From positions 744,001-808,000 of the forward strand of contig NZ_CP113925.1 of NCBI RefSeq assembly GCF_029392015.1: a stretch of DNA of 64,000 nt. Reading direction: 5' to 3'. Of this stretch, positions 1 to 64,000 are shown piece by piece. This stretch comes from Bifidobacterium sp. ESL0728 (lineage in GTDB: Bacteria > Actinomycetota > Actinomycetes > Actinomycetales > Bifidobacteriaceae). The translations under genes and the position numbers were made by a program. Position 1 is the stretch's first letter; each line of letters starts with the position of its first letter. The notes beneath the pieces were generated by a model. The model had not been told where the DNA came from. It searched no databases and was given only the letters and a program-made list of their open reading frames with translations.

Positions 1-84
1 ATTGCTTTTATTGGCAAGTACTTTGCTTTGAATCGTTCTGAATGCTCTTCTTTGAGACAACGATTCCGTGATTTTTAATACCGA

Positions 85-125
85 TAGCGGCAAAGCGCAC
101 GTCCATTCCGTGTTCTTTGCCGCTA
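85..125. terminator. Candidate hairpin downstream of the cupin gene
   Basis: An 11-bp perfect inverted repeat (tagcggcaaag at 85-95, ctttgccgcta at 115-125) lies just beyond the 3' end of the minus-strand cupin gene. No clean T-run follows on the minus strand, so its role as a terminator is uncertain. Bases 1-84 hold no gene that I can support. Confidence 0.35.
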
Positions 126-151
126 CCGTTTACTGTTTCTAAATGTTCTTC

Positions 152-895
152 TTATTCGAGCGTAAAGCCGTCGAAGGTGAAGCCGGGGCTCACCACGCAC
201 GAGACCAGCGCGTCGCCTTTGCCGGGCACGGTGCGCTGCCAGCAGCCTTCGGGAATGACCACTTGGCCGATCGGCGTTGCTGCGGAAGCGATTGAGGGAT
301 CAGCTGCTGCGTTCAAAGTTGCTGTAGAACCGCTTGTTGTGCCCGAGACGGTTTCAATTTCGTTGCCTTTGGTTTCTGGTGAATGTGCTGTAGATGTTGT
401 GACATCGCTTGTCGAATAGGTAGAGGTGAGGCCTTGCCCGAGCGTATAGAGCGTGCGTCCGGATTCGTCGGCCGGAGCGTCGCCGTACCCGCCCAACTCG
501 AGGCCGACGGTGGCCGGCCCGTGCCAAAGCCAGATTTCCGTGGCGTCCACCTTGTGCCAGGCGCTTGCGTCGCCCTCCGCGAGCAGGAAGTAAATCAGTG
601 AGGCCAGCGGTCGGCCTTCCGTCGCCTTCATTGATTCCAGGTCGTCGGCTGTTGCCGCGTATGTGTTATCGGAATGTGATACGTCGGTATCACTGGAATC
701 TGCCGACGCTGCCTTAGTGCCAATGCCGCGTTGCGCGTCCCCACGTTCCGCTGCCTGCTTTGTCGCTGTACCCGCCGCAGCCTGCAGACTCAGCCATGTC
801 TGCCGGTACCATCCGCCTTCCGGATGCGCCTCAAGGTCCAGCGCCTTGACCACATGCTGCGCGTACTCGCTCATATCCTCAAATGCAACGCTCAT
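152..895 (-). CDS. Cupin-superfamily protein (DUF985-like) with low-complexity inserts
   Basis: 247 aa. Recognisable DUF985 (cupin_5) blocks are PEGGWYRQTW at residues 25-34, SAWHKVDATEIWLWHG at 111-126, VVIPEGCWQ at 212-220 and VSPGFTFDGF at 235-244; the His residues in the second block are the usual metal-ligand region of the cupin barrel. Family members are commonly about 160 aa. The extra length comes from two Ser/Thr/Ala-rich, probably disordered inserts at about residues 38-92 and 158-208, which interrupt the barrel between conserved strands. The biochemical role of DUF985 proteins is unknown. It follows radA on the same strand after 73 bp, so the two may be co-transcribed. Confidence 0.8.
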   Translation of the reverse strand: MSVAFEDMSEYAQHVVKALDLEAHPEGGWYRQTWLSLQAAAGTATKQAAERGDAQRGIGTKAASADSSDTDVSHSDNTYAATADDLESMKATEGRPLASLIYFLLAEGDASAWHKVDATEIWLWHGPATVGLELGGYGDAPADESGRTLYTLGQGLTSTYSTSDVTTSTAHSPETKGNEIETVSGTTSGSTATLNAAADPSIASAATPIGQVVIPEGCWQRTVPGKGDALVSCVVSPGFTFDGFTLE

Positions 896-968
896 TATTA
901 CTCCTTATTTATATTTGGTTCAAGTGAAAGACTGTTAGGGTCTCACTTATGTGGCTGAATTCGATTCG

Positions 969-2393
969 TTATCTTCCTTTGGAAACGCCCAACGCATCGA
1001 GGGCGTTGCGCAGGGACGAGACCTCTACGATTTCCAAGCCCTTGACGGCCTTGATACCGCGACGGCCGCGATGAGTGGGGACCACGGCTCGGGTGAAGCC
1101 GAGGCGTGCGGCCTCGTTGAGTCGATGGGAAAGTTGGGGGACAGGGCGCACCTGACCGGTCAGGGAAATCTCGCCCATGGCGCAGGTGGTGCGGGCGATG
1201 GGTTTGCTGGTGGCGGCGCTCGCCAATGCGGCGACAATGGCGAGATCGCAGGCCGGTTCCTTGGCCAGTCCGCCGGCAATGGTTGAAACGTAAAGGTCGT
1301 TGGCCAAAAGGTTCACGCGGCCGTGGCGATACAAAACCGCCGAAAGCATGGCGAGCCTGTTGGAATCGATGCCATTAGTATTACGTCTTGGTGTCGGCAG
1401 AACGGATTTCGTAACGAGCGCCTGCACTTCGATCGGCAGACTGCGGTGGCCGTCGAGTGTGAACGTGACACAGGTGCCTTCGACCGGCGCGTCTTCTGTC
1501 GAAAGGAACAGGCCGGACGGGTCGCTGACCTCTTCGATACCGTCGCCGCTCATGTCGAAGCAACCCACCTCGTCGGTCGGCCCGAAGCGGTTCTTGGCCG
1601 CGTGCAGCAGACGCAACGCGGTCTGCGAATCGCCCTCGAACTGGCAGACCACATCCACCAGATGCTCGAGCGTGCGGGGGCCGGCGATGGAGCCGTCCTT
1701 GGTGACATGGCCTACCAGCATCACCGGAATATCAAGCGTTTTGGCGGTGTCGATCAGCGCGCTGGCGACTTCGCGTACCTGCGTGGAACCGCCGGAGATG
1801 CCATCGACGTCTTGCGAGACGATGGTCTGCGCGGAATCGACGATTGCGAGGCTCGGCTTCTCCTGCTCGATCAGGCCGAGCACGGTGGCGAGGTCGGTGG
1901 TGGCGGCCAGCAGCAGGTTGCCTTCCATGGCATTGATACGTGAGGCTCGCATACGCACCTGCGCCTGTGATTCCTCGCCGGATATATAAAGGACTGATTT
2001 TTTGGGATGATTTCGTGCCACATTTCCCGCGGTTTCAAGCAACAGTGTCGACTTGCCGATTCCCGGTTCGCCGGCGACCAACACGACCGAACCCGGCACA
2101 ATGCCGCCGCCCAGCACGCGGTCGAACTCGTCGAAGCCGGTAGGAATCCTCTTGACACTGTCGGTCGAGATTTCCGTGATCGGCTTGGCTGCGGCGCTGC
2201 CCGTCATGACGGCGGAACTGGCCTTCGTGCGCGAGGTGCGTCCTGGCGCGGCGGTGCGCGACGCGGCGGCAGGCCGGGCCTCGTGGAATTCCTCGATGGT
2301 GCCCCACGCACCGCATTCGGGGCAGCGCCCGTACCATTTCACGCCGTTCCAGCCGCACTCCGAGCAGACGTACTGTGTCGCATTCTTTGCCAT
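969..2393 (-). CDS. radA: DNA repair protein RadA
   Basis: 474 aa from the ATG at 2393; an upstream in-frame start at 2429 would add 12 non-conserved residues. RadA is a RecA-like ATPase that acts as a branch-migration helicase in recombinational repair. Visible features are a four-Cys zinc finger (C10, C13, C24, C27), Walker A GEPGIGKST at 108-116, a Walker B-like strand ending in D at about 181-190, the RadA-specific KNRFG motif at 267-271, and a C-terminal Lon-protease-like domain. An Ala/Ser/Thr-rich linker at 38-70 separates finger and ATPase. The protein has normal length and is ordinary for Actinobacteria. Confidence 0.95.
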   Translation of the reverse strand: MAKNATQYVCSECGWNGVKWYGRCPECGAWGTIEEFHEARPAAASRTAAPGRTSRTKASSAVMTGSAAAKPITEISTDSVKRIPTGFDEFDRVLGGGIVPGSVVLVAGEPGIGKSTLLLETAGNVARNHPKKSVLYISGEESQAQVRMRASRINAMEGNLLLAATTDLATVLGLIEQEKPSLAIVDSAQTIVSQDVDGISGGSTQVREVASALIDTAKTLDIPVMLVGHVTKDGSIAGPRTLEHLVDVVCQFEGDSQTALRLLHAAKNRFGPTDEVGCFDMSGDGIEEVSDPSGLFLSTEDAPVEGTCVTFTLDGHRSLPIEVQALVTKSVLPTPRRNTNGIDSNRLAMLSAVLYRHGRVNLLANDLYVSTIAGGLAKEPACDLAIVAALASAATSKPIARTTCAMGEISLTGQVRPVPQLSHRLNEAARLGFTRAVVPTHRGRRGIKAVKGLEIVEVSSLRNALDALGVSKGR

Positions 2394-2447
2394 GATGCCG
2401 ACGCTAGCCAATTTCGCCGACAAGAGCAAGTCCTTTCAAGATTGAGA

Positions 2448-2525
2448 CTCACACTAACCCATGGTTACCAAATGAAACCGTACGAATTCCGACCGTATCT
2501 TTTGGTAACCATGGGTTAGTGTGAG
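2448..2525. repeat. Perfect 25-bp inverted repeat between radA and the next gene
   Basis: Arms at 2448-2472 and 2501-2525 are exact reverse complements (core tggttaccaaa / tttggtaacca) with a 28-nt spacer. The element lies in the divergent intergenic region, directly upstream of a TATAAT hexamer at 2528-2533, so it overlaps the -35 region of a rightward promoter. It could be an operator, an RNA hairpin, or a small mobile-element remnant. No T-run follows either arm, so a terminator is unlikely. Confidence 0.85.
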
Positions 2526-2527
2526 CC

Positions 2528-2533
2528 TATAAT
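2528..2533 (+). promoter_or_regulatory. -10 hexamer TATAAT
   Basis: A perfect -10 box immediately right of the 25-bp inverted repeat. The -35 position would fall inside the right arm (TTGGTA at 2502-2507 is the nearest match, with a long 20-bp spacer). It would drive the gene at 2689 with a leader of about 150 nt in which I see no ORF. Confidence 0.45.
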
Positions 2534-2688
2534 TTCCATTTGCCAAGCTGGGGATTGTAAATCCATTTTTCGTGGAGATGACCGGCGGAATAATCATCTT
2601 GCCAAGTGCCAAATCGTAGTAATCCAAGCGCGATGCAACGACCCGTCCGATAACGCCAGCGTCAGCACGATGTGAAATAATTGCGGTT

Positions 2689-3309
2689 ATGTCGACTCAA
2701 CAAAGGTATTCTTCTTCCCATGGCAAATTGATTGCGGTCGTGGTCGCGGCTGCGGTGGTAATCGTGCTTGCCTTGCTTTCAGCGTTTGTCTGGCCGGGCT
2801 GGGCGATGAACAAGTCGGCCAGTGAAGAGCAGAAACAGCAGCAGACGACGTCCGCCAAGCCGCAACCCACCACGCCGAGCATCAAGGCCAAGGAATTGCC
2901 GCAGGATGCCACTCCGTTGCTGAAGGCGATGCCCGATAGCGTTCTCAACTTTGCGCGTACGGAATCCGCTCCAAGCGCCAACTGGACTTCCGCTTCGCCG
3001 CTGGAGGAGTACACCCTCACTTATTCGACAGGGAACATGGCCAAAGACATCACCCTTGTGGTGGCGCAATGGTCTGGCAACGACACGGCGAAAACCCAGT
3101 ACGACACGCTGACCGGTGCGCTCAAAGGCACCGATGTGGCCAGCGGCGATGTCAAGGTTTCCGGCAATGCCACTGGCAAATACGTGGTCAAGACTAGTGA
3201 CGACAAGAGCAAGACGGCCACGGCGATTTGGCAGAATGATACCGTCGTCTTCCAAGCCACAGGTCCCAAGGATTCGATTCAGCGGTTCTATTCGAAATTC
3301 CCGCTTTAG
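2689..3309 (+). CDS. Membrane-anchored hypothetical protein
   Basis: 206 aa. A short basic N-terminus is followed by one hydrophobic segment (about residues 14-38), a Gln/Thr/Pro-rich linker (about 45-68) and an extracytoplasmic domain of about 140 residues ending in RFYSKFPL. The layout is that of a signal-anchor protein with a soluble external domain. No enzyme motif or lipobox is visible. I do not recognise the family. There is no clear ribosome binding site before the ATG. Confidence 0.75.
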   Translation: MSTQQRYSSSHGKLIAVVVAAAVVIVLALLSAFVWPGWAMNKSASEEQKQQQTTSAKPQPTTPSIKAKELPQDATPLLKAMPDSVLNFARTESAPSANWTSASPLEEYTLTYSTGNMAKDITLVVAQWSGNDTAKTQYDTLTGALKGTDVASGDVKVSGNATGKYVVKTSDDKSKTATAIWQNDTVVFQATGPKDSIQRFYSKFPL

Positions 3310-3471
3310 ACCGAAATCCCGCGTAACAAGCGTCTCGAATAGTCCAAGTTAATCTGTTTTTGTACGATTTGCGTTTGGTCGCCAAAAATTAGTGACATGG
3401 CGTTTTAAGTCGGCAAGAGCGAGTAAGATAAGTCAAGTTGCAAACTTACAGTCAAGGATTGGAGGCTTCAG

Positions 3472-3561
3472 ATGGGTTCTGTCATCAAGAAGCGCCGCAA
3501 GCGGATGAGCAAGAAGAAGCACCGCAAACTGCTGCGTAAGACTCGTCATCAGCGCAAGTAG
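3472..3561 (+). CDS. Small ribosomal subunit protein bS22
   Basis: 29 codons, starting [17 protein letters not shown] and almost entirely Lys/Arg. This is the actinobacterial bS22 ribosomal peptide (AURKAIP1/COX24-like), which binds the 30S subunit near the decoding region. A good Shine-Dalgarno (ggagg, about 3461-3465) precedes the ATG and a strong terminator follows within 20 bp. Mycobacterial homologues are about 33 aa, so the length is close to normal. Confidence 0.93.
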
Positions 3562-3578
3562 TATCAAGCTTTTTTACG

Positions 3579-3617
3579 AAGGTCCGGGGTCGTTTGGCTC
3601 CGGACCTTTTGTTTTTT
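3579..3617 (+). terminator. Rho-independent terminator of bS22
   Basis: Stem aaggtccgg / ccggacctt with a loop of about 14 nt, followed by ttttgtttttt. Confidence 0.9.
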
Positions 3618-3697
3618 ATCACCATCCCGTCTTCAGGAAGCTGCGAAATGGTGATCTTATGGGGTGAACTCCAACGTCGTATTTCCAATTCAATGTT

Positions 3698-3901
3698 GCG
3701 TTTGCGACGCTGGTAGCGTGACTGGTGTCGTGAACGCAACTTGTTGTTGCGGATGCGACTGTAGGAGTGTGACTGGTGTCGCAAACGCAAGTTGTTATTG
3801 CGGATGCGACGGTAGCGGTGTGGTTTGCGTCGCGTTTACGATCGAATGTTGCGTTTGTGTCGCATACTGTCGCTTGAGCGTCACAAATCCAATCACAAGA
3901 T
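3698..3901. repeat. 51-bp tandem repeat array, four degenerate units
   Basis: Units at 3698-3748, 3749-3799, 3800-3850 and 3851-3901, all exactly 51 bp. Units 1-3 share gcg..tgcgac, ggtagcg/gagtgtg and tgttgtt-like blocks; unit 4 is weaker. The array fills most of the 470-bp gap between bS22 and tpx. Because 51 is a multiple of three, reading frames stay open on both strands across it, but neither frame has a convincing start. Confidence 0.8.
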
Positions 3902-4031
3902 GCGGTTTGGGGCACATCGCCGGTAGTAGACGTTTCGAAGTGGAAGTCTGATATGTGGCAAAGCGCGTGATGTTGCTATCACGTAGCGTAAAACACTGGC
4001 ATATTGGCCTGTTTCGTGAAACCATGAAGAC

Positions 4032-4535
4032 ATGGCACAAATAACTTTGGGTGGTGCGCCCACTCGCACCGTAGGAAATCTCCCCGCCGTCGGCTCCAAG
4101 GCCCCGGCTTTCTCCATCGCCGATGGCGATCTCAACGATTTCGGCCTCGACAAGTTCGCCGGTCGCAAAGTCATTCTGAACATCTTCCCGTCGCTTGACA
4201 CGGACGTCTGCTCGATGTCGGTGCGCAAGTTCAACAAGATGGCCGAAGATCTCGATGACGTCACTGTCGTCTGCATCTCCAAGGATCTGCCGTTCGCGCA
4301 GGCCCGATTCTGCGGCGCCGAAGGTATCAAGAACGTCGTCACCGGTTCCGCCTTCCGTTCCTCGTTCGGCGAGGACTACGGCGTGACCATTGCCGACGGT
4401 GGTATGCGCGGCTTGCTTTCACGTGCGGTCGTCGTGGTTGATGCCGACGGCAACGTCGCATATACGCAACAGGTTCCCGAGATTCACGACGAGCCCGACT
4501 ACGATGCCGCTCGCAAGGCGGTCGAAGCGTTGTAA
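4032..4535 (+). CDS. tpx: Thiol peroxidase Tpx
   Basis: 167 aa, full length. An atypical 2-Cys peroxiredoxin that reduces H2O2 and alkyl hydroperoxides using thioredoxin. The peroxidatic Cys60 lies in SLDTDVCSMS and the resolving Cys94 in ARFCGAEG, the spacing expected for Tpx. It is transcribed alone and ends at a strong hairpin. It fits with the respiratory genes at the right end of the window as oxygen-stress defence. Confidence 0.96.
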   Translation: MAQITLGGAPTRTVGNLPAVGSKAPAFSIADGDLNDFGLDKFAGRKVILNIFPSLDTDVCSMSVRKFNKMAEDLDDVTVVCISKDLPFAQARFCGAEGIKNVVTGSAFRSSFGEDYGVTIADGGMRGLLSRAVVVVDADGNVAYTQQVPEIHDEPDYDAARKAVEAL

Positions 4536-4584
4536 TAAGCGAAATGGCCGGTTGCTCCAGCATTTAGGAGCTCAAATTGGCACG

Positions 4585-4637
4585 CAGGAGATTTACGACG
4601 CTGGGAAACCAATAAGCGTCGTAAATCTCCTGTTTTC
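4585..4637 (+). terminator. Terminator of tpx
   Basis: A perfect 18-bp stem (4585-4602 with 4615-4632, core aggagatttacgacgct) with a 12-nt loop, followed by ttttcgttt. Confidence 0.85.
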
Positions 4638-4742
4638 GTTTGTTGAGGTGTGGTTTGCGACACTGGGTGTTTCCATGCATCGCGTGTCTCACATATTTGT
4701 TATCGGATGATGTCGATTCAGTCTCACAGACGAAAATAGAAG

Positions 4743-4780
4743 ACCGGCACGCATTGCAGATTAAGCAGTTGCGTGCCGGT
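4743..4780. terminator. Hairpin downstream of rpiA, possibly bidirectional
   Basis: Stem accggcacgc (4743-4752) with gcgtgccggt (4771-4780). On the minus strand it is followed by cttctatttt, suitable for terminating rpiA. Confidence 0.6.
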
Positions 4781-4806
4781 TCTTATTTGCTAACTGAAAT
4801 CGGTCG

Positions 4807-4866
4807 GAATCAGCTAAAATCAACTAGAATCAGCCGGAATTTGCCGGAATCAGCCGGAATCGGATT
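4807..4866. repeat. Six-copy 10-bp tandem repeat
   Basis: Consensus gaatcagccg: units gaatcagcta, aaatcaacta, gaatcagccg, gaatttgccg, gaatcagccg, gaatcggatt. It lies 21 bp beyond the rpiA stop codon, between the gene and its candidate terminator. Confidence 0.8.
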
Positions 4867-4887
4867 CCAGCTTCGGCTGCCCTCGAA

Positions 4888-5586
4888 TCAGTTCTCCGAA
4901 ACGGTCAAGATACGCGGGCCGTTCGGGTTGCCGACGATGACCTTGTCCACGCGGTTGAGGAAGAGGCCGTGCTCCACCACGCCGACCGTGTTGATGAGGT
5001 CTTCGGCGAGATCCTGCGGATGGTCGATGCGCTCGAGGTGCAGGTCGACGACGTAATTGTTCTCGTCGGTGCGTACGTCGGTGCCGTCGGCGTTCTTGCG
5101 CAGGGTCGGCTTGTAGCCCTTGGCTTCGAATTTCTTGATGACATGGCCCGCGCCGAAGGGGATGACCTCGACGGGAAGCGGGAACTTGCCGATGGTGTCG
5201 ACCACCTTGGATTCGTCGACGATCCAGATGTTGTAGTTGGAGTTCTCGTTGACGATCTTCTCCCAGAGCAGGGCCGCGCCGCCGCCCTTGATGCCGTTGA
5301 AGTTCTTGTCCACTTCGTCTGCGCCGTCGATGGTCAGGTCGATGTGGTCCACATCGTCGATGTCGACGATCTTGATGCCGTAACCTTCGGCCTGCTTGGC
5401 GGTGCGCCGGGAGGTCGTCACGCCAGTGAACTTGAGGCCTTCCTCCTGCGTGCGGCGGCCGAGCTCGTCGACCAGGAAGCGCACGGTCGAACCGGTGCCG
5501 AGGCCCGCGATCATGCCGTCCTTGATGAACTTGGCACCTTCGATGCCGGCCGCCTTTTTCAGTGCGTCTTGTTCATTCTTATCCAT
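4888..5586 (-). CDS. rpiA: Ribose-5-phosphate isomerase A
   Basis: 232 aa. Interconverts ribose-5-phosphate and ribulose-5-phosphate, needed in the bifid shunt and for nucleotide synthesis. Motifs: GLGTGSTV near residues 28-35 (phosphate binding), DGADEVD at 87-93, [11 protein letters not shown] at 100-110 with the catalytic Glu, and DESK at 124-127. Full length, with an aaaggag Shine-Dalgarno before the ATG. It lies about 107 bp downstream of the RNase H-like gene on the same strand. Confidence 0.96.
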
Positions 5587-5693
5587 TCGTACTCCTTTAA
5601 AGGTCTTAGCCCTGTCATGTAGTGACGAGCGTCATTTTCCATAGTATCGGTGTTCCAATACTTTTGTTGTTGTTCGGATTTTGTTCGTTTCTC

Positions 5694-7301
5694 TCACTTG
5701 CCAGCGTTGTTAGCGATAAGGAACGGGGCATTACTCAGCACAATCGTGCCGTCTCCGGCCACATAACCATCGACGGCAATGACCCCGCGGATGTGGCGAG
5801 GCATGCCGTTATAGGTGGGGCTGGTCTGCGGTGCGGGGAAGAAGCGTATGGGTCCGCTCACGCTCAGTCCGCTGGGCAGATACTCCGGTTCCGGATTTGC
5901 TTGCGCTCTTCCGTTCTGCATGGGCTCGGGCTTCTTCGGAATCTCGGGAGCTTTTAGGGCTATCGTGGCCGTTGCACCGTCATTCGACTGTTTCGTTTTG
6001 GACGATTCCGTAGATTCGACAGGCTTGGCGGATTCGTCATCTGTTACCTTGTTTTCGGTGTCGTCATTGTCGGAGCCGTCAGCAGCGTTGGCATCGTTGC
6101 TGCTCTTGTTGTTAGGCGTTGTGCCTGCTTCATCCGTTTCATTGCTGTCCGTCCCACCTTCAGAAGAGGTATTGCCTGCTGGCTGCTGGGTTTTTGAAGT
6201 GGACGTTGCGGCTGGATGCCCAGGCTGGGTTTGGGCAGTTGTTTTTGCGGCGGGCAATTCAGTTTCGGCGGCGACGGTATGGTTTCTGTTGGCAGGAATG
6301 GTGATATCATCACCGACCTGTGACGCACTGAAATCGGGATGTGAGCGCACAGTGTGGCCATTGGTGTGAGATCCGCTTGCATCGCTGTTTTCGCGATGGT
6401 TGTTATTCTCATCCGTTGTCTTGTCGTTTTCGGCCGCCCCACGATGCTCTACTGTCGGCTTGTGGTGGTTGAAATCATAATCGGGTACTCCTTCGGGTTC
6501 GGTGAGCCGTTCGGAAAGCGTAGTTTTGCCGGCATTTTGGCTGCCGGCGGGGCTGTTTTCGTTTCCGCTCGCGATTTGATTTTCGTCGGTATCGTCGCTA
6601 TTTTCGGTATTTTGACCGGAGTTCGAAGTCTGGTTTTCGTTACCTTCGGAATCGTCTGAATTATCACTGTCGCCATCGCCTGGCTCAGCGCCGCGCCCGA
6701 GATGATATTGTTCCTCGGTGATTTTGCCGTTGATGAGCATTTTGGCATCGGCGGGGATATCCACGCCCTTGGCGTACGGCGAGGCAAGCAACGACTGCCA
6801 GCCCTCCAGCGGCAGGTAGCCGTCCTTGACTCCGCTGCGTGCGTCGCCGGAGTAGGTGTGGGCGAGGTCGTCGACCTTCTCGTTGCCGGGATTGCCGTTG
6901 TGACCCTTGACCCAGACGAATTTCACCGGCCCTTGGCGGCGGCTGATTTCGGCGTCGATGGCCTTGATGAGCGGAGCGTTTTTGACCGGCTTCTTCTGCG
7001 AGTTCCTCCAGCCGTTCTTCTTCCAACCCCTGACCCATGTGGTCGAGCAGTTGATGGCGTACTGCGAGTCGGTCTCGATGGTCAGCGGTTCGGCTCCGCG
7101 GTGCGCCCGCAGCGCCTCAAGCACCGCGCACAGCTCGCCGATCTGGTTGGTGCCGTTGGTGGCGCCGCCCGCATCGCTGTCGCCGTCGTGCTGATGCCCG
7201 TCCGTGCGAGCCGCATTCGTTGCGTGATCCGCCCAAGCCCAGCCCATTGGCCCGTTCGGGTTGCCGAGTGCGCTGCCGTCCGTTGAAACCGTAATAGTCA
7301 T
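5694..7301 (-). CDS. RNase HI-domain protein with long low-complexity tail
   Basis: 535 aa from the ATG at 7301; a GTG at 7325 would add eight residues. Residues 1-150 are an RNase H type 1 domain with the acidic set D8 (STDGS), E56 (QIGEL), D78 (ETDSQ) and the KGHNGNPGNEKVDDLA segment (H134, D144/D145), so cleavage of RNA in RNA/DNA hybrids is plausible. About 300 residues of Asn/Asp/Ser/Thr/Glu-rich, probably disordered sequence follow. The last 65 residues (around GPIRFFPAPQTSP and HIRGVIAVDGYVAGDG) form a compact segment I do not recognise. Typical RNase HI is about 150 aa, so the tail is the unusual part. No signal peptide is visible. Confidence 0.82.
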   Translation of the reverse strand: MTITVSTDGSALGNPNGPMGWAWADHATNAARTDGHQHDGDSDAGGATNGTNQIGELCAVLEALRAHRGAEPLTIETDSQYAINCSTTWVRGWKKNGWRNSQKKPVKNAPLIKAIDAEISRRQGPVKFVWVKGHNGNPGNEKVDDLAHTYSGDARSGVKDGYLPLEGWQSLLASPYAKGVDIPADAKMLINGKITEEQYHLGRGAEPGDGDSDNSDDSEGNENQTSNSGQNTENSDDTDENQIASGNENSPAGSQNAGKTTLSERLTEPEGVPDYDFNHHKPTVEHRGAAENDKTTDENNNHRENSDASGSHTNGHTVRSHPDFSASQVGDDITIPANRNHTVAAETELPAAKTTAQTQPGHPAATSTSKTQQPAGNTSSEGGTDSNETDEAGTTPNNKSSNDANAADGSDNDDTENKVTDDESAKPVESTESSKTKQSNDGATATIALKAPEIPKKPEPMQNGRAQANPEPEYLPSGLSVSGPIRFFPAPQTSPTYNGMPRHIRGVIAVDGYVAGDGTIVLSNAPFLIANNAGK

Positions 7302-7445
7302 AGTTACCAGCCTACGTTTTGCCACCGAAATTAAAAGATAAATATAAAATCTATTTTATACATTTTGTTAAAATTTAGTTGAAAGTAAAGTGTGTTTTAT
7401 GCTCTGGAGACGTTTGAAAGTTTGGATTTGGACTGAAGCAAACGA

Positions 7446-7511
7446 AAGTCGGTAGATAGGTTTTTCGAAATGGCGGAATTCCGCCATTCCTATTTTCCTA
7501 TCTACCGACTT
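7446..7511 (-). terminator. Nested palindromic terminator of pgm
   Basis: Outer stem of 15 bp (7446-7460 with 7497-7511, aagtcggtagatagg) enclosing a perfect 20-bp palindrome at 7469-7488 (aatggcggaattccgccatt). It lies directly past the pgm stop codon on the minus strand. The unusual double structure makes a stable cruciform or hairpin. Confidence 0.75.
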
Positions 7512-7531
7512 GTGCGATGCTTTATGATGAA

Positions 7532-9208
7532 TTACTCGCCGAGTGCCTTGTCGACCACATCGGTGGCCTCGTCGAGCACCTTGTCGAGTGCCTCGGGGGA
7601 GACGAACGACTCGGCGTAGATCTTGTAGATGTTCTCGGTGCCGGAGGGGCGGGCGGCGAACCAGTTGTTCTTCGTGGTTACCTTGATACCGCCGATGGGC
7701 GCATCGTTGCCGGGGGCGCGGGTGAGCTTGGCGGTGATGTCCTCGCCGGCCAGCGTTGTAGCGCTGACGGATTCGGGGGAAAGGGCTGCGAACTTCTGCT
7801 TCTGTTCGAGTGTGGTCGGCGTATCGACGCGCTTGTACCAGCTTTCGCCGAACTTGGCGACCTGTTCCTGATGGAGTTGGGCCGGATTCTTGCCGGTTTT
7901 CGCGGTGATTTCCGCGGCGAGCAGGTCGGGGATGATGCCGTCCTTGTCGGTGGTCCATACGCGGCCGTCGCGACGCAGGAAGCTCATGCCGGAACTCTCT
8001 TCGCCGCCGAACGCGACCTTGCCGGTGAAGAGCGGATTGACGAACCACTTGAATCCAACCGGCACCTCGATAAGCGGGGCGCCGATGGAGGCGGCCACGC
8101 GGTCGATCAGCGAGGACGAGACCAGCGTCTTGCCTACGCCAGTGCCCTTGGGCCAGCCCGGACGTGCGCCGCCGAAGAGATAGGCGATGCACACGGCGAG
8201 GTAGTGGTTCGGGTTCATCACTCCCCAGTCGGGGCAGACGATGCCGTGGCGGTCGGCGTCGGGGTCAGTGCCGCCCACGAGATCGTACTTGCTCCACGCG
8301 CCGGCGTTGAGTTCGTCGACGAGGCCCTTCATCGCATACTGCGAGCTCGGGTCCATGCGGATCTTGCCATCGTGGTCGATGGTCATAAACCGCCAGGTCG
8401 GATCCACGTCGGGGCGCACCACGCCGATGTTGAGGCCGTACTTTTCATTGATGAGCGGCCAATAGTTGACCGAAGCGCCGCCGAGCGGATCGATGCCCAG
8501 GCGCACGCCGGAGGAACGGATGAGGTCGAAATCGATGACGTTGCCGAGGTCGGAAACGTAATGATCGCGGTAGTCGAAACGTTCGACCAGCGGGGACTTG
8601 ATGGCCTCGTCGTAGGGGACGCGCTTGACGTCGCGGAACGAGCCGAGCAAATCGTTGGCACGGTTGGCGATGGCTTCGGTCGCCTCGGCTGGGGCCGGAC
8701 CTCCGGTGACCGGGTCGTACTTGAAACCACCGTCGGTCGGCGGGTTGTGCGAAGGGGTCACCACGATGCCGTCGGCAAGGCCGTCGCCTTCAAAGCGCTG
8801 CGAACCATCGACCGCGCGGTTGTGGGTTAAGATGGCGTGCGAAATGACCGGGGTCGGCACGAAGTCATCGCGCGAATCGATGCGCACGGTCACGCCGTTC
8901 GCAACCAAAACCTCGATGGCCGTCTTCATCGCGGGGCCGGAAAGCGCGTGGGTGTCGCGTCCGAGATACAGCGGTCCGGTCACGCCTGCCTTCTTGCGGT
9001 ATTCGGCGATGGCCTGCGAAATCGCGACGATATGGGCTTCGTTGAACGAGGTCTTCAGCGACGAACCGCGGTGTCCGGAAGTGCCGAAGGAGACGCGTTG
9101 CGCCGGGTCGGTCGGGTCTGGGATGGCGTCATAGTATTTTCCGATGACCTCGTTGACGTCGATGAGGTCGGCTTGTGTGGCGGGTTTGCCCGCATTGTTT
9201 GCAACCAT
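7532..9208 (-). CDS. pgm: Phosphoglucomutase (alpha-D-glucose phosphate-specific)
   Basis: 558 aa from the ATG at 9208; an upstream start at 9274 would add 22 unconserved residues. Interconverts glucose-1-phosphate and glucose-6-phosphate, linking glycogen and UDP-sugar metabolism with the bifid shunt. Motifs: GTSGHRGSS at 42-50, the catalytic phosphoserine loop VVTPSHNPP with Ser153, the metal loop DPDADRHG, and a C-terminal phosphate-binding [11 protein letters not shown]. Full length, single gene, with its own terminator. Confidence 0.96.
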
Positions 9209-9280
9209 ACTTCCATTGTGCCACAGTCGTAGGGCGAAAGGGCGAGGTTTGTGCGGTATCACAACCAATCGCACACAGCC

Positions 9281-9490
9281 GTTGTGCGGTTGGCCAATGG
9301 ATTGCTGCTGGTAAACGGACTCTGGTTTCCTGTTGCGTGCAGTTTTCCGGCACCAAAGTGTGGTGTTGCTGGTAAACGGATTCTGACCATCGTCAAGATG
9401 CGGTTTCCCGGCATTAATGTGTGGCGATGCCGGTATTTGGACTTTGCGATATTTTTGTATGCGGTTTCCGGCATCAATCTGTAGGTCGGC
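9281..9490. repeat. 61-bp tandem repeat array (family also at 41.3 kb)
   Basis: Three full units at 9281-9341, 9342-9402 and 9403-9463, each 61 bp, and a partial fourth from 9464. The shared core is gttt(c)ccggca..aa..tgtg followed by tgctggtaaacgga. The array fills the middle of the 470-bp gap between pgm and the DUF3290 gene. The unit is not a multiple of three, so it is non-coding. A related array is at 41275-41450. Confidence 0.8.
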
Positions 9491-9680
9491 AATGGATGTC
9501 GTTGGAAATGCGAAGCAAAATGAGCGCGTTGTAGTCAGACGTTCTGGTACCTATAGCGGTCATACGGCTGGAAAATGTCATATAAATTCTCCTGTGAGCG
9601 CCAAACGCAAGTTACGTATTGCGTCGAACCTACGATGAAACGGGAGAAATCACCCGTCAACCTACGTTTGAGGCGTTTCC

Positions 9681-10121
9681 ATGACATTTTACGGCATCAA
9701 TTACCTGCAAAGCCAGCACGGCATCAATCAGGTCGTGCGCTTCGTCATCATCATCGCGCTGTGCGTGGCGCTGGTTGCGTTCTTCGCCTTGTATCTGCGG
9801 CACCGGCTCAAGACGAAATACCGCGATTTGGGCATCATCGCGCTGCTGCTGGCGGTGCTGGTGGTCGGTAGCGGCTATACGCAATTCCAGCAAAGCGAGA
9901 CGGCCAGTGCGAAAAGCGAGCAGATGGTCAATTTCGTCACGCAGGTCGCCAAGGAGCGGCACGTTTCGCAGGACGATGTGCTCGTCAATTCAAAGTATCT
10001 GAATCAGGACGTCATCGTCAAGATCGGCAAAAAGTACTATACGGTGAACCTCAACACGGACTACACGGCTTACAAACTCACCGAAACCCACATGCTCACC
10101 GACGTCAAAGTAGAGAAGTGA
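9681..10121 (+). CDS. DUF3290 family membrane protein
   Basis: 146 aa. The N-terminal half has two hydrophobic segments (about residues 18-40 and 50-66) and the C-terminal half is a soluble domain (about 70-146) with KYLNQDVIVKIGKKYYTVN. DUF3290 proteins are nearly always encoded next to a DUF421 protein, as here. The function is unknown; an envelope role is likely from the architecture. A gagg at about 9668-9672 serves as ribosome binding site. Confidence 0.82.
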   Translation: MTFYGINYLQSQHGINQVVRFVIIIALCVALVAFFALYLRHRLKTKYRDLGIIALLLAVLVVGSGYTQFQQSETASAKSEQMVNFVTQVAKERHVSQDDVLVNSKYLNQDVIVKIGKKYYTVNLNTDYTAYKLTETHMLTDVKVEK

Positions 10122-10170
10122 ATGAGAGACATGGGGCGCGCCTTTGCGTCGTGGATACTGCTGGATACTG

Positions 10171-10254
10171 CTAGGAACAGGTCAATCCTGCGAGAAAACG
10201 TACGTTTCGACAGCCCAAAATATACGAAAACTCGCAGGATTGACCGGTTACTAG
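10171..10254 (-). repeat. Dispersed palindromic repeat, copy 1
   Basis: Imperfect 24-bp arms at 10171-10194 and 10231-10254 (core gtcaatcctgcgag / ctcgcaggattgac, 3 mismatches) around a loop containing aaaacgtacgttt. The same element occurs in opposite orientation at 45759-45840, including the loop sequence. It sits between the DUF3290 and DUF421 genes. Confidence 0.85.
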
Positions 10255-10335
10255 CGGGAACTGGATGTTCAGCCGATTAAAACTATCCAATTTTGATTAT
10301 CGTGATTAACGACATAAGCAAGTAAGGAGCTTTTC

Positions 10336-10971
10336 ATGCTCATCAGCACCACACTCATCATCAAACTCGTCGTGGGCATCGCCTTCCTGATCGTCCACAT
10401 CAACCTCTTCGGCAAGTCCAATCTCGCGCCCACCAGCGCCATGGACCAGATTCAGAACTACGTGCTCGGCGCCATCATCGGCGGCGTGATCTACAACGAA
10501 CAGATCACGGTGCTCCAGTTCGTCTTCGTTCTGGTCACCTGGACGCTTCTATGCATGATCATCAAGTTCGCCAAGGAAAACAGCCGGTTCTGCAAGAAAA
10601 TCATCGACGGAAGCCCGGTCATGTTGATTTCGCATGGCAAGGTCGACGTCGCCACCTGCATGCGCAAGGGCGTCTCCGCCAGCGACCTGATGCTCAAGCT
10701 GCGCGCGCAGGGTGTCTATGAGATTTCCAAGGTCCTGAAGGCCTACTTCGAGCAGAACGGACAGCTGACGGTGATCTGCTATGGCGACGAGTCGTTGCGA
10801 CTGCCGCTGATCGTGGACGGCCAGGTTGACACCGACGTGCTCGAAGCCATTGGCCACGACAAGGAATGGCTTGAAGACGAGGTCAAAAAGCAGGGTTACG
10901 ACGGCACCAACGGCGTGTATATCGGCGAGTATGTCTCGAAGAAGCTGGAACTGACCGGTTACGCGAAGTAG
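10336..10971 (+). CDS. DUF421 family membrane protein (YetF-like)
   Basis: 211 aa. Three hydrophobic segments in the first about 75 residues, then the cytoplasmic DUF421 domain (KIIDGSPVMLISHGKVDVATCMRKG onward, with the SASDLMLKLRAQGV helix). It is the standard partner of the upstream DUF3290 protein, here separated by 214 bp holding a palindromic repeat. Shine-Dalgarno aaggagc at about 10324-10330. Function unknown. The last codons are the seed of a downstream tandem repeat. Confidence 0.85.
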   Translation: MLISTTLIIKLVVGIAFLIVHINLFGKSNLAPTSAMDQIQNYVLGAIIGGVIYNEQITVLQFVFVLVTWTLLCMIIKFAKENSRFCKKIIDGSPVMLISHGKVDVATCMRKGVSASDLMLKLRAQGVYEISKVLKAYFEQNGQLTVICYGDESLRLPLIVDGQVDTDVLEAIGHDKEWLEDEVKKQGYDGTNGVYIGEYVSKKLELTGYAK

Positions 10972-11092
10972 CGGGGAAGTGCCCGCTGACCGGTTACGCG
11001 AAATAACGGGGAAGTATCGACTTACCTTGTGTGCGAAGTAGTGGAAAATATCTGGAACTCACGGGGTGCACGAAATAATGGGAGTAGTGGGA
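10951..11092. repeat. 35-36 bp tandem repeat seeded by the DUF421 gene tail
   Basis: Units at 10951-10985 (contains the last seven codons and stop of the DUF421 gene), 10986-11020, 11021-11056 and 11057-11092. The first two share ctgaccggttacgcgaa(g/a)ta and cggggaagt almost exactly; the later ones are diverged (gtgcgaagtagtgg, tgcacgaaataatggg). Further right, 11203-11230 holds a 10-bp repeat (gatgactgac, about 2.8 copies). Confidence 0.85.
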
Positions 11093-11239
11093 CTGGCGTA
11101 GTGCGTGCAGTTGGTGCCCGTTCCGGTTTGGGTATTTCAGTATAACGATATCCAAACGATGGCTGTCAGCAAGTAAAGATGATTGATGCCGTCTCCAAGA
11201 TGATGACTGACGATGACTGACGATGACTGCGGTTACCGT

Positions 11240-12346
11240 CTATTGATACTGTTCGATTTCCTCTTTGGCGGGGACGCGCACGCGTAACGACTTCGGCTCG
11301 ACACTGAAGCGGATATGGCTGGTGGAGCCGAGCATGTCGCCGTCGACTTGCGCCAGTGCCGGATTTTCAAGCTTGATTTCGGCCTTGACACCTTGAATCT
11401 GGTCCATCGTGGAATTTGTGGAAAGCGGGCTTTGCTGGGCTTTGCCGGTGATGGTTTGATGCATTACATCGCCGAAGAGGTTCATCCAGCCCAAGATGCC
11501 GCCCGAGGTGTCGATGATTTCGAAATCGAGCAGACCGTCGTCGAACGAGGCGTCAGGCATCAGCGAAAACACCGGAATCTGGCCGCAGTTGCCGGCCATG
11601 AACGTGCGGAAATGCACATCCCCGACGGTATGCGAACTGCCGTCGGCCGAAGTGATGGTAATGGCCCCACGATATTTCGGCGCGAAGAGGTGCTTCATGC
11701 CGCCCGAGAAATAGGCGAGCCAGCTGATGCTCTTCTTCAGTTCCGGGCTCGTGTCGCTGATCATATCGGCGTCGAAGCCGATGCCGGCGATGATAAGGAA
11801 GGCATGGGCATGGTCTTCGCCGGGCTTGTCGAGCAGCGCCATGCGCCCCATATCGACCATCCGCGAGCCGTGCGAGGTCGCGATGGCCAACGCCGCATTG
11901 ATGTCGTCGACCGGGATACCCATGTTGCGGGCGAAAAGATTGCCGGTGCCGATGGGAATGATGGCCAAAGTGTGGCCGGTTCCGCTCACCGCGCTCGCCA
12001 CGGTGCGCACGGTGCCGTCGCCGCCCACCGCCACCAGCACGTCGGCCCCGTGTTCCAGTGCTTCCAAAGCGCAGACCCGGCCGTCGCGTTCCAGCGTGGT
12101 TTCGATGAATTCGATGTCGGTGATGTTGTGGTCTTTGCAGAATTCCTCGATATGCAGGCGCGACCGCGCGGCCTGAGGCTTCGAAGGATTGATGATGAAA
12201 GCATAGCGGACCTGATCGTCGTCACGCTTGTTGAGTCTCTGCACCCTCCGCCAGCGCTTCCAGGCGCGCCAGATCAACGCGGCGGCAACGGCGAGAACGC
12301 ATACCGCGACCACGGCGACGATGACGAAAACCACAGTTCGGGACAT
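11240..12346 (-). CDS. Diacylglycerol/lipid kinase family protein
   Basis: 368 aa. An N-terminal transmembrane anchor (about residues 5-27) precedes a DAGK catalytic domain with GGDGT at 108-112 and PIGTGNLFARNMG at 131-143, and a C-terminal lid region. Family members phosphorylate diacylglycerol, sphingoid bases or similar lipids with ATP; the substrate here cannot be read from sequence. Actinobacterial relatives with an N-terminal anchor are common. Transcribed alone on the minus strand. Confidence 0.88.
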   Translation of the reverse strand: MSRTVVFVIVAVVAVCVLAVAAALIWRAWKRWRRVQRLNKRDDDQVRYAFIINPSKPQAARSRLHIEEFCKDHNITDIEFIETTLERDGRVCALEALEHGADVLVAVGGDGTVRTVASAVSGTGHTLAIIPIGTGNLFARNMGIPVDDINAALAIATSHGSRMVDMGRMALLDKPGEDHAHAFLIIAGIGFDADMISDTSPELKKSISWLAYFSGGMKHLFAPKYRGAITITSADGSSHTVGDVHFRTFMAGNCGQIPVFSLMPDASFDDGLLDFEIIDTSGGILGWMNLFGDVMHQTITGKAQQSPLSTNSTMDQIQGVKAEIKLENPALAQVDGDMLGSTSHIRFSVEPKSLRVRVPAKEEIEQYQ

Positions 12347-12639
12347 GGCTCTATTGTGACGCGATACGGTGACGTTGTGCCTGAATTTGAAAAAAAGATG
12401 AACGAAGCCTACACGTTGGTTTGCTTTGGTTTGTCGGTTTATTATTCGATTGCGACGATTCTTTCTATGGTTACAAACAATGGCGGCGTGGCTATCTGTA
12501 ATTAAAGGAAAACAGGGAGGATGCGGCCGAGGAAACAGAAACGTAACAATCCCATCTCATTATTTGTCACCGGATTATCGGCAGTGGATTGACTTCAATA
12601 TACTGTGAACCATGTTCGACATGGGGATTGAAGCAGGCT

Positions 12640-12899
12640 GCACGGCCAATGCCGTGAGCCGCTCTTTGATTGCCCGAAATGTCGGCATTCTTGCTTCGAC
12701 CCGTCGATCGCATTTGTCGTCGACCGTCGTCTGCAGCGATATTTCGGATTGATTTATTAGGTTTCATAAACGTTCAGATATTGCATCATCGCAATGGCGT
12801 AATCTGCCCGGTAAAGCGTGATGTTTTGCTTCGTGTTGGGTGGTGACCCATTTGAAGCGGATTTTAAAAATCCAACAAAAATGAGGGGAAAGTGGATTT
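12640..12899 (+). promoter_or_regulatory. Leader region of first permease, similar to that of the second
   Basis: The 553-bp gap before the permease contains no supported gene. From about 12690 it resembles the leader at 14440-14702: shared cgtcgatcg...gtcgtcg...gcgata, a short hairpin (attgc 12780-12784 with gcaat 12791-12795), then atctgcccggta at 12802-12813 and tgttttg. In the other leader the hairpin is ttgcc/ggcaa at the same place, so the pairing is kept while the bases differ. Candidate cis-regulatory RNA; no known riboswitch or T-box motif is recognisable. Confidence 0.5.
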
Positions 12900-14264
12900 A
12901 TGACGAAAGAAGAAGAACGTCCGGTGAAACGACGAGCGGACGGCGCGCAAGCCGGTGCGTCAAGTGAGGTGCAGAAAACCGAAGATTATAAGACCGATAA
13001 GGCATATGCGCTGAAATGGCATGGCCAGGATGTGCGTTGGATGCTGAGCCTGTTCGGCACAGCCATCGGCGCGGGGGTGCTGTTCCTGCCGATCGACGCG
13101 GGTGGTGCGGGCATCATCGGCATCGTGCTCATGCTGCTGGTGGCCTATCCGCTGGCCTATTTCGCGCATCGTGCGATGTGCCGGTTCGTGCTTTCGGCCA
13201 GGAACCCGGGCGACGACATCACCGACGTGGTCGAGCAGCATTTCGGCTTCGGTTTCGGCATGGTCTTCACCATCATCTACTTCGTCGAGGTGCTGGTCAT
13301 CCTGCTGATGTATTCGGTCTCCATCACCAATACCGCCGAAAGCTTCATCGTCAACCAGCTGCACATGTCCGCTCCGCCGCGTTGGCTGCTTTCCCTCGTG
13401 CTTGTCGCCGTGCTGATTCTGATCATGACCTGCGGAACCCGAGCCGTGACCCGCGTGATGAGCTGGCTGACCTGGCCGGTCATCGCAGTATTGGTGATTT
13501 TCGCGCTCTATCTCATCCCGCGCTGGAACCCTTCCATGCTCACCAGCATTCCCAGAAACGCGGCCGGCGGCTTTGATTTCAGCACACTTCTGCTTGATCT
13601 GTGGCTTTTGGTCCCCGTCATCGTGCTCACGTTCGATCATTCCGCCATCGTCTCTTCGTTCTCCGTCAACGTGCGCAAGCGTTACGGCAAGTATTCCGAC
13701 GACAAGATCGGCAAGATTTTGAAGCTCGGCGAGCCCATGATGGTCACCGTCGTGCTCTTCTTCGTATTGAGCAGCGACCTGGCCCTGACGCCCGGCGACT
13801 TGGTGAAGGCCAAGGCACAGAACGTTTCCATCCTGAGCTACCTGGCCAACATGCTCAATACCCCAGCCATCTCCTGGATCGCCTCCATCACCGCGTTCGT
13901 CTGCATTTTCAAGGCGTTCCTCGGCCACTATCTGGGCGTCGAGGAAGGGCTCGGCGGCATCATCCGCAAGGTGACGCACGTCAAGGGGGTCGTGGTCGAA
14001 CGCAAGAAGCTCAATGTGCTCGTCAACGTTCTGATGTTCGTCGCCTGCTGGCTTGTCGCGTGGGCCAACCCCTCCGCCATCGGCATGATCGAGACCATGG
14101 CCGGCCCGCTCATCGCTTTCGTGCTTCTGCTGCTGCCGATGTACGGAGTCCATAAGGTGCCGGCGCTCAAGAAATACTCCCACAAGATCAGCAACGTGTT
14201 CATCGTGGTCGTCGGCGTGGTCGCGGTCAGCGCCATCTTCTACAACATCGTCGAATTGTTCTGA
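12900..14264 (+). CDS. HAAAP-family amino acid permease (serine/threonine type), copy 1
   Basis: 454 aa with a charged N-terminal tail (about 38 residues) and about 11 hydrophobic segments. The first helix contains the family signature GTAIGAGVLFLPIDAGG, as in SdaC/TdcC proton- or sodium-coupled serine/threonine carriers. Later blocks VLTFDHSAIVSSFSVNVR and VCIFKAFLGHYLGVEEGLGG are also SdaC-like. Very similar to the second permease at 14703 and followed by serS, which supports serine as substrate by context. Ends at a clear terminator. Confidence 0.85.
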   Translation: MTKEEERPVKRRADGAQAGASSEVQKTEDYKTDKAYALKWHGQDVRWMLSLFGTAIGAGVLFLPIDAGGAGIIGIVLMLLVAYPLAYFAHRAMCRFVLSARNPGDDITDVVEQHFGFGFGMVFTIIYFVEVLVILLMYSVSITNTAESFIVNQLHMSAPPRWLLSLVLVAVLILIMTCGTRAVTRVMSWLTWPVIAVLVIFALYLIPRWNPSMLTSIPRNAAGGFDFSTLLLDLWLLVPVIVLTFDHSAIVSSFSVNVRKRYGKYSDDKIGKILKLGEPMMVTVVLFFVLSSDLALTPGDLVKAKAQNVSILSYLANMLNTPAISWIASITAFVCIFKAFLGHYLGVEEGLGGIIRKVTHVKGVVVERKKLNVLVNVLMFVACWLVAWANPSAIGMIETMAGPLIAFVLLLLPMYGVHKVPALKKYSHKISNVFIVVVGVVAVSAIFYNIVELF

Positions 14265-14282
14265 CATTTCGCTTTCCTGCCA

Positions 14283-14327
14283 AATAGCCTGTGAGCCTGA
14301 AAATTATGCGCTCGCAGGCTATTTTTA
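14283..14327 (+). terminator. Terminator of permease 1
   Basis: Stem aatagcctgtgagc (14283-14296) with gctcgcaggctatt (14310-14323), one mismatch, followed by ttt. Confidence 0.85.
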
Positions 14328-14439
14328 TGGTTTATTTGGATTATCCTGTCTCAAAATGTGTCGGGGGATTTGTTTTTCCTCATGACATGGCTATGGTAGT
14401 TTCTATGTTCACTTTGGCAATGGAATCAGGCGTCGCGAC

Positions 14440-14702
14440 GATTGTCGCGCGTCGTTTCAGCGTTGCCCAAAGCATGGATTTCTCGCGTTCGTCGCGTCGA
14501 TCGTTTTCGTCGGTCGTCGCAGATCGCGATATCTCGGGTTCATCGTCTGAACTTCGTTAACACCGCAATATCGCATTGCCGCGACGGCAAGGTCATCTGC
14601 CCGGTAGTGCGAGGTGTTTTGTTCCGTTATTGAGCAGTTTCCTCAATTGAAGCGAATCCCAATCAATAAGCCAAGAAACAAAACATCAGAAAGTGGTATC
14701 TT
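14440..14702 (+). promoter_or_regulatory. Leader region of second permease
   Basis: Counterpart of the leader at 12640-12899. It has a hairpin ttgcc (14576-14580) / ggcaa (14586-14590), then atctgcccggta at 14595-14606, ggtgttttg, and ttgaagcg further down. The motif lies 108 bp before the ATG, against 98 bp in copy 1. No ORF in this gap is credible. Confidence 0.5.
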
Positions 14703-16055
14703 ATGACAGCGCAACAAAAGCAACCGGCAAAACGACGAACGGCAGAGGTGCAGACCGAAATGCCCAAGGAAAAGCAGGTCGGCGAAGACTATGCGATGAA
14801 ATGGCATGGCCAGGACGTGCGTTGGATGCTGAGCCTGTTCGGCACGGCCATCGGCGCGGGTGTTTTGTTCCTGCCCATCGACGTGGGCGGGGTTGGCACG
14901 CTTGGTCTGTTGTTGACTGTCATCATCGCCCTGCCGCTGGCCTATTTCGCGCACCGTGCGATGTGCCGGTTCGTGCTTTCGGCCAAAGCTCCGGGCGATG
15001 ACATCACCGACGTGGTGGAGCAGCATTTCGGCTTCGGTTTTGGCATGGTCTTCACGCTGATTTATTTCGCGCAGATTTTCGTGCTGCTGATGGTCTATTC
15101 CATTTCCATCACCAACACCGCCGAAAGCTTCATCGTCAACCAGCTGCATATGCACGCGCCGCCCCGCGGCTTGCTCTCCCTGATTCTGATCGCCATCCTC
15201 ATCGTCATCGTCACCTGCGGCACCACCATCGTCACCCGTGTGATGAGCTGGATGACGTGGCCGGTCATCGCGGTGCTTGTGCTGTTCGCGCTTTACCTTA
15301 TTCCGCGCTGGAACCCGTCCATGCTCACCAGCTATCCGCAGAACGCGGGCGGCGGTCTCGACCTGGGCAAGCTGGCGCTGAACCTGTGGCTGCTCATCCC
15401 GGTGATCGTGCTCACTTTCGACCATTCCGCCATCGTTTCCTCCTTCTCCGTCAACGTACGCTTGGAATACGGTGCGAAATACGCCGAACGCAAGGCCATC
15501 AAGATTCTGAAGGCGGGGGAGCCCATGATGGTCGCCGTCGTCCTGTTCTTCGTCATTTCCAGCGATTTGGCGCTCGACCCGGCAAGCCTCGCCAAAGCCA
15601 AGGTGCAGAACGTCTCCATCCTGAGCTATCTGGCCAATATCCTCAACAGCCCGGTCATCTCCTGGGTTGCGGCGCTGACCTCATTCTTCTGCATTTTCAA
15701 GGCGTTCCTCGGCCACTACCTCGGTGTCGAGGAAGGGCTCGGCGGCATCATCCGCAAGGTGGCGCAGACGCGGCATCGTGTCATCAAGCGTGGCCCGCTG
15801 CGTGTGGCCGTCAACGTCATCATGTTCTTCGCCTGCTGGTTCATTGCCTGGGCCAATCCTTCCGTCATCGGCATGCTCGAGACGATGGCCGGCCCGCTCA
15901 TCGCCTTCGTGCTGATGCTCCTGCCGATGTACGCGATCCACAAGGTGCCGGTGCTGCAGAAGTACAGGGGCAAGGCCAGCAACGTCTTCATTTTCGTGGT
16001 CGGCCTTATCGCCGTCACCGCGATCTTCTACAACATCGTGGAACTGTTCGTATGA
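14703..16055 (+). CDS. HAAAP-family amino acid permease (serine/threonine type), copy 2
   Basis: 450 aa, same architecture as copy 1: hydrophilic tail, GTAIGAGVLFLPIDVGG in helix 1, VVEQHFGFGFGMVF, VLTFDHSAIVSSFSV and FKAFLGHYLGVEEGLGG. The two proteins agree across most of their length and differ mainly in the tail and in some membrane segments, so this is a tandem duplication. Probably an amino acid/cation symporter in the cytoplasmic membrane. serS starts 165 bp downstream on the same strand. Confidence 0.85.
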   Translation: MTAQQKQPAKRRTAEVQTEMPKEKQVGEDYAMKWHGQDVRWMLSLFGTAIGAGVLFLPIDVGGVGTLGLLLTVIIALPLAYFAHRAMCRFVLSAKAPGDDITDVVEQHFGFGFGMVFTLIYFAQIFVLLMVYSISITNTAESFIVNQLHMHAPPRGLLSLILIAILIVIVTCGTTIVTRVMSWMTWPVIAVLVLFALYLIPRWNPSMLTSYPQNAGGGLDLGKLALNLWLLIPVIVLTFDHSAIVSSFSVNVRLEYGAKYAERKAIKILKAGEPMMVAVVLFFVISSDLALDPASLAKAKVQNVSILSYLANILNSPVISWVAALTSFFCIFKAFLGHYLGVEEGLGGIIRKVAQTRHRVIKRGPLRVAVNVIMFFACWFIAWANPSVIGMLETMAGPLIAFVLMLLPMYAIHKVPVLQKYRGKASNVFIFVVGLIAVTAIFYNIVELFV

Positions 16056-16220
16056 TGCGGGTTGGCGGTGTTTTGGATTGTTGAAGCGCGTTGCGGTAAA
16101 TAGCAGATATGGATAATGAATATTGATATTTATCTGTGTCGGTAAAGGCAAAACGGGGTGCCTGCCGGCGGGTTTGTTGCCGGGCTGTAGGTGTCCCTTT
16201 AAGAAAGTAGGCTTGAAGTT

Positions 16221-17507
16221 ATGCTAGATATTCAATTTATTCGTGAACATCCCGACGTTGTGCGGGAATCCCAGCGCAAGCGCGGGGAATCCGTCGAACT
16301 TGTCGACGAGGTTTTGAAGCAGGACGAAACCCGTCGCGCCGCCCTCAAATCGTACGAGGAAGCGCGTGCCAGCCAGAAGGCCATGGGCAAGAAGGTCGCT
16401 ACCGCCGCTCCCGACGAGAAGGCCGCGCTGATCGCGCAGACCAAGGATTTGGCCAACAAGGTCGCCGAATACAAGAAGACTTCCGACGATGCAGCTGCGG
16501 CCTACACCAAGGCCATGTGGCAGTTCTCCAACATCGTCGAGCCCGAGGCCCCCGAAGGCGGTGAGGACGATTACGTGGTGGTGCAGAAGGTCGGCACGCC
16601 GCGCGATTTCAAGGCCGAGGGCTTTGAGCCCAAGGATCACCTGACGCTGGGTATCGGCGTGGCCGGCATCGACATGCGTCGTGGCGTCAAGGTCTCCGGA
16701 TCGCGTTTCTACTTCCTGCGCGGCGCCGTCGCCCGCATGCAGATCGCCATGCTCACCATGGCCGTCGACCAGGCCGAGGAGAACGGCTTCACGCTGGCCA
16801 TCACCCCGACGCTGGTGCGTCCAGAAGTTATGGCTGGAACCGGCTTTTTGAACTCGCACGCCGATGAGATTTATCGTTTGCGTGAACCTGATGACCAGTA
16901 CTTGGTCGGCACCTCGGAAGTGGCGCTCGCTGGTATGCACGAGAACGAGATTCTTGATCTTGGCAATGGCCCGCTGAAGTATTGCGGCTGGTCGAGCTGC
17001 TACCGCCGCGAGGCCGGTGCTGCGGGCAAGGATACCTCAGGCATCATTCGCGTCCACCAGTTCGACAAGGTGGAGATGTTCGTTTACTGCAAGCAGGAAG
17101 ATTCTCGCGAGATGCACAAGCAGCTGCTTGGCATGGAGGAGCAGATGCTGGCCAAGGTCGAGGTGCCTTACCGCACCATCGACACCGCCGCCGGCGACCT
17201 CGGTTCCTCCGCCGCGCGCAAGTTCGACAACGAGGCTTGGGTGCCGACACAGGGCCGTTACCGCGAGCTCACGTCCACTTCGAACTGCACCGAGTATCAG
17301 GCCCGCCGCCTCAACATCCGCGAGCGTACCGAGGACGGTTCCACCCGTCCGGTTTCCACGCTGAACGGCACGCTGGCCACCACGCGCTGGCTCGTCGCCA
17401 TCCTCGAGAACCATCAGCAGAAAGACGGCTCCATCGAGATTCCGAAGGCCATGCGTCCCTACATGGGCGGCCGCGAGGTCATCGAGCCCACCAAGTGGGA
17501 GGCGTGA
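16221..17507 (+). CDS. serS: Seryl-tRNA synthetase
   Basis: 428 aa, full length. Class II synthetase charging tRNA-Ser and tRNA-Sec-type substrates. The N-terminal antiparallel coiled coil (about residues 20-105) that grips the tRNA long arm is present, as are motif 2 (SSCYRREAGAAGKDTSGIIR) and motif 3 (LNGTLATTRWLVAILENHQ), plus ELTSTSNCTEYQARR. A tRNA-Ser gene follows 92 bp downstream and two permeases precede it, giving a serine-themed cluster. Confidence 0.97.
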   Translation: MLDIQFIREHPDVVRESQRKRGESVELVDEVLKQDETRRAALKSYEEARASQKAMGKKVATAAPDEKAALIAQTKDLANKVAEYKKTSDDAAAAYTKAMWQFSNIVEPEAPEGGEDDYVVVQKVGTPRDFKAEGFEPKDHLTLGIGVAGIDMRRGVKVSGSRFYFLRGAVARMQIAMLTMAVDQAEENGFTLAITPTLVRPEVMAGTGFLNSHADEIYRLREPDDQYLVGTSEVALAGMHENEILDLGNGPLKYCGWSSCYRREAGAAGKDTSGIIRVHQFDKVEMFVYCKQEDSREMHKQLLGMEEQMLAKVEVPYRTIDTAAGDLGSSAARKFDNEAWVPTQGRYRELTSTSNCTEYQARRLNIRERTEDGSTRPVSTLNGTLATTRWLVAILENHQQKDGSIEIPKAMRPYMGGREVIEPTKWEA

Positions 17508-17599
17508 TTCGTTGCGTTTTCGGTGACGCGCCTGCTGTCTGCGGGCGGTTGCTATAATTTCATTCGTTGCGTTTGCGGTGCAAGTCGTTAGCGCAACAT

Positions 17600-17684
17600 G
17601 GACAGGTGTCTGAGCGGCCGAAAGAGACGGTCTTGAAAACCGTTGAGGAGCAATCCTCCGCGAGTTCGAATCTCGCCCTGTCCG
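17600..17684 (+). tRNA. tRNA-Ser (UGA)
   Basis: 85 nt. Acceptor ggacagg / cctgtcc, anticodon stem acggt / accgt with loop cttgaaa (anticodon TGA), a long variable arm and T arm gagttcgaatctc. Discriminator G; CCA is not encoded. Its 3' end is the integration site of the adjacent small island. Confidence 0.95.
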
Positions 17685-17692
17685 CATTACAA
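17666..17692. repeat. Left 27-bp att-like direct repeat (in tRNA-Ser)
   Basis: Positions 17666-17692 (tcgaatctcgccctgtccg onward) are identical to 20502-20528. They cover the T-arm 3' half, acceptor 3' strand and 8 bases past the tRNA. Identity segments of this kind are the standard attL/attR footprint of tRNA-targeting integrases. Confidence 0.88.
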
Positions 17693-17730
17693 AATGGGTT
17701 CTGGGTACTTGTCTATCCAGAACTCATTTG
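17692..17730 (+). terminator. Terminator-like hairpin after tRNA-Ser
   Basis: aaatgggttctgg (17692-17704) with ccagaactcattt (17717-17729), one G-T pair. A different hairpin follows the right att copy at 20527. The remaining bases to 18091 hold no gene I can support. Confidence 0.6.
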
Positions 17731-18044
17731 CTTTATCGAAAAGCCAGTGGCGGCAACGATTTCGGCGTTATGCGCGTTCATCTGTAGGAACTGTATATAT
17801 CCTCGTCGATATACTTCTATAGCTTTCTCTAACGGGGCGAAATGCGGGGCGAGAAAATGCGTTCATTGAGCTTGCCCCTCTTCTCGGTAATTGGGTGATT
17901 TCGCAGGAAATGTAATATGCCAATCTGGGCTTGTAATCGTATGGCTCCTGTTTGTGGGAGTTTTTGTAGTGAGCTGTCCTACCTGTGTGCAGGCAAGTTA
18001 AGCTGAGTTCTTTTAAGGAAGTGGGTAGTCATAGTAATAACTTG

Positions 18045-18091
18045 AAAGGTAACGTAAACAAGAGTAAATTTAACTTAAAAAGGAGTAAATT
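18045..18091 (+). promoter_or_regulatory. Candidate operator and ribosome binding site of the RelB/YafQ operon
   Basis: Directly before the antitoxin start, gagtaaattt and ggagtaaatt flank a tttaacttaaa near-palindrome. RelB-type antitoxins repress their own promoter at such inverted repeats. The aaaggag of the second repeat is also the Shine-Dalgarno. Confidence 0.4.
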
Positions 18092-18358
18092 ATGCAAGCT
18101 TCAGCAGCACGTACGCGTATCCAAATCAGTACCAAAAAAACGCTTAAGGAACAGGCGGAGGCGCTTTTCGATTCGTTGGGAATCGATTTGGGAACGGCGG
18201 TCAATCTCTTTTTGGCGCAGTCGGTGAAGGATGGGGGTTTGCCGTTCCGTCCTACCTCGATTTCCCCGTTCGAGAACGCCGTGCTTGAAGCAGCGCGCGA
18301 GAAGCCGGTCTATGTGGGAAGCATGGATGAGATGAAGGACATCATTGACAATGTTTGA
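18092..18358 (+). CDS. RelB/DinJ family antitoxin
   Basis: 88 aa. The N-terminal half is a ribbon-helix-helix domain (TRIQISTKKTLKEQAEALFDSLGIDLGTAVNLFL, residues about 5-39), typical of DinJ; the C-terminal half (about 50-88) is the toxin-wrapping tail. It overlaps the toxin start by 8 bp, so translation is coupled. First module in the tRNA-Ser island. Confidence 0.92.
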   Translation: MQASAARTRIQISTKKTLKEQAEALFDSLGIDLGTAVNLFLAQSVKDGGLPFRPTSISPFENAVLEAAREKPVYVGSMDEMKDIIDNV

Positions 18359-18629
18359 AGTGGCTTATGAACCGACGTTTCTGCGTGACGTCCGTAAGCT
18401 CAAACGTAAACATTACGATATGGGTAAACTCAATCGGGCCTTGGGCGTGCTGCAGGCTCAGGACAAGGAAGTGCTGAGAACCCGGTATCGCGATCACGCT
18501 TTGAAAGGTAACCTCAAATCGTTCCGCGAGTTGCACGTCGAGGGAGATTGGCTGCTTGTCTATCAAATCGTCAACAAGACGCTCACACTTACTCTCACCC
18601 GCACCGGCAGCCACGATGATGTGCTGTGA
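18351..18629 (+). CDS. YafQ/RelE family mRNA interferase toxin
   Basis: 92 aa from the ATG at 18351 that overlaps the antitoxin stop. A RelE-fold ribosome-dependent endoribonuclease that cleaves mRNA in the A site. Catalytic-type residues of YafQ are in place: DHALKGN, ELHVEGDWLLVY and the terminal GSHDDVL. Full length, hence probably active and neutralised by the upstream DinJ-like protein. Confidence 0.92.
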   Translation: MFEVAYEPTFLRDVRKLKRKHYDMGKLNRALGVLQAQDKEVLRTRYRDHALKGNLKSFRELHVEGDWLLVYQIVNKTLTLTLTRTGSHDDVL

Positions 18630-18749
18630 ATGTGGTTGATACGGGCGATGAAACAATTGGCGATGTCCCGGTCTGAGACATGGGAGCCGGTGACATGCGG
18701 TCGGGAAGAGTTATAAGAGGCTACCTTCCTGCAGGCTCGTCGATCGGGA

Positions 18750-18965
18750 ATGTATGGTGGCAATGATGTGAACCACTGTCTTGCTTGCACGCCTGCATTC
18801 GACAAGGATTCGAATCGTTACATTGCAATCGGTATCGATGGCAGAGGACGATATGTCGAGCTGGTTGTCATTCGTAAGGCTGGTGGCCTGTGGCTGGTCA
18901 TTCATGCGCAGACACCGCCGCGACAAGACATCAAACAGAGATTGGGCTTTGGAAGGAGTCGATAA
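18750..18965 (+). CDS. Small BrnT-like toxin candidate
   Basis: 71 aa. The central part (YIAIGIDGRGRYVELVVIR and LWLVIHAQTPPRQDI) matches the pattern of small actinobacterial BrnT-like proteins (a ligvd.sGr.lElvv strand pair, then IHAm). The N-terminus is shorter than usual, as an in-frame stop lies at 18714, so a truncation or a non-canonical start is possible. Its TAA overlaps the ATG of the next gene. Order would be toxin before antitoxin. Confidence 0.5.
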   Translation: MYGGNDVNHCLACTPAFDKDSNRYIAIGIDGRGRYVELVVIRKAGGLWLVIHAQTPPRQDIKQRLGFGRSR

Positions 18966-19153
18966 TGAGCGATGAGGAACTGTACAAGCTTTTCGGAACG
19001 ACTGAGGATGATGTGAATCGTACGGTCGACAAGGTGGAAGCCGGTGATTATTCTGATTTTGATTTTTCGCAAGTCATGCAGGGGCGGCCCATGGAGAAGG
19101 AACGTATGGAGACGGTTTCTGCGCCGGTGGCGGAGTCCCGTGTGAGGCGATGA
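18965..19153 (+). CDS. Small acidic protein, antitoxin candidate paired with the 18750 gene
   Basis: 62 aa from the ATG in taATG, preceded by a ggaag Shine-Dalgarno. Sequence MSDEELYKLFGTTEDDVNRTV...GDYSDFDFSQVMQGRP is acidic, with a short basic tail. It looks like the small partner proteins found after BrnT-like toxins in actinobacteria. Function inferred from size, coupling and location only. Confidence 0.55.
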   Translation: MSDEELYKLFGTTEDDVNRTVDKVEAGDYSDFDFSQVMQGRPMEKERMETVSAPVAESRVRR

Positions 19154-19249
19154 ATCGCGTGGCCAAAGGGCAGGCATCTCTCGTAGTGAATTCATCCGTC
19201 GCGCCATCGATCGTGAGCTTATGGCGTTGCCGTGATAGGATATTCGTCG

Positions 19250-19804
19250 TTATGACTTTTTGCTGATTCTGTCTGCGAATGTGGTGAGTCCCGCCTCGCG
19301 CAGGCCCTGAATCTCCTCTTTCATGGTGCGCGGAGGGTGTTGCTTACGTTGTGTCATGTGGTGCATGGCAGCGGTAACAGTTTCACAATCGGAATCATAG
19401 AGCCGGGTGAGGAATGTGTCCGGGTGCTCTGCTGTGATGTTATGCCTGCTGAGCTCGGTTGTGGGGAAGTCGGCAAGGTTCATGGTGACGATGGTGGTCG
19501 CCTCGCCTGCTATGGCGGCGGCGAGCACATGTCGGTCATCGGGGTCGGGCAGTGTGAGTCCGTCCATGTAACCCCGCCAGTCGGGCACCTGTGCCCAAGG
19601 ATAGGCGCGGTTCACGGTGTCGAGGAATGAGTCGATTGCTTCGGATGTCGAGTTCTGCCACACTTCCGGCAGGTGACGTTCCGCCTCTTCCATGATCATG
19701 GTTGACCACAATGGCTGGAACATTCCCTCGTCAGCCAAGGTGAGAATCGGATCAAGGACCCAGAGGCGAAAGAAGACGTTCGCGTCGATCACCACAGATT
19801 CCAT
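19250..19804 (-). CDS. PIN-domain toxin (VapC-like, PIN_3 type)
   Basis: 184 aa. The PIN fold is visible: first acidic residue in VVIDANVFFR (about residues 4-13), an acidic cluster in EEAERHLPEVW, and DPDDRHVLAAAI with TIVTMNLADF (about 91-117), which carry the Mg2+-binding Asp residues of PIN ribonucleases. The C-terminal extension of about 60 residues is helical. It starts 11 bp after the HTH gene and is probably its toxin partner. Confidence 0.85.
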   Translation of the reverse strand: MESVVIDANVFFRLWVLDPILTLADEGMFQPLWSTMIMEEAERHLPEVWQNSTSEAIDSFLDTVNRAYPWAQVPDWRGYMDGLTLPDPDDRHVLAAAIAGEATTIVTMNLADFPTTELSRHNITAEHPDTFLTRLYDSDCETVTAAMHHMTQRKQHPPRTMKEEIQGLREAGLTTFADRISKKS

Positions 19805-19815
19805 GAGCGATTTCC

Positions 19816-20199
19816 CTATCGGTTGTTCGCCGGGTCGTAGAGGCCCATGTTCTCGGCTTGATCGCGCATATCATCCAAAGCCGAGCGCCGATCGGATCGC
19901 ATGCGTTTGGCATAAGCGATGACATCGTTTTCGAGCATCATCCTGTTGCCTCCCTGTCCATTGCGACGATAGGGGATAGCGTTGGCGTCGAGCATGCGCT
20001 GCACAGTCTTGCGTGAGACGCCAAGGATTTGGGCGGCTTCGCCGGTGCCGATGGTCCGGTTTGAATCGGAAACGGCCATGGCCGCTTTCATGGCGGCGTC
20101 GAAAGCCTTCTCGTCCAGCTTGTACGTTTTACCGTTGCCTTGCAGTACATAGCGTGCGTTGTTGCTGATTGGCCTTGCCTCAATGGTCGCGATGCTCAT
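19816..20199 (-). CDS. Helix-turn-helix (excisionase/MerR-type) antitoxin
   Basis: 127 aa from the ATG at 20199 with Shine-Dalgarno ggagga; longer upstream starts lack conservation. The DNA-binding domain is TIGTGEAAQILGVSRKTVQRMLD (about residues 49-71) followed by AIPYRRNGQGGNRMM, the winged HTH_17 form. The C-terminal segment (DDMRDQAENMGLYDP) probably binds the PIN toxin. HTH_17/PIN_3 pairs are known actinobacterial toxin-antitoxin operons. Confidence 0.85.
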   Translation of the reverse strand: MSIATIEARPISNNARYVLQGNGKTYKLDEKAFDAAMKAAMAVSDSNRTIGTGEAAQILGVSRKTVQRMLDANAIPYRRNGQGGNRMMLENDVIAYAKRMRSDRRSALDDMRDQAENMGLYDPANNR

Positions 20200-20501
20200 G
20201 ATTGTTTCCTCCCGCAAGTTCCTGGATTCACGGATGTCCAATATGACCAATAGTAGCATAATGGAATCTGTTGTGTATTCGCTTCTGGAACATATCTGAT
20301 AAGGCGACACGGACGGCGGATTCAAGGGTTCTGGAGGCGTGGATTTGGCGTAATCCGGGCAGATGCCGTCGTTATTGTGTGCCGTGTAGGCTCGTATGTA
20401 ACCGTAAGGAAACATTTCTAGCGGGGCGAGATGCAGAGCGGGTCCAATTTCACGGACAGGTAGAATCCTAATGATTTCAATGATGTAAGCTACGATTTCG
20501 C

Positions 20502-20528
20502 TCGAATCTCGCCCTGTCCGCATTACAA
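20502..20528. repeat. Right 27-bp att-like direct repeat
   Basis: Exact copy of 17666-17692. Together they bound a 2.8-kb segment with three toxin-antitoxin-like modules and no recombinase. Confidence 0.88.
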
Positions 20529-20562
20529 GGGTTTCGGGTTTTAGTCTGAAGCCCTTTTGTTT
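20527..20562 (+). terminator. Terminator-like hairpin after the right att copy
   Basis: aagggtttc (20527-20535) with gaagccctt (20548-20556) and a ttttgtttt run. Probably the original terminator of tRNA-Ser before insertion. The rest of the gap to 20794 (AT-rich) holds only the promoter region of the next operon; cttggaggtgctgc gives its ribosome binding site. Confidence 0.65.
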
Positions 20563-20794
20563 TCTGGGTATTGTCAATAATCCTGATATCTTCCAACGCT
20601 TAAAATTTTTATGCTTCCGTTATCCGTAACCCTCAAAGTCGGATGGGTGTCTGGGGATGTGCAAAGGATGCGCGATTCGGCGGATTTTCGTGAGTGAGCG
20701 TTGCAAAAGGGAGTTAGTCTAAAGTATTATTAATAACCATAATATGATTGTTCGATATAAAGTTTGTTTCTGCTCATGAACTTGGAGGTGCTGC

Positions 20795-21067
20795 ATGGCC
20801 GAAAGTGAAATCAAGTCGAGCGATGTGGAGGCTCAAGAGGCAATCGGTGAACTGACAGGTCTTGATGCGTCGGGTTTCGCGAACCAGTCAGTGACCATGG
20901 GGTCGGCCACGGTCGCGTCTATGAAGGCCGGGGCGAATCTGTGCAACGCGTTGATGGGTGACGTTTCTGATGTAGTCTCTTGCGTTCTGTCTCAGGCCAA
21001 CAAGTTCCCGCGGATTGCGCATGTCATCGAGGAACGAGACGAAGCCACCGCGCAGCGATGGAAGTGA
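20795..21067 (+). CDS. Type VII secretion helper, DUF3130/TIGR04197-like (Lap1-type)
   Basis: 90 aa, predicted all-helical, WXG100-sized. It resembles the small DUF3130/TIGR04197 proteins (segment SVTMGSATVASMKAGANLCNALMGD) encoded first in LXG-effector operons, where they form a targeting complex with the LXG domain for T7SSb export. It is followed after 11 bp by a coiled-coil protein and then an LXG-like toxin, the usual order. No WXG motif is present. The codon and base composition look more AT-rich than the flanking housekeeping genes. Confidence 0.72.
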   Translation: MAESEIKSSDVEAQEAIGELTGLDASGFANQSVTMGSATVASMKAGANLCNALMGDVSDVVSCVLSQANKFPRIAHVIEERDEATAQRWK

Positions 21068-21078
21068 GATAAAGCGTT

Positions 21079-21471
21079 ATGGGATACTATTCGGGGAATT
21101 CTGTCGCTCATTCGAAACCTTCCGATGCTGAAGAAGAAGATTTGAAACGGGCCAAACGTCTTCGTCAGATCACTTCGGAACAGGAGGATCTGGAAAATCT
21201 GCGCTGGAGCGAAAACGCTCGCGATGAGCAGTTTGCCGAGGAGTTCTCGACGCTTGCAGGGCGGACGCGGCAGCTGTACGAAGATGCCGGGGTTGCTCTT
21301 TCGCAACGCAAGCAGGAACAATTGGCTGTCATAGAGGATGTTGAGCGAAACGTACGTGAGTCGGCGGAACGGCATAGCGATGAAGTCAACAGATATTGTT
21401 TGGACGCTTCGATGAGGCTGGAGGAAGAGACTGACGAGCTTAGGAAGAAAAGAAGGGATTCGCGATGGTAG
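21079..21471 (+). CDS. Coiled-coil LXG-operon accessory protein (Lap2-type)
   Basis: 130 aa, highly charged and helical almost throughout (EEEDLKRAKRLRQ, EQEDLENLRW, RKQEQLAVIEDVERN), without membrane segments. Its size, charge and location between a DUF3130-like gene and the effector match the second helper of LXG operons. Its stop overlaps the effector start by 7 bp. Confidence 0.65.
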   Translation: MGYYSGNSVAHSKPSDAEEEDLKRAKRLRQITSEQEDLENLRWSENARDEQFAEEFSTLAGRTRQLYEDAGVALSQRKQEQLAVIEDVERNVRESAERHSDEVNRYCLDASMRLEEETDELRKKRRDSRW

Positions 21472-22874
21472 TTTATGATTCCGGCGATTCGGACGCAATG
21501 ATGAACGCCTTGCAAGCCAACCTGAAGGGCGCCAGCGAGGTGTTCGGCCGACTCTCAAAAGGTAGTGGCCATCTTGTGAACACTGTGAACTCTGGGATGT
21601 TAAAGGGAGCGGCGTACATGGCCGGCAAGGGAATGTTCGTCACGTATATTGCTCCGATGGTGCACCAGCTCAATGAGGCTGTCGGAGATATACGGGACGA
21701 TCTGGACGCATACCGCACCTCTGACGGGCAGATACGCGCGGTCGACAATCATATCGACGGTGACTTAGTCCAGAAACAGCTTGAAAACACAAACCATATG
21801 ATCGATGTCGTGCAGCAAAAGATTAAGACGGATCAGGACAAGTTTAATTCGATGGAGACAGCCAGCTCTTCAGCGCAGGATGCAAAGGCTTTGGGGACAG
21901 ACTACAGGAAGCTGCAGAAGCAACTTGACAATTTGCAGAAGCTAAAGGCCGATTATGATGAAGAATTGGCTGCACTTCAGGCGTTTGTTGATGATACTGC
22001 TCCGTTGTTCAAGGACAGTGCGCAAGTGTTTAAGGATGCAATGCGGGGCGTGAAGGCTATCAACAGTACACGTGCCAACGTTGATGGGTCAGTCGTATTT
22101 CCTCCCGGTACGGATATGAGTTGGTTGGCAGCGTTACAAGGGGACAAACTGAAATCCGGCTTAGATCCGAATACTCTTCCCGTCTTCTACAGAGTCAAGG
22201 TCACGGAGATTCAGGATGACCCGAATCTCAAGCCCGAAGACAAGGCCAAAAAAATTGAGCAGATCTACGAAGATTGGCTGCATTCCTTGGCTCCTGGCGC
22301 TTTTGACGAATATGCCAAAGCCAGAAGGAAATACGACAAGGCAAAACAAGACTATGAAAGCAAGTATCCCGGCAAAAAATATCATTTCGTCGCTGACGAC
22401 CCCGGGATTATTGCAGCTGATGAGAAGCTTTCAAAAGTACTGCTTAATACGCATGTCAACATTCGTGTTGCTGCACGGGGCCTCGGCGATGATGTCGCTA
22501 AGATTTCGTTCAAAAACGATTTAACGGAGTTTTACAACATGGTGCAAACGGATCATCCATTAGATTTGAAAAGTCATCCTTATGGGAATGATAATTATTC
22601 TATTTGGTCGAGAGGGTGGGATGGCAACCCGCCGGATGAGAAGAACAACGGTTATCCGTCTTCGGACTTTCTTGGCAATTATCTTTATGGATATTATGGC
22701 AGTAGTGTCGGCTTCGACTCAGGAACGTTGCATAATGGAGCAGGTGCTGCCCAGATACTATCAGATGCAGAAAAGTGGCGTCTTAATTTCCATGGTGATA
22801 ATCAGGGGGATTCTGATGATATCGACGAAGGAATCAAGGACTATGGCAAAGCGCAAGATAAGAAACGCCGTTAA
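21465..22874 (+). CDS. LXG-like type VII effector with polymorphic toxin type 44-like C-terminus
   Basis: 469 aa without signal peptide. Residues 1 to about 200 are helical and LXG-like (export domain), with a Gly/Ala-rich hydrophobic stretch near residues 45-65. A linker rich in Lys/Asp follows. The C-terminal about 130 residues (FYNMVQTDHPLDLKSH, then SSDFLGNYLYGYYGSSVGF, GAGAAQILSDA, DSDDIDEGIKDYG) match the pattern I know for polymorphic toxin type 44: a D-K pair, a GN..yGy.G..vGf block, aG..q, and D..D...I..G. Probably an antibacterial toxin delivered by a T7SSb apparatus encoded elsewhere. The immunity gene would be the overlapping next ORF. Confidence 0.72.
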   Translation: MVVYDSGDSDAMMNALQANLKGASEVFGRLSKGSGHLVNTVNSGMLKGAAYMAGKGMFVTYIAPMVHQLNEAVGDIRDDLDAYRTSDGQIRAVDNHIDGDLVQKQLENTNHMIDVVQQKIKTDQDKFNSMETASSSAQDAKALGTDYRKLQKQLDNLQKLKADYDEELAALQAFVDDTAPLFKDSAQVFKDAMRGVKAINSTRANVDGSVVFPPGTDMSWLAALQGDKLKSGLDPNTLPVFYRVKVTEIQDDPNLKPEDKAKKIEQIYEDWLHSLAPGAFDEYAKARRKYDKAKQDYESKYPGKKYHFVADDPGIIAADEKLSKVLLNTHVNIRVAARGLGDDVAKISFKNDLTEFYNMVQTDHPLDLKSHPYGNDNYSIWSRGWDGNPPDEKNNGYPSSDFLGNYLYGYYGSSVGFDSGTLHNGAGAAQILSDAEKWRLNFHGDNQGDSDDIDEGIKDYGKAQDKKRR

Positions 22875-23253
22875 ACGTCACAAGGTGGTGACCTCGATCA
22901 TTGTTGTGCTTCTAGTTCCTGTTTTGCTGCTTGTGTTCTGGTTTTCTTTTGCGGCTATCAAGTACTATACGTTCGACGCCATCTATTATCCATATCAGGA
23001 GAAGCGGTTCAATGTGAAAAACCGCGTTGAACTGATTGAAGGTGTATCTCTCTATGTAAGCAGTGACAGCCCTGACGTAACGGTGAAGGTTCAGAGCGAC
23101 GATGGCGTTAGCTACGGGTCTTTCCGCGGCGTGAGGAAAAATTGGCGGACCGAGGTGGGCGAACACTACACAATCGTTATCAAGAACAATACTGACCGCT
23201 GGATCACCGCACACATCGATTATTCGGATGATACCTGTTCGCCGATTTGCTAG
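22843..23253 (+). CDS. Small membrane protein, immunity candidate for the LXG toxin
   Basis: 136 aa from the ATG at 22843, overlapping the toxin 3' end by 32 bp in another frame. Basic N-terminus (MAKRKIRNAVKRHKVV), one transmembrane helix at about residues 16-40, then a beta-rich exposed domain of about 95 residues ending in a Cys pair (DDTCSPIC). Immunity proteins are commonly encoded directly after, or overlapping, their toxin. Function is inferred from position; the family is not recognised. Confidence 0.6.
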   Translation: MAKRKIRNAVKRHKVVTSIIVVLLVPVLLLVFWFSFAAIKYYTFDAIYYPYQEKRFNVKNRVELIEGVSLYVSSDSPDVTVKVQSDDGVSYGSFRGVRKNWRTEVGEHYTIVIKNNTDRWITAHIDYSDDTCSPIC

Positions 23254-23330
23254 TAGGCTGCGTATGTCGGGCAATTCCATCGGTTCTGAAACAATGATAA
23301 AAGGAATAATATTATACGGATGACGGTAGG

Positions 23331-23457
23331 GGAAAGACAAGAACTCGTATAGCCGTTAAGCGGCATATGTCGTTGGTTGTTGCCGCTGGCATCCTGGCGG
23401 ATTCGGTTTCCCTTTTAATTTCTTTTAGTGGAGATGGGCTATCTGTTGATGCATGAG
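23331..23457 (+). pseudogene. Remnant of a second immunity-like membrane gene
   Basis: The frame containing codons at 23337-23366 reads TRTRIAVKRH, then MSLVVAAGILADSVSLLIS, which parallels the basic start and membrane helix of the protein at 22843 (KRKIRNAVKRHKVV...). It stops shortly after the helix. This suggests a decayed duplicate of the membrane gene. The rest of the gap to 23902 contains no ORF that I trust; an inverted repeat acgcacaccgga / tccggtgtgcgt lies at 23856-23867 and 23879-23890. Confidence 0.4.
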
Positions 23458-23902
23458 GTGACTATATGCGTCATAAGCGAAAAAGAGTCGGATGTGATTG
23501 GGTTTAATCCGTGCCCATTGGAACAAGTCTCGTATTTGTGCCAGATTATCGAATGTCAGCGTTTAGAGACATTCCTTTTGAACAATAATTCCGAAACAAG
23601 GGTTAAATAAACGGAGCTTGAGCCATCTCACTTTGCGCTATAAGTGACATCATGAGAACGGTTGTGGAATTCCGTAAACCTAGCTCCCGATTGATTGAGA
23701 TACTATCCCGCGGCATTGAAGCAGAATGCAAGAAAACGCCCCGTCGGTTTCGGTGTCATCCGATGAAAGCTTTATGGTCCGGATGGGTAACGCTGCCATC
23801 CCCGACATGCTAGCGGTTACCATATCTGGAGATTCCTTCCGCCGGATACGATGATACGCACACCGGATGGATAACGCTTCCGGTGTGCGTGCGAGTCTCT
23901 TT

Positions 23903-24559
23903 TCAGCGCAGCCCAAGTTTCTGGGCTATGCCGCCGTGATGGGAACACATGCCTTGATAATTTGGCGCACCAGGGCGGGATACGGATTGAGAGCCGTCAC
24001 GGCAAGTGGCATAGAGCGAGCCTGTGCCTCCTTGGTTTGAGGACTGTTGTGGAGCCGCTGATCGGGATTGTGCTTGAGCCTGCTGCGCGGCTTGGGCTTG
24101 TTGGGCTGCTTGTGCTGCAGCCGCGGCCGCGGCAGCAGCATCGTTCTGGTTTTTCTGTTTGACGCTGGCCGTCACGGTATCCATGGCTTTTTGCAGCGAA
24201 TTGGCCGCTTGATTATATTCAGCCGAATCTGATCCGGTAAATGCCGTGGCGGTATTGATGGCGTTGGTGAGGTCGACTCGTGTTTGCGGGTCTGCGACGT
24301 TGTTGTTCGATGAGTCGAGCAGGGAATGAGCTTCGGTAATTTTGTTACTCAGCGTGGTTTTGGCAGTTTTGAGTGCCTGTTTTTCTTTCGCTTCCTGCTT
24401 TTTCTTTTCTGAGGCCTTCTTCTTGGCTTCGGCATTTTGTTTGGATGAGGAAGACGTTGAAGTGGGTGCGTCGTTACTCGTCGTTGATGATTCGGAACAA
24501 GCCGAAACGCCGAAAATCAGTAGCACAGATGCGATGGTGGCAATTATCTTTCTGTTCAT
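23903..24559 (-). CDS. Secreted lipoprotein with DUF3761-like C-terminus
   Basis: 218 aa from the ATG at 24559, with Shine-Dalgarno aaggaa. A signal peptide ends in the lipobox GVSAC, so the mature protein is lipidated at that Cys. A Ser/Thr-rich stretch, a Lys/Ala/Glu-rich coiled coil (about residues 40-70), a helical region, and an Ala/Gln repeat (about 145-170) follow. The terminal segment YATCRDGSQSVSR...GMCSHHGGIAQKLG carries the Cys and HGG pattern of DUF3761. Function unknown. Confidence 0.8.
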   Translation of the reverse strand: MNRKIIATIASVLLIFGVSACSESSTTSNDAPTSTSSSSKQNAEAKKKASEKKKQEAKEKQALKTAKTTLSNKITEAHSLLDSSNNNVADPQTRVDLTNAINTATAFTGSDSAEYNQAANSLQKAMDTVTASVKQKNQNDAAAAAAAAAQAAQQAQAAQQAQAQSRSAAPQQSSNQGGTGSLYATCRDGSQSVSRPGAPNYQGMCSHHGGIAQKLGLR

Positions 24560-24804
24560 TGTCGTTCCTTGTTCTTCGTTAAAAGTTCGATGTTGTTGCA
24601 TGAATGCTGCTTGGTTGTAAAGCGGCAAATATGCAACTAGGGTGACAAGCGAAAATTATATATTATATTTTGTTTAAAAATCTCCGTTTATGTTAAAAGG
24701 TTATCTGTTTGGTAATCGATAGGGATGTTTTATTTGGCTGGGTCGTGTGAATCGTCTATAAGAATAGAGAAGTTAGGATTTTGATTGACGGCTCGTAAAG
24801 AGGT

Positions 24805-25419
24805 GTGACGGTTGTGGAAACATCAATAACCGACGTGGTGCTTGGGCTCGATGGGGTGCTCGTTGAGTGGGACGGGCGACGGCCGATTATCGGGCAATAT
24901 CCTGAAGGAATCGCCGATATGATGTTTGACCCGCATGACGAGTGGGGGATGGAGTTTTATCTCGCGATGCTCGAAAGCGGGTGGAGCGAGGAACGCGTGC
25001 TCGCTTCCTACGAAAAACACCACGGGCCGGCAATCGCTTGGGTGCTCAAGATGTACCTCGACCATGAGGAAGACGGGTTCGTCGGTATGATGCCGGAGAT
25101 GCCTGAGTTGTTGCGGGATTTGGACGCTGCGGGAATCCGTTTGTGGGGACTGGCGAATACTACGAGCAAGCATCTGAAACTGGCCCGGCAACGTTTCCCG
25201 GAACTCGCCATGTTGCGTGATTTTATGGTTTCTTCCGAGGAAAAGCTTCGGTTGCCTGATCCGGTTCTGGTTCATCGAGCTATCGAACATTTCGGCATTG
25301 ACCCGGCGACGACGTTGTTCGTCGACAACGATGATCGCGCCGTTGGGAAATTGAGTGGTTTGGGTTTTCGCGCGACTGCTTTCAAAGATAGCGATACTTT
25401 GCGAAATGAGTTGTTCTGA
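24805..25419 (+). CDS. HAD-superfamily protein lacking the usual nucleophile
   Basis: 204 aa; GTG at 24805, with an alternative GTG at 24814 better spaced from the aaagagg ribosome binding site. Related to HAD-IA hydrolases: motif II-like LWGLANTT, motif III Lys region SSEEKLRLPDP, motif IV FVDNDDRAV. Motif I reads VLGLDGVLVEW, where relatives have FDLGGVLVDW: the nucleophilic Asp is Gly and an Asp appears two residues later. It may therefore be inactive or altered. The 3' end is duplicated downstream as a tandem repeat. Confidence 0.78.
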   Translation: MTVVETSITDVVLGLDGVLVEWDGRRPIIGQYPEGIADMMFDPHDEWGMEFYLAMLESGWSEERVLASYEKHHGPAIAWVLKMYLDHEEDGFVGMMPEMPELLRDLDAAGIRLWGLANTTSKHLKLARQRFPELAMLRDFMVSSEEKLRLPDPVLVHRAIEHFGIDPATTLFVDNDDRAVGKLSGLGFRATAFKDSDTLRNELF

Positions 25420-25566
25420 TCCCGTCGTTTCAGATTTTGACGCGAAACAGTTCAAAGCCGATGAAACTTTGCGAAATGAATTGTTCTGATTCCGCCGATT
25501 CGGGTTTCGATGCGAAATGGTTCAAAGCCGAGCCGCTACAAGAGAAATTGTTCTAATTGTGCTGAT
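25399..25566. repeat. 70-bp tandem repeat seeded by the HAD gene tail
   Basis: Unit 1 at 25399-25468 begins in the last codons of the HAD gene (ttgcgaaatgagttgttctga). Unit 2 at 25469-25538 and partial unit 3 from 25539 follow. Conserved blocks are ttgcgaaatga(g/a)ttgttctgat and gcgaaa..gttcaaagccga. The preceding codons (actttcaaagatagcgatac) also fit the unit, so part of the repeat lies inside the coding region. Confidence 0.88.
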
Positions 25567-25682
25567 TATTGCTTGTTGTTTCGCGCTGTTGGATAGATAA
25601 ATATTCGTTGTATGGAATTATTTTGTTATTCAAAATAGAATTATTCATCCAATCAAATCAGGTCTGAAAGTGTTCATGGATT

Positions 25683-26456
25683 TCACACGATCCGGCGATC
25701 GGCGGCCCAGCGCGTGAGCTCGGTGCGGTTGGAGAGCTGGAGCTTCTTCAACACGGCGCTGACGTGGGTTTCCACCGTTTTGATGGAGATGAACAGCTCG
25801 GCGGCGATTTCCTTGTACGTATAGCCGCGCGCGATGAGGCGCATGACCTCCTGCTCGCGGTGGGAGAGCTTGTCGAGTTCGTCGTCGTGCTCTGCCTGGC
25901 CCGCTCCTTGGAAGGTGGAGAGCACGAATCCGGCCAGTTTTGGCGAGAAGACGGCGTAGCCTTCATGAACCTGGATGATTGAGGAGATAAGGTCGTCGCC
26001 GCTGATGGTTTTGGTGACATAGCCGCGTGCTCCGGCTCGGATTACCGCCCCGACGTCTTTTGGCGAGTCGGAAACGGAAAGCGCAAGAAATGCGGAATCG
26101 GGAGAGAACGGATGTGATTTGAGCAATATCTCCGCGCCGCCACCGCCTTCGCCGCCGGGCACGTGGACATCCAACAGCACCACATCCGGCTTGGTATCGG
26201 CGATCATCGCCACCGATCCCTCGACATCGGGTGCCTGCCCGACGATGGTGAAATGCGGGCTCAGCGTGGCGATGACCCCTGCGCGAAACATCTCATGGTC
26301 GTCGACCACTGCTACGCGGATGGAGTGATGGTCGCCGAGCGGTTGATTGCCGTTTTGCGAGTCGGTATTCGCCTGGCCGGCCTCGGCTGCTCCGCCGCTA
26401 GATACGTTTTTCATGTTGTTGCGGTCACCTGTCTGTCTCATGCTGTTGTCAATCAT
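25683..26456 (-). CDS. NarL/LuxR-family response regulator
   Basis: 257 aa. Receiver domain at about residues 46-165 with acidic pair D52/D53, phospho-acceptor D96 (VVLLDVHVPGG) and Lys in YVTKTIS. A LuxR-type HTH lies at about 190-250 (LSHREQEVMRLIARGYTYKEIAAELFIS). The N-terminal about 40 residues are non-conserved, and a later start (ATG at 26414) is possible. It lies 152 bp downstream of the PspC-kinase gene on the same strand and is its likely partner. Confidence 0.9.
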   Translation of the reverse strand: MIDNSMRQTGDRNNMKNVSSGGAAEAGQANTDSQNGNQPLGDHHSIRVAVVDDHEMFRAGVIATLSPHFTIVGQAPDVEGSVAMIADTKPDVVLLDVHVPGGEGGGGAEILLKSHPFSPDSAFLALSVSDSPKDVGAVIRAGARGYVTKTISGDDLISSIIQVHEGYAVFSPKLAGFVLSTFQGAGQAEHDDELDKLSHREQEVMRLIARGYTYKEIAAELFISIKTVETHVSAVLKKLQLSNRTELTRWAADRRIV

Positions 26457-26608
26457 ATCTGTTTGGTTCTATTCGTATTCTTCGGGATTTCGGTTTGACG
26501 CGATAGTCGGTAATCGGTGTATATCGGGAACATTGATATCGTGCCGGTTCGTACAGGCTTTAATTGATTGTCGTAAGGGCAACGGTGGCGTTGTCCGCGT
26601 GCCTCGGT

Positions 26609-28189
26609 TCATTGTTTGCCCGTTCCTGTTTGCTTTTCTTCTGCCGTTGTGCCATCAGCGCTGCCGTTTTCCTTAGGAATTGGCATGGTCATGTGGACTT
26701 CCGTGCCCCAGTTCGGGCGCGACACGATGTTGACGCTGCCGCCGCGGCGTTCGATGCGACCGATGATGGATTGGCGGATTCCCAGCCTGTCCGGCGGAAT
26801 GGCGTCCTGGTCGAATCCGTCGCCGTGATCGCGTACGAAGACCTCGGCCTGTGCCCCTCCGACCTCGCAATAGACCGAAATCGGTTCCGCGCCATGCTGG
26901 GCGGCGTTGAGCATCGCTTGTTCGCTGGCATTGAGCAGTGCATCGGTCTGGGCACTGGGCTGTGTGTCGCCGACAGTGACCACATCGATGGCCTCGCCGA
27001 ACTGGTCTTCGATGCGTGCCGCAATCTCTTTGAGCCCGCTGCTTACCGACCGGTCCGAAGGTATTCGTTCCTGATACAGCCACCGGCGCAGTTCGCGTTC
27101 CTGCTTGCGGGCCAGCGTGAACACCGTTTTCGGCTCGTCGCTGTGTAGCTGGATGAGCGCGAGGGTTTGCAACACGCCGTCGTGTAGGTGGGCGGTCATA
27201 TCCGCACGCTCCTCCTCGCGTTCCTTCAATGCGTGCTCGTGGCTCAATTCGTGAATGAACCGGTTGGCGAGCGGGATGATGGCCAATGCAACCCCTATAA
27301 GCAGCGCAACGCCGGCGATTGCGGCGGAAAGCGGCAGATGATGGCTGAACGTGTAGGAATCGGCGCAAATGAAGTAGCCTATCGCCATCAGCGCCACGCC
27401 GATAAGCAGGTAACGTATCTGGCCGTCTTCGGCGTTGAAGCGTATCCAAGACACTCCAAGTCCGCACAATGCCATGAAAATGCCAAACGTGAGGTCGCCG
27501 GGCATTGGGCTGATTTCCAGAATCATGGCAAGGACGATGAGCGCTATACCGATGAGCGCGATGATCGAGGGTTTCGAGGCGTTCTTGAGGGCTTGGGCCA
27601 GGTTTTCAGGGCCGTTGCCGGTTTCGTCGCTTTCGGCTTCGTTCGTATTAGCGTTTGCGCTCGCCCCTGAAGGTGGCGAAGAAGGTTGAGCTGTTCCTCG
27701 ATGGGCGTTGGAAAAGCTAGTGATATTGGCAGTATCAGTGGTATCGCCGGATAGGGGATTGCCGTCATTTCCGTATTGTCCATTTTGAATATTGTCAACG
27801 TTTCCGTATGACAAAGGTGCGTGTTCGGCCTTCCATTGCGCCTCACGCTGCTTGCGTTGGGCAGTAACCGGATCTCCGGCCGGAACGAACGCCCATAAAA
27901 AGATATAGGCCACGATACCAGCACCGAAAAGGAACGTTGCGGCCACGAACGCCAAGCGAATCCAAACCACCGGCACGTTCAAGTGCAGGCTCAGACCGCG
28001 GCAAACGCCGCAGAAGATGCGTTTCTTTTTCGGACGCAGCAGCGGCAGGCGTTGTTTCGGTGTCACGGGGAATCCGCTTGCCGGCACATATTGCTGCCAG
28101 CCGTATGTTGGCTGGTTGCGCGGGGCTTGACGCTGGTTGCCCGGATCCGGGGTTGACCCGTTGCTTGGCGCGTTCTTCGATGGCTTCAT
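26609..28189 (-). CDS. Sensor histidine kinase with N-terminal PspC domain
   Basis: 526 aa from the ATG at 28189. A PspC domain (KRIFCGVCRGLSLHLNVPVV, about 56-105) with its helix, a Gln/Asn/Ser-rich linker to about 205, about four transmembrane helices (about 208-310), then a HisKA_3 dimerisation domain with phospho-acceptor H336 (TAHLHDGVLQTLALI) and a HATPase domain with N box (ASEQAMLNAAQHG) and G1 DHGDGF. The PspC domain probably senses membrane state. Operon with the NarL regulator; divergent from a large PspC protein, which is a probable target. Confidence 0.9.
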   Translation of the reverse strand: MKPSKNAPSNGSTPDPGNQRQAPRNQPTYGWQQYVPASGFPVTPKQRLPLLRPKKKRIFCGVCRGLSLHLNVPVVWIRLAFVAATFLFGAGIVAYIFLWAFVPAGDPVTAQRKQREAQWKAEHAPLSYGNVDNIQNGQYGNDGNPLSGDTTDTANITSFSNAHRGTAQPSSPPSGASANANTNEAESDETGNGPENLAQALKNASKPSIIALIGIALIVLAMILEISPMPGDLTFGIFMALCGLGVSWIRFNAEDGQIRYLLIGVALMAIGYFICADSYTFSHHLPLSAAIAGVALLIGVALAIIPLANRFIHELSHEHALKEREEERADMTAHLHDGVLQTLALIQLHSDEPKTVFTLARKQERELRRWLYQERIPSDRSVSSGLKEIAARIEDQFGEAIDVVTVGDTQPSAQTDALLNASEQAMLNAAQHGAEPISVYCEVGGAQAEVFVRDHGDGFDQDAIPPDRLGIRQSIIGRIERRGGSVNIVSRPNWGTEVHMTMPIPKENGSADGTTAEEKQTGTGKQ

Positions 28190-28216
28190 ACTTCCATTGT
28201 GCATGATTTTGAAGGT

Positions 28217-28272
28217 TTCAGGGTGCATTCCGACAAAAATCAGGGTTAAATCAGGGTGTTCCCTGACCCTTT
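28217..28272. promoter_or_regulatory. Helically phased TCAGGGT sites in the kinase/PspC divergent promoter
   Basis: tcagggt occurs at 28218, 28240 and 28251 (spacing 22 and 11 bp, i.e. two turns and one turn of DNA) and its reverse complement ccctga at 28261-28266, forming tcagggtgttccctga. Such phasing suggests cooperative binding of a dimeric regulator, most simply the NarL-type regulator of the neighbouring operon. Confidence 0.6.
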
Positions 28273-28301
28273 TAAGCGTTTTGAGATGCTGTAATAGAAC
28301 C

Positions 28302-30671
28302 ATGAGCAACAACACCTATGGCAGCGGCTACCAACAGCCGGCCAACATGAGTAATCCCGTTCCTCCTCGGCACGACAAGGTCGACCGCTTCTTCGCGTGG
28401 ATTCGCGGCAGCGGACTGATGCGTGGCAACAACCGTTGGATTGCCGGTGTGTGTGACGGCATCGCGGTGCGTTACGGGTTGAGTCCCGTTTTCGTGCGCG
28501 CGGTCGTCGCCGCTTCCACACTGGTCTGTGGTTTCGGTGCGGCGTTCTACGCGGCGGCCTGGGTGCTGCTGCCGGATTGTCGCGACAACAGGATTTCGGG
28601 TGAGGAACTGGTTTACGGCCATTGGCAATGGTCGTTGCTTGGTCCGATTATCTTGATGATTATCGCATTCTGTTTCCCCGGAATCGGTGTGCTGCTGGCC
28701 ATCATCGCGGTCGCGGTATTGCTGATTATGGTCAACAGCCTCGCGAACAAGGCCCAGCAGCAACGCGGAGCCGCGTATGCGAATAACCCGCAGCAGGGTC
28801 AATATCAAGACCAGTATCATGGTCAGGCTCAGCAACCGCAAGGTCAATATCAGTCCGGGCCGATGCCCTACGGCCCTTCCGGCAACGCAAATCCGACGTT
28901 CTACGGGAGCGCAAATTCCGCGCCGTACGCTCCGCAATCTTGGCAGCAAACGCAAAAAAATACGCAAGCCGAAACGCAGGCAACGCAAGGAAACAACGAG
29001 GCGACGTTTCGCGAACAGGATGGCATGAATCCTGGTAGTGGTGTCGAGGACGCTGATACGAATACGCGTCAGGCTGGTTCCCGTCTGGAGGAGGATGGGT
29101 TGAATGACCGCATCGATAACCGGGGTTCCAGCCTGGAGTCGAATGGGCCGGATAGCCGTATCAATAATCCCGATTCCAGCAATACCGAAACCGGTCAGAA
29201 CCGCTTTGACGATGGCAATCAGGCATATTCCGCCGATACCCAAACCTCGCAAAACGGAGTATGGAACGGACGTCAAAACGCTTCCGATTTCAATGGTCGC
29301 CAACCTTCCGGGCAATCATGGACTTCGCCGTTTGCAGCGGGCGCATCTTCGAGTGCCGCTGTCCCCCCCACCTATATGGCCGAACCGGCCCGGCCTTATC
29401 AGCAGAGCTCAGCTCAAAGCGCGGCAAGGCCGTGGGGGCCGAGGCGCGCACGGCGTAAGCCGGCCGGATTCGTGGTCGTCCTGCTGGCGCTTGGTGCCAG
29501 CCTTCTTTCCGGCGCACTCGTTGCAATACAATGCTTTGGCAACGGCGGCTATATGGGCACGATTCTGCAATACGGAACGTACTGGATTGGCGGGATACTG
29601 ATATTTCTCGGCGTGGTTATCGCTGTGCTTGGCTTGGCTGGACATCGCGCCGGAGGACTGCATCCTTTGGTGTGGATTGCGGCGTTCGTCGCGGTGGTGT
29701 TTATCGTTAGTGATATCGGTTATTCCTTGGTCGTGACGGGGCTGGCACAAACAAGCGTGACCTATACCCAAGTCAATGTCAGCGGGTTTAAAGCCATCGA
29801 TGGCAGCAACGATCAACAACTCAAAAAACTCAAAAAGGGAACCGCTATTAACGGCCACAGACTTGATGATGACGCGGTCAATATCGACCTGAGCGATTAC
29901 AGCAAAACTCACGGCACCCACGACGTTACGTTGAGGGATGGCAGCACGGTCAAGTCCGGGTGCCCGACCGGAACGATCAACCTGACGGACAGCAAGGCTA
30001 CGGTTTTTGTCACATTGCCGGCGGGTTGCTCGTACCGACTTAGCCACGGCAACAATGCAAATATGCAGGTCGAAGCTCAGAAGCTGCGTGAAGACTCGAG
30101 AACATCGAAGCCGGATACTCCAGCAAAGCCGGATACTCCTGAAAAGTCAGACGCATCTTCGAAATCGGATAATTCCTCGAAGCCAGGCAGATTCAGCTAT
30201 AGTGGTGGATGCAGCGAGAGCGATGGTTGTGGCGTGAATGTCGACGGCTACATCGGTGATGATGACAGCGATTATTACGGTGGGGCGAACGATGGAAGTT
30301 GGGGCTATAAATTCTGTCTCGGCTCCTGCGATGGCAACCTCGTCATGGGCTCATGGCTCGGCGATGACCCGGCCACCGGCACGAAATCATTGGGCAGTGG
30401 CTATGTCGCAATTGGCCGCGGTTCGCAGATCGGCATAGGCGGCAACAGTTACGACCGTCTCGAATTCCAGCATGGTATCGGCACTTCTAAGAATTACGCA
30501 TGGTTTTTCGCTGACAACCATGGCAAGATGCCGAAAACCGGGCCGGAACTCACTATCGACGCACCTTACGTCGTTGAAGGCCGTGTGACGGTGCAGTATC
30601 CCGACGAAAGCACGGTGCCGAGTTATGCACAATTTGCCAAAGGCAAGACCGAAGCGACATGGAGGCGATGA
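28302..30671 (+). CDS. Large PspC-domain membrane protein
   Basis: 789 aa from the ATG at 28302. PspC domain at about residues 20-95 (GVCDGIAVRYGLSPVFVRAVV), two further membrane segments to about 150, a long Gln/Asn/Ser-rich disordered linker (about 150-375), about four hydrophobic segments (about 385-480), and an exposed C-terminal region with Ser/Lys/Asp-rich spacer and Gly/Tyr/Cys-rich part (GGCSESDGCGVNV). PspC proteins stabilise stressed membranes. Transcribed away from the PspC kinase, with which it shares a promoter region; the next gene overlaps at its stop. Confidence 0.85.
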   Translation: MSNNTYGSGYQQPANMSNPVPPRHDKVDRFFAWIRGSGLMRGNNRWIAGVCDGIAVRYGLSPVFVRAVVAASTLVCGFGAAFYAAAWVLLPDCRDNRISGEELVYGHWQWSLLGPIILMIIAFCFPGIGVLLAIIAVAVLLIMVNSLANKAQQQRGAAYANNPQQGQYQDQYHGQAQQPQGQYQSGPMPYGPSGNANPTFYGSANSAPYAPQSWQQTQKNTQAETQATQGNNEATFREQDGMNPGSGVEDADTNTRQAGSRLEEDGLNDRIDNRGSSLESNGPDSRINNPDSSNTETGQNRFDDGNQAYSADTQTSQNGVWNGRQNASDFNGRQPSGQSWTSPFAAGASSSAAVPPTYMAEPARPYQQSSAQSAARPWGPRRARRKPAGFVVVLLALGASLLSGALVAIQCFGNGGYMGTILQYGTYWIGGILIFLGVVIAVLGLAGHRAGGLHPLVWIAAFVAVVFIVSDIGYSLVVTGLAQTSVTYTQVNVSGFKAIDGSNDQQLKKLKKGTAINGHRLDDDAVNIDLSDYSKTHGTHDVTLRDGSTVKSGCPTGTINLTDSKATVFVTLPAGCSYRLSHGNNANMQVEAQKLREDSRTSKPDTPAKPDTPEKSDASSKSDNSSKPGRFSYSGGCSESDGCGVNVDGYIGDDDSDYYGGANDGSWGYKFCLGSCDGNLVMGSWLGDDPATGTKSLGSGYVAIGRGSQIGIGGNSYDRLEFQHGIGTSKNYAWFFADNHGKMPKTGPELTIDAPYVVEGRVTVQYPDESTVPSYAQFAKGKTEATWRR

Positions 30672-30673
30672 GA

Positions 30674-31453
30674 ATGAGTGACGAATCTAATAAGGAGAAC
30701 GAAATGACGGATTTGACTTCGGACAATGACGTCGCCGAGACTGTGGATATGCCGGTTCGGAACGATAACGACGATACTATCGAGACCATTCCAGCTCAGA
30801 ACCGTAGCTCCGATACCGCCGAGACTGAGGCTATGGCAGTTCAGAGTGGTGACGACGATAATACCGACACCATTTTGGTGCAGGACGCTGGCCTTGTTGC
30901 GGCTGATGTCGAAGACGATAACCTTGCACAAAATGACAATGCTGCAAGTGAGTCGTTCAAAGCAGAAGGCGTTGGAATCGGTACCGAAACCCAGCTTGAA
31001 ACCGGAACGGCGGCAGATGTCGGATACGAAACAGCAACTGAAAATGAAAGCGGAATCGATACCGAAACCGGCTGCGCTTCCTCGGATACGCGGCAGACGG
31101 GATATGTTCCGCCGTCGAATTTCGCCGATGGTCCTGCTCCTTCCAGCACCTACGTCCGTGTGCCGCGTGACGTGCCGCAGCAGATGCAGAAGCCGCAACC
31201 GCCAGCCGGCCCGAGCAAGGCGACCATCATATTGAGCCTGCTGCCGCTGTTTCTTGGTGCGGTGATGCTGTTTGTCGCTTCGGCGTTTCCAATGGTTTTC
31301 GCTTCAGTGCCCGGGGGTGTCGATGTTCGCTCGCTGATTGCCTTGTTCGTCGTTGTGTTGGGAGCGTTGTTGATTGGATTGGCCGTGTTGCTCGGTCTGG
31401 CGTCGCTGATTCACCAGGGCACTGCAAAGTGGAAGGCGAGAAGGCGGCGATAG
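30674..31453 (+). CDS. Acidic membrane protein downstream of PspC
   Basis: 259 aa from the ATG at 30674 (ggagg at 30661-30665); earlier in-frame ATGs at 30659 and 30668 are less well spaced. The N-terminal about 165 residues are acidic, Thr/Asn-rich and probably disordered; two hydrophobic helices follow (about 180-205 and 215-245) and a basic end (KWKARRRR). It starts 2 bp after the PspC stop and is probably co-transcribed with it. Family not recognised. Confidence 0.7.
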   Translation: MSDESNKENEMTDLTSDNDVAETVDMPVRNDNDDTIETIPAQNRSSDTAETEAMAVQSGDDDNTDTILVQDAGLVAADVEDDNLAQNDNAASESFKAEGVGIGTETQLETGTAADVGYETATENESGIDTETGCASSDTRQTGYVPPSNFADGPAPSSTYVRVPRDVPQQMQKPQPPAGPSKATIILSLLPLFLGAVMLFVASAFPMVFASVPGGVDVRSLIALFVVVLGALLIGLAVLLGLASLIHQGTAKWKARRRR

Positions 31454-31486
31454 GCTGTTTGCTGGGATAAACGGTGGCATATATGA

Positions 31487-31528
31487 TGCCTGCGCGACGA
31501 TTGTGACGTTGCGCAGGCAACGTTTTTG
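31487..31528 (+). terminator. Terminator of the PspC operon
   Basis: Stem tgcctgcgc (31487-31495) with gcgcaggca (31511-31519), followed by acgttttt. Confidence 0.8.
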
Positions 31529-31608
31529 ATAAACACTGCATTGAGCAAGTACGGAAATGTTGAAATTTACTATTTTATTGTCTTGGCTCTTAATGATTGC
31601 AAGTACTT

Positions 31609-33606
31609 TTAGAGGCTGAAGAGCCCAAAGAACGCCATCATTACCAGTGAAAGCACTGCTGCAATGATGCACAGCGCCGCGACGATGAAATGTGCGGGAG
31701 TCCAGAAACTTTGGAATGGTATTTCACTTCGATTTATTGTATTACTGCTAATTGCGGCCGCTATGTTACTGGTGTCGATGTTCCGGGTGATATTGGCTTG
31801 TTCGTTGCTGATAGAAAGGGCTTTATTCTTGGGGAAATGGCCACCTCGCGAGCGCCAAAGCTCCATCATCAGCCAGGTGAGCAGGACGATGTTGATCAAT
31901 GCGATGACCTGCATCAACGTCCAGCCCCACGTGAGCATCGTGTCTCGCGAAGTCAATGTTAGAGCCGATTTTGCGGCGATGATGACGTAGACGAAGAACG
32001 CCGCGATTCCCAGCACGGCACAGCAACCGTTCAATGCCAAGGCCGTTGTGAGTCGATGCGGGAATCGGCCATAATTAGCGCCGGAATCGGATTCGCGAAT
32101 CGCCGAATCGGTTGCCGGCGGATATTGCGAATCGTCCATCGCGAAATCGGCTTTCCCGCTCGTTGAATTGGTTGTCAGGGACTTTTTCATATCGTTCTGG
32201 TCGAGTGAGGGTGAAGAACTTTGTTTGGTTTGTCTGTCACGTTTCAATAAGTGTCCGATGGCGATTCCGAGTCCGACGATTCCCGCCATCGCAATGCACA
32301 AGATAATCGCAGCAAGCAGCACCAATATCGTGCTCAGTGACCCGATGGGTCCTGGTTTCACGCTGCTGGGAACGGCGAGCCGTTGGTTCGGTTGGTCTCC
32401 GGCGATCTGCGGCGTGACCCAATCGTCGGCTTTCGTCCCCGCGGCGATGGCGTTCGTCCAGTCCTCAAGGTCGTGTGTATAGTGCTTGTCAAGCGGCAGG
32501 CCGGGCACGGAAGTGTGCGCGCCGACGCGCATCTGGTGGTTGGCGTGGTAATAGCGCACGAGCACATTCTTGTTTCCAGCAGCTTCGGTCCCATTGATGA
32601 TGTCGGTCGCGCCCTGATCGATGGGCATGGAAAGGTCGTCGGTTCCGAAACTGATCAAAATCGGCATCGTGAGATCCTTCAGATACCGTTCGGCCGGAAA
32701 ATCGGCATATTGCAACCCAAGCGGCGCAAAGTCAAGACCGATGAATTTGTCCACGTCGCGATTGAGCCCGTTGGGAGCACCGACGTAGTCGACATAGGTG
32801 TTGGCGGCCATCGCCATCTGCCGGCGTCCCGAAACAGCGGGCGGTGAGGTGAGCATCATGAAGGGGATCGCGCCCGGGTGACGATGGGCCATCGCCTCGG
32901 CGATCCATGTGCCCTCGGATTCCGCGTAGATGCCGGCCTGTGCGGGGTCGACGTCGGGCTGCGACCTCAGGGTTTTCAGCGATGTCATATAGTCTTCGGC
33001 CATCGCGTAATAGTCACGGTGGAACGTCGTGTAGGTGTCAAGTCGCTTGTCCGGCACGAGCGTGACGATGCCCGCCGAGCTCATGGCCGAAGCGATATCG
33101 CCGTAGACTTCGCTGGCCTTGCCTGTGCCGGCTCCGTGAATGAACAGAGTTGCCGGCCGCTTGCCGCGCGCGTTGACGGGGGAGCGGAGAATCGCGTTGA
33201 TGGTGACGTTCGGGGCGAGCTTGATGCGCAGGTTAGTGGTTTTGACCTTGTAAGTGCCTTCTTGGTCGGTTTTGAGTATGTTTTCGACATTGTCGTTGGC
33301 GTTGTTGCCGGTTTTGCCGTCATTCCGCTTTGTGCCAGCGCTTGACGCAGTTTGCTCATTTGCGCCTTTTGCCGGTGTTCCGGTGGCTTCCTCGGCTCGA
33401 CTATCTGTATTGCGAATGTTCCTAATATCTCTTGCGGTTGCAGTATCGCGGGCTTGGATTGAGGAATTATCAGAAGCCACTTTGATATGTTGCGTCAACG
33501 GTTCCACGCTCCAATCCGGCATCATTGCCGCTCCCAACGTCGCCAAAACGGCGACAAGAGCGATGAAGACGGCCATAGAAGGCAGGAATCGTTTCAACAA
33601 TCGCAT
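31609..33606 (-). CDS. Membrane-anchored alpha/beta hydrolase with C-terminal membrane domain
   Basis: About 665 aa from the ATG at 33606; a GTG at 33615 would add three residues. An N-terminal signal anchor, a low-complexity linker, then an alpha/beta hydrolase domain: oxyanion region LFIHGAGTGKASEVYG, nucleophile elbow GIYAESEGTWIA, acid in SFGTDDLSMP and His in YYHANHQMRVG. Four transmembrane helices follow (about 430-460 and after 530) with a hydrophilic loop between. Substrate unknown; the catalytic domain is probably outside the cell. The hydrolase-plus-polytopic-tail architecture is uncommon. The gap 33607-33931 upstream holds no gene I can support. Confidence 0.82.
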   Translation of the reverse strand: MRLLKRFLPSMAVFIALVAVLATLGAAMMPDWSVEPLTQHIKVASDNSSIQARDTATARDIRNIRNTDSRAEEATGTPAKGANEQTASSAGTKRNDGKTGNNANDNVENILKTDQEGTYKVKTTNLRIKLAPNVTINAILRSPVNARGKRPATLFIHGAGTGKASEVYGDIASAMSSAGIVTLVPDKRLDTYTTFHRDYYAMAEDYMTSLKTLRSQPDVDPAQAGIYAESEGTWIAEAMAHRHPGAIPFMMLTSPPAVSGRRQMAMAANTYVDYVGAPNGLNRDVDKFIGLDFAPLGLQYADFPAERYLKDLTMPILISFGTDDLSMPIDQGATDIINGTEAAGNKNVLVRYYHANHQMRVGAHTSVPGLPLDKHYTHDLEDWTNAIAAGTKADDWVTPQIAGDQPNQRLAVPSSVKPGPIGSLSTILVLLAAIILCIAMAGIVGLGIAIGHLLKRDRQTKQSSSPSLDQNDMKKSLTTNSTSGKADFAMDDSQYPPATDSAIRESDSGANYGRFPHRLTTALALNGCCAVLGIAAFFVYVIIAAKSALTLTSRDTMLTWGWTLMQVIALINIVLLTWLMMELWRSRGGHFPKNKALSISNEQANITRNIDTSNIAAAISSNTINRSEIPFQSFWTPAHFIVAALCIIAAVLSLVMMAFFGLFSL

Positions 33607-33931
33607 GCGTGCCACTCTATCTCATTCTCGATATTTTGCGTCCCTGATAGCAGGGAACGGGAATCTCGGGAAAATTGTGTAATAAAGCTGTAATACGTAG
33701 CAGGGAAGGCGAATAGGGTGGCCTTTCATGCTTCCGTGCTGTGAAACCAACATAAGCCAATCGTAAGAATGGCTTGTTTGCTCGGTAATGTATTTCAGGT
33801 TATCCTTCATTTGCAGCATGCAACACAGGATCTTGGATTTACAATGTTCAGTGCTGCATTGACGGATTTCGTGCCAGCATTCAGTGATCTTCGTTATAAA
33901 AATCACGGAACATACAACGATGCGCGCGGAC

Positions 33932-34633
33932 TCATTGTTGCAGCGTCTCGGCCTCGTCGAGCGACTTGAAGCCGCCGAGGAGCACGGTATTGCGAATGGT
34001 CTCTTCCGTAAGGTTGCGGTTAGCAGCGGCGAGGTCTTCGATGAAGTCGCGGTACAATCCGAACGTCTTGTCGGAATACGTGCCGAGCTCGCCGCGCAGG
34101 TAGGTTTCGAACGACGTGTTGTCGTGGGTGTCTTCCGATGTGTGCAGCACGCGCATCTCGCGGCCGAGTTTGGGGTAGCGGCTGCGGAAATCGTCGGCCC
34201 ACGCCACTTGCCGGGCGATGACCTTCTCCTGTGCGGCGACGCGCCCGGTCGAGCGAAGCGGGATATACGGTTCGATGTTGGCGTGATATTCTTCCGGCCA
34301 GGTCGAGATCATCATGCGGCCGTATTTCTCGGTGATGAGGTTGCGGCCGATGCGATCCGCCTCGTCAAGGTCGTCGGCGTAGCTTTTCAGCAGCGGCACA
34401 GGCCAGGTCATGAACTGGCTGGCGCGCATCTGATGAAACGTCGGCCAGTTGCCTTGGCAGGCCGCACGTCCGCCTTCGTTGTCAGTTTTCTGGAACTGGT
34501 CCCATTCGTGCTTCACCACGCGTTCCAGCAGATCGAGACGCGCCTGATCTTCGGCGGAAACACCTGCCGAGGAAGTCGTGTCCGTTTCGCCGTCGGACTG
34601 CGTCGTTTGCTTCGTTGCGTTTTCAGTCATCAT
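33932..34633 (-). CDS. DUF4125 family protein
   Basis: 233 aa, soluble. After a Thr/Ser-rich N-terminus the DUF4125 domain runs from about residue 28 (ARLDLLERVVKHEWDQFQKT) through NEGGRAACQGNWPTFHQMRASQF and ITEKYGRMMISTWPEEY. DUF4125 genes commonly neighbour or fuse with DUF4037 genes; here the DUF4037 protein is encoded 214 bp upstream on the same strand. Function unknown. Confidence 0.85.
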   Translation of the reverse strand: MMTENATKQTTQSDGETDTTSSAGVSAEDQARLDLLERVVKHEWDQFQKTDNEGGRAACQGNWPTFHQMRASQFMTWPVPLLKSYADDLDEADRIGRNLITEKYGRMMISTWPEEYHANIEPYIPLRSTGRVAAQEKVIARQVAWADDFRSRYPKLGREMRVLHTSEDTHDNTSFETYLRGELGTYSDKTFGLYRDFIEDLAAANRNLTEETIRNTVLLGGFKSLDEAETLQQ

Positions 34634-34847
34634 TGCTCTTTCCTTGCCGCCGCGTTGGTGTGGGGCGTTGTTTCTGATGCCAGTATAGGTTTTGGCATCA
34701 CTTAGAGTTTTTTGAAATCGGCGTCGCGATTATTGTGGATTGCCGATTCGCTGTTTTATGTATCCATCGTTATTTGTTGATATCCAGATAATCATTGGCA
34801 TCAATGAACAGGCTGATTGCCATGTGATGATCATCGCACAACGGTTT

Positions 34848-37118
34848 TTACAGACTGTGCAAAACCGGATTGTCGCTGCCGATATGGGCTTCGACATAGG
34901 GCCGTTGCCATTCAAGGAATTCCTCATCACTGTTGGTCAGGCCTTCGTCCTTGAGTTCCGTGACGATTTCGCTGCAGATATGCTCGACAGTCGATTGAAT
35001 CTGTTCCTGTGCTGGTGCGGAACCCTTGCCGCCTTCGCCGAACCCGGCACCGCCAAAGCAGGCCGCTGAGGAAAGTTGCAAGATTCTTTCGAGCTGTTCG
35101 CACACGTCCGGCAACACGGTTGACATGCGTCCTGAAAGCCGGCGCAGCGCCGCGAACTGCCATTTGTAATACGGCATGTATCCAGCGCGAATCGGTTCGT
35201 TAATAAGGAAAACGAACGAGCAGACGTTGGTGGTGAACTCGCGGATAGAAAGCCATGCCGCAGCGCCGTCGCCGCGTTTGAGCATGCGGGGCAGGTTATA
35301 TTGGCCGGCCTGCGCAATCATGCCAAGACGCCGCGAAATCAGCGAAAGCCGCACGTCGTCAGGCATCATCTTGAAGCCTTGACGCGTTCTCGAAACGGCA
35401 CCGAGCGGATCGGCGAAGATTTCACCGTTGGTCGCCGCGGCGAGTGTCGGTTCGTCCAGCAACAGCCATTCGTGTGGTTTGTCATCGCTTGGCGCGGCTG
35501 GGTAGCCTGTGATGCCGGCGAAGAAATCACCGATGCGGAAAACGCCGGTGCGCCTTGAGCCGCCTTGTGCGCGTGCCGTGGATTCGCGCGGCCCGAAGCC
35601 CATGAATTCCTGCGGCAGAGCCTCGTAATCGGCCTGCAGTTTTTCGCCTATCGCCGCGTAATCCTCGTCCGTAAGCCACAGGCAGAAGCCGGGGCCGAAA
35701 TCGTGATCCTGTGAATACTGGTCGTCGAAGCCATAGCATTCCGAGCCGTGCCCGACGAGCCCGGCGGCGATGCGCCCCTGATATTCCGCGTATTTCTCTG
35801 CAATCATCGGCTTTCCGCACTGTTCCCAATAAGCGCGTGCGAGCTTGAGCCCCGAGATGGCCGGCCGGGTTTCTGCGGCAGGTTTGATTGCTGCCGTGGC
35901 GTTGCCAATAGCAGGTGAGTCATTACCGTTTGAAGTCGTAGAGGCGTGTTTAGTCTGTTCGGCTGAAACCGGAGAAGCGGAATTGCCACTGGTTTCGGCA
36001 GAATCTTTGTTCTGAGCGGTGCCGTTATGCGATTCCGATCTTCCGGTGCTTTCGTTTTGAGTGGAGTCGGCATTGTTATCGGATTCTGATTGACCAGTGT
36101 TCCCAGCCGCTTCTTTTGCCGCCCTCGCGGTCTCTTCGACCTGGGCGAGATTCCCGGCGGTGATGCGGTAGTAATCGGTATCGGTGCCGTAGCATTCCTC
36201 GATGACTTTGAGTGCCTGCCGATAGGAATCGATCGCCTTGTCGAAAAGTCCGGCCGCATAGCAGACCTGCGCATATCCGGCCAACGCCGAAGCAAAGTGG
36301 GCGCTGTGCTCGAGGTGTCCGTTTCTGTAGATTTCCAACGTTTTCAGAGAGTGTTTCATCGCCTGATCGAGCAGCGAATCGACGGTGTCGGAAGAATCGG
36401 AGTCTCCGCCCTGTGCCGCCTCGGTCGCCCGCTGCAGCAGCACCAGCGCGAGGTTGGTATGTGTGGAGGCCACGTCGATGTCGGTCTCGGGGTCGGTGCT
36501 GGAAGCCTCAAGAATGGAAAGCGCCTTTTCAAGCTCAGCCTGCGCGGCTTCGAGTTTTCCGGTCTCGCTATAGAGCATGGAAATGTTGTTGTGCAGCGCG
36601 GCCATGCGCCGGTCGGTTGGAGCGAGCGTCTTTGCCGCCGATGCCAACGCCTGCTTATACAAATCCTCGGCCTGGTCGTACTGCTTGGCCGCGCGCATTC
36701 CGGTCGCCGCGTTGATAAGCGTGGTCGTCCAAGCCTCGGTGCCTTCGATGCCCATCTTCAAGCCGAGTTCCAGCGCCCGCTGGATGACCCACTGGTTGTC
36801 TTTGTGCCGTCCGTGCGAGCGGTAGAAACCCATGGTCTCGTTGAGCACCGTCAAAAGTCCTGCGTCGTCTCCGGCGTTCTCGGCCTCCGCCATCGCCTGT
36901 TTGAGGTACGGTTCGGCCTTGTCCCTGGCCTCGTGCGCGTCGAACAAGGCGTCGAGTCCCTTCAAGAATTCGTCGGTGTCGAACGTTGTGTTGGGTTTCG
37001 GCGCGGCTGCATTGTTGGGGTCGCTGGCGTCGTCTGGTTCCCCCGAAACCGCTGAATGCGTCTTGCTGAAAACCTGCAAAAGTTCCTCGGGCGTCTTGCC
37101 TTGCGCGTTGTCGTCCAT
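34848..37118 (-). CDS. TPR protein with DUF4037 (nucleotidyltransferase-like) domain
   Basis: 756 aa from the ATG at 37118, with Shine-Dalgarno aaaggagc; the longer frame upstream is not conserved. The N-terminal half is a set of tetratricopeptide repeats (about residues 60-340: AKQYDQAEDLYKQALASA, GLFDKAIDSYRQALKVI). An Asn/Ser-rich linker (about 350-430) leads to DUF4037, which contains GHGSECYGFDDQYSQDHDFG, a GS...D.D pattern like that of minimal nucleotidyltransferases. With the DUF4125 gene it forms a recurring pair of unknown role. Confidence 0.85.
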   Translation of the reverse strand: MDDNAQGKTPEELLQVFSKTHSAVSGEPDDASDPNNAAAPKPNTTFDTDEFLKGLDALFDAHEARDKAEPYLKQAMAEAENAGDDAGLLTVLNETMGFYRSHGRHKDNQWVIQRALELGLKMGIEGTEAWTTTLINAATGMRAAKQYDQAEDLYKQALASAAKTLAPTDRRMAALHNNISMLYSETGKLEAAQAELEKALSILEASSTDPETDIDVASTHTNLALVLLQRATEAAQGGDSDSSDTVDSLLDQAMKHSLKTLEIYRNGHLEHSAHFASALAGYAQVCYAAGLFDKAIDSYRQALKVIEECYGTDTDYYRITAGNLAQVEETARAAKEAAGNTGQSESDNNADSTQNESTGRSESHNGTAQNKDSAETSGNSASPVSAEQTKHASTTSNGNDSPAIGNATAAIKPAAETRPAISGLKLARAYWEQCGKPMIAEKYAEYQGRIAAGLVGHGSECYGFDDQYSQDHDFGPGFCLWLTDEDYAAIGEKLQADYEALPQEFMGFGPRESTARAQGGSRRTGVFRIGDFFAGITGYPAAPSDDKPHEWLLLDEPTLAAATNGEIFADPLGAVSRTRQGFKMMPDDVRLSLISRRLGMIAQAGQYNLPRMLKRGDGAAAWLSIREFTTNVCSFVFLINEPIRAGYMPYYKWQFAALRRLSGRMSTVLPDVCEQLERILQLSSAACFGGAGFGEGGKGSAPAQEQIQSTVEHICSEIVTELKDEGLTNSDEEFLEWQRPYVEAHIGSDNPVLHSL

Positions 37119-37463
37119 GACTGCTCCTTTGTCTTTTCCTGCCTCAAGTCTATTGCCGGGAGTGATATTCGGCAGTCTTGTTTCGATGTGAGCTACATCA
37201 CAGCTTGTCTTTGATGAAGTGCTTGTCAATGGTGGTTATCTGCTTGAGGTTCATGTTCACATCATTTTTATTGGTACCGAATCCGATTAATGTATTTTTC
37301 TGTTTCTTTCTCACCTCTAATCAACAAGGAAATGCGTTTAAGGCCTGACTTGGTGCGTGCAAAATATCGGCGTTCTTTCGACGTACCGGCACGCTAGACT
37401 GGCAGCAGATACAGAAAACAGGTCTTGCTGGACTTGCGTTTGCAGGATGATAGGGGAGCGGCG
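37119..37463. other. Divergent intergenic region, no gene
   Basis: The 345 bp between the TPR gene and the membrane protein start hold AT-rich stretches (around 37255-37320) suitable for divergent promoters. I see no repeat, RNA or credible ORF. Confidence 0.5.
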
Positions 37464-39683
37464 GTGAAGAGCGGGGAAAGCGTTCGTTGCGACGATACGT
37501 TGGCGGTTCGGGAGATGCCCGTGAGTGGCGGAACCGAGTCTTTTGCCAATGAAACAAATCTTGATGGCTTCCGTCGAATCTCGCAAAACGAAGCCGCATC
37601 GTGCAATGTCGACGTGTGGTCCAGATTCGTCAAGTTCCTGCAGCCCTCCAAAGCCGGCTGGCTGATTCCCGCCATTCTCGGCTTCATGGTCGCCTGCTCA
37701 AGCCAGGCCGCACAGTTCGGTTGGGTTCCTTTCGACCACGTCTATCTTTATCTGCAGGCGGTCTGCTACGCGGTACTGTTTGCCGTGCTTTATATGGTCG
37801 CATACCGTGGTGTGGAATTCGCGAGAACTCGAGTGTTCGACGGTTCCAAAATAAATGCCGCTAAACATGAAGTGGCCTCAGCAGGCAGTTTGAATACCGG
37901 TGACAGCGACCGTTCTGCAATTGTGGCCGTCTCAAAATCTACGTCTGCCGACGATGGGATTTCTCGTGCAAACAAGCTCGAAAATAATCCCGAACTCGAT
38001 TGTGCCGATGCGCTATCCGCCGCCTCTGTTGCCGCGCCCCGTAAGCGTTTCGCCGCTGTCCGTCGTTATTTCCATTTCCGCTATACGGAACGTCCCTCCG
38101 CCATCGCCGCCGATGCGTCCATATTGCTGTGCTGCTGGCTGCCGTATGTCATCCTGCTGTTCCCCGGCGTGATCCATTTCGATACCGGCGACCAGATCGC
38201 GGAATACTACGGCATGTCGCTTTACGGCATGAACGCCGGCAAGATCTGGGATCATCACCCCTTCCTCGACACCTACTTATATGGTTGGTTTGCCTCGTTC
38301 GGCAAGGCGCTTTTCGACAATTACAACATCGGCATGTATATCTACACGCTGTTGCAGGCCGTTGGCTTTGCCTTCGGCATCGCTTGGCTGCTGGCATACC
38401 TGGGCAAAACCAACCTCAACCGCAAGCTCCTGCACTTCTTTGCCGCGTTTTTCTGTTTCTTCCCGGTGGTGCCGATGTGCGTCATGTCCATCGCCAAGGA
38501 CACGACAAGCGCGATGCTCTTCGTCCCGTGGGCAGTAATGTATTGCAAGCTGGTCGACAGCAAACTGGATTTGATGCGCAACCCTTGGTTTGTCGTGGCT
38601 TTCATGCTTGACGGGTTGCTGGTCGCCCTGACCAAAAAACTTGGTCTCTACATCGTCGTGCTCTGTCTGCTTGCGTTGGTCATCGGCAAGTTCGCGGCGA
38701 AACTCAAGGCGGCGCTGGTAGCGCTCGCGGTGGTGCTGTTCGTCATCGTGGATATGGCGATACCGAAATTCGTCTTCCAGCACATCAACGTGGTGCCGGG
38801 CACGCCGGAAGCCGCGCTCGCGTTGCCGATTCAGATGATGGCTCGCGCCGCCTACGACCATCCCGACGATATCAGCGATGCCGACCGCGATGCCGTCGAC
38901 AACTACATCCAGTATTCGTGGGACAAGATCGGCCGCGACTACGACCCATGGCTTGCCGTGCCGGCCATCGGCTGGACGGTAAAGGGCAAGGTACCGATTT
39001 CCCGCTTTGCCAAGGCTTGGCTTGACGTCGGCCTGCGTCATCCCGATTCGTACCTGCAGGGCTTCTTCTGCCTGGAAGCCGGATGGATGACCTTCGATGC
39101 CTTCAGCGTCAAGGACCAACCGATTCCCAAACCGGTTTCGGTGGTGATGTTGCCGATGACCACCTCCGACACCGCCGCCTACACCTACGGCGTGCTCCAG
39201 CCCCACACCCCGCCCACCGAGGCCAGCGAGACGGTGAAGCAGCTTTACCGCACGCTCGTCGATACCCCGGGTATCAACATCCCGTTCTTCATGGCATTGT
39301 GGACGTCGGTGTTGCCTGGATTCGTTCTGTATTACCTTTGGCGACGCAGGAAAGAACAGCGGAAAAAGATGCTGGCGATGTCCGAAAGTGATAACGACGC
39401 AAGCCAACCAGACCTGGTTGATGTCGATGGTCGTGGTAACCGACTTGCTGCAAGTTTCAAAGCCCAGGCCGTATCCGCTGGCCGAAACTTACTACTTAAA
39501 TGCCTCCCGTGGTTACTGACCGCTGCGAGTCTTTACGTTTGCGCCGAAAGTCTTTCGCGCCCTGGCCGTCCCTCGCCCACAAGATTTGTCTTCCAGCTGG
39601 TTTTGCTCACTCCGATGGTGGTCGGTTTCCTGTGTTCAGGCCGCGAATCCCATTCGCAAACTGACACCGGCTCAACTGATTGA
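37464..39683 (+). CDS. Polytopic membrane protein (DUF6020-like)
   Basis: 739 aa from the GTG at 37464, with ribosome binding site ggggag; a TTG at 37425 is an alternative. About 13 hydrophobic segments, with a hydrophilic insert at about residues 130-215 and a long exposed loop (about 450-620). Characteristic block: IHFDTGDQIAEYYG followed by WDHHPFLDTYLYGWF, which resembles the acidic/His loop of polyprenol-dependent glycosyltransferases. It could take part in surface polysaccharide synthesis, but this is not established. Confidence 0.7.
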   Translation: MKSGESVRCDDTLAVREMPVSGGTESFANETNLDGFRRISQNEAASCNVDVWSRFVKFLQPSKAGWLIPAILGFMVACSSQAAQFGWVPFDHVYLYLQAVCYAVLFAVLYMVAYRGVEFARTRVFDGSKINAAKHEVASAGSLNTGDSDRSAIVAVSKSTSADDGISRANKLENNPELDCADALSAASVAAPRKRFAAVRRYFHFRYTERPSAIAADASILLCCWLPYVILLFPGVIHFDTGDQIAEYYGMSLYGMNAGKIWDHHPFLDTYLYGWFASFGKALFDNYNIGMYIYTLLQAVGFAFGIAWLLAYLGKTNLNRKLLHFFAAFFCFFPVVPMCVMSIAKDTTSAMLFVPWAVMYCKLVDSKLDLMRNPWFVVAFMLDGLLVALTKKLGLYIVVLCLLALVIGKFAAKLKAALVALAVVLFVIVDMAIPKFVFQHINVVPGTPEAALALPIQMMARAAYDHPDDISDADRDAVDNYIQYSWDKIGRDYDPWLAVPAIGWTVKGKVPISRFAKAWLDVGLRHPDSYLQGFFCLEAGWMTFDAFSVKDQPIPKPVSVVMLPMTTSDTAAYTYGVLQPHTPPTEASETVKQLYRTLVDTPGINIPFFMALWTSVLPGFVLYYLWRRRKEQRKKMLAMSESDNDASQPDLVDVDGRGNRLAASFKAQAVSAGRNLLLKCLPWLLTAASLYVCAESLSRPGRPSPTRFVFQLVLLTPMVVGFLCSGRESHSQTDTGSTD

Positions 39684-39705
39684 AATACGAATACAAATCC
39701 CAACT

Positions 39706-40893
39706 TCACACGTCAATCGGCTGCAAACGTTCGTAGGCATCGGTATCAGTTTCGTAACGTAATGAATAGACGGCAAGCAGAATAGTGGCAGTCAACGCGA
39801 GCGGAATGCCGCCCAAAGCGGTGAAATGATAGTTCATATGCGACATGTTGAGCATGCCGCCGCCCACCACCGAGCCGACAGCGTTGCCGAAATTGAACGC
39901 GACCTGCACCGCCGCCCCGCCGATGAGCTCCCCGCCGCCCTTGCCGGCTTCGGCCATCAGCAGCTGCTGCGGGGTGTTGATGAAGAAGAGTGCGAAGGCG
40001 ATGATGAAGGTGAAAAGCGCGGTGTCCGGTTTGTTGCCGGGCACGAAAAAGACCAGAGTCAGGCCGATGACGCTGAGGCACTGGCCGAGACCCGCCGTTC
40101 CGGCGCTGCGCCAGTGGTCGGTCAAATGCCCGCCGGCAAGTCCGCCGATCACCATCGCGAAGCCCGCGAGCATCATCAGCAGCGGCACCGAACCGGCGCT
40201 GTAGCCGCCGACTTTCTGCAGCCACGGCGAAACGTAGCTCCACCAGGTGAAAATGCCCGCGTTTCCGGTGAATACCGCAATGAGAATGAGCCAAGGGCCG
40301 GGCTTGGTCAGGAATTTGAATTGTCCCAGAATGCCGGCGTCTTTGACCGGTTCGATGTGCGGCACCCACGCGGCCACCAAAACCACTGTCAGGGCGGCGA
40401 TGCCTGAAAGAATAAGGAAGGCAAGACGCCAGGAAAGGTGCTCAGCGATGAAAGTGGCTGCCGGAACTCCCAGCATATTGGCCACCGTCTGGCCGGTCAT
40501 GCTCAGCGAGACCGCTTTGGCTTCCTTGCCCGGTTCCGCCAGCGTTTTTGCCACCAAGGCCGCAGTGCCGAAGAACGCGCCGTGGGGAAGGCCGGAGATG
40601 AAACGACCGATGACGAGCAGCGTGGCGCTCGGTGCAAGGGAACTGAAAAGATCGCCGGCGAAGGCGATGACCATGAAGATGACGATAAGCTTTTTCGGGC
40701 CGGTTTTGCGCCCGAAAATCAGCATCAACGTGCCGACGCACACGCCGATGGCGTAGGCCGAGATGAAGTTGCCGGCTGCGGGGATGCTTACGTGCATGTC
40801 ACGCGCCGCTTGGGTCAGGACGCCCATCATCATGAATTCCGCGGCACCGTAGGCGAACGCTCCACAGGCCAGTGCGAGCAGGCTTTTCTTCAA
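39706..40893 (-). CDS. MFS transporter, DHA1 family (AraJ-like)
   Basis: 395 aa with 12 hydrophobic segments. Motifs: GVCVGTLMLIFGRKTGPKK (motif A region), RFISGLPHGAFFGTAALV (helix 4) and GHLTDHW in the second half. It resembles AraJ/YdhP-type drug or sugar efflux proteins. Substrate unknown. Convergent with the upstream membrane gene (22-bp gap). Confidence 0.88.
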   Translation of the reverse strand: MKKSLLALACGAFAYGAAEFMMMGVLTQAARDMHVSIPAAGNFISAYAIGVCVGTLMLIFGRKTGPKKLIVIFMVIAFAGDLFSSLAPSATLLVIGRFISGLPHGAFFGTAALVAKTLAEPGKEAKAVSLSMTGQTVANMLGVPAATFIAEHLSWRLAFLILSGIAALTVVLVAAWVPHIEPVKDAGILGQFKFLTKPGPWLILIAVFTGNAGIFTWWSYVSPWLQKVGGYSAGSVPLLMMLAGFAMVIGGLAGGHLTDHWRSAGTAGLGQCLSVIGLTLVFFVPGNKPDTALFTFIIAFALFFINTPQQLLMAEAGKGGGELIGGAAVQVAFNFGNAVGSVVGGGMLNMSHMNYHFTALGGIPLALTATILLAVYSLRYETDTDAYERLQPIDV

Positions 40894-41079
40894 TTCGGCT
40901 CCTTGTGAGGGCTGTTTCCGGATATTCCCCTCATGCCATGTCGTGTCTCTTGCCCCTTGTGCCCCTTACCTCTGGTGAAAGCAGCGGCGGCCGAAACGGA
41001 TGCAGATAACTTGGGGAGGCTTTCTGTTTAATACCATAGTAATAACATGGCAGATACGCCGCACATGTCTGAACATGAC

Positions 41080-41106
41080 GAAACCCCTTGCAAAACAAGG
41101 GGTTTC
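41080..41106 (-). terminator. Terminator of tRNA-Pro
   Basis: Perfect 11-bp stem gaaaccccttg / caaggggtttc with a 5-nt loop, 4 bp beyond the tRNA 3' end. Confidence 0.8.
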
Positions 41107-41110
41107 TAGT

Positions 41111-41187
<77 letters not shown>

Positions 41188-41274
41188 ATGAACAACAGCA
41201 ATCATGATACAACGACCCCGTCGACGAGTCCAGTATGCGTGTCGGCGGGGTCGCGGGGCCGGTTCGTACTCGGT

Positions 41275-41450
41275 GCCAAGTTTTCATGCGGGACGCTACA
41301 TGTGGCCACGATGCTGGCTTATTGGTCTGATTTTGCGTTGTTACCCGCACTAAGCAGGGTACATGTGCTGGGAAAGACGCATTTAGCGCTGCAGAATGCG
41401 TTGTTTCCCGCATTAATGTGTGTGGAGTGCGGGAAAAGACGCAAAATGAG
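41275..41450. repeat. 62-63 bp tandem repeat array (same family as 9.3 kb)
   Basis: Units at about 41275-41336, 41337-41399 and 41400-41450 (partial). The last two share gttgtt(a/t)cccgca(c/t)taa and gggaaa-gacgca. The block tttcccgcattaatgtgtg closely matches tttcccggcattaatgtgtgg of the array at 9403. It fills the gap between tRNA-Pro and lysS. Confidence 0.75.
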
Positions 41451-41520
41451 TTCGTAGGATCCGTAAGGCTGCGTAAGGCGCATAATCGTGTGTATCGGCT
41501 GCTCGGTACACTCGGAAGTT

Positions 41521-43185
41521 ATGAGCGAAACGAATGAAACCGGCGAAAACCGGAATGAAGAAGAGACAGAAAACCCGGTAATGTCCACTGTCGAGCGCGC
41601 GGAGCTGCGCTTGAGGCAGGACGAGGCCATCGCGCAAAACATCAACGAAGGCAAGTCCTTCGACGACGCCATCGACCCGACCAATAAGGAGTTCGGCCCG
41701 GAAGGCCAGCCCGAGCAGGTGCAGATGCGTGTGGCCAAGCGTGCCCAAATGCTGAAGGACGGCGTTGCGCCTTACCCGGTCGTGGTCGAGGTCAGCGACA
41801 CGATTCCGCAGGTTCGCGCCAAGTATGAAGGCAAACTCAAGGCGGGCGACGAGACTCAGGACGTGGTTTCCATTGCAGGCCGTGTGCTCTTCCTGCGCAA
41901 CGGCGGCGGCCTGTGCTTCGTGCAACTGGCTGCGGGCGACGGCACCAAGATTCAGGGCATGATCTCCAAGAAGGAGATCGGTGCGGATTCGCTGAAGGCG
42001 TTCAAGCAGTTTGTCGATTTGGGCGACCACCTTTATTTGAAGGGGCGGGTCATCGCCTCCAAGACCGGCGAGCTTTCCGTCTTCGCCAGCGAGTGGAAAA
42101 TCGCGTCCAAGGCATTGCAGCCGCTTCCGGCGCTTCACAAGGAGCTCACCGAAGACACCCGCACCCGCAAGCCGTATATCGCTATGATCGCCGACGAGAA
42201 CATCCGCGACATGGTTCGTAAGCGTTCCAAGGTCGTCACCTCACTGCGTAATACGTTCGCAAAAGACGACTTCCTCGAGGTCGAGACCCCGATGCTCCAG
42301 ACGGTGCACGGGGGAGCGGCCGCCCGTCCGTTCATCACCCACATGAACGCCTTTGACATCGATCTCTACCTGCGTATCGCTCCTGAGCTGTTCCTCAAGC
42401 GCTGCCTGGTCGGCGGCATCGAACGCGTCTTCGAGATCAACCGCGACTTCCGCAACGAGGGCGTCGACGGCACGCACGCCCCCGAATTCACCATGCTTGA
42501 GGCATATCAGGCCTACGGCAACTATGACACCATCGCCGCGTTGACCAAGAAGCTCATCCAGCAGTCCGCCATCGACGCCTTCGGCTCCACCAAGGTCACG
42601 CTGCTCGACGGAAGCGAATACGACTTCGGCGGCGAATGGAAGCAGATCTCGATGTACGAGTCGCTTTCCGAGTCGCTGGGTGAGGAGATTACGCCGGAGA
42701 CGACAGTTGAACATCTTGGTGCCATCGCCGACAAACTCGGCGTGGAGCGCGACGAGGTCGAAAATCACGGCAAGCTGGTCGAGCACCTCTGGGAGCACTT
42801 CTACGAGGCAGGGCTTGGTGCCGAGACGCCGACCTTCGTGCGCGACTTCCCGGTTGAGACCAGCCCGCTCGTGAAGGCCCACCGCAGCAAGAAGGGCGTT
42901 GTAGAGAAGTGGGATCTCTATGTGCGTGGCTTCGAGCTGGCTACCGGCTACTCCGAGTTGAACGATCCGGTGGTGCAGCGCCAGCGTTTCGTCGACCAGG
43001 CCAAGGACGCGCTCGCGGGCGACGTCGAGGCGATGGACATCGACGAGGACTTCCTTGAGGCACTGGGTGTGGGCATGCCACCGGCCGGTGGTATGGGCAT
43101 GGGCATCGACCGCTTGTTGATTGCGCTTACGGGGGCGACTATCCGTGAGACCATCACTTTCCCACTGGTGAAGCCGCTGAACTAG
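41521..43185 (+). CDS. lysS: Lysyl-tRNA synthetase (class II)
   Basis: 554 aa from the ATG at 41521 (ATG at 41581 is an alternative, closer to typical length). OB-fold anticodon domain at about residues 70-190, then the class II core: motif 1 region FLEVETPMLQ, motif 2 FEINRDFRNEGVDGTHAPEFTM and motif 3 GMGMGIDRLLIALTG. The N-terminal about 30 residues are an acidic, Asn/Glu-rich extension. Terminator follows. Confidence 0.95.
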   Translation: MSETNETGENRNEEETENPVMSTVERAELRLRQDEAIAQNINEGKSFDDAIDPTNKEFGPEGQPEQVQMRVAKRAQMLKDGVAPYPVVVEVSDTIPQVRAKYEGKLKAGDETQDVVSIAGRVLFLRNGGGLCFVQLAAGDGTKIQGMISKKEIGADSLKAFKQFVDLGDHLYLKGRVIASKTGELSVFASEWKIASKALQPLPALHKELTEDTRTRKPYIAMIADENIRDMVRKRSKVVTSLRNTFAKDDFLEVETPMLQTVHGGAAARPFITHMNAFDIDLYLRIAPELFLKRCLVGGIERVFEINRDFRNEGVDGTHAPEFTMLEAYQAYGNYDTIAALTKKLIQQSAIDAFGSTKVTLLDGSEYDFGGEWKQISMYESLSESLGEEITPETTVEHLGAIADKLGVERDEVENHGKLVEHLWEHFYEAGLGAETPTFVRDFPVETSPLVKAHRSKKGVVEKWDLYVRGFELATGYSELNDPVVQRQRFVDQAKDALAGDVEAMDIDEDFLEALGVGMPPAGGMGMGIDRLLIALTGATIRETITFPLVKPLN

Positions 43186-43221
43186 CAATCAAGATGGTGA
43201 ACAAATAAGACAAAACAGAAG

Positions 43222-43250
43222 AAAGCCGGTAAAGCGTACCGGCTTTTTTC
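43222..43250 (+). terminator. Terminator of lysS
   Basis: Stem aaagccggta (43222-43231) with taccggcttt (43237-43246), then tttt. The following 245 bp to menA hold no ORF or repeat I can support. Confidence 0.9.
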
Positions 43251-43497
43251 ATGATTGTCTGTTTCTTCACAGTTGTGGTCGAGTAGGGACAAACGAGGCA
43301 GCATGTCAAGTGGTCCCTGCTTGATACTGTCTATCTAATCCATCGATTGATGCAAATAAATTGCAGACCTTCCAACAGGTCGGTAACCTTTTTGCAAGAG
43401 ATGATGTAGTCAAATTCTGCTATCATCTTTACGGATTCAAACAATTATGCCGTCGCAATAGAAACGCCGGTTTGCCTTTAAGGAAGTTGGGATTGCG

Positions 43498-44532
43498 TTG
43501 AAGAATCTGGATTTGTGGGTCAACGGGTTGCGTCCGAAGACGTTGCCGGCATCCATTGCACCAGTATTGGTCGGTGTCGCCGCGGGATATCGTCTGCTGA
43601 AATCAGAGTCGGCGGGCTGCGCCACGCCTGCAAAAGAGATTGAGGGGTGTGTGGCGGCTCCGAGCGCCCTAAGCGCCCCGGCTGGCACCTCGTGGGGGAG
43701 ATTTGCTTTGTTGGCGGTTCTCTGCGTCGTGGTTGCACTTTTCATTCAGATTGCAGCCAATTTCGCCAATGATTATTCCGACGGCATTCGCGGCACCGAC
43801 GAGGGCCGAGGCGACGCGGAAGTCAAGACGGCCAAGCCGCAGCGCCTCACTGTTTCCGGCCGTGTCAAGCCCGGTCAGGTGCTTGCAGCGGCAGGGGTCA
43901 ACGCTTTCATCGCCTGCGTCGCTGGTCTCGCCCTCACCATCATCACCGGCCACTGGTGGTTCATTGCCCTTGGCGTCGTGTGCCTGCTTGCCGGCTGGTT
44001 CTATGTAGGTGGCAAGCATCCTTATGGTTACGCCGGTTTTGGCGAAGTCGGTGTCTTCATTTTCTTCGGTCTGGTGGCGGTTTTGGGCACCGAATACGTG
44101 CTTACCGGTCGCGTGAACGCCGAAGGCATCCTCGGAGCCGTGCTCTGTGGCCTCTTCTCCTGCGCCATCCTGATGGTCAATAACCTTCGCGACGTCGACG
44201 AGGATAAGATCAGCGGCAAAATGACCCTCGGCGTGCGTCTCGGGCGCAAGAACGCACAGACCGTGCTATTCGTGACCTACCTCGTGCCGCTGGTTATCAC
44301 GGTAGTCGGCGCTTTTATTCCGTTGGTTATGATTTTCCGTCACTTCAGCGTGACGGGCATCATCCTCGCGGTTGTGGCAATCCTTTTCGCCCTGGTATGC
44401 ATCAAGGCAGCCACCGGGTTGGTGCATAGCGTCAATGCCGGCAATTTCGTCAAAGCCCTGCCGATGTGCAGTATGACGGTTTTGCTGTTTTCCATCGTCT
44501 TCATCGTTGTGGAGATTGCGCCGACACTCTAA
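43498..44532 (+). CDS. menA: 1,4-dihydroxy-2-naphthoate polyprenyltransferase
   Basis: 344 aa with a TTG start preceded by aaggaag. UbiA-superfamily membrane enzyme that joins the polyprenyl chain to DHNA in menaquinone synthesis. Motifs: LRPKTLPASIAPVLVG at the N-terminus, the first Asp-rich motif NDYSDGIRGTDE (about 90-101), and the second NNLRDVDEDKISGK (about 223-236); about nine hydrophobic segments. A small insert (about residues 35-60) is unusual. It fits with the quinone-using NDH-2 and cytochrome bd genes at 59-64 kb. The 3' end is followed by a decayed copy. Confidence 0.92.
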   Translation: MKNLDLWVNGLRPKTLPASIAPVLVGVAAGYRLLKSESAGCATPAKEIEGCVAAPSALSAPAGTSWGRFALLAVLCVVVALFIQIAANFANDYSDGIRGTDEGRGDAEVKTAKPQRLTVSGRVKPGQVLAAAGVNAFIACVAGLALTIITGHWWFIALGVVCLLAGWFYVGGKHPYGYAGFGEVGVFIFFGLVAVLGTEYVLTGRVNAEGILGAVLCGLFSCAILMVNNLRDVDEDKISGKMTLGVRLGRKNAQTVLFVTYLVPLVITVVGAFIPLVMIFRHFSVTGIILAVVAILFALVCIKAATGLVHSVNAGNFVKALPMCSMTVLLFSIVFIVVEIAPTL

Positions 44533-44539
44533 AAACTCT

Positions 44540-44567
44540 GCCTGACTAAGCGTTTTGCTTGTCAGGC
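44540..44567 (+). terminator. Hairpin after menA
   Basis: gcctgactaagc / gcttgtcaggc with one bulge and loop gttttg; it separates menA from the decayed tail copy. The T-run is poor. Confidence 0.55.
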
Positions 44568-44569
44568 AT

Positions 44570-44756
44570 TTCATGTCGCCATACTGGCCCTCGCCGTGCT
44601 TACCTTGGTTTTCGGCGTGATGTGCCTGAATACCGGCAACACGGTCATGGGAGGCGTCAAAACCATGGATTTCCGTACGGTTTTGCCGTTGGTCAGCGTT
44701 ACGAATTGCTGTTTTCATTTGTATTTGTTTTTGCGGCGATTGCATTGACCGTCTGA
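44570..44756 (+). pseudogene. Frameshifted remnant of a second menA-like 3' end
   Basis: Reading from about 44575 gives VAILALAVLTLVFGVMCLN, then MDFRTVLPLVSVT; after a shift near 44700 the frame continues ELLFSFVFVFAAIALTV and stops at 44756. This lines up with the last about 60 residues of MenA (ILAVVAILFALVCI, NFVKALPMCSMT, VLLFSIVFIVVEIAPTL). Nucleotide similarity is only moderate, so the copy is old or came from a paralogue. Confidence 0.7.
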
Positions 44757-44873
44757 CAGTTTGGAATGCTTCATTTGGTAGATGGTGATTGAGATTTACG
44801 ACGTGTATCAAGTTGTTGTGAACGCTCACAATTATGCTGCCATACCGTCCCATTCATCGCCTACCATTGAACT

Positions 44874-45620
44874 ATGTCTTATAGATTAGTATTGCTCCGG
44901 CACGGCCAGAGCGCATGGAATAAAACCAATCAGTTCACCGGCTGGGTGGACGTTCCGCTCACCGAGCAGGGCGTCGAGGAAGCCAAGCACGGCGGCCAGC
45001 TCCTCAAAGAGAAAAATGTCCTCCCCGACATCGTCTTCACCTCGCTGCTGCGTCGCGCCATCAACACCGCCAACTACGCACTGGACGAGGCCGATCGCCT
45101 CTGGATTCCGGTCAAGCGTAGCTGGAGGCTCAACGAGCGTCACTATGGCGCCCTGCAAGGCAAGAACAAGTCCGAGATTCGCGAGAAGTACGGCGACGAG
45201 AAGTTCATGATCTGGCGTCGTTCCTATGGCACCCCGCCGCCGGAAATCGATCCAAGCGACAAGTTCTCGCAGAACAACGACCCTCGTTACGCCGGCGATC
45301 CGGTGCCCGAGACCGAGGCCCTGGCCAACGTCGTCGCGCGCGTGACCCCGTACTGGGAGTCCGAGATTGTTCCTGAGCTCAAGAGCGGCAAGACCGTCCT
45401 GATCGCCGCGCACGGCAACTCCCTGCGCGCCATCGTCAAGATGCTTGACGGCTTAAGCGAAGAGGAAATCTCCAAGGTCAATATTCCTACGGCCATCCCG
45501 CTGGTCTATGAGCTTGACGAGAACATGAAGCCGATCAAGCCTCGTGGCGAGTACCTCGACCCCGAAGCCGCTGCCGCCGGCGCCGCCGCCGTGGCCGCCC
45601 AGGGTCAGGCCAAGAAGTAA
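44874..45620 (+). CDS. gpmA: 2,3-bisphosphoglycerate-dependent phosphoglycerate mutase
   Basis: 248 aa. Glycolytic interconversion of 3- and 2-phosphoglycerate. Phosphohistidine motif [10 protein letters not shown] (His11), [20 protein letters not shown] and the second His in [12 protein letters not shown], all typical of dPGM. The C-terminal tail is Ala-rich. Full length; its own terminator follows. Confidence 0.96.
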
Positions 45621-45633
45621 GTTACTGACTTTT

Positions 45634-45673
45634 AAAGGGGCCCACACGATTTCGAGTCGTGTGGGCCCCTTTG
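45634..45673 (+). terminator. Terminator of gpmA
   Basis: Stem aaaggggcccacacga / tcgtgtgggcccctttt, 16 bp, small loop. Confidence 0.9.
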
Positions 45674-45758
45674 TGCTGCCTGATTACGGCATGTGGATCC
45701 CTTTTCTTGCTTGGAATGGCGGCAGTATCACGTATGAATCGTACACACGAATCTGCTG

Positions 45759-45840
45759 TGAGTAACGGGTCAGTCCTGCTAGTTTTCGTATGTTTTCGAC
45801 ACTCAGAACGTACGTTTTCTCGCAGGATTGACCGGTTACT
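45759..45840 (+). repeat. Dispersed palindromic repeat, copy 2
   Basis: Arms 45759-45781 and 45818-45840 (gagtaac.ggtca.tcctgc.ag, 3 mismatches) with loop gttttcgta...acgtacgtttt. It is the reverse-complement orientation of the element at 10171-10254. Located between gpmA and phoU. Confidence 0.85.
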
Positions 45841-45894
45841 CGCACAAGCTGACGTCTGTGACACAACTACGCGCAAGAAATCCTAGCTGAAGAA

Positions 45895-46572
45895 TCAGTC
45901 CTCGTCGAGGTCGCGGGGTTCCTTGCTCGGGTCGAAGCCCGAGACAACGTAGACCACCTGGCGGGCGGTCGAGACGGCATGGTCGCCGAGCCGCTCCATG
46001 AACCGCGCGGTCAGCACCACGTCGATGAGCTGCTGCTTCGTGCCCTTCCAGGAATCATCGAGCACGAGTTCGAAACTCTCCTCATGCAGCTCGTCCAGCT
46101 TGTTGTCATCGGCGATGACCTGCTGTGCCAAGGTGGTGTCGCGGTCGGCGAGCATTTCCGGCAGTCTGTCGGCGGTGACGTCGAGCAGCTCCCGCATGCT
46201 CTCGAAGATATGCCGGGTCTTTTCGTCGTCGGGCAGGGCAGAAGCAGGATATGCCCGATATGCCGTCTGCGCGATATGCTGGGCCAAATCGCCCATACGT
46301 TCGATGGTGGAGGCCAGCCGCAGCGTGGCGACGACGACGCGCAGGTCGGTGGCCACGGGGCTCTGCTGGGCCAGCAGCTTTACGCACTGGTCGAGGATCT
46401 GCTTTTCCAATGCATCGATGGCCGCATCGCCGTCAATCACGGATTTGGCGGCGTCCATGTCCTTGTCCATCAGCGCTTTCCCGGCTCCGTGAATCGCGGC
46501 GCAAACCCCGTTGGCCATGTGCTCCAGATCGTCGGCGACCGCCTTGAGTTCTTCGTTGTAGATGACGCGCAT
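45895..46572 (-). CDS. phoU: Phosphate uptake regulator PhoU
   Basis: 225 aa, two three-helix PhoU repeats. Metal-binding-type segments include LRLASTIERMGDLAQHIAQ (about residues 86-104) and TARFMERLGDHAVSTARQ (about 189-206). Modulates the phosphate sensor kinase and Pst transporter. No pst or phoR gene is adjacent in the window. Confidence 0.95.
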   Translation of the reverse strand: MRVIYNEELKAVADDLEHMANGVCAAIHGAGKALMDKDMDAAKSVIDGDAAIDALEKQILDQCVKLLAQQSPVATDLRVVVATLRLASTIERMGDLAQHIAQTAYRAYPASALPDDEKTRHIFESMRELLDVTADRLPEMLADRDTTLAQQVIADDNKLDELHEESFELVLDDSWKGTKQQLIDVVLTARFMERLGDHAVSTARQVVYVVSGFDPSKEPRDLDED

Positions 46573-46728
46573 ATGAGCTTCTTTCGTAGTGGTTGGATAT
46601 GCCGATTATGCGTAGGCGGTTTTTAAATATTGGTAAGTATTGATGGATTATAAATTACTGGCTGAAGGATTATCCGATTAGGATTGGCCGGAAAGTTCGC
46701 TAAGAAGCCATAAGGGCTTTCCAAGGTT

Positions 46729-46986
46729 TTAGTTGGCACCGAGCCTGCGGTAGTCCCAGCGGTCAAAGTGCTCCCAAATCAGCATCAACACGCCGATGAT
46801 GACTCCTGCCGAGCACAAGATAATCGCCTGAAGCACATGGAATCCGCAAGCAAGGAATATCGCGCTGACAGCGAGGGCGATAAGCCACCAGCTGGTGATG
46901 ATGAGGAATGTCTTGCGCAAATCGACCTGAACGGGCTTCGGCGCGGGCTTACAGACATCAGGGTTGATGATCGGGGCAAACTTCAT
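46729..46986 (-). CDS. Small membrane protein with two helices
   Basis: 85 aa from the ATG at 46986 (MKFAPIINPDV); a longer reading from the ATG at 47064 gives 111 aa but leaves almost no room for the divergent manA promoter. Two hydrophobic segments (about residues 27-48 and 52-72) and a Trp/Arg-rich tail (EHFDRWDYRRLG). Short hypothetical; family not recognised. Confidence 0.6.
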   Translation of the reverse strand: MKFAPIINPDVCKPAPKPVQVDLRKTFLIITSWWLIALAVSAIFLACGFHVLQAIILCSAGVIIGVLMLIWEHFDRWDYRRLGAN

Positions 46987-47099
46987 ACCGTTGATTTTAG
47001 TATCCGGGGCTAACCTTAAGTTGGCTATGCGCTGATTCTGTTCGGGAATCGGTATGAGAGCCATGAGAACATAGAGGAAGCGTTATCCACAAGGAGCCA

Positions 47100-48935
47100 T
47101 TGCCAGTGTATTCGATTCACCCGGTCGCAAAGCGGTATGCCTGGGGTTCCTATACCCATTTGCAGGCGATGTTCGCCTCCCAGCTGACCGGGCAGAATGT
47201 GCTTTCGTCTGCTGAAAACGCAGGTGGAAATAAAAGCGCGAACGAAAACGCAAACGTGAGTCCAAGCGGAAGTAGAGACGCGAGCGCGAGTGCAAGCAGA
47301 AGTAGAAGCACAAGCGTTAACGCAAGCGGAGTCTCTGTCGACGGCGGGAATCAGGCATCCATAAGCAAGGGCCGATCATCCGCATCCGAAGTTCAACGCA
47401 CCCAAACCCAAGCGCAGGCCCAAACCCAAGGTCAAACAGATACAGATACTGACGATTGCCCTTTGGCGGAGATGTGGTTCAGCGGCCATGCACAATGGCC
47501 TTCCCGGGTGGATTTTAATTCGCAACAGGTTTTGGAAACGCTATCGCAAGATCAAAATAAACAGCATAAACGGAACAAGGCTTTGGCAAGACTGCGAAAT
47601 TCTCATGCATTCGGCAGCCAGGAAGCCGGAGGAGGCAATGGAGCCAATGCCTCAATGGCGCTGACCGACCTTATCCGCGCCGACCCCGAAGACATGCTCG
47701 GCGCTCGTTGTTCCGATAAATTCGGGCCGGTCCTGCCATACCTTCTCAAAGTGATTTCCGCTCGTATCCCGCTTTCTCTTCAGGTTCATCCCATCGATTT
47801 CCAGGCACGTGCCGGCTTCAACGCGCAGAACGCACAGCATGTGCCCATGGAAGCACCCGAGCGCTCCTTCAAAGATCCGGTAGCCAAAAACGAAATGGTC
47901 ATCGCATTGGAACCGTTCGAGGCGTCCGTCGGCTTCGCCACGCCGGCGTTCATGCTTTCCAACCTGACGTTGGTGGACCATCCGCTTGCCGGGCGTATGG
48001 TGGAGGCGCTTACCCCGCAATCCCACCGTGGCATGCGCGTCATCCACGGCATGTCCGCTATCCACGGTGTACCTACCATCCATGGCATGCATGGGATGTT
48101 CAATATGTCGCAGCAGTACGTGGAACCTGAAAACGAAGAATTCGCCGAGGCTGATGCGCTGATGCCCATAGCCTCTGCCGTCTGGCAGCCGTCGCATAAA
48201 CGGATTTTCCGCGCGTTCCATACGGCCGTCACCGCAGGGCCCGTAAAGGGTTTGCACAAGGCTTTGGCGGGTGCGGCTTGTAAGGTTTCCGATGAGCGCT
48301 CGCAGCTGGCTTTCCACCACGCCCTTGCCGCCGAAGAAGCCTTTCCTGGTGACCCGAGTGTGCTCGCGTTGCTGATGATGAATCCGCTTGCGTTGCAGGA
48401 GGGCGAGTCCGTCTTCATCCCTGCCGGCACTCCGCATGCCTATATCCACGGCACAGGTGTCGAAATCATGACGAATTCGGATAATGTATTACGTGCTGGA
48501 ATGACGGTGAAGCATAAGGACATTCCCGATTTTCTGCAAAGTCTCGATTGCGGCCCGGCCTCGCCGATCGATCCCAGCGTCAGCTGGATGACGGATTGGG
48601 GCGGGATGTTCGGCAACCGGGTGATCTACCGGCCGAAAATCGATGAATTCATGTTGAGTTACGGCAGAGTCGGGACGGAGCAGCGTCCCTGGCCGATGGT
48701 GGAGCGCCTGTCACGACGCTACGGACGGCTTATGACGAAAGTCTCGCTTACCAACCGGCATTTCGGCCCGAGAATAGTGGTGTGCATCGAAGGGTCTATA
48801 AAGGTTGTCAGTTCGCACGAATCCAGAGTTTTGAGGCAAGGCGAGGCCGTTTTCGTTCCCGCCGCAGATGGGCGTGTGCAGCTGGATTCGGACAGTGAAG
48901 TCGGCACGTTCATCATGGCTTCCACGCAGGTGTAA
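47100..48935 (+). CDS. manA: Mannose-6-phosphate isomerase, class I, with low-complexity insert
   Basis: 611 aa from the TTG at 47100 (GTG at 47106 equally likely; aaggag at 47090-47095). Zinc-dependent interconversion of mannose-6-P and fructose-6-P. Motifs: YSIHPVAKRYAWGSYTH, CPLAEMWFSGH, SLQVHPID (zinc ligands), AKNEMVIALEPFEA and FIPAGTPHAYIHGTG. Relatives are about 400 aa. Extra length comes from a Ser/Ala/Asn/Gln insert at about residues 42-115 and further insertions near 145-185 and an IHGM-repeat around 315-335. Confidence 0.9.
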   Translation: MPVYSIHPVAKRYAWGSYTHLQAMFASQLTGQNVLSSAENAGGNKSANENANVSPSGSRDASASASRSRSTSVNASGVSVDGGNQASISKGRSSASEVQRTQTQAQAQTQGQTDTDTDDCPLAEMWFSGHAQWPSRVDFNSQQVLETLSQDQNKQHKRNKALARLRNSHAFGSQEAGGGNGANASMALTDLIRADPEDMLGARCSDKFGPVLPYLLKVISARIPLSLQVHPIDFQARAGFNAQNAQHVPMEAPERSFKDPVAKNEMVIALEPFEASVGFATPAFMLSNLTLVDHPLAGRMVEALTPQSHRGMRVIHGMSAIHGVPTIHGMHGMFNMSQQYVEPENEEFAEADALMPIASAVWQPSHKRIFRAFHTAVTAGPVKGLHKALAGAACKVSDERSQLAFHHALAAEEAFPGDPSVLALLMMNPLALQEGESVFIPAGTPHAYIHGTGVEIMTNSDNVLRAGMTVKHKDIPDFLQSLDCGPASPIDPSVSWMTDWGGMFGNRVIYRPKIDEFMLSYGRVGTEQRPWPMVERLSRRYGRLMTKVSLTNRHFGPRIVVCIEGSIKVVSSHESRVLRQGEAVFVPAADGRVQLDSDSEVGTFIMASTQV

Positions 48936-49270
48936 GACCTTTCGTTTCAAGGATTTGGCAAGATGTGACGGGAGATTTCGGAACTTTGTCAGCTTGTCGG
49001 CCTGTAATAAAATTTGACCCATTTTATTGGGTGGTTATTGACGTATTTATTGTGAAGGAAATGTGACACGCCGATGAACCGATTTGATACTGCGGTTTTT
49101 CCAAAGTGACGATTCGATTGCGTTTTAAAAAAATCAGGGCTTGAAGTATTCTTGTAGCAGAAATCAGGAAGTGGCAGATGCGCTTTACGATGTCTTATTG
49201 ATACGGTGTTGTACCGGTAAAGTTCGTCAAAGCATTTTCTGCTGAAATGTTGTCCGCAAGGAGTTGGTTT
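48936..49270 (+). other. Intergenic leader before the CHAP gene, no ORF
   Basis: The 335 bp hold AT-rich sequence around 49008-49055 and 49125-49145 and a cttgaagtattcttgtag stretch suited to a promoter. No known riboswitch motif is recognisable. Confidence 0.4.
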
Positions 49271-50194
49271 ATGGTTCACGGTGCGCACAAGGCACGGAGA
49301 GTCGCGAAGCGGTCAAGTGCCGTCTCGTCCCTCTTTTCTCCTGCAAAGGGGACGCATTCGCTCAAGGCGGTGCGGCAGGCGCAGGCTGTGGAAACCAACG
49401 GCGCCATGGTCGGCTTGGCTCCGGAAGTCGCCGACAAGCTCAACGAAATCGTACCTGAAACCCGTCGTTCCATTCGCTTGGCCCGGGAGTCCGAAAACCG
49501 TCGCCATGCCGCAGTCGTTTCCGCTTCACTTGCTGCTTTGGTCGGCGCCACCGCTACTGCTGCGATGGCAGGCAATCCCACCAAACCAACTTTCAACGCA
49601 GCCGGGGAAGCCACCACCACTGCGACGTTGAGACCGATTAACGCCGCTTCGCGTTCGGAAGATCGTGTACCTCTGCGCTCCAATGGCACGCAAGGCACAT
49701 GGAGTCTGGGGGAGTCGAATACATCGCTTGACGTTTCCGCGATGTCGAAGTCGATTGCCAATAATCCGCAGATCGCCGATCTGATGGATCAGGACTACAA
49801 GGCGTTGCCCGCAGGCTTCAATCCGAACCATCCCACCGGGGACTCCGGCAACAATTATGAATTCAGCCAGTGCACATGGTGGGCATACGTGCGTAGGCAT
49901 CAGCTTGGCCTTCCTGCGGGTTCGCAGATGGGTAACGGTGCCCAGTGGGCGGATTCCGCTCGTTCCCTGGGCTATTGGGTCGATCGAACGGCTCGTCACG
50001 TCGGTGACATCATGGTCTTTGCTCCCGGCCAGGACGGTTCCAACCCGACCTGTGGCCATGTCGCCATCATCGAGCAGATCAATCCCGATGGTTCTGTCAC
50101 CACTTCGGAGTGCGGCGCTGCCTACCAAGGCAAGACCTTCTCGAAAACCTACACAGCGGACCAGGTCGCGGCCCATCAGATTATTCATTACTGA
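49271..50194 (+). CDS. Secreted CHAP-domain peptidoglycan hydrolase
   Basis: 307 aa from the ATG at 49271 with aaggag at 49258-49263. Unusually long basic N-terminal region (about 75 residues) before a hydrophobic segment AAVVSASLAALVGATATAAMAG, so it may be a signal anchor. The CHAP domain occupies the last about 120 residues, with the catalytic Cys in FSQCTWWAYV and His in CGHVAIIEQ. Cleaves peptide bonds in peptidoglycan; probably involved in cell separation. Confidence 0.9.
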   Translation: MVHGAHKARRVAKRSSAVSSLFSPAKGTHSLKAVRQAQAVETNGAMVGLAPEVADKLNEIVPETRRSIRLARESENRRHAAVVSASLAALVGATATAAMAGNPTKPTFNAAGEATTTATLRPINAASRSEDRVPLRSNGTQGTWSLGESNTSLDVSAMSKSIANNPQIADLMDQDYKALPAGFNPNHPTGDSGNNYEFSQCTWWAYVRRHQLGLPAGSQMGNGAQWADSARSLGYWVDRTARHVGDIMVFAPGQDGSNPTCGHVAIIEQINPDGSVTTSECGAAYQGKTFSKTYTADQVAAHQIIHY

Positions 50195-50406
50195 TTAGTA
50201 CTGGGTCTGCGTTTTCATTTCTTTTTGCTTTCACAGAAATTTGTGAAGGTTGTATTCTCTCGCAGTGGTATTTCAGACCTCTTTGTTCTGCTTGATATTC
50301 AAGGGATTTAGGTCCTGAAATTGGAGGGTTGTGTTCGCTTTGAATCATTTTTTCGGCAACTTCTCGCACGCCCATTATGTTGCGGCTCTATGGTAACCTG
50401 ATTTAC

Positions 50407-51150
50407 ATGATGAAAGCTTCGAAGATCTGTGCATCCTTGGCTGCGCTTGCACTCAGCGCCTCAGCCCTCATTGCATTCTCTCCCACCGCCTCAGCTGCCA
50501 ATGAGGACAACGATCCGGTCACTTCCTCTCGTTCATTCCGCAAGGTCAATACCGTGCGTAAAGACCTGCTGAAGGAATCCACCTCCACCGATGTCGACGC
50601 CAAATCCAATTGGGGAGGCATCGAGTCCCTCGATGTTCCGCAGACCCAATCGCAGGCCGAAAAGGACGCCGCTGCCGCAAAGCAGCGTGCCGATGCCGCC
50701 GCCGCAAGTGCGGCCGCTGCTTCCCGCTCCGCTGCAAGGGATTCGTTGGCCCAAGCCGCTCAGCCGCAGAACTTCACCGTCACGCCTCCCAACGGGCAGT
50801 CGGTTTCCAGTTTGCTGGCTTTCGCCAATCAATTCGTCGGTGTGGTGCCGTACAAGTACGGCGGCAATACTCCGGCAGGTTGGGATTGTTCGGGAATGGT
50901 TCAGTATGTATTTGGCAATTTTGGCATTGCTCTTCCGCATGGTTCCGGTGCTCAGATGACTGCTGGCAGGCCCGTCGCGGACATTTCCCAGGCGATGCCT
51001 GGTGATTTGCTTGCAGGCCCTGGCCATTCCGCCATCTATGTTGGTAACGGTCAGGTAGTCAATGCGCTTAATCCCGCTGTCGGCACCACATATAGCCCTA
51101 TAGGCTATGCCTTCTCTTCAGGTAATTATGTCATCCGCAGGCTTCTCTAG
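50407..51150 (+). CDS. Secreted NlpC/P60 endopeptidase
   Basis: 247 aa from the ATG at 50407 (50410 also possible). Signal peptide ending near PTASAA (about residue 31). Middle segment is an Ala/Lys-rich helix (about 85-120). NlpC/P60 domain at about 130-247 with catalytic Cys in GWDCSGMVQYVFG and His in GPGHSAIYVGNG. D,L-endopeptidase acting on stem peptides. Follows the CHAP gene after a 212-bp gap; both probably act in septal wall turnover. Confidence 0.92.
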   Translation: MMKASKICASLAALALSASALIAFSPTASAANEDNDPVTSSRSFRKVNTVRKDLLKESTSTDVDAKSNWGGIESLDVPQTQSQAEKDAAAAKQRADAAAASAAAASRSAARDSLAQAAQPQNFTVTPPNGQSVSSLLAFANQFVGVVPYKYGGNTPAGWDCSGMVQYVFGNFGIALPHGSGAQMTAGRPVADISQAMPGDLLAGPGHSAIYVGNGQVVNALNPAVGTTYSPIGYAFSSGNYVIRRLL

Positions 51151-51326
51151 ATTTTAATAGGTGAAATCAAACACAAGAAGCTCTGTTGCCTAGATAAACT
51201 TGAAAACGTGTCTCGAAAAGGGACACGTTTTCTTGTATAATGAAGAATTTAGTGCTTGACTCTCAAGGCTGGTATTCTTGAGGTAGAGCCGTTATGAGCG
51301 GTATTACGTATGTCAAGGAGGTAGTC

Positions 51327-52334
51327 ATGGTAAACGACAAGGCTGTTCTGGTAGGTGTTGATGGTTCGCAAGCCAGCTACAAGGCGACCTGGTGGGCGGC
51401 GAATTACGCCAAGCACGCAGGATTGACGCTGCAGATCGTTTGCGCTTATTCGCTTCCCAGCTATGCGGCGGTTTCGTTCGATTCCACTTACACTTCCATG
51501 GGCGATGACAACGCGGCCCACATCGATGCGCAAGAGATTCTTTCCAAGGCCAAGGCCATCGCCGACGAGCAGGGCGTCGAGGCGCAGACGTTGATCGTCA
51601 CCGGCGATCCCTCGTCGGTGTTCGTCGAACTTTCGCGCAACTACAACCTGATTGTCATCGGCAACCGTGGCAAGGGCGGCCTGGCCGAGCGGCTGCTGGG
51701 AACCACCAGCTCCTCGCTGCCGGCCTATGCGTACTGCCCGATTATCGTCGTTCCCTATACCGATGACGATGGCAAGACGATGCATTTGAATAACACCATC
51801 AAGCGTGTGGCCGTCGGCATCGACGCCAGCGCATGGGGATTGAAGGCGCTGCAGATCGCGGCCGACCTTTCCTCCGACCGTGGCGCCGAGCTCGACGTCA
51901 TCGACGCTGTGGCAGGTCTGCAGGGTGTCAGCGATGAGGACGGCGTCTACGATTCCTATATGGAAGATCTCGAAACGCAGATCGCTCCTGTCCGCAAGGC
52001 TCACCCGGACTTGAAGATCACCAAGACCATCGTTCCCGAATCCGCTGTAAGCGCCCTGACCAAGGCCAGCTACGATCACGACATCGTCGTGGTCGGTTCC
52101 CGCGGCAAGGGCGGATTCACCGGTCTTCTGGTCGGCTCCACCAGCCAGGGGCTCATCCAGCATGCTGCCGGCCCGGTTTACGTGGTGCCGCGCAAGTACG
52201 TGGAAGCCGAAAAGTCGCGTTCCGACGGCACTATCGAAGGCATCGAAGGTGTCGAGCAGGTCTCCGTGAAGACTGCCGACAGCTCCGCGGCCGAAGCCAT
52301 CGAATCCTCCATCGATCCAGAGCACAAGGGCTGA
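51327..52334 (+). CDS. Tandem universal stress protein
   Basis: 335 aa from the ATG at 51327, preceded by a perfect aaggagg. Two Usp domains: the first with GVDGSQASYKATWWA and GNRGKGGLAERLLGTTSSSL, the second with GIDASAWGLKALQIAA and GSRGKGGFTGLLVGSTSQGL. The G-2X-G-9X-G(S/T) pattern implies ATP binding in both. C-terminal tail is acidic. Stress-related, cytoplasmic. Confidence 0.93.
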   Translation: MVNDKAVLVGVDGSQASYKATWWAANYAKHAGLTLQIVCAYSLPSYAAVSFDSTYTSMGDDNAAHIDAQEILSKAKAIADEQGVEAQTLIVTGDPSSVFVELSRNYNLIVIGNRGKGGLAERLLGTTSSSLPAYAYCPIIVVPYTDDDGKTMHLNNTIKRVAVGIDASAWGLKALQIAADLSSDRGAELDVIDAVAGLQGVSDEDGVYDSYMEDLETQIAPVRKAHPDLKITKTIVPESAVSALTKASYDHDIVVVGSRGKGGFTGLLVGSTSQGLIQHAAGPVYVVPRKYVEAEKSRSDGTIEGIEGVEQVSVKTADSSAAEAIESSIDPEHKG

Positions 52335-52394
52335 TTGCGGCTTTTATTTGTTGTCGGTCTGATTGACAGATCAGCCGATAACGATACTGCGATA

Positions 52395-52442
52395 AAAGGG
52401 CGGTGCCGATTATCCATAACGGATATCGGCACCGCCCTTTTT
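52395..52442 (+). terminator. Terminator of the Usp gene
   Basis: 17-bp stem aaaagggcggtgccgat / atcggcaccgccctttt with loop tatccataacgg. Confidence 0.9.
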
Positions 52443-52449
52443 GCCGTTT

Positions 52450-52677
52450 AAGTCGTGTTTGCTGCAACTCGCCCATGGCAATGCATTCCAAGCCGTATCG
52501 GTAACAATGTGTTCAGTGCAACGTGTCTATGACGCTGCTGTTTACAACGTATCTGCATCCACACGTATCTGCATCAACGCTTTGCTGCGACGTATCTATG
52601 GCAATGCAATTTCGCCGGCTGTATGCAACGTGTCTGCTGCAACGTCACGAAAAACTACTATAGCGACGTTACAGCAG
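52450..52677. repeat. Degenerate short repeats around gcaacgt(g/a)tct
   Basis: The gap holds recurring motifs: gcaacgtgtctatg, caacgtatctgcatc, cacgtatctgcatc, gacgtatctatggc, gcaacgtgtctgctgc. A larger period of about 123 bp is seen for atggcaatgca (52475 and 52598). The end is an inverted repeat ctgctgcaacgtc / gacgttacagcag at 52634-52646 and 52665-52677. Confidence 0.6.
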
Positions 52678-52687
52678 ACTTCTGAAA

Positions 52688-53104
52688 CTACTTGGTCAGC
52701 ACCTTGACTTCCATACTTACCGGTGTGGCGCGCTCATAGGTGTGCATCACCGTGCAGGACTTCTCGATGTGCTTTTCGACGCGATCCTTGAGCTTCTCGA
52801 CATCCTCGCCATGGATGCCGGCGCTTTGTGCGTCAACAACCACCTGCTCGCGGAACGCGGTGTAGCCGTCGGCCTCGCGGTCGTAATCGCCGTCGACGGT
52901 GATCTTCGCGCCCTTGCCTTCGCCCAGCGAATTCTCGATGGTCATCTGGCTGGAAAGTGCGCCGCAGCCCGCCAGCGCCACCTTCATCAGATCGCCGGGA
53001 TTGAACAGGCCTTTGCCATGCCCGAACTTGATATGTGCGCCGTCGTCGCTGAACGCGTCCCAGGAACCATCCTTGTTGCGCTCGACCCACAGTTTCTTTG
53101 CCAT
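52688..53104 (-). CDS. OsmC/Ohr-family peroxidase
   Basis: 138 aa from the ATG at 53104 with gaggaggt ribosome binding site. Two redox Cys residues in LAGCGALSSQ and EKSCTVMHTYE are in the OsmC positions. Reduces organic hydroperoxides. The N-terminal GSWDAFSDDGAHIKFGHG is a variant of the usual OsmC start. Second peroxidase in the window beside Tpx. Confidence 0.88.
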   Translation of the reverse strand: MAKKLWVERNKDGSWDAFSDDGAHIKFGHGKGLFNPGDLMKVALAGCGALSSQMTIENSLGEGKGAKITVDGDYDREADGYTAFREQVVVDAQSAGIHGEDVEKLKDRVEKHIEKSCTVMHTYERATPVSMEVKVLTK

Positions 53105-53290
53105 TGCGTACCTCCTCGCGGTTATGCCTTGCTTTGTTTCAAGACTTATCCCTACCAATCTATCCCCAAGCCCCGTCGTTATGTGTTTCCGGTGCAGGGC
53201 GTGGGACGAACAGCATACAGCCGGATCCTCTTCTTTTCTAGCAGTGAAATGAAAGTGGTGTGACCGGTTGCACAGTTTTGCCGATCCATT

Positions 53291-53337
53291 TGTGTCCTTT
53301 TACTTATCTGCTTTATTGGTCTAAGTAAAAAGACACA
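53291..53337. promoter_or_regulatory. 16-bp inverted repeat upstream of thyA
   Basis: tgtgtccttttactta (53291-53306) with taagtaaaaagacaca (53322-53337), one mismatch, 15-nt spacer. Located in the divergent gap between osmC and thyA; a partial third copy (cgtgtcctcaagtaat) lies at about 53342. Candidate operator. No other feature is seen in the 340-bp gap. Confidence 0.55.
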
Positions 53338-53444
53338 ATTACGTGTCCTCAAGTAATTCTCATGGTTCCAATGTCTTCTGATAGACGAATGGTTTGTCGT
53401 TACGACGTCGACATGGCCGATACTGGTTGCTAGAATGGTCAGTT

Positions 53445-54314
53445 ATGTTGACCCAAGAACAGCTTGAAGAAATTCGTCAGAGGATTCCCGCGCGCCCCAA
53501 AACCGATATTCCCATGCCCTACGAGGATTTGGTACGGGATATTCTTACGCAAGGAACGCTCAAAACCGACCGTACCGGTACGGGCACGATTTCCCTGTTC
53601 GGCCGTCAGATGCGTTTCGACCTTTCCAAAGGCTTTCCGCTCCTGACCACCAAGACGGTCTATTTCAAAGGCATCGCCTACGAGCTGTTGTGGTTCCTCA
53701 AGGGTTCCAGCAATGTGCGCTGGTTGCAGGAAAACAATGTACACATCTGGGATGAGTGGGCCGACGAGAACGGCGATTTGGGACCTGTCTACGGCGTGCA
53801 GTGGCGCAGTTGGCCGGCACCGACGAAGGACAATCCGAACCGCACCATCGATCAGATTTCCAATGTGCTTAATCTCATCAAAACGCATCCCGATTCCCGC
53901 CGTATGATCGTCACCGCTTGGAACCCGGCCGAGGTCGAGCAGATGGCTCTGCCGCCCTGCCACGCCCTTTTCCAGTTCTATGTGGCCGATGGCAAGCTCT
54001 CCTGCCAGCTCTACCAGCGTTCCTGCGATATGTTCCTGGGGGTGCCGTTCAACATTGCGTCCTATTCGTTGCTCACCTTGATGATGGCGCAGCAGACCGG
54101 CCTGAAGCCGGGGGAGTTCGTCTGGACGGGCGGCGATTGCCATGTCTACGACAACCACATCGAGCAGGTTTTGACCCAGCTTTCCCGAGATCCTTACCCG
54201 TACCCACAGATCGAAATCAACAAGGCCGGTTCGATTTTCGATTACCGGTACGAGGACTTCAAAATCGTCAATTACCAGCACCATCCGGCCATCAAAGCTC
54301 CGGTCGCGGTCTGA
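53445..54314 (+). CDS. thyA: Thymidylate synthase
   Basis: 289 aa from the ATG at 53445. Converts dUMP to dTMP with methylene-THF. [19 protein letters not shown], the catalytic Cys in [28 protein letters not shown] and the C-terminal [10 protein letters not shown] are all present. Forms an operon with folA (103-bp gap). Confidence 0.97.
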
Positions 54315-54417
54315 GGCGTGGCGACGCAGGGTTCCAGGCAGGTTTCAAAGGGTGTGAAACGCGTCTGAACCGTTGGTTAGACTAAATAAATACTGCCTAA
54401 TTCAAGGAGTAAACGAA

Positions 54418-55077
54418 ATGGAGCATGACAGTAGCCGAACTGGCTATCACGAACCCGAGCCCGGACTTGCCGGGCAAAAAGTCACCGAGGACTGGGGAGA
54501 CGATGTCGTCAAGACGTTTTCGGTCAATCTCATCTGGGCGTGCGGTGAGGATATGCAGGGCCGTCCCGATGCGATGGGGTTCAAAGGCGGGATGCCATGG
54601 CATCTTGCCGAAGACATGAAGCGTTTCAAGGAACTCACCGTTTCGCACCCGGTGATCATGGGTCGAAAGACATGGGATTCGCTTGATCCGAAATATCGGC
54701 CCTTGCCGAACCGCGACAATATCGTCGTCTCGCACGACCCGAACTGGCGTGCCACAGGGGCTACGACCGCCAACGATATCCAGGCGGCTCTCGATTTCGC
54801 ACGTCAGGAAGCCATTCCCGACGACGGCTTGGACCGCAGCGAGATCTGGGTGATCGGGGGAGCGCAGCTCTTCCGAGCCATCATGCCGTTCGCCAACAAA
54901 GCGTATGTCACCTATATCCGCGGCCGTTTCGACGCGGACACGTACGCGCCCGATATGGATGAGCTGGTGCGCGCTGGGGCTTGGAGCGTGCAGGACGATG
55001 GACCGTGGATGACTCCCGGCAAGCCGGAAGGCGCCGTCGAAGCCTACCGTTTCGTCACCTATCACAAGAATCGGTAA
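54418..55077 (+). CDS. folA: Dihydrofolate reductase
   Basis: 219 aa from the ATG at 54418 with aaggag. Regenerates THF from DHF after the ThyA reaction. DHFR core starts about residue 34 (VNLIWACGEDMQG), with GGMPWHLAEDMKRFKELT, VIMGRKTWDSL and EIWVIGGAQLFRAIM. The first about 33 residues are an extension absent from most DHFRs. Confidence 0.95.
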   Translation: MEHDSSRTGYHEPEPGLAGQKVTEDWGDDVVKTFSVNLIWACGEDMQGRPDAMGFKGGMPWHLAEDMKRFKELTVSHPVIMGRKTWDSLDPKYRPLPNRDNIVVSHDPNWRATGATTANDIQAALDFARQEAIPDDGLDRSEIWVIGGAQLFRAIMPFANKAYVTYIRGRFDADTYAPDMDELVRAGAWSVQDDGPWMTPGKPEGAVEAYRFVTYHKNR

Positions 55078-55093
55078 GATCCTTTTTTAATAT

Positions 55094-55136
55094 CGACGCA
55101 GATACGATTGCTTTCGCGGTTGTATCTGCGTCGTTT
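55094..55136 (+). terminator. Terminator of thyA-folA
   Basis: gacgcagatac (55095-55105) with gtatctgcgtc (55122-55132), then gtttatt. The following about 320 bp to the phosphatase gene contain AT-rich sequence and no ORF I trust. Confidence 0.75.
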
Positions 55137-55459
55137 ATTATTTGGCCCGATGTCGTTAATTGGTTTGATATGTTGCGGTAAACGCTTGCGATGCCAAGCC
55201 TGCCTCGACTTCGTACACATACCCCAAGAATCGGCACTGCCACGCCCGACTTATCAGAAAAAGAAAAACAGGACGAAAAGTTTACTTCCACAAGGCCAAA
55301 CCACGGTCATAAACCAAATATTCTGGCCTATAGCCCACAATATTGCTTGTCGCATAAGGATCGATATCCGGTTTGTTGCGCGAGAGCCTATTACGGTCGG
55401 TCCGTTATGATGGCTGTAGCAATGTCATTCATATTCATATGAGGAAAGATACTCCAGCT

Positions 55460-55969
55460 ATGTCCAATCACCCATACACCGTCATGACCGTCTGCACTGG
55501 CAATATCTGCCGTTCCCCGATGGCCGAGATCATTCTGCGCGCCAACTTCGAGGAACGCGGGTTGGGGAATAAGGTGCGTGTGATGTCCAGCGGTGTCAGC
55601 GACGAGGAACACAGCCACCCGATCGACCCACGTGCCGTGCGCGTGCTGCACCAGCGCGGATACGAGATTCCCAAGCATCATTTCGCGCACCGCATCACCG
55701 CCGAAGAAATTGACGAGAGTGACCTGTTCCTGCCCATGACCGCCTCGCACGAAAGGGGACTGCTTCGTCTGTTGCCATCCGACAAGAAACCTGAAGTACA
55801 TCTCTACCGCAGCTTCGACCCGAACCTGCCCAAGCCTGCGCCCGGCCACGAAAGCGACATCGATCTGGTCGACCCGTGGTACGGTGGCCCGCGCGATTTC
55901 GACATCGCCATCGACCAGATCGATGGCGTCGCCCCTTACATCGTCGATTGGGTCGCCAAGCAGCTCTGA
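55460..55969 (+). CDS. Low-molecular-weight protein tyrosine phosphatase
   Basis: 169 aa from the ATG at 55460 (ATG at 55439 possible). P-loop VCTGNICRSP with catalytic Cys12 and Arg18, and general acid Asp in DLVDPWYGG near residue 140. Dephosphorylates Tyr-phosphorylated proteins; in actinobacteria often linked to polysaccharide or envelope regulation. Single-gene unit with its own terminator. Confidence 0.93.
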   Translation: MSNHPYTVMTVCTGNICRSPMAEIILRANFEERGLGNKVRVMSSGVSDEEHSHPIDPRAVRVLHQRGYEIPKHHFAHRITAEEIDESDLFLPMTASHERGLLRLLPSDKKPEVHLYRSFDPNLPKPAPGHESDIDLVDPWYGGPRDFDIAIDQIDGVAPYIVDWVAKQL

Positions 55970-56033
55970 GTGGCTGCTTGGGCCTATAACTTCTAGGGAA
56001 CAAGGCTTGAGGACATCAGATCTTAGACATAGC

Positions 56034-56070
56034 AATACCCGGATTTGAACGAATCAAATCCGGGTATTAC
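56034..56070 (+). terminator. Terminator of the phosphatase gene
   Basis: Perfect 14-bp stem aatacccggatttg / caaatccgggtatt with a 7-nt loop. Confidence 0.8.
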
Positions 56071-56182
56071 GGTTATGCTGTTTAGATTTGTATTATGAAA
56101 ATCTCGATGAGAGAACTGCTGGAATCGGCAGCGATGCACCGATTTGCAGAGCTTCTTCTAAATTTCCCTTCTGAAACCTATA

Positions 56183-56263
56183 TCAGAAAAGCGTCGGAAT
56201 TGGGAAATAGGTGAAGAAATCCATAGCCCATTTTGCGAGATTCGTAACAACTTGCCAGAACAT
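56183..56263 (-). CDS. 26-residue hydrophobic peptide
   Basis: ATG at 56263, stop at 56183. Perfect Shine-Dalgarno aaggagg at 56269-56275, 5 nt from the ATG. The peptide begins MFWQVVTNLAKW and ends FPIPTLF: aromatic, hydrophobic, one Lys and one Asp, probably membrane-active or a signal peptide. The upstream promoter (TATAAT with 17-bp spacer) makes expression plausible. It does not match a bacteriocin, type I toxin or pheromone family that I can recall. Isolated in a 552-bp gene-free stretch. Confidence 0.6.
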   Translation of the reverse strand: MFWQVVTNLAKWAMDFFTYFPIPTLF

Positions 56264-56302
56264 AAGCACCTCCTTCGCTTTCTTCTTTGTAAGTGTACTT
56301 TT

Positions 56303-56331
56303 ATTATAAACCGATAATTAATATCAAATAA
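56303..56331 (-). promoter_or_regulatory. Promoter of the 26-residue peptide
   Basis: -10 TATAAT (56308 to 56303) and -35 TTATTT (56331 to 56326) separated by exactly 17 bp, in a strongly AT-rich stretch. The leader to the ATG is about 35 nt. Confidence 0.6.
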
Positions 56332-56521
56332 GAATTTCTTTCAGCATAATGCCATAACTATAGCGATTCGACGAAAAGTGGTGGATATGCTAAAGCGCTT
56401 CTGCCCGAACTTCTGACTTGAGAACAGCTCTGATTGGACATTTCATGCGCTAGATTACGGTATAGCTTCAAAAATCAAAAAGCCTCGAAACCGTTGTGAT
56501 TACTTGGTTTCGAGACCTGAG

Positions 56522-56597
56522 TGGTGGCTCCGAGCGGCATCGATCCGCTGACCTAACGATTTTCAGTCGTTCGCTCTACCAACTGAGCTACAGAGCC
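56522..56597 (-). tRNA. tRNA-Phe (GAA)
   Basis: 76 nt with encoded CCA. Acceptor ggctctg / cggagcc, anticodon stem cgact / aatcg region with loop containing GAA, D arm agctcagttggtagagc. Confidence 0.95.
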
Positions 56598-56643
56598 ATG
56601 AATAAATCAAAAACCCGGCGAACCGGGCTTAAGACCATTCGAG

Positions 56644-56717
56644 CGACTCCGGCCAGACTTGAACTGGTGACCTCCGCCGTGACAGGGCGGCGCTCTAACC
56701 AACTGAGCTACGGAGCC
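56644..56717 (-). tRNA. tRNA-Asp (GTC)
   Basis: 74 nt. Acceptor ggctccg / cggagtc, anticodon stem ccgcc / ggcgg with loop ctGTCac, discriminator G, no encoded CCA. It lies 46 bp upstream of tRNA-Phe and is probably co-transcribed. Confidence 0.94.
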
Positions 56718-56818
56718 GTGGCTTGCTTTCATCAAGCAGCCGAGTGTTAATATTACTCAGAATCCGGCCAAACGCAACCCCGGAGCGGTTTCAGCGTGTC
56801 GCCTATGATGCCAATGAT

Positions 56819-57445
56819 TTATATGGTATTGTCCGCCGTTTGTAATTCAAAGTCATAAAGATAATAGGTATAGTTCGTGTCTTCGTTGTCGTCGTCGGGG
56901 TCATCGTCGTCATCGTAGGGGTCGGAGTTGCAGTCCGATCCATGGCAGTCTTCATCGTCGGAATCTATATGGTTGAACGCATAACCGAACGCCGACACGA
57001 GCGCGATGACAACGATAATATCTAAAATCGTCAAAACCGCACCGATGGCGATTCCGGCGACGGCCATTCCCTTGCTTTTCTCTCCGCTGCGATTGATCTG
57101 AACCATCGCGACTATGGAAAGTGCCAGCCCGATAATCGGCACGAAGAAGGAAAGGATAAAGCCGATGACGCAAAGCGTGTTCCACTTTTGGTTTGGTGCC
57201 GGAGGATAGTAGTAACCCTGAGGCCCCATAGGCGGCATCTGGCTGGGCCCCGCGGCAGGTGGCATTGGTCCGGGCCCAGATGGCGGTACCGAACCATACG
57301 GTTGGTAATTCGGCATCTGCTGGTCCGAGCCGGCGTATTGGTATGGAGCCTGTGGTGCTTGCGGCCCCGTCTGCTGGCCTGCGTCGCCGTATTGGTAGGG
57401 AGGCTGCCCTTGTTGTGGGTTCGCGTTGAAATCGTTGTCGGTCAT
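56819..57445 (-). CDS. DUF4190 membrane protein
   Basis: 208 aa. Pro/Gln/Tyr-rich N-terminus (about 1-85), then two transmembrane helices (LCVIGFILSFFVPIIGLALSIVA and AVAGIAIGAVLTILDIIVVIA) around a basic loop QINRSGEKSKG, the DUF4190 signature. The C-terminal about 45 residues are extremely acidic with a Cys pair (DCHGSDCNSDP, DDDDDPDDDNED). Function unknown. Confidence 0.88.
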   Translation of the reverse strand: MTDNDFNANPQQGQPPYQYGDAGQQTGPQAPQAPYQYAGSDQQMPNYQPYGSVPPSGPGPMPPAAGPSQMPPMGPQGYYYPPAPNQKWNTLCVIGFILSFFVPIIGLALSIVAMVQINRSGEKSKGMAVAGIAIGAVLTILDIIVVIALVSAFGYAFNHIDSDDEDCHGSDCNSDPYDDDDDPDDDNEDTNYTYYLYDFELQTADNTI

Positions 57446-57499
57446 AGCCTACAGTCTACGCGTGTATGGTGAAGTTTCGGGGTCTGCCTTCCGTTAAAC

Positions 57500-58306
57500 T
57501 TGGGGTTCGTGCAGGAAAACGACAAAAGAATCCATCATGTACTCTCATATGTCCGGCGAACGGGACGTCTTGACGACCGTCTCAAGAGGGCGTGGCAGCG
57601 CTATTCGCCCGATTTTCTACTGGACATCAACGAAGGGGAGGGGCTGCTCGACCTGAAGCCCGGATTTGCCTTCAGTCGTGATTTTGTGCGCAAGGCTTGG
57701 GGCAATGAGCATCCGCTGATCATTGAGATCGGCACGGGACAGGGCGAGAACATCATCGCCGCTGCGCAGACACACCCCGAGACCAATTTCCTTGCGGTGG
57801 AGGTCTATGATCCCGGCGTTGCGCATACCATGCTGCGCGCCGGCAAGCTCGGGCTCGCCAACCTGCGCGTCGCCCAAATCAACGCGCCAGAGCTTTTCAC
57901 GGCGTGTGAGCCCGGCGTGGCTGATGAGGTTTGGACGTTCTTTCCCGATCCTTGGCCCAAAATGCGCCATCATAAGCGGCGTATCGTCCAGCCAGCGCTC
58001 GCGGCAGACGTCCGCAAGGCGCTGGGTGAGGATGGCGTGTGGAGACTCGCGACCGACATTGAGGATTACGCCCTGCACGTTCACGAAGTGATGGACGGAC
58101 GCACCGATTTTGCCAATGCCGGCACGCTTACGGTTTCGCTGCCCACCGAGCATGTCGGCAAGGGGACGGCGGACAGGGCCGCGTCGCTGCCTCACGCCGA
58201 TTTTAAGGAATCGAAACGTTACGAAGGCAGGGTTCTCACCAATTTCGAGAAAAAGGGCTTGGCGGCGGGCCGTGTGATTCACGACTTCACATATGAGGCG
58301 CTCTGA
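57500..58306 (+). CDS. trmB: tRNA (guanosine(46)-N7)-methyltransferase
   Basis: 268 aa with TTG at 57500 (GTG at 57509 equally possible; no clear ribosome binding site). SAM-dependent methylation of G46. Motif [27 protein letters not shown], and the TrmB signature [19 protein letters not shown] are all present; C-terminal [16 protein letters not shown]. Full length. Confidence 0.95.
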
Positions 58307-58412
58307 GTTTGTGGGCGCGGCTTTGAATTCGTGAGGCTTGGCCGTTTAGATAGCGGCATGGTCTTGAAACTGTGAATAGAGGCTTCGGATTTGTGCAGGC
58401 TAGTTGGATGAG
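58300..58412. repeat. Degenerate tandem repeat after trmB
   Basis: Units of about 16-25 bp ending in ggct: ctgagtttgtgggcgcggct, ttgaattcgtgaggct, ttgaaactgtgaatagaggct, tcggatttgtgcaggct. The first contains the trmB stop codon. Nothing else is seen before tRNA-Glu at 58612. Confidence 0.5.
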
Positions 58413-58611
58413 CTGCATTTCCGTTTCTTGGTATGCCACTTTCAGTGAAGTCAATTATTCCTGTACGTATTCCCTATGTATATTGGTACGTTAAGCGCGT
58501 TAGCAAGAGCCGGGATTCGTGTTTGCTGAAATATCACGTTTTGTCTGACGATTGCCAACACGCCGAGACTTGCTTGAGTCGGGTTCATATTTTAGACTGA
58601 GTAGGTTGTTA

Positions 58612-58683
58612 GCCCCCCTCGTCTAACGGTTAGGACACCAGACTTTCAATCTGACAACAAGAGTTCGACTCTCTTGGGGGGTA
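58612..58683 (+). tRNA. tRNA-Glu (TTC)
   Basis: 72 nt. Acceptor gcccccc / ggggggt, anticodon loop ctTTCaa, T arm agagttcgactct, D arm with ggttagg. CCA not encoded. Confidence 0.94.
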
Positions 58684-59214
58684 CTTTTTCAAGGGTTTTC
58701 AAACATCAATTTTCTCAGGCTCGTACTTAGTAATTAGCGATGCTTCCAGTAATTTTGTATAGGTTTCGGTCCTTTCGTTGAACACATCAAATCCCGGTTA
58801 TGAGCCGAATATTCTGGTCCAGAAACCTCAAATGCCTGGAACGAGAAAAAACGTGTGGTCAAAGTGGGGCCATGGTTAATGGGGTTGTCGTAATATTTCT
58901 GCCAGATTTAACTTTGGATAAAGACGGACCTGTCGGATGCCGCCGGCGTCTCTTCGCTAACGGTTGGTTTGCTTCTTTTCTTCCGCCGGTGCAAGCGTGC
59001 GCTGGTGCGAGCGAGAGTCTAGGGCTCCTATACAGCATACAAAAAAGTGTTACACGTCATTGATGCAAACGTTTTTATAAACTGTATTACTGTTGTATAT
59101 TTTGTGAAATATGTCATATTGGGTAGTCGAATCGTGCAGAAATGTATCTGATTATGCAAATCAAATCGTTTTTCTTGCCTTAAGTAGATATTTTGAGATT
59201 GTAAATAATAAACA
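58684..59214. other. Intergenic region before ndh, no supported gene
   Basis: About 530 bp. The left part is GC-moderate, the right part (59040-59214) strongly AT-rich with promoter-like sequence (e.g. gtattactgttgtatatt). An 87-codon frame at 58800-59063 lacks a ribosome binding site and family features. Confidence 0.5.
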
Positions 59215-59259
59215 AAAAGTGAATACTGCTTACTGTAGTATTCGGTAGTATTCACTTTT
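59215..59259 (+). promoter_or_regulatory. Hairpin/palindromic element in the ndh leader
   Basis: aaaagtgaatact (59215-59227) is the perfect reverse complement of agtattcactttt (59247-59259), with an internal alternative agtattc at 59237-59243. It ends in ttttatac 13 bp before the ggaggggg ribosome binding site, so it could act as an attenuator hairpin or a repressor site for the respiratory genes. Confidence 0.6.
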
Positions 59260-59287
59260 ATACAATTCCCAATGGAGGGGGTTTGCG

Positions 59288-60460
59288 ATGACTACAATCG
59301 TTATTCTTGGTGCAGGTTACGGCGGTATGCGTACTGCGAAGCAACTTGTCAAGGCCAATGTTGACGCCGATATCATCCTGGTCAACAAGAATCCGTATCA
59401 TTATCAGTCCACCGAGCTGCACGAGGTGGCCGCCGGTACCAAGGAACCCGATCAGATTACCTTCGATGTGCGCAAGGCAGTGGATCCGAAGGTCAAAGTG
59501 GTCATCGACGAAGTCACCAAGGTCGACCAGGACGCCAAGAAGGTCGAACTAAAGAACGGCGAACCGCTTTCCTACGATTATCTGGTCAACGCTCTGGGCT
59601 TCGAGTCCGAGACGTTCGGCATCAAGGGGGCCGACGAAAACGGCTGGCCGCTGATCGACATCGATACGGCCGTCGCCGCGCGTAAGCATCTTGAGGATAC
59701 GCTGAAGAACTACAAGACCAGTCATGATGAGAACGACTTGCACGTCGTGGTCTGCGGTGCAGGCTTCACATCCATCGAGTATCTGGGCGAGCTGGTCTAT
59801 CGTCTGCCCGACATGGCCAAGGAATATGACTTCCCGCTGGATAAGGTCAAGATCGACTGCATCGAGGCGACGCCGAAGATTCTGCCGATGTTCGACCCGA
59901 AGCTGGCCGATTGGGGCGTCAAGTTCCTTGAGGACCATGGCGTCACGTTCCACGCAGGCACCCCGATCACCGAGGTCAAGCCGAATGCCGTGATGAGCAA
60001 CGACACCGCCTACCCGGCCAACACCATCATCTGGACTACCGGTGTGCACGGCAGCCACGTCATCGCGGATTCCGGTTATGACCAGAAGCGCAACCGCGTG
60101 GTCGTCGAGGACGATCTGTCGGTGAAGGGTCACCCCGAGGAGTTCCTCGTCGGCGATGTTTCCGCCGTCCCGAACCCAGACAACGGCCGTCTTTACCCGA
60201 CCACGGCGCAGATTTCCATCGCCGAGGCCGATACCGCCGCGGACAATATCGTTGCGCGCATCAAGGGGGAGCAGCCGAAGAAGTTCGTCTACAAGTCCCT
60301 CGGCACGCTTTGCTCGCTTGGACCCAAGACCGGCATCGCTGAAGTCGACATGGGCGGCCATTGGAAGCTCAAGGGCTCGAAGGCGTCTGTCGCCAAGAAG
60401 GCCGTCGCCGATCGTTCCGTCACCGAACTGACGGATGTCTCCGGCATCATGAAGGCGTAA
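59288..60460 (+). CDS. ndh: Type II NADH dehydrogenase (NDH-2), copy 1
   Basis: 390 aa. Single-subunit, non-proton-pumping NADH:quinone oxidoreductase at the membrane. N-terminal FAD fold VILGAGYGGMRTAK (about 5-18), NADH fold VVCGAGFTSIEYLGEL (about 153-168), FAD contact FLVGDVSAVP (about 287-296). The C-terminus is basic and amphipathic. Homologue follows at 60835. Shine-Dalgarno ggagggg. Confidence 0.92.
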   Translation: MTTIVILGAGYGGMRTAKQLVKANVDADIILVNKNPYHYQSTELHEVAAGTKEPDQITFDVRKAVDPKVKVVIDEVTKVDQDAKKVELKNGEPLSYDYLVNALGFESETFGIKGADENGWPLIDIDTAVAARKHLEDTLKNYKTSHDENDLHVVVCGAGFTSIEYLGELVYRLPDMAKEYDFPLDKVKIDCIEATPKILPMFDPKLADWGVKFLEDHGVTFHAGTPITEVKPNAVMSNDTAYPANTIIWTTGVHGSHVIADSGYDQKRNRVVVEDDLSVKGHPEEFLVGDVSAVPNPDNGRLYPTTAQISIAEADTAADNIVARIKGEQPKKFVYKSLGTLCSLGPKTGIAEVDMGGHWKLKGSKASVAKKAVADRSVTELTDVSGIMKA

Positions 60461-60496
60461 CTGACCGTCTTCCTATGTCGAAATGTCATAAAGTCT

Positions 60497-60548
60497 TGAG
60501 GGTGCATCCGGTAAGTGCCAATCTTCCGGAGGCACCCTCATTTTATTT
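60497..60548 (+). terminator. Terminator of ndh copy 1
   Basis: tgagggtgcatccgg (60497-60511) with ccggaggcaccctca (60526-60540), one mismatch, then ttttattt. The AT-rich remainder to 60834 probably contains the copy 2 promoter; no ORF is supported. Confidence 0.88.
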
Positions 60549-60834
60549 AAATTTGGCAATAATTATCGATTGATGTTTTAATGCGATTAATGGCGACGTA
60601 ATTTGACCTTTTGTCGCAAAAGTGAGCTTTTAGAACGGTTTTGGCCGCAAAAGAATGGCTGAGGCGTGATTTATCCCATAAAAAAATCGTTTTTTCGTTT
60701 TTTGCAGATTTTTTGGCTATTTTAATCGTTTTTTGTTCAGCTTTTCATATATTGTTGGAAAGTGTTGGCAATGATGGCGCTTGCTTCGTAAAGCTCCTCA
60801 TTTTGTGGTTAAGCTATAAGGAAAAGTGATTGGA

Positions 60835-62016
60835 ATGAAGAGAATCGTCGTTCTCGGCGCAGGTTATGCAGGTATGCGCACCGTTAAAAAATTAGCCAGT
60901 TCGGGTGTAGCCGCCCAGATTGTGCTGGTCAACAAAAATCCGTATCATTATCAGACCACCCAGTTGCACGAAGTGGCGGCTGGCACCAAGGAGCCTGCCG
61001 ACATTACCTTTGATGTTGCTCAGACATTTGCCAATAAGAAAAACGTTCAGGTAATCATCGATGAGGTTATTCGCATCGATCAGGACGCCAAAAGCGTTGA
61101 ACTCAGGAACAATGCTCCTCTTCAGTACGATTATCTGGTCAATTGCTTGGGCTTCGAATCCGAGACCTTCGGCATCAAGGGTGCCGACGAGAACGGCTGG
61201 CCGATCATCGACATCAACACCGCATTGGCGGCGCGCAAGCATCTTGAAGATACTTTGAAGCGTTACAAGACAAGCCATGATCCCAACGATTTGCGTATCA
61301 TCGTGTGTGGTGCCGGCTTCACCAGCATCGAGTATATCGGTGAGCTCGTTTATCGACTGCCACGTCTCGCCAAGGAATATGGCTTCCCCCTCAACCAAGT
61401 CAAGATCGACTGCATCGAGGCCAGCCCGAAGATTCTCCCGATGTTCGACCCGAAACTGTCGCAATGGGGTGTCAAGTACCTTGAGAAAAGGAACGTCACC
61501 TTCCATGTCTCCACTCCCATCACCGAGGTCAAGCCGAGTGCCGTGATGAGCAACGACAAGGAATTCCCGGCCAATACCATCATTTGGACCACCGGTGTGC
61601 ACGGCAGCCATGTCATTGCCGATTCCGGTTATGACCAGAAGCGTAACCGTGTAGTCGTCACTGATGACCTTCGTGTCAATGGGCTTCCGGACCAATTCCT
61701 GATCGGCGACGTTTCCGCCGTTCCGAACCCGAGCAACGGCCGGCTTTACCCGACCACGGCGCAGATTTCCATTGCCCAGGCCGATTGCGTGGCTGAGAAC
61801 CTTGTGGCGTTGATGAACGGCCAGCCCACCAAGAAGTTTGTCTTCAATGCTCTTGGCACTGTTTGCTCGCTTGGGCCTAAGGCAGGGATTGCATCGATTG
61901 ACATGTTTGGCCATTGGAATCTCAAGGGATGGATTGCCGGCGTTACCAAAAAGTTCATTGCTGATCGTTCCACTTTGGAGTTGACCAATATTCGTACTAT
62001 GCTTGAAGGTGACTGA
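60835..62016 (+). CDS. Type II NADH dehydrogenase (NDH-2), copy 2
   Basis: 393 aa from the ATG at 60835; the TTG at 60826 is an alternative. Same architecture as copy 1: VVLGAGYAGMRTVK, IVCGAGFTSIEYIGEL, FLIGDVSAVPNPSNGRLYPTTAQIS. The proteins agree over most of their length, consistent with tandem duplication. It lies directly upstream of cydA (45 bp), so NADH oxidation and O2 reduction are probably co-expressed. Confidence 0.92.
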   Translation: MKRIVVLGAGYAGMRTVKKLASSGVAAQIVLVNKNPYHYQTTQLHEVAAGTKEPADITFDVAQTFANKKNVQVIIDEVIRIDQDAKSVELRNNAPLQYDYLVNCLGFESETFGIKGADENGWPIIDINTALAARKHLEDTLKRYKTSHDPNDLRIIVCGAGFTSIEYIGELVYRLPRLAKEYGFPLNQVKIDCIEASPKILPMFDPKLSQWGVKYLEKRNVTFHVSTPITEVKPSAVMSNDKEFPANTIIWTTGVHGSHVIADSGYDQKRNRVVVTDDLRVNGLPDQFLIGDVSAVPNPSNGRLYPTTAQISIAQADCVAENLVALMNGQPTKKFVFNALGTVCSLGPKAGIASIDMFGHWNLKGWIAGVTKKFIADRSTLELTNIRTMLEGD

Positions 62017-62061
62017 TTTCTTACTTTATAAGTAAGAAATACATGGGAAGAAAGGATAAAA

Positions 62062-63528
62062 ATGACTGTTCTAGGGTTATCGCGATTCCAGTTCGCGATG
62101 ACGACGGTCTTCCACTTCTTCTTCGTACCGTTGACTATCGGTTTGGCGTTTACCGTCGCCGTAATGGAAACGATATACGTAGTGAAGCGGAAATACATTT
62201 ATAAGCGTATGGCGCAGTTCTGGGGAAAGATTTTCCTCTTGGGCTTCGCCGTTGGCGTAGTGACCGGCATCATTCAGGAATTCCAGTTCGGTATGAACTG
62301 GTCGAACTATTCGCGTTTCATGGGCGACATCTTCGGTGCGCCGCTGGCCATTGAGGCCCTTCTGGCGTTCTTCATGGAGTCCACGTTCATCGGCGTTTGG
62401 ATGTTCACTTGGAACCGCTTCAAGCCGGGCGTCCATGTCATCTTCATTTGGTTGACTTGGTTCGGTTCCACATGCTCCGCCATTTGGATTCTCGCTGCAA
62501 ACAGCTTCATGCAGAATCCTGTCGGCTATGGCATCAACAAGAAGACCGGCCACGCCGAAATGACGAATTTCGCCGCAGTTATCAGTAACCCCCAGCTTTG
62601 GCGTGAATTCCCGCATATCGCCACCGGCGCATTGATGCTTGGCGGCATGGTTGTGGTCGGCATGAGTGCTTTCGGCTTCATGCACAAGAATGCTGATCGG
62701 GCCTTCTTCAACCGTTCGATCCGCGTCGGTGCCATCATCGCGCTGATCGGCTCTATTCTCGTCATCATCACCGGCGATCTGCAGACCCTTGAGATCATCA
62801 AGGATCAGCCGATGAAGTTCGCAGCCACTGAAGGCATTTACGAGGATCTCAAGAGCCCCGCTCCGTGGATGGTCGTCGGTCTCATCAACGAAGGCGCCCA
62901 CAAGTCCGCTGGCCTGGAGATTCCGGGCATGCTCTCGCTGCTCGCATTCCACAAGCTTTACGGCGGAACCATTCAAGGCATGAACACCTTGAACCAGCAG
63001 TTCCTCGGTGAGCGTGGCAAGATCATCAAGAACGGCATCGCTCATCCTGAGATCTCGAACTACTACGTGCCTACCAACGTGCTGTTCTGGAGCTTCCGCT
63101 TCATGGCCGCCGTCGGTTTCGCCGTGTTGATTCTCGCAATCTGCACGCTGTGGTTCACCCGCAAGTCCAAGAACACTCTGGCGGACAGCCGCTGGAAGCT
63201 CTGGGTCTTGGGTGTCTGCACCTATCTGCCGTTCATCGGCACCACCGGTGGCTGGCTCATTACCGAGCTCGGTCGCTATCCGTGGATCGTTTATGGTCTG
63301 CAGACCATCGCTGACGCCGTCTCGCCGACAGCTACAGTGACCAGCCTGCTGATTACCAACATTGTTTACTTCCTGCTCTTCTGCCTCATGGGCGGCGTGA
63401 TGATCTTCTACTCTCGTCGCGTGCTCCATCAGGGGCCGGAGCCGGATCCGCAAACCGCTACGCAGCCGGTTACCGAAGGTTCTCATGTCGGTGCCCACGC
63501 AGCCAATAGGAAGGTGGCGTTGGCATGA
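62062..63528 (+). CDS. cydA: Cytochrome bd ubiquinol/menaquinol oxidase subunit I
   Basis: 488 aa. Haem ligands and proton-path residues: His18 (TVFHFFF), His185 (EFPHIATGA), Met348 (FRFMAA), Glu98 and Glu106 (AIEALLAFFMESTF), quinol-site Lys252/Glu257 (QPMKFAATEG), and GRYPW at 404-408. The quinol-binding loop is of the short type. Reduces O2 to water using quinol. 4-bp ATGA overlap with cydB. Confidence 0.96.
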   Translation: MTVLGLSRFQFAMTTVFHFFFVPLTIGLAFTVAVMETIYVVKRKYIYKRMAQFWGKIFLLGFAVGVVTGIIQEFQFGMNWSNYSRFMGDIFGAPLAIEALLAFFMESTFIGVWMFTWNRFKPGVHVIFIWLTWFGSTCSAIWILAANSFMQNPVGYGINKKTGHAEMTNFAAVISNPQLWREFPHIATGALMLGGMVVVGMSAFGFMHKNADRAFFNRSIRVGAIIALIGSILVIITGDLQTLEIIKDQPMKFAATEGIYEDLKSPAPWMVVGLINEGAHKSAGLEIPGMLSLLAFHKLYGGTIQGMNTLNQQFLGERGKIIKNGIAHPEISNYYVPTNVLFWSFRFMAAVGFAVLILAICTLWFTRKSKNTLADSRWKLWVLGVCTYLPFIGTTGGWLITELGRYPWIVYGLQTIADAVSPTATVTSLLITNIVYFLLFCLMGGVMIFYSRRVLHQGPEPDPQTATQPVTEGSHVGAHAANRKVALA

Positions 63529-64000
63529 CCCAGTTTCTCGCTAAGCCTTTGATCGATGGCAACAATTTCCTGCAATTGCTGTGGTTCTTTGTGATTGCAT
63601 TGGTATTCGCCATCTTCCTCTTCCTTGACGGCATCGATTTCGGTGTCGGCATGGCCACACGCGTTCTGGCCCACAACGGTGACGAACGTGCGCTCTACAT
63701 GCGTGCGATCGGCCCGCACTGGGACGCCAATGAGGTCTGGCTCATCACCGGTGGCGGCGCGATGTTCGCGTCCTTCCCGCTGTGGTATGCAAGCCTCTTC
63801 TCCGGTTATTACCTGCTGCTCTTCATCGTGCTGGTCGGCCTCATCCTGCGTGGTGTCTCCTTCGAGTTCGCCTCTCATGCGGTCACCGATCGTGAACGCA
63901 ACGTCTGGCAGTGGGCCAACTTCGCCGGCAGCGTCATCGCGCCGTTCGGCCTGGGCATGATGCTAACCAGCGTCATCCAGGGCGTCCCGATGGATGCGCA
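63525..64000 (+). CDS. cydB: Cytochrome bd oxidase subunit II, partial (runs off window)
   Basis: First 158 codons only; continues past the right edge. LWFFVIALVFAIFLFLDGIDFGVGM at the N-terminus and GPHWDANEVWLITGGGAMFASFP are CydB signatures. Overlaps cydA by 4 bp. CydB stabilises the CydA haem subunit. Confidence 0.95.
   Translation, partial: MTQFLAKPLIDGNNFLQLLWFFVIALVFAIFLFLDGIDFGVGMATRVLAHNGDERALYMRAIGPHWDANEVWLITGGGAMFASFPLWYASLFSGYYLLLFIVLVGLILRGVSFEFASHAVTDRERNVWQWANFAGSVIAPFGLGMMLTSVIQGVPMDA

What the first reader, a model, noticed from the sequence alone, without database searches (positions are those of the whole stretch)
20795..23253. LXG-type type VII effector operon with toxin type 44-like C-terminus in a bifidobacterial-like genome
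Order and sizes (90-aa helper, 130-aa coiled coil, 469-aa effector, overlapping 136-aa membrane protein) follow the LXG operons known from Bacillota T7SSb. The C-terminal pattern resembles polymorphic toxin type 44. No secretion machinery gene is in the window. An LXG effector next to a toxin-antitoxin island in an actinobacterium suggests interbacterial competition, and the immunity protein looks new to me.
Basis: partly seen in the sequence, partly recalled or inferred. Interest (0 to 1): 0.8.

Follow-up and report, generated by a model that had tools for sequence, protein, structure and literature searches.

The report
Bifidobacterial type VII secreted toxin operon
A Bifidobacterium carries a four-gene weapon (two export helpers, a toxin and a matching immunity protein) that is probably fired at neighbouring bacteria through its own type VII secretion machine, and whose export module is shared across phyla with lactic acid bacteria.

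Summary
In detail: 90-, 130-, 469- and 136-aa genes lie at 20795-23253 in the stated order. The C-terminus is Ntox44 (PF15607, E 1.3e-14). The window effector does not match Pfam LXG, and the helpers match neither DUF3130 nor DUF3958. The N-terminal domain is still LXG-like: a Lactococcus homologue passes Pfam's LXG cut-off, L-x-G is invariant in 14 of 14 sequences, and the model aligns with TelA-LXG (Z 11.4, 209 residues). The genome encodes, 1.1 Mb away, all five core parts of T7SSd, a type published for Bifidobacterium; EssB is absent, so it is not T7SSb. The Lap1-like helper is 64% and the LXG-like domain 49% identical to proteins of Lactococcus nasutitermitis, which has T7SSb, while the ATPases share 28%: apparently one mobile targeting module for two machine types. 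The immunity protein has one membrane helix and a predicted outward beta-domain. At Ntox44 loci, 7 of 10 unrelated neighbour families show this topology (background 19 of 149), suggesting that Ntox44, filed as a predicted RNase, acts outside the cytoplasm. The toxin-antitoxin island is a separate insertion at tRNA-Ser. Export, toxicity and immunity are untested.

The parts
20795..21067 (+). Lap1-like targeting protein, 90 aa; [I/F]xxxD motif at residues 78-82 (IEERD)
   Evidence: 64% identical to L. nasutitermitis and 58% to a Streptococcaceae MAG homologue; motif columns; no Pfam or NCBIfam match
21079..21471 (+). Lap2-like helical/coiled-coil protein, 130 aa
   Evidence: 90-91% identical in G091/G084/G089 first copy; only 18-31% to Bacillota proteins in the same gene position; no Pfam or NCBIfam match
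21465..22169 (+). LXG-like N-terminal targeting domain of the effector (residues 1-235); L46-x-G48
   Evidence: 49% identical to L. nasutitermitis and a Streptococcaceae MAG; LxG invariant in 14 of 14; model aligned with TelA-LXG 8gmh
22170..22529 (+). linker / second helical region (residues 236-355)
   Evidence: conserved among the Bifidobacterium homologues; no family match over a cut-off
22530..22874 (+). Ntox44 toxin domain (residues 356-469) with DxK (367-369), GNxxxG (404-409), DxxxD (445-449)
   Evidence: PF15607 E 1.3e-14; motifs; invariance in five Bifidobacterium sequences
22843..23253 (+). candidate immunity protein, 136 aa: N-in single TM helix (15-33) and predicted extracytoplasmic 7-stranded beta-domain
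   Evidence: in tandem paralogues downstream of the effector in relatives
17600..17685 (+). tRNA-Ser(TGA), left neighbour and insertion point
   Evidence: ARAGORN
17693..20528 (.). toxin-antitoxin insertion (RelB/YafQ, PIN/HTH) bounded by 27-nt direct repeats 17666-17692 and 20502-20528; not part of the effector operon

Best explanation
This is an interbacterial effector operon. The 90-aa (Lap1-like) and 130-aa (Lap2-like) proteins bind the helical LXG-like N-terminus of the 469-aa effector and guide it to the T7SSd ATPase TsdC encoded 1.1 Mb away. The effector is exported. Its Ntox44 C-terminus, with conserved Asp/Lys residues in DxK, GNxxxG and DxxxD, attacks a target at or outside the membrane of neighbouring Gram-positive cells. 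The 136-aa membrane-anchored immunity protein holds its beta-domain on the outer face and neutralises incoming toxin. Extra immunity copies in relatives protect against variant toxins. Shown: genes, homologies, the machinery genes, co-occurrence, immunity topology by prediction. Inferred: complex formation, export by T7SSd, toxicity, site of action, immunity.
For: Ntox44 match. The five T7SSd core parts in the genome: TsdA WXG100 70.1 bits, TsdC TIGR03928 823.5 bits with FHA, TsdD kinase with one TM, TsdH-like protein with one TM, TsdI-like protein with signal, Ig-like domains and C-terminal TM (definition PMC11217815). All 5 of 112 genus genomes with Ntox44 are among the 7 of 112 with EssC over its cut-off (P 1.6e-7 ignoring relatedness). 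The Lap1-like protein and the N-domain are homologous to Lactococcus and Enterococcus proteins, which in L028-L030 and L054 are encoded one to two small genes after EssC/FtsK. LxG motif 14/14. TelA-LXG alignment. Immunity topology and its recurrence beside unrelated Ntox44 genes, 7 of 10 families against 19 of 149 background. Some stand-alone Ntox44 proteins have signal-like N-termini.
Against: No direct match to the LXG, DUF3130 or DUF3958 models. The Ntox44 domain itself could not be modelled (pLDDT under 40 from residue 331 on), so its chemistry is unknown. The operon is unlinked to the T7SSd locus. Similarity of the Lap2-like protein to Bacillota proteins is at noise level (18-31%). The co-occurrence rests on related genomes. 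A sequence search of solved structures did not find TelA. 3 of 10 neighbour families do not show the topology. Ntox44 is filed as a predicted RNase in print (PMC3482391).
Confidence: 0.8

Rival explanations
1. Same operon and export route, but Ntox44 is an RNase that enters the target cytoplasm, as annotated; the membrane-anchored immunity protein blocks uptake or catches the toxin on its way in.
For: Zhang et al. 2012 list Ntox44 in the table after the heading 'Predicted metal-independent RNase toxins' and before the next heading that I saw; short stretches between were not seen (passages). Later papers repeat RNase or nuclease (passages).
Against: No activity test was seen in those passages; outward-facing neighbours recur in 7 of 10 families and some Ntox44 proteins carry signal-like N-termini.
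Confidence: 0.25
2. The operon is a relic: acquired with an island but not exported by the T7SSd, whose real substrates are encoded at its own locus.
For: Unlinked to the T7SSd locus, which has its own candidate substrates (a 437-aa protein next to a 77-aa WXG100-like one); G012 has a split effector frame and G025 only remnants.
Against: The effector frame is open in four genomes (G000, G091, G084, and twice in G089) at 60-85% identity with conserved motifs; G025, with remnants only, has no EssC match at E<=1e-60, as expected if the machine is needed.
Confidence: 0.12
3. The proteins are an anti-phage or abortive-infection module, in keeping with the neighbouring toxin-antitoxin genes.
For: Neighbouring RelB/YafQ and PIN/HTH genes, the HTH protein with a PADLOC mad1 match (E 9.6e-7); tRNA-Ser hotspot.
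Against: PADLOC matches of the effector are weak and lie in its coiled-coil part; the immunity protein has none (the two helpers were not scanned there). The island is a separate insertion; homologues sit near EssC.
Confidence: 0.03

Closest known systems
LXG-Lap1-Lap2 effector operons of T7SSb (TelC/TelD of Streptococcus intermedius; PMC9600955, passages seen)
   Same: Two small helical proteins, effector and immunity in one operon; LxG motif; hydrophobic-xxx-D motif near the end of the Lap1-like protein; C-terminal polymorphic toxin; model aligned with TelA-LXG
   Different: Profiles for LXG, DUF3130 and DUF3958 do not match; Ile in place of Phe in the motif in 10 of 11 aligned Lap1-like proteins; host is an actinobacterium with T7SSd
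T7SSd (Garrett, Higginson and Palmer 2024, PMC11217815; abstract, sections 9 and 15 and passages seen)
   Same: All five core components have counterparts in this genome; the paper names Bifidobacterium
   Different: The section read names an LXG-like toxin at an Olsenella T7SSd locus only; this operon is distant from the machine; a weak YukD-like candidate TsdB is present here, a component which the paper did not find in T7SSd
Ntox44 / polymorphic toxin type 44 (PF15607)
   Same: Score over the cut-off; DxK, GNxxxG and DxxxD motifs
   Different: No immunity family was listed for Ntox44 in 2012; here a membrane-anchored beta-domain family, in tandem copies in relatives
Targeting modules of Lactococcus nasutitermitis and a Streptococcaceae MAG (L026, L025)
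   Same: Lap1-like 58-64% and N-domain 49% identical
   Different: Different Lap2-like proteins, different C-terminal domains; T7SSb EssC in both genomes, EssB shown in the first

Membership tests
Ntox44 (PF15607) | Score over Pfam's cut-off and DxK, GNxxxG, DxxxD motifs | tested here: met
   54.9 bits against 24; motifs at 367, 404, 445
LXG effector | Window protein over the PF04740 cut-off | tested here: not met
   No PF04740 match at E<=10; the only LXG match in the genome is another locus, 31.9 bits
LXG effector | Homology of the N-domain to a protein over the PF04740 cut-off | tested here: met
   L028 homologue (28% identity, E 5e-18) scores 33.5 against 26.5; L030 (22.2), L026 (19.4) and L025 (14.3) are below it
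LXG effector | L-x-G motif in the turn between the first two helices | tested here: met
   L46, G48 invariant in 14 of 14; turn 43-48 between helices 6-42 and 49-93 of the model, low confidence there
LXG effector | LXG fold | tested here: inconclusive
   8gmh is row 3 with Z 11.4, rmsd 5.1, 209 aligned; helical bundles can reach 13 by common arrangement; Foldseek rank 2, E 0.011
Lap1 (DUF3130/TIGR04197) | Profile match | tested here: not met
   0 families; not among the matches in the own genome at E<=10; the L. ileimucosae homologue only 13.8 bits against 26
Lap1 (DUF3130/TIGR04197) | FxxxD export motif | tested here: inconclusive
   IxxxD in 10 of 11, FxxxD in G012; that this column is the published motif is my own reading
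Lap2 (DUF3958) | Profile match | tested here: not met
   0 families
T7SSd machinery in the genome | TsdA, TsdC, TsdD, TsdH, TsdI | tested here: met
   against the description; TsdA, TsdC and the TsdD kinase by profile, TsdH and TsdI by architecture
T7SSb machinery in the genome | EssB/YukC (PF10140) | tested here: not met
   No match at E<=1 in G000; present in G113 and G114
T7SS substrate | Secretion that depends on the ATPase | not testable with these tools
   needs a bench test

The most novel reading that the evidence does not exclude
Ntox44 is not an RNase but an envelope-acting toxin that works outside the cytoplasm, guarded by several unrelated membrane-anchored immunity families; and one Lap-LXG targeting module serves two different machines, T7SSb in Lactobacillales and T7SSd in Bifidobacterium, moving between phyla as a cassette.
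Probability: 0.55. Interest if true: 0.65.

Novelty: new variant of a known kind. Interest (0 to 1): 0.55.

Why it matters
In the one paper of the library that uses the name T7SSd, the sections read give candidate substrates by gene neighbourhood only. A substrate operon whose targeting module is homologous to that of T7SSb effectors would let one ask what a T7SS reads on its cargo, using two machines whose ATPases share 26-29% identity. The immunity topology makes a clear prediction about where a widespread, unassigned toxin domain acts.

Tried and rejected
Direct profile searches for LXG and Lap families on the window proteins failed. Solved-structure searches by sequence: the N-domain gave 166 matches, of which the 60 shown are mostly coiled coils such as viral spikes, none TelA; the toxin gave none, the Lap1-like and immunity families one weak chance match each. 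Two viral-contig scans found no relative. The plasmid search found three N-domain matches in Enterococcus plasmids and the phage search two in Enterococcus records; neither covered the toxin domain. A plasmid search with the toxin end of L092 (145 aa) found nothing at E<=1e-3. The full effector model failed for the toxin domain, so no fold of Ntox44 is claimed. Structure matches of the immunity model (GOLD domains, CUB, enterotoxin C-domain and others, best Z 7.9) are common beta-sandwich arrangements and were not used. One weak PHROG match of the immunity protein (E 0.003, unknown function) was not followed. A phage or defence origin was thought unlikely. One search was a badly posed paper search (19,642 papers) and is not used; one search replaced it. 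The bee link of ESL strains is recalled and was not found in the library.

Topology test, rows handled: one search took 29 loci; the motif was found in 28 (not in L105). 24 had a next ORF: 17 single-TM outward, 5 without TM (L053, L086-L088, L104), 1 with five TM, 1 with a single TM too far in because the longest start was used. 4 had none, the window among them because its immunity ORF extends upstream of the rule's limit. For the family count (26 sequences) I set the ORFs of the window, G091, G012, G084, G089 (both copies) and L105 by hand and left out L098, L099 and L106. L094 scores under Pfam's cut-off but was kept; its family has other members. The exceptions are L086-L088, L096 and L104. 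The background (149 gene pairs from 20 loci) is mostly Bifidobacterium, not matched by phylum, and the P value treats families as independent. TM calls are by hydropathy alone.

Full report
What is there. Searches confirm four ORFs on the + strand: 90, 130, 469 and 136 aa, the last two overlapping by 32 bases. The 469-aa protein ends in Ntox44 (PF15607, 54.9 bits, cut-off 24, residues 356-460) with DxK, GNxxxG and DxxxD motifs, the three that Zhang et al. 2012 give for the family (PMC3482391, passages). No Pfam or NCBIfam model matched the other three proteins at E<=10, and no LXG model matched the effector.

Conservation. In the genus, 6 of 112 genomes match the effector: G000, G091, G084, G089 (two copies), G012 (frame split near residues 130-136) and G025 (remnants). 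The effector frame is open in G000, G091, G084 and both G089 copies. Ntox44 occurs in 5 of 112. Between G000 and G091 the four proteins are 85-92% identical.

LXG kinship. The genome-contig scan found seven loci: Bifidobacterium sp. ESL0784 (85%), one of Lactococcus nasutitermitis and two of a Streptococcaceae MAG (N-domain 49%), and three further Lactococcus loci (27-28%). L028's effector passes Pfam's LXG cut-off (33.5 against 26.5), while L030 (22.2), L026 (19.4) and L025 (14.3) stay below it. In 14 aligned N-domains L46 and G48 are invariant. The model of the N-domain is moderate (pLDDT of ten-residue blocks 50-83 over residues 1-200). TelA-LXG (8gmh) is Foldseek rank 2 (E 0.011) and row 3 of the second look (Z 11.4, 209 residues, rmsd 5.1). 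That is below the level, about 13, at which helical bundles can be trusted alone, and a profile search of solved structures did not list TelA among the 60 rows shown.

Helpers. The 90-aa protein is 64% identical (58/90) to the L. nasutitermitis protein and 58% (52/90) to the MAG's. In 11 aligned sequences K70-F71-P72 and R81-D82 are invariant, with I (10) or F (1) at 78, which I read as the counterpart of the FxxxD export motif of Lap1 (PMC9600955, passages). In L028-L030 the trio starts one small gene after EssC, and on the plasmid of an Enterococcus from Polyrhachis two small genes after the FtsK-domain gene (L054). The 130-aa protein occupies the Lap2 position, but its similarity to Bacillota proteins there (18-31%) is no evidence by itself.

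Machinery. The genome has an EssC-type ATPase over the TIGR03928 cut-off (823.9 bits) beside a WXG100 protein, a kinase with one TM, a single-TM protein with a long cytoplasmic tail, and a 1,994-aa Ig-like surface protein with signal and C-terminal TM. These correspond to the five core parts of T7SSd (PMC11217815, section 9), a type reported there for Bifidobacterium. EssB is absent here and present in the two Lactococcus genomes tested; these two and the MAG have T7SSb-level EssC matches (3 of 3). EssC passes the cut-off in 7 of 112 genus genomes (17 of 112 have some match at E<=1e-60), and all five with Ntox44 are among the seven (P 1.6e-7 if genomes were independent, which they are not).

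A mobile module. TsdC shares 26% identity over 1,260 residues with L. ileimucosae EssC and 28% over 913 with that of L. nasutitermitis, and only 40% with TsdC of G091, although the operons of G000 and G091 are 85-92% identical. The operon has 49.5% G+C against 55.1% for the window. It lies beside the tRNA-Ser end in G000 and G091, further from it in G084 and the first G089 copy, and at other sites in G012 and the second G089 copy. So the operon moves apart from the machine.

Immunity protein and site of action. The 136-aa protein has one TM helix (15-33), 7 Lys/Arg before it and 1 in the 15 residues after, and a predicted seven-stranded domain beyond (mean pLDDT 68.6). Paralogues follow the effector: 5 tblastn matches in G091, 2 each in G012, G084 and the first G089 copy, 1 at the second G089 copy, 1 in the window. 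To test whether this topology goes with Ntox44 in general I searched the order of L. nasutitermitis (Lactobacillales, recalled; 9 of 395 genomes), Actinomycetota (2 of 396, one of them G000) and the phylum of L. nasutitermitis (Bacillota; 11 of 398) and examined the gene after the toxin at 29 loci. The candidates fall into 10 unrelated families; 7 of them are single-TM outward proteins or, in L089, lipoprotein-like. The same rule applied to other genes gave 19 of 149; P 4.6e-5. Stand-alone Ntox44 proteins in L087, L100 and L106 begin with a signal-like hydrophobic stretch, and L086 and L088 look alike by eye. Against this, L086-L088 have a next gene without TM (with a three-TM gene upstream), L096 a five-TM one, and L104 none that is credible. 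I infer that Ntox44 acts outside the cytoplasm. Outward immunity to a T7SS toxin has a precedent in EsxX and ExiCD (PMC12744356, abstract). The RNase label goes back to a table where Ntox44 stands after the heading of predicted metal-independent RNase toxins and is repeated as RNase or nuclease in PMC7790226, PMC9134191, PMC12165300 and PMC13288982 (passages); none of those passages reports a test.

The toxin-antitoxin neighbours. RelB/YafQ and PIN/HTH genes sit between two exact 27-nt copies of the tRNA-Ser end, 17666-17692 and 20502-20528. In G091 the tRNA end occurs once (23 of the 27 bases) and the sequence that follows it aligns with the sequence right of the second repeat, without that island. 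The island is therefore a separate insertion.

Literature. Searches for Bifidobacterium with type VII secretion and LXG, Bifidobacterium with EssC or WXG100 (25 of 156 papers listed), T7SSd (one paper), TsdC and Ntox44 found T7SSd in Bifidobacterium named in print, but no paper in the listings or passages that I saw describing a Bifidobacterium LXG operon or an Ntox44 immunity family. Most subscription papers are not in the library.

Noticed in passing
L015 3994-4287 (-), own genome C1 1879996-1880286: A 97-aa candidate ubiquitin-like TsdB near TsdC; 11 of 112 genomes match: close in G012, G083, G084 and G089 (twice), weaker in G097 and G091; four more (G003, G005, G010, G047) lie in what looks like an unrelated gene. 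PF08817 YukD matches 2 of 5 members at E<=10, best 0.0018 (G091, 19.4 bits, cut-off 27), the own-genome protein not. G083 has it without an EssC match, G088 has EssC without it. PMC11217815 reported no such protein for T7SSd.
   Followed up: partly
L016 7465-8238 (-): The TsdH-like tail has six TTLL repeats in acidic stretches; possible phospho-sites of the TsdD kinase read by the TsdC FHA domain (inference).
   Followed up: no
L017 10017-12860 (-), own genome C1 about 2535000-2538000: A second effector operon: 97-aa and 128-aa helpers, a 459-aa protein with LXG and calpain-like PF00648, and a 266-aa single-TM immunity candidate.
   Followed up: partly
window 17666-20528: Toxin-antitoxin insertion of 2836 bases between exact tRNA-Ser end repeats, no integrase noticed inside; its HTH protein has a PADLOC mad1 match, E 9.6e-7.
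   Followed up: partly
L065 (G091) and L015 (own genome): TsdC of two relatives is only 40% identical although their effector operons are 85-92% identical: the machine locus has variants.
   Followed up: partly
window 25365-25504: 70-nt tandem duplication (73% identical) over the end of the HAD-like gene.
   Followed up: no
L022, L021, L023: Decayed copies: G012 effector split in two frames, the lap1 beside the second G089 effector in two frames, G025 remnants only.
   Followed up: no
L065 13920-14288, L070 3450-3812: DUF4176 proteins (PF13780, 72 bits) at two Bifidobacterium T7SSd loci; one passage notes DUF4176 genes among T7SS genes, function unknown.
   Followed up: partly

What the first reader, a model, noticed from the sequence alone, without database searches (positions are those of the whole stretch)
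56183..56331. Unannotatable 26-residue hydrophobic peptide gene with near-ideal expression signals
AAGGAGG at optimal spacing, TATAAT with a 17-bp spacer and AT-rich upstream DNA converge on a 26-codon ORF (MFWQ...TLF) in a gene-free gap. Aromatic, hydrophobic composition suggests a membrane-active peptide, small regulatory membrane peptide or signal. Standard length cut-offs would miss it.
Basis: partly seen in the sequence, partly recalled or inferred. Interest (0 to 1): 0.7.

Follow-up and report, generated by a model that had tools for sequence, protein, structure and literature searches.

The report
Hidden amphipathic membrane-peptide gene in Bifidobacterium
A 26-residue gene too short for normal annotation is real: four bee-clade Bifidobacterium species carry it at the same chromosomal spot, and it encodes a short helix with one greasy and one polar face that probably acts at cell membranes and changes its sequence quickly between species.

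Summary
The ORF (56263..56183, minus strand; MFWQVVTNLAKWAMDFFTYFPIPTLF) with AAGGAGG and TATAAT is confirmed, and it is a conserved protein-coding gene. Orthologs occur at the same locus in three of 111 other Bifidobacterium genomes. G084 and G089 encode a 92%-identical peptide with dN/dS about 0.08-0.09; G083 encodes MFGQFFNAAVSAISAFLSYFPIVMPF. The clade lies near B. bohemicum/B. commune. The gene is absent from the same interval in at least eight relatives. No match was found in Pfam, NCBIfam, PHROGs, PADLOC, plasmids, phages or an order-wide genome sample.

The peptide is not just 'hydrophobic'. Residues 1-20 form a strongly amphipathic helix (moment peaks at 100 degrees; 0 of 20,000 shuffles as high, for each variant), neutral and leaderless. 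G083's version is 35% identical (dN 0.59 against 0.03 for the neighbouring gene, at similar dS) yet keeps hydrophobicity and the polar face; random mutation does this in 0.02% of trials. The gene has its own promoter, a palindrome in the promoter spacer and its own terminator, so it is not a leader peptide. Its interval is an accessory hotspot: G089 carries an IetAS defence system beside it.

Best reading: a stand-alone membrane-surface peptide, probably acting between cells. Target and activity are untested.

The parts
56183..56263 (-). 26-codon ORF plus stop, MFWQVVTNLAKWAMDFFTYFPIPTLF: residues 1-20 amphipathic helix (polar strip Q4, T7/N8, K11, D15, T18), then PIPTLF
   Evidence: Read directly; orthologs with purifying selection; helical moment
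56269..56275 (-). Shine-Dalgarno AAGGAGG, 5 nt from ATG; AAGGAGGTGCTYATGTTC invariant in four species
56303..56308 (-). -10 hexamer TATAAT (TACAAT in G083)
56326..56331 (-). weak -35 position (TTATTT), 17-nt spacer
56313..56325 (-). operator-like palindrome GATA-N5-TATC inside the promoter spacer, kept in all four species; resembles a Fur 7-1-7 box in 12 of 14 positions (lead only)
56330..56350 (-). further conserved upstream block ATTAYGCYNAAAGNAATTNTT
56169..56188 (-). small hairpin TTCTGA-TATAGGTT-TCAGAA that includes the stop codon, kept in all four species
56032..56070 (-). strong 17-bp hairpin (z = -8.2) ending the 3' UTR, probably a terminator shared with the convergent gene; same hairpin with changed but pairing bases in G083
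   Evidence: terminator role inferred
56522..56597 (-). tRNA-Phe (GAA) bordering the variable interval
55463..55969 (+). convergent LMW phosphotyrosine phosphatase gene, other border of the interval
   Evidence: PF01451, 1.5e-28

Best explanation
This is a stand-alone, regulated gene of one bee-associated Bifidobacterium clade. It encodes a 26-residue peptide without signal sequence that folds into an amphipathic alpha-helix lying on a membrane surface, with a short aromatic/proline tail (YFPI..F). It belongs to an accessory cassette in a tRNA-Phe-linked hotspot. Its sequence diversifies between species while amphipathicity, start, tail and promoter stay fixed. The most likely use is as an exported membrane-active or signalling peptide acting between cells (competition or communication). 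Shown: the coding gene, its orthologs, computed amphipathicity, promoter and terminator anatomy, patchiness and diversification. Inferred: membrane binding, export and action between cells.
For: Same-locus orthologs in G083, G084 and G089 with intact frame and SD. dN/dS 0.075-0.093 against G084/G089. Hydrophobic moment of residues 1-20 is 0.50, 0.51 and 0.42 for the three variants, best angle 100 degrees, none of 20,000 shuffles as high. The G083 variant has dN 0.59 at dS 0.50, against dN 0.026 at dS 0.61 for the neighbouring phosphatase gene, yet keeps moment and hydrophobicity, which 31 random changes achieve in 0.02% of simulations. Conserved promoter and spacer palindrome. Own terminator about 20 nt after the stop in G084/G089. 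Absent from shorter intervals (six of 228-269 bp, one of 350 bp) in relatives. G089 carries IetA/IetS defence genes between the peptide and tRNA-Phe; G088 carries an ABC-transporter gene set in the interval.
Against: No transcript or protein data. No exporter, immunity or receptor gene travels with the peptide. The peptide has zero net charge, whereas many secreted antimicrobial helices are cationic. Only one diverged allele (G083) supports diversification, and omega of 1.18 on 26 codons cannot be called above 1. The moment of the full 26 residues is less extreme (3% of shuffles as high for own) because the tail is not part of the helix, and the 1-20 span was chosen after seeing the sequence.
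Confidence: 0.5

Rival explanations
1. An intracellular small regulatory protein: the amphipathic helix docks on the inner membrane face or on one membrane protein and tunes it, made when the regulator at the spacer palindrome lets go.
For: Length, leaderless neutral helix and stand-alone regulated gene fit this class (SpoVM, 26 residues, is the best-known amphipathic example; literature located). Purifying selection between own and G084/G089.
Against: Patchy presence (4 of 112 genomes), residence in an accessory hotspot with defence genes and heavy non-synonymous change in G083 are unusual for a protein with a fixed cellular partner.
Confidence: 0.27
2. A type I toxin: a membrane-depolarising peptide whose mRNA is held off by an antisense RNA. 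It would resemble TisB, an amphiphilic helix with a narrow polar strip of opposite charges (PMC8309996).
For: Size, amphipathic helix, K11/D15 on the polar strip, own promoter and terminator, lineage-limited presence.
Against: No sigma70-like promoter on either strand of the locus, no Rfam antisense family, the mRNA is not more structured than shuffles (z +0.46), and the SD is optimal. The charges are lost in G083.
Confidence: 0.17
3. A leader peptide or attenuator for a downstream gene.
For: Short ORF with strong SD after a promoter; hairpin downstream.
Against: Nothing lies downstream in the same direction: the transcript runs into a terminator and a convergent gene. In G084/G089 the terminator follows about 20 nt after the stop. 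The peptide itself, not codon repeats, is under selection.
Confidence: 0.02
4. A chance ORF.
For: 26 codons is short enough to arise by chance.
Against: Conserved frame, SD and synonymous-biased change (0 of 50,000 simulations) in syntenic loci.
Confidence: 0.02

Closest known systems
Phenol-soluble modulins of Staphylococcus (including the newly found LspU, PMC12607899)
   Same: Short leaderless peptide predicted as an amphipathic alpha-helix; missed by annotation
   Different: No sequence family match was found; a different phylum; not in a psm or agr setting; exporter (Pmt/AbcA-like) not identified; ends in YFPI..F
TisB-type membrane-associated type I toxins
   Same: Amphiphilic helix of similar length with a narrow polar strip; stand-alone transcript
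   Different: No antisense RNA or inhibitory mRNA structure seen; open strong SD; strip uncharged in G083; toxicity untested
SHP/ComS hydrophobic pheromones of streptococci (Rgg/ComR partners)
   Same: Short hydrophobic unannotated ORF; promoter with palindrome and weak -35; diversifying sequence
   Different: No Rgg family protein in any of 112 Bifidobacterium genomes; no adjacent regulator; conserved amphipathic helix
SpoVM-like membrane-surface peptides
   Same: 26 residues, amphipathic helix, no leader
   Different: Bifidobacterium does not sporulate (general knowledge); no sequence family match found

Membership tests
Phenol-soluble modulins | Short amphipathic alpha-helical peptide without signal sequence | tested here: met
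   Hydrophobic moment test; sequence starts with the helix
Phenol-soluble modulins | Sequence membership in a curated family model | tested here: not met
   No Pfam or NCBIfam match at E up to 5-10
Phenol-soluble modulins | Export by Pmt/AbcA-type ABC transporters and surfactant activity | not testable with these tools
   -
Type I toxin-antitoxin | Antisense RNA gene overlapping or near the toxin | tested here: inconclusive
   No promoter-like site on either strand, no Rfam match; the scan is only a consensus search
Type I toxin-antitoxin | Toxic on over-expression | not testable with these tools
   -
SHP/ComS - Rgg/ComR signalling | Rgg-family receptor in the genome | tested here: not met
   TIGR01716: 0 of 112 Bifidobacterium genomes; control Lactococcus lactis positive
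Leader peptide/attenuator | Co-directional downstream gene controlled by translation of the ORF | tested here: not met
   Next gene is convergent; terminator in between
Fur-regulated gene | Fur-type box at the promoter, shared with iron-uptake genes in the same genome | tested here: inconclusive
   12 of 14 match to TGATAATNATTATCA (11 of 14 in relatives), but the best boxes elsewhere in G000 do not precede recognisable iron genes

The most novel reading that the evidence does not exclude
The peptide is the first example of a family of diversifying, leaderless amphipathic peptides in bifidobacteria, a PSM-like effector or an Rgg-independent pheromone. It would be carried in a tRNA-linked defence hotspot, and its alleles (WQVVTNLAKWA type versus GQFFNAAVSAI type) would distinguish self from non-self among bee gut bifidobacteria.
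Probability: 0.25. Interest if true: 0.7.

Novelty: new member of a known kind. Interest (0 to 1): 0.5.

Why it matters
Peptides this short escape gene finders. This one carries unusually complete evidence of being real: synteny, synonymous bias, and a physical property kept while its letters change. If it acts between cells, it would give bifidobacteria of bee guts a peptide weapon or signal of a kind I found described only outside them. Even if intracellular, it adds a small membrane-binding protein with a testable, regulated promoter.

Tried and rejected
Profile search of 396 order genomes: weak hits were pieces of long reading frames; G100's best hit (E 0.003) lies in the wrong frame of a larger coding frame. 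Exact pattern in 84,980 species genomes and in viral contigs: nothing. Profile in viral contigs: nothing; plasmids nothing, phages chance-level only. Rgg receptor: absent in all 112 genomes. Paralogs with the same SD/start block in the clade: none exact, only two-mismatch sites. Other copies of the promoter element (palindrome plus -10): besides the four same-locus sites, three one-mismatch sites elsewhere. Fur-regulon idea: the box resemblance is there, but the strongest boxes in the own genome lie near a zinc-ribbon protein gene, a glutamine-synthetase-like gene and a permease/MarR-like locus, not iron genes, so it stays a lead. RNA structure of the mRNA: no more stable than shuffles. Antisense promoter: none found. 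Rfam: only tRNAs above threshold. Structure prediction was not attempted: the single-protein minimum is 30 residues.

Full report
OBSERVATION. The consensus scan finds no full sigma70-type promoter because the -35 is poor. The ORF lies in the gap between tRNA-Phe (56522-56597) and a convergent low-molecular-weight phosphatase gene (PF01451).

CODING EVIDENCE. Of 112 held Bifidobacterium genomes, four including the window's carry it. All four are at the same place: tRNA-Asp, tRNA-Phe, peptide, convergent phosphatase gene (in G089 two extra genes lie between tRNA-Phe and peptide). G084 and G089 encode MFWQIVTNLAKWAADFFTYFPIPTLF; G083 encodes MFGQFFNAAVSAISAFLSYFPIVMPF. Own versus G084: 11 base differences, 7 synonymous codons, 2 non-synonymous; no simulation of 50,000 with random changes altered so few residues. 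Nei-Gojobori dN/dS is 0.075-0.093. The chance-ORF reading is therefore excluded.

WHERE IT OCCURS. The same interval in relatives G082, G085, G086, G090, G092 and G025 is only 228-269 bp long and lacks the gene; G091 (350 bp), G087 (469 bp) and G088 also lack it. By title, relatives in the named collection include Bifidobacterium sp. ESL0784 and ESL0682, B. bohemicum, B. commune and B. bombi. The gene's presence does not follow the tree of the neighbouring genes (three changes needed; few strongly supported forks). In G089 the stretch between peptide and tRNA-Phe holds two genes matching the IetA and IetS anti-phage models (E 2e-65 and 1e-56). In G088 the interval holds an ABC-transporter ATPase and two membrane-protein genes. 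The interval is thus an insertion hotspot for accessory genes.

ANATOMY. Across the four species the 5' flank keeps ATTAYGCYNAAAGNAATT, a GATA-N5-TATC palindrome lying within the spacer, TTTAYAAT and AAGGAGGTGCTYATGTTC. Genus-wide, besides these four sites, only three other sites match the palindrome-plus-minus-10 block with one mismatch. A small hairpin, TTCTGA...TCAGAA, spans the stop codon in all four. Downstream, G084 and G089 end in a strong hairpin with a T tract about 20 nt after the stop. The own genome and G083 share a different 3' UTR of about 110 nt ending in a 17-bp hairpin (z -8.2), whose arms changed together in G083. So the own gene pairs a G084-like coding region with a G083-like 3' end, which points to recombination between cassettes (inference).

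PHYSICAL CHARACTER. Residues 1-20 have mean Eisenberg hydrophobicity 0.41-0.56 and helical moment 0.42-0.51, maximal at 100 degrees; none of 20,000 shuffles of any of the three variants reached it. The polar residues Q4, T7/N8, K11, D15, T18 (own) and Q4, N7, S11, S14, S18 (G083) fall on one strip. The moment direction is nearly the same (109 and 92 degrees). Net charge is zero in both. Over the full 26 residues the moment is weaker (0.28, 3% of shuffles), consistent with a helix of about 20 residues followed by a PIPTLF tail.

DIVERSIFICATION. Own versus G083: 17 non-synonymous and 2 synonymous codons; dN 0.59 and dS 0.50, while the neighbouring phosphatase has dN 0.026 and dS 0.61. Residue change is about 22-fold faster than next door at ordinary silent divergence. 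Applying 31 random changes to the own gene gives a peptide as amphipathic and about as hydrophobic as G083's in 0.02% of trials (moment alone: 14%). Selection therefore seems to keep the physical form and the ends (MF.Q, YFPI, final F) while the middle changes. With one diverged allele, relaxed constraint on the middle cannot be separated from positive selection.

MECHANISM. Most likely the peptide is made when a regulator frees or activates the promoter, is translated efficiently from an open perfect SD, and folds on contact with a membrane. The diversification, patchiness and hotspot residence favour action outside the cell on other bacteria, as weapon or signal (confidence about 0.5). An intracellular membrane-docked regulator (0.27) and a type I toxin (0.17) remain. 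A leader peptide is excluded by gene order. Shown: gene, orthologs, computed amphipathic form, anatomy, patchiness. Inferred: membrane binding, export, target.

KNOWN FAMILIES. No match in Pfam, NCBIfam, PADLOC or PHROGs, no meaningful PDB relative, none in plasmids and only chance-level in phages, none credible in 396 genomes of the order beyond the window's own (that sample did not list G083, G084 or G089). Rgg-type receptors are absent from the genus. It works most like PSM-type peptides (compare LspU, PMC12607899) or TisB-type peptides (PMC8309996), but membership in neither was established.

REGULATION LEAD. The spacer palindrome matches the Fur 7-1-7 box (recalled from general knowledge) at 12 of 14 positions in the own genome and 11 of 14 in the relatives. 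Other good boxes in the own genome are not next to recognisable iron genes, so metal control is only an idea to test.

Noticed in passing
L181:914-4251 (G089 C1 about 682313-685650): A complete IetA/IetS-like pair (AAA ATPase and S8 protease) is inserted between tRNA-Phe and the peptide gene in relative G089.
   Followed up: partly
L182:353-3497 (G088): The same tRNA-Phe/phosphatase interval holds an ABC-transporter ATPase and two membrane-protein genes in relative G088.
   Followed up: no
window 59288-60460 and 60826-62016: Two tandem, closely related NADH-dehydrogenase-like genes, also tandem in G089 (L181 7141-9902).
   Followed up: no
window 56822-57445 (-): DUF4190 membrane protein with a proline-rich N-terminus and a strongly acidic DDDD-rich C-terminal region, next to the tRNA pair.
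   Followed up: no
window 56032-56070: Near-perfect 17-bp hairpin without a T tract between convergent genes, with compensatory changes in G083; probably a two-way terminator.
   Followed up: partly
L161:1500-1515 (G000 C1:1428684): Perfect 14/14 Fur-box palindrome upstream of a zinc-ribbon membrane protein ORF, next to a glutamine-synthetase-like gene.
   Followed up: no
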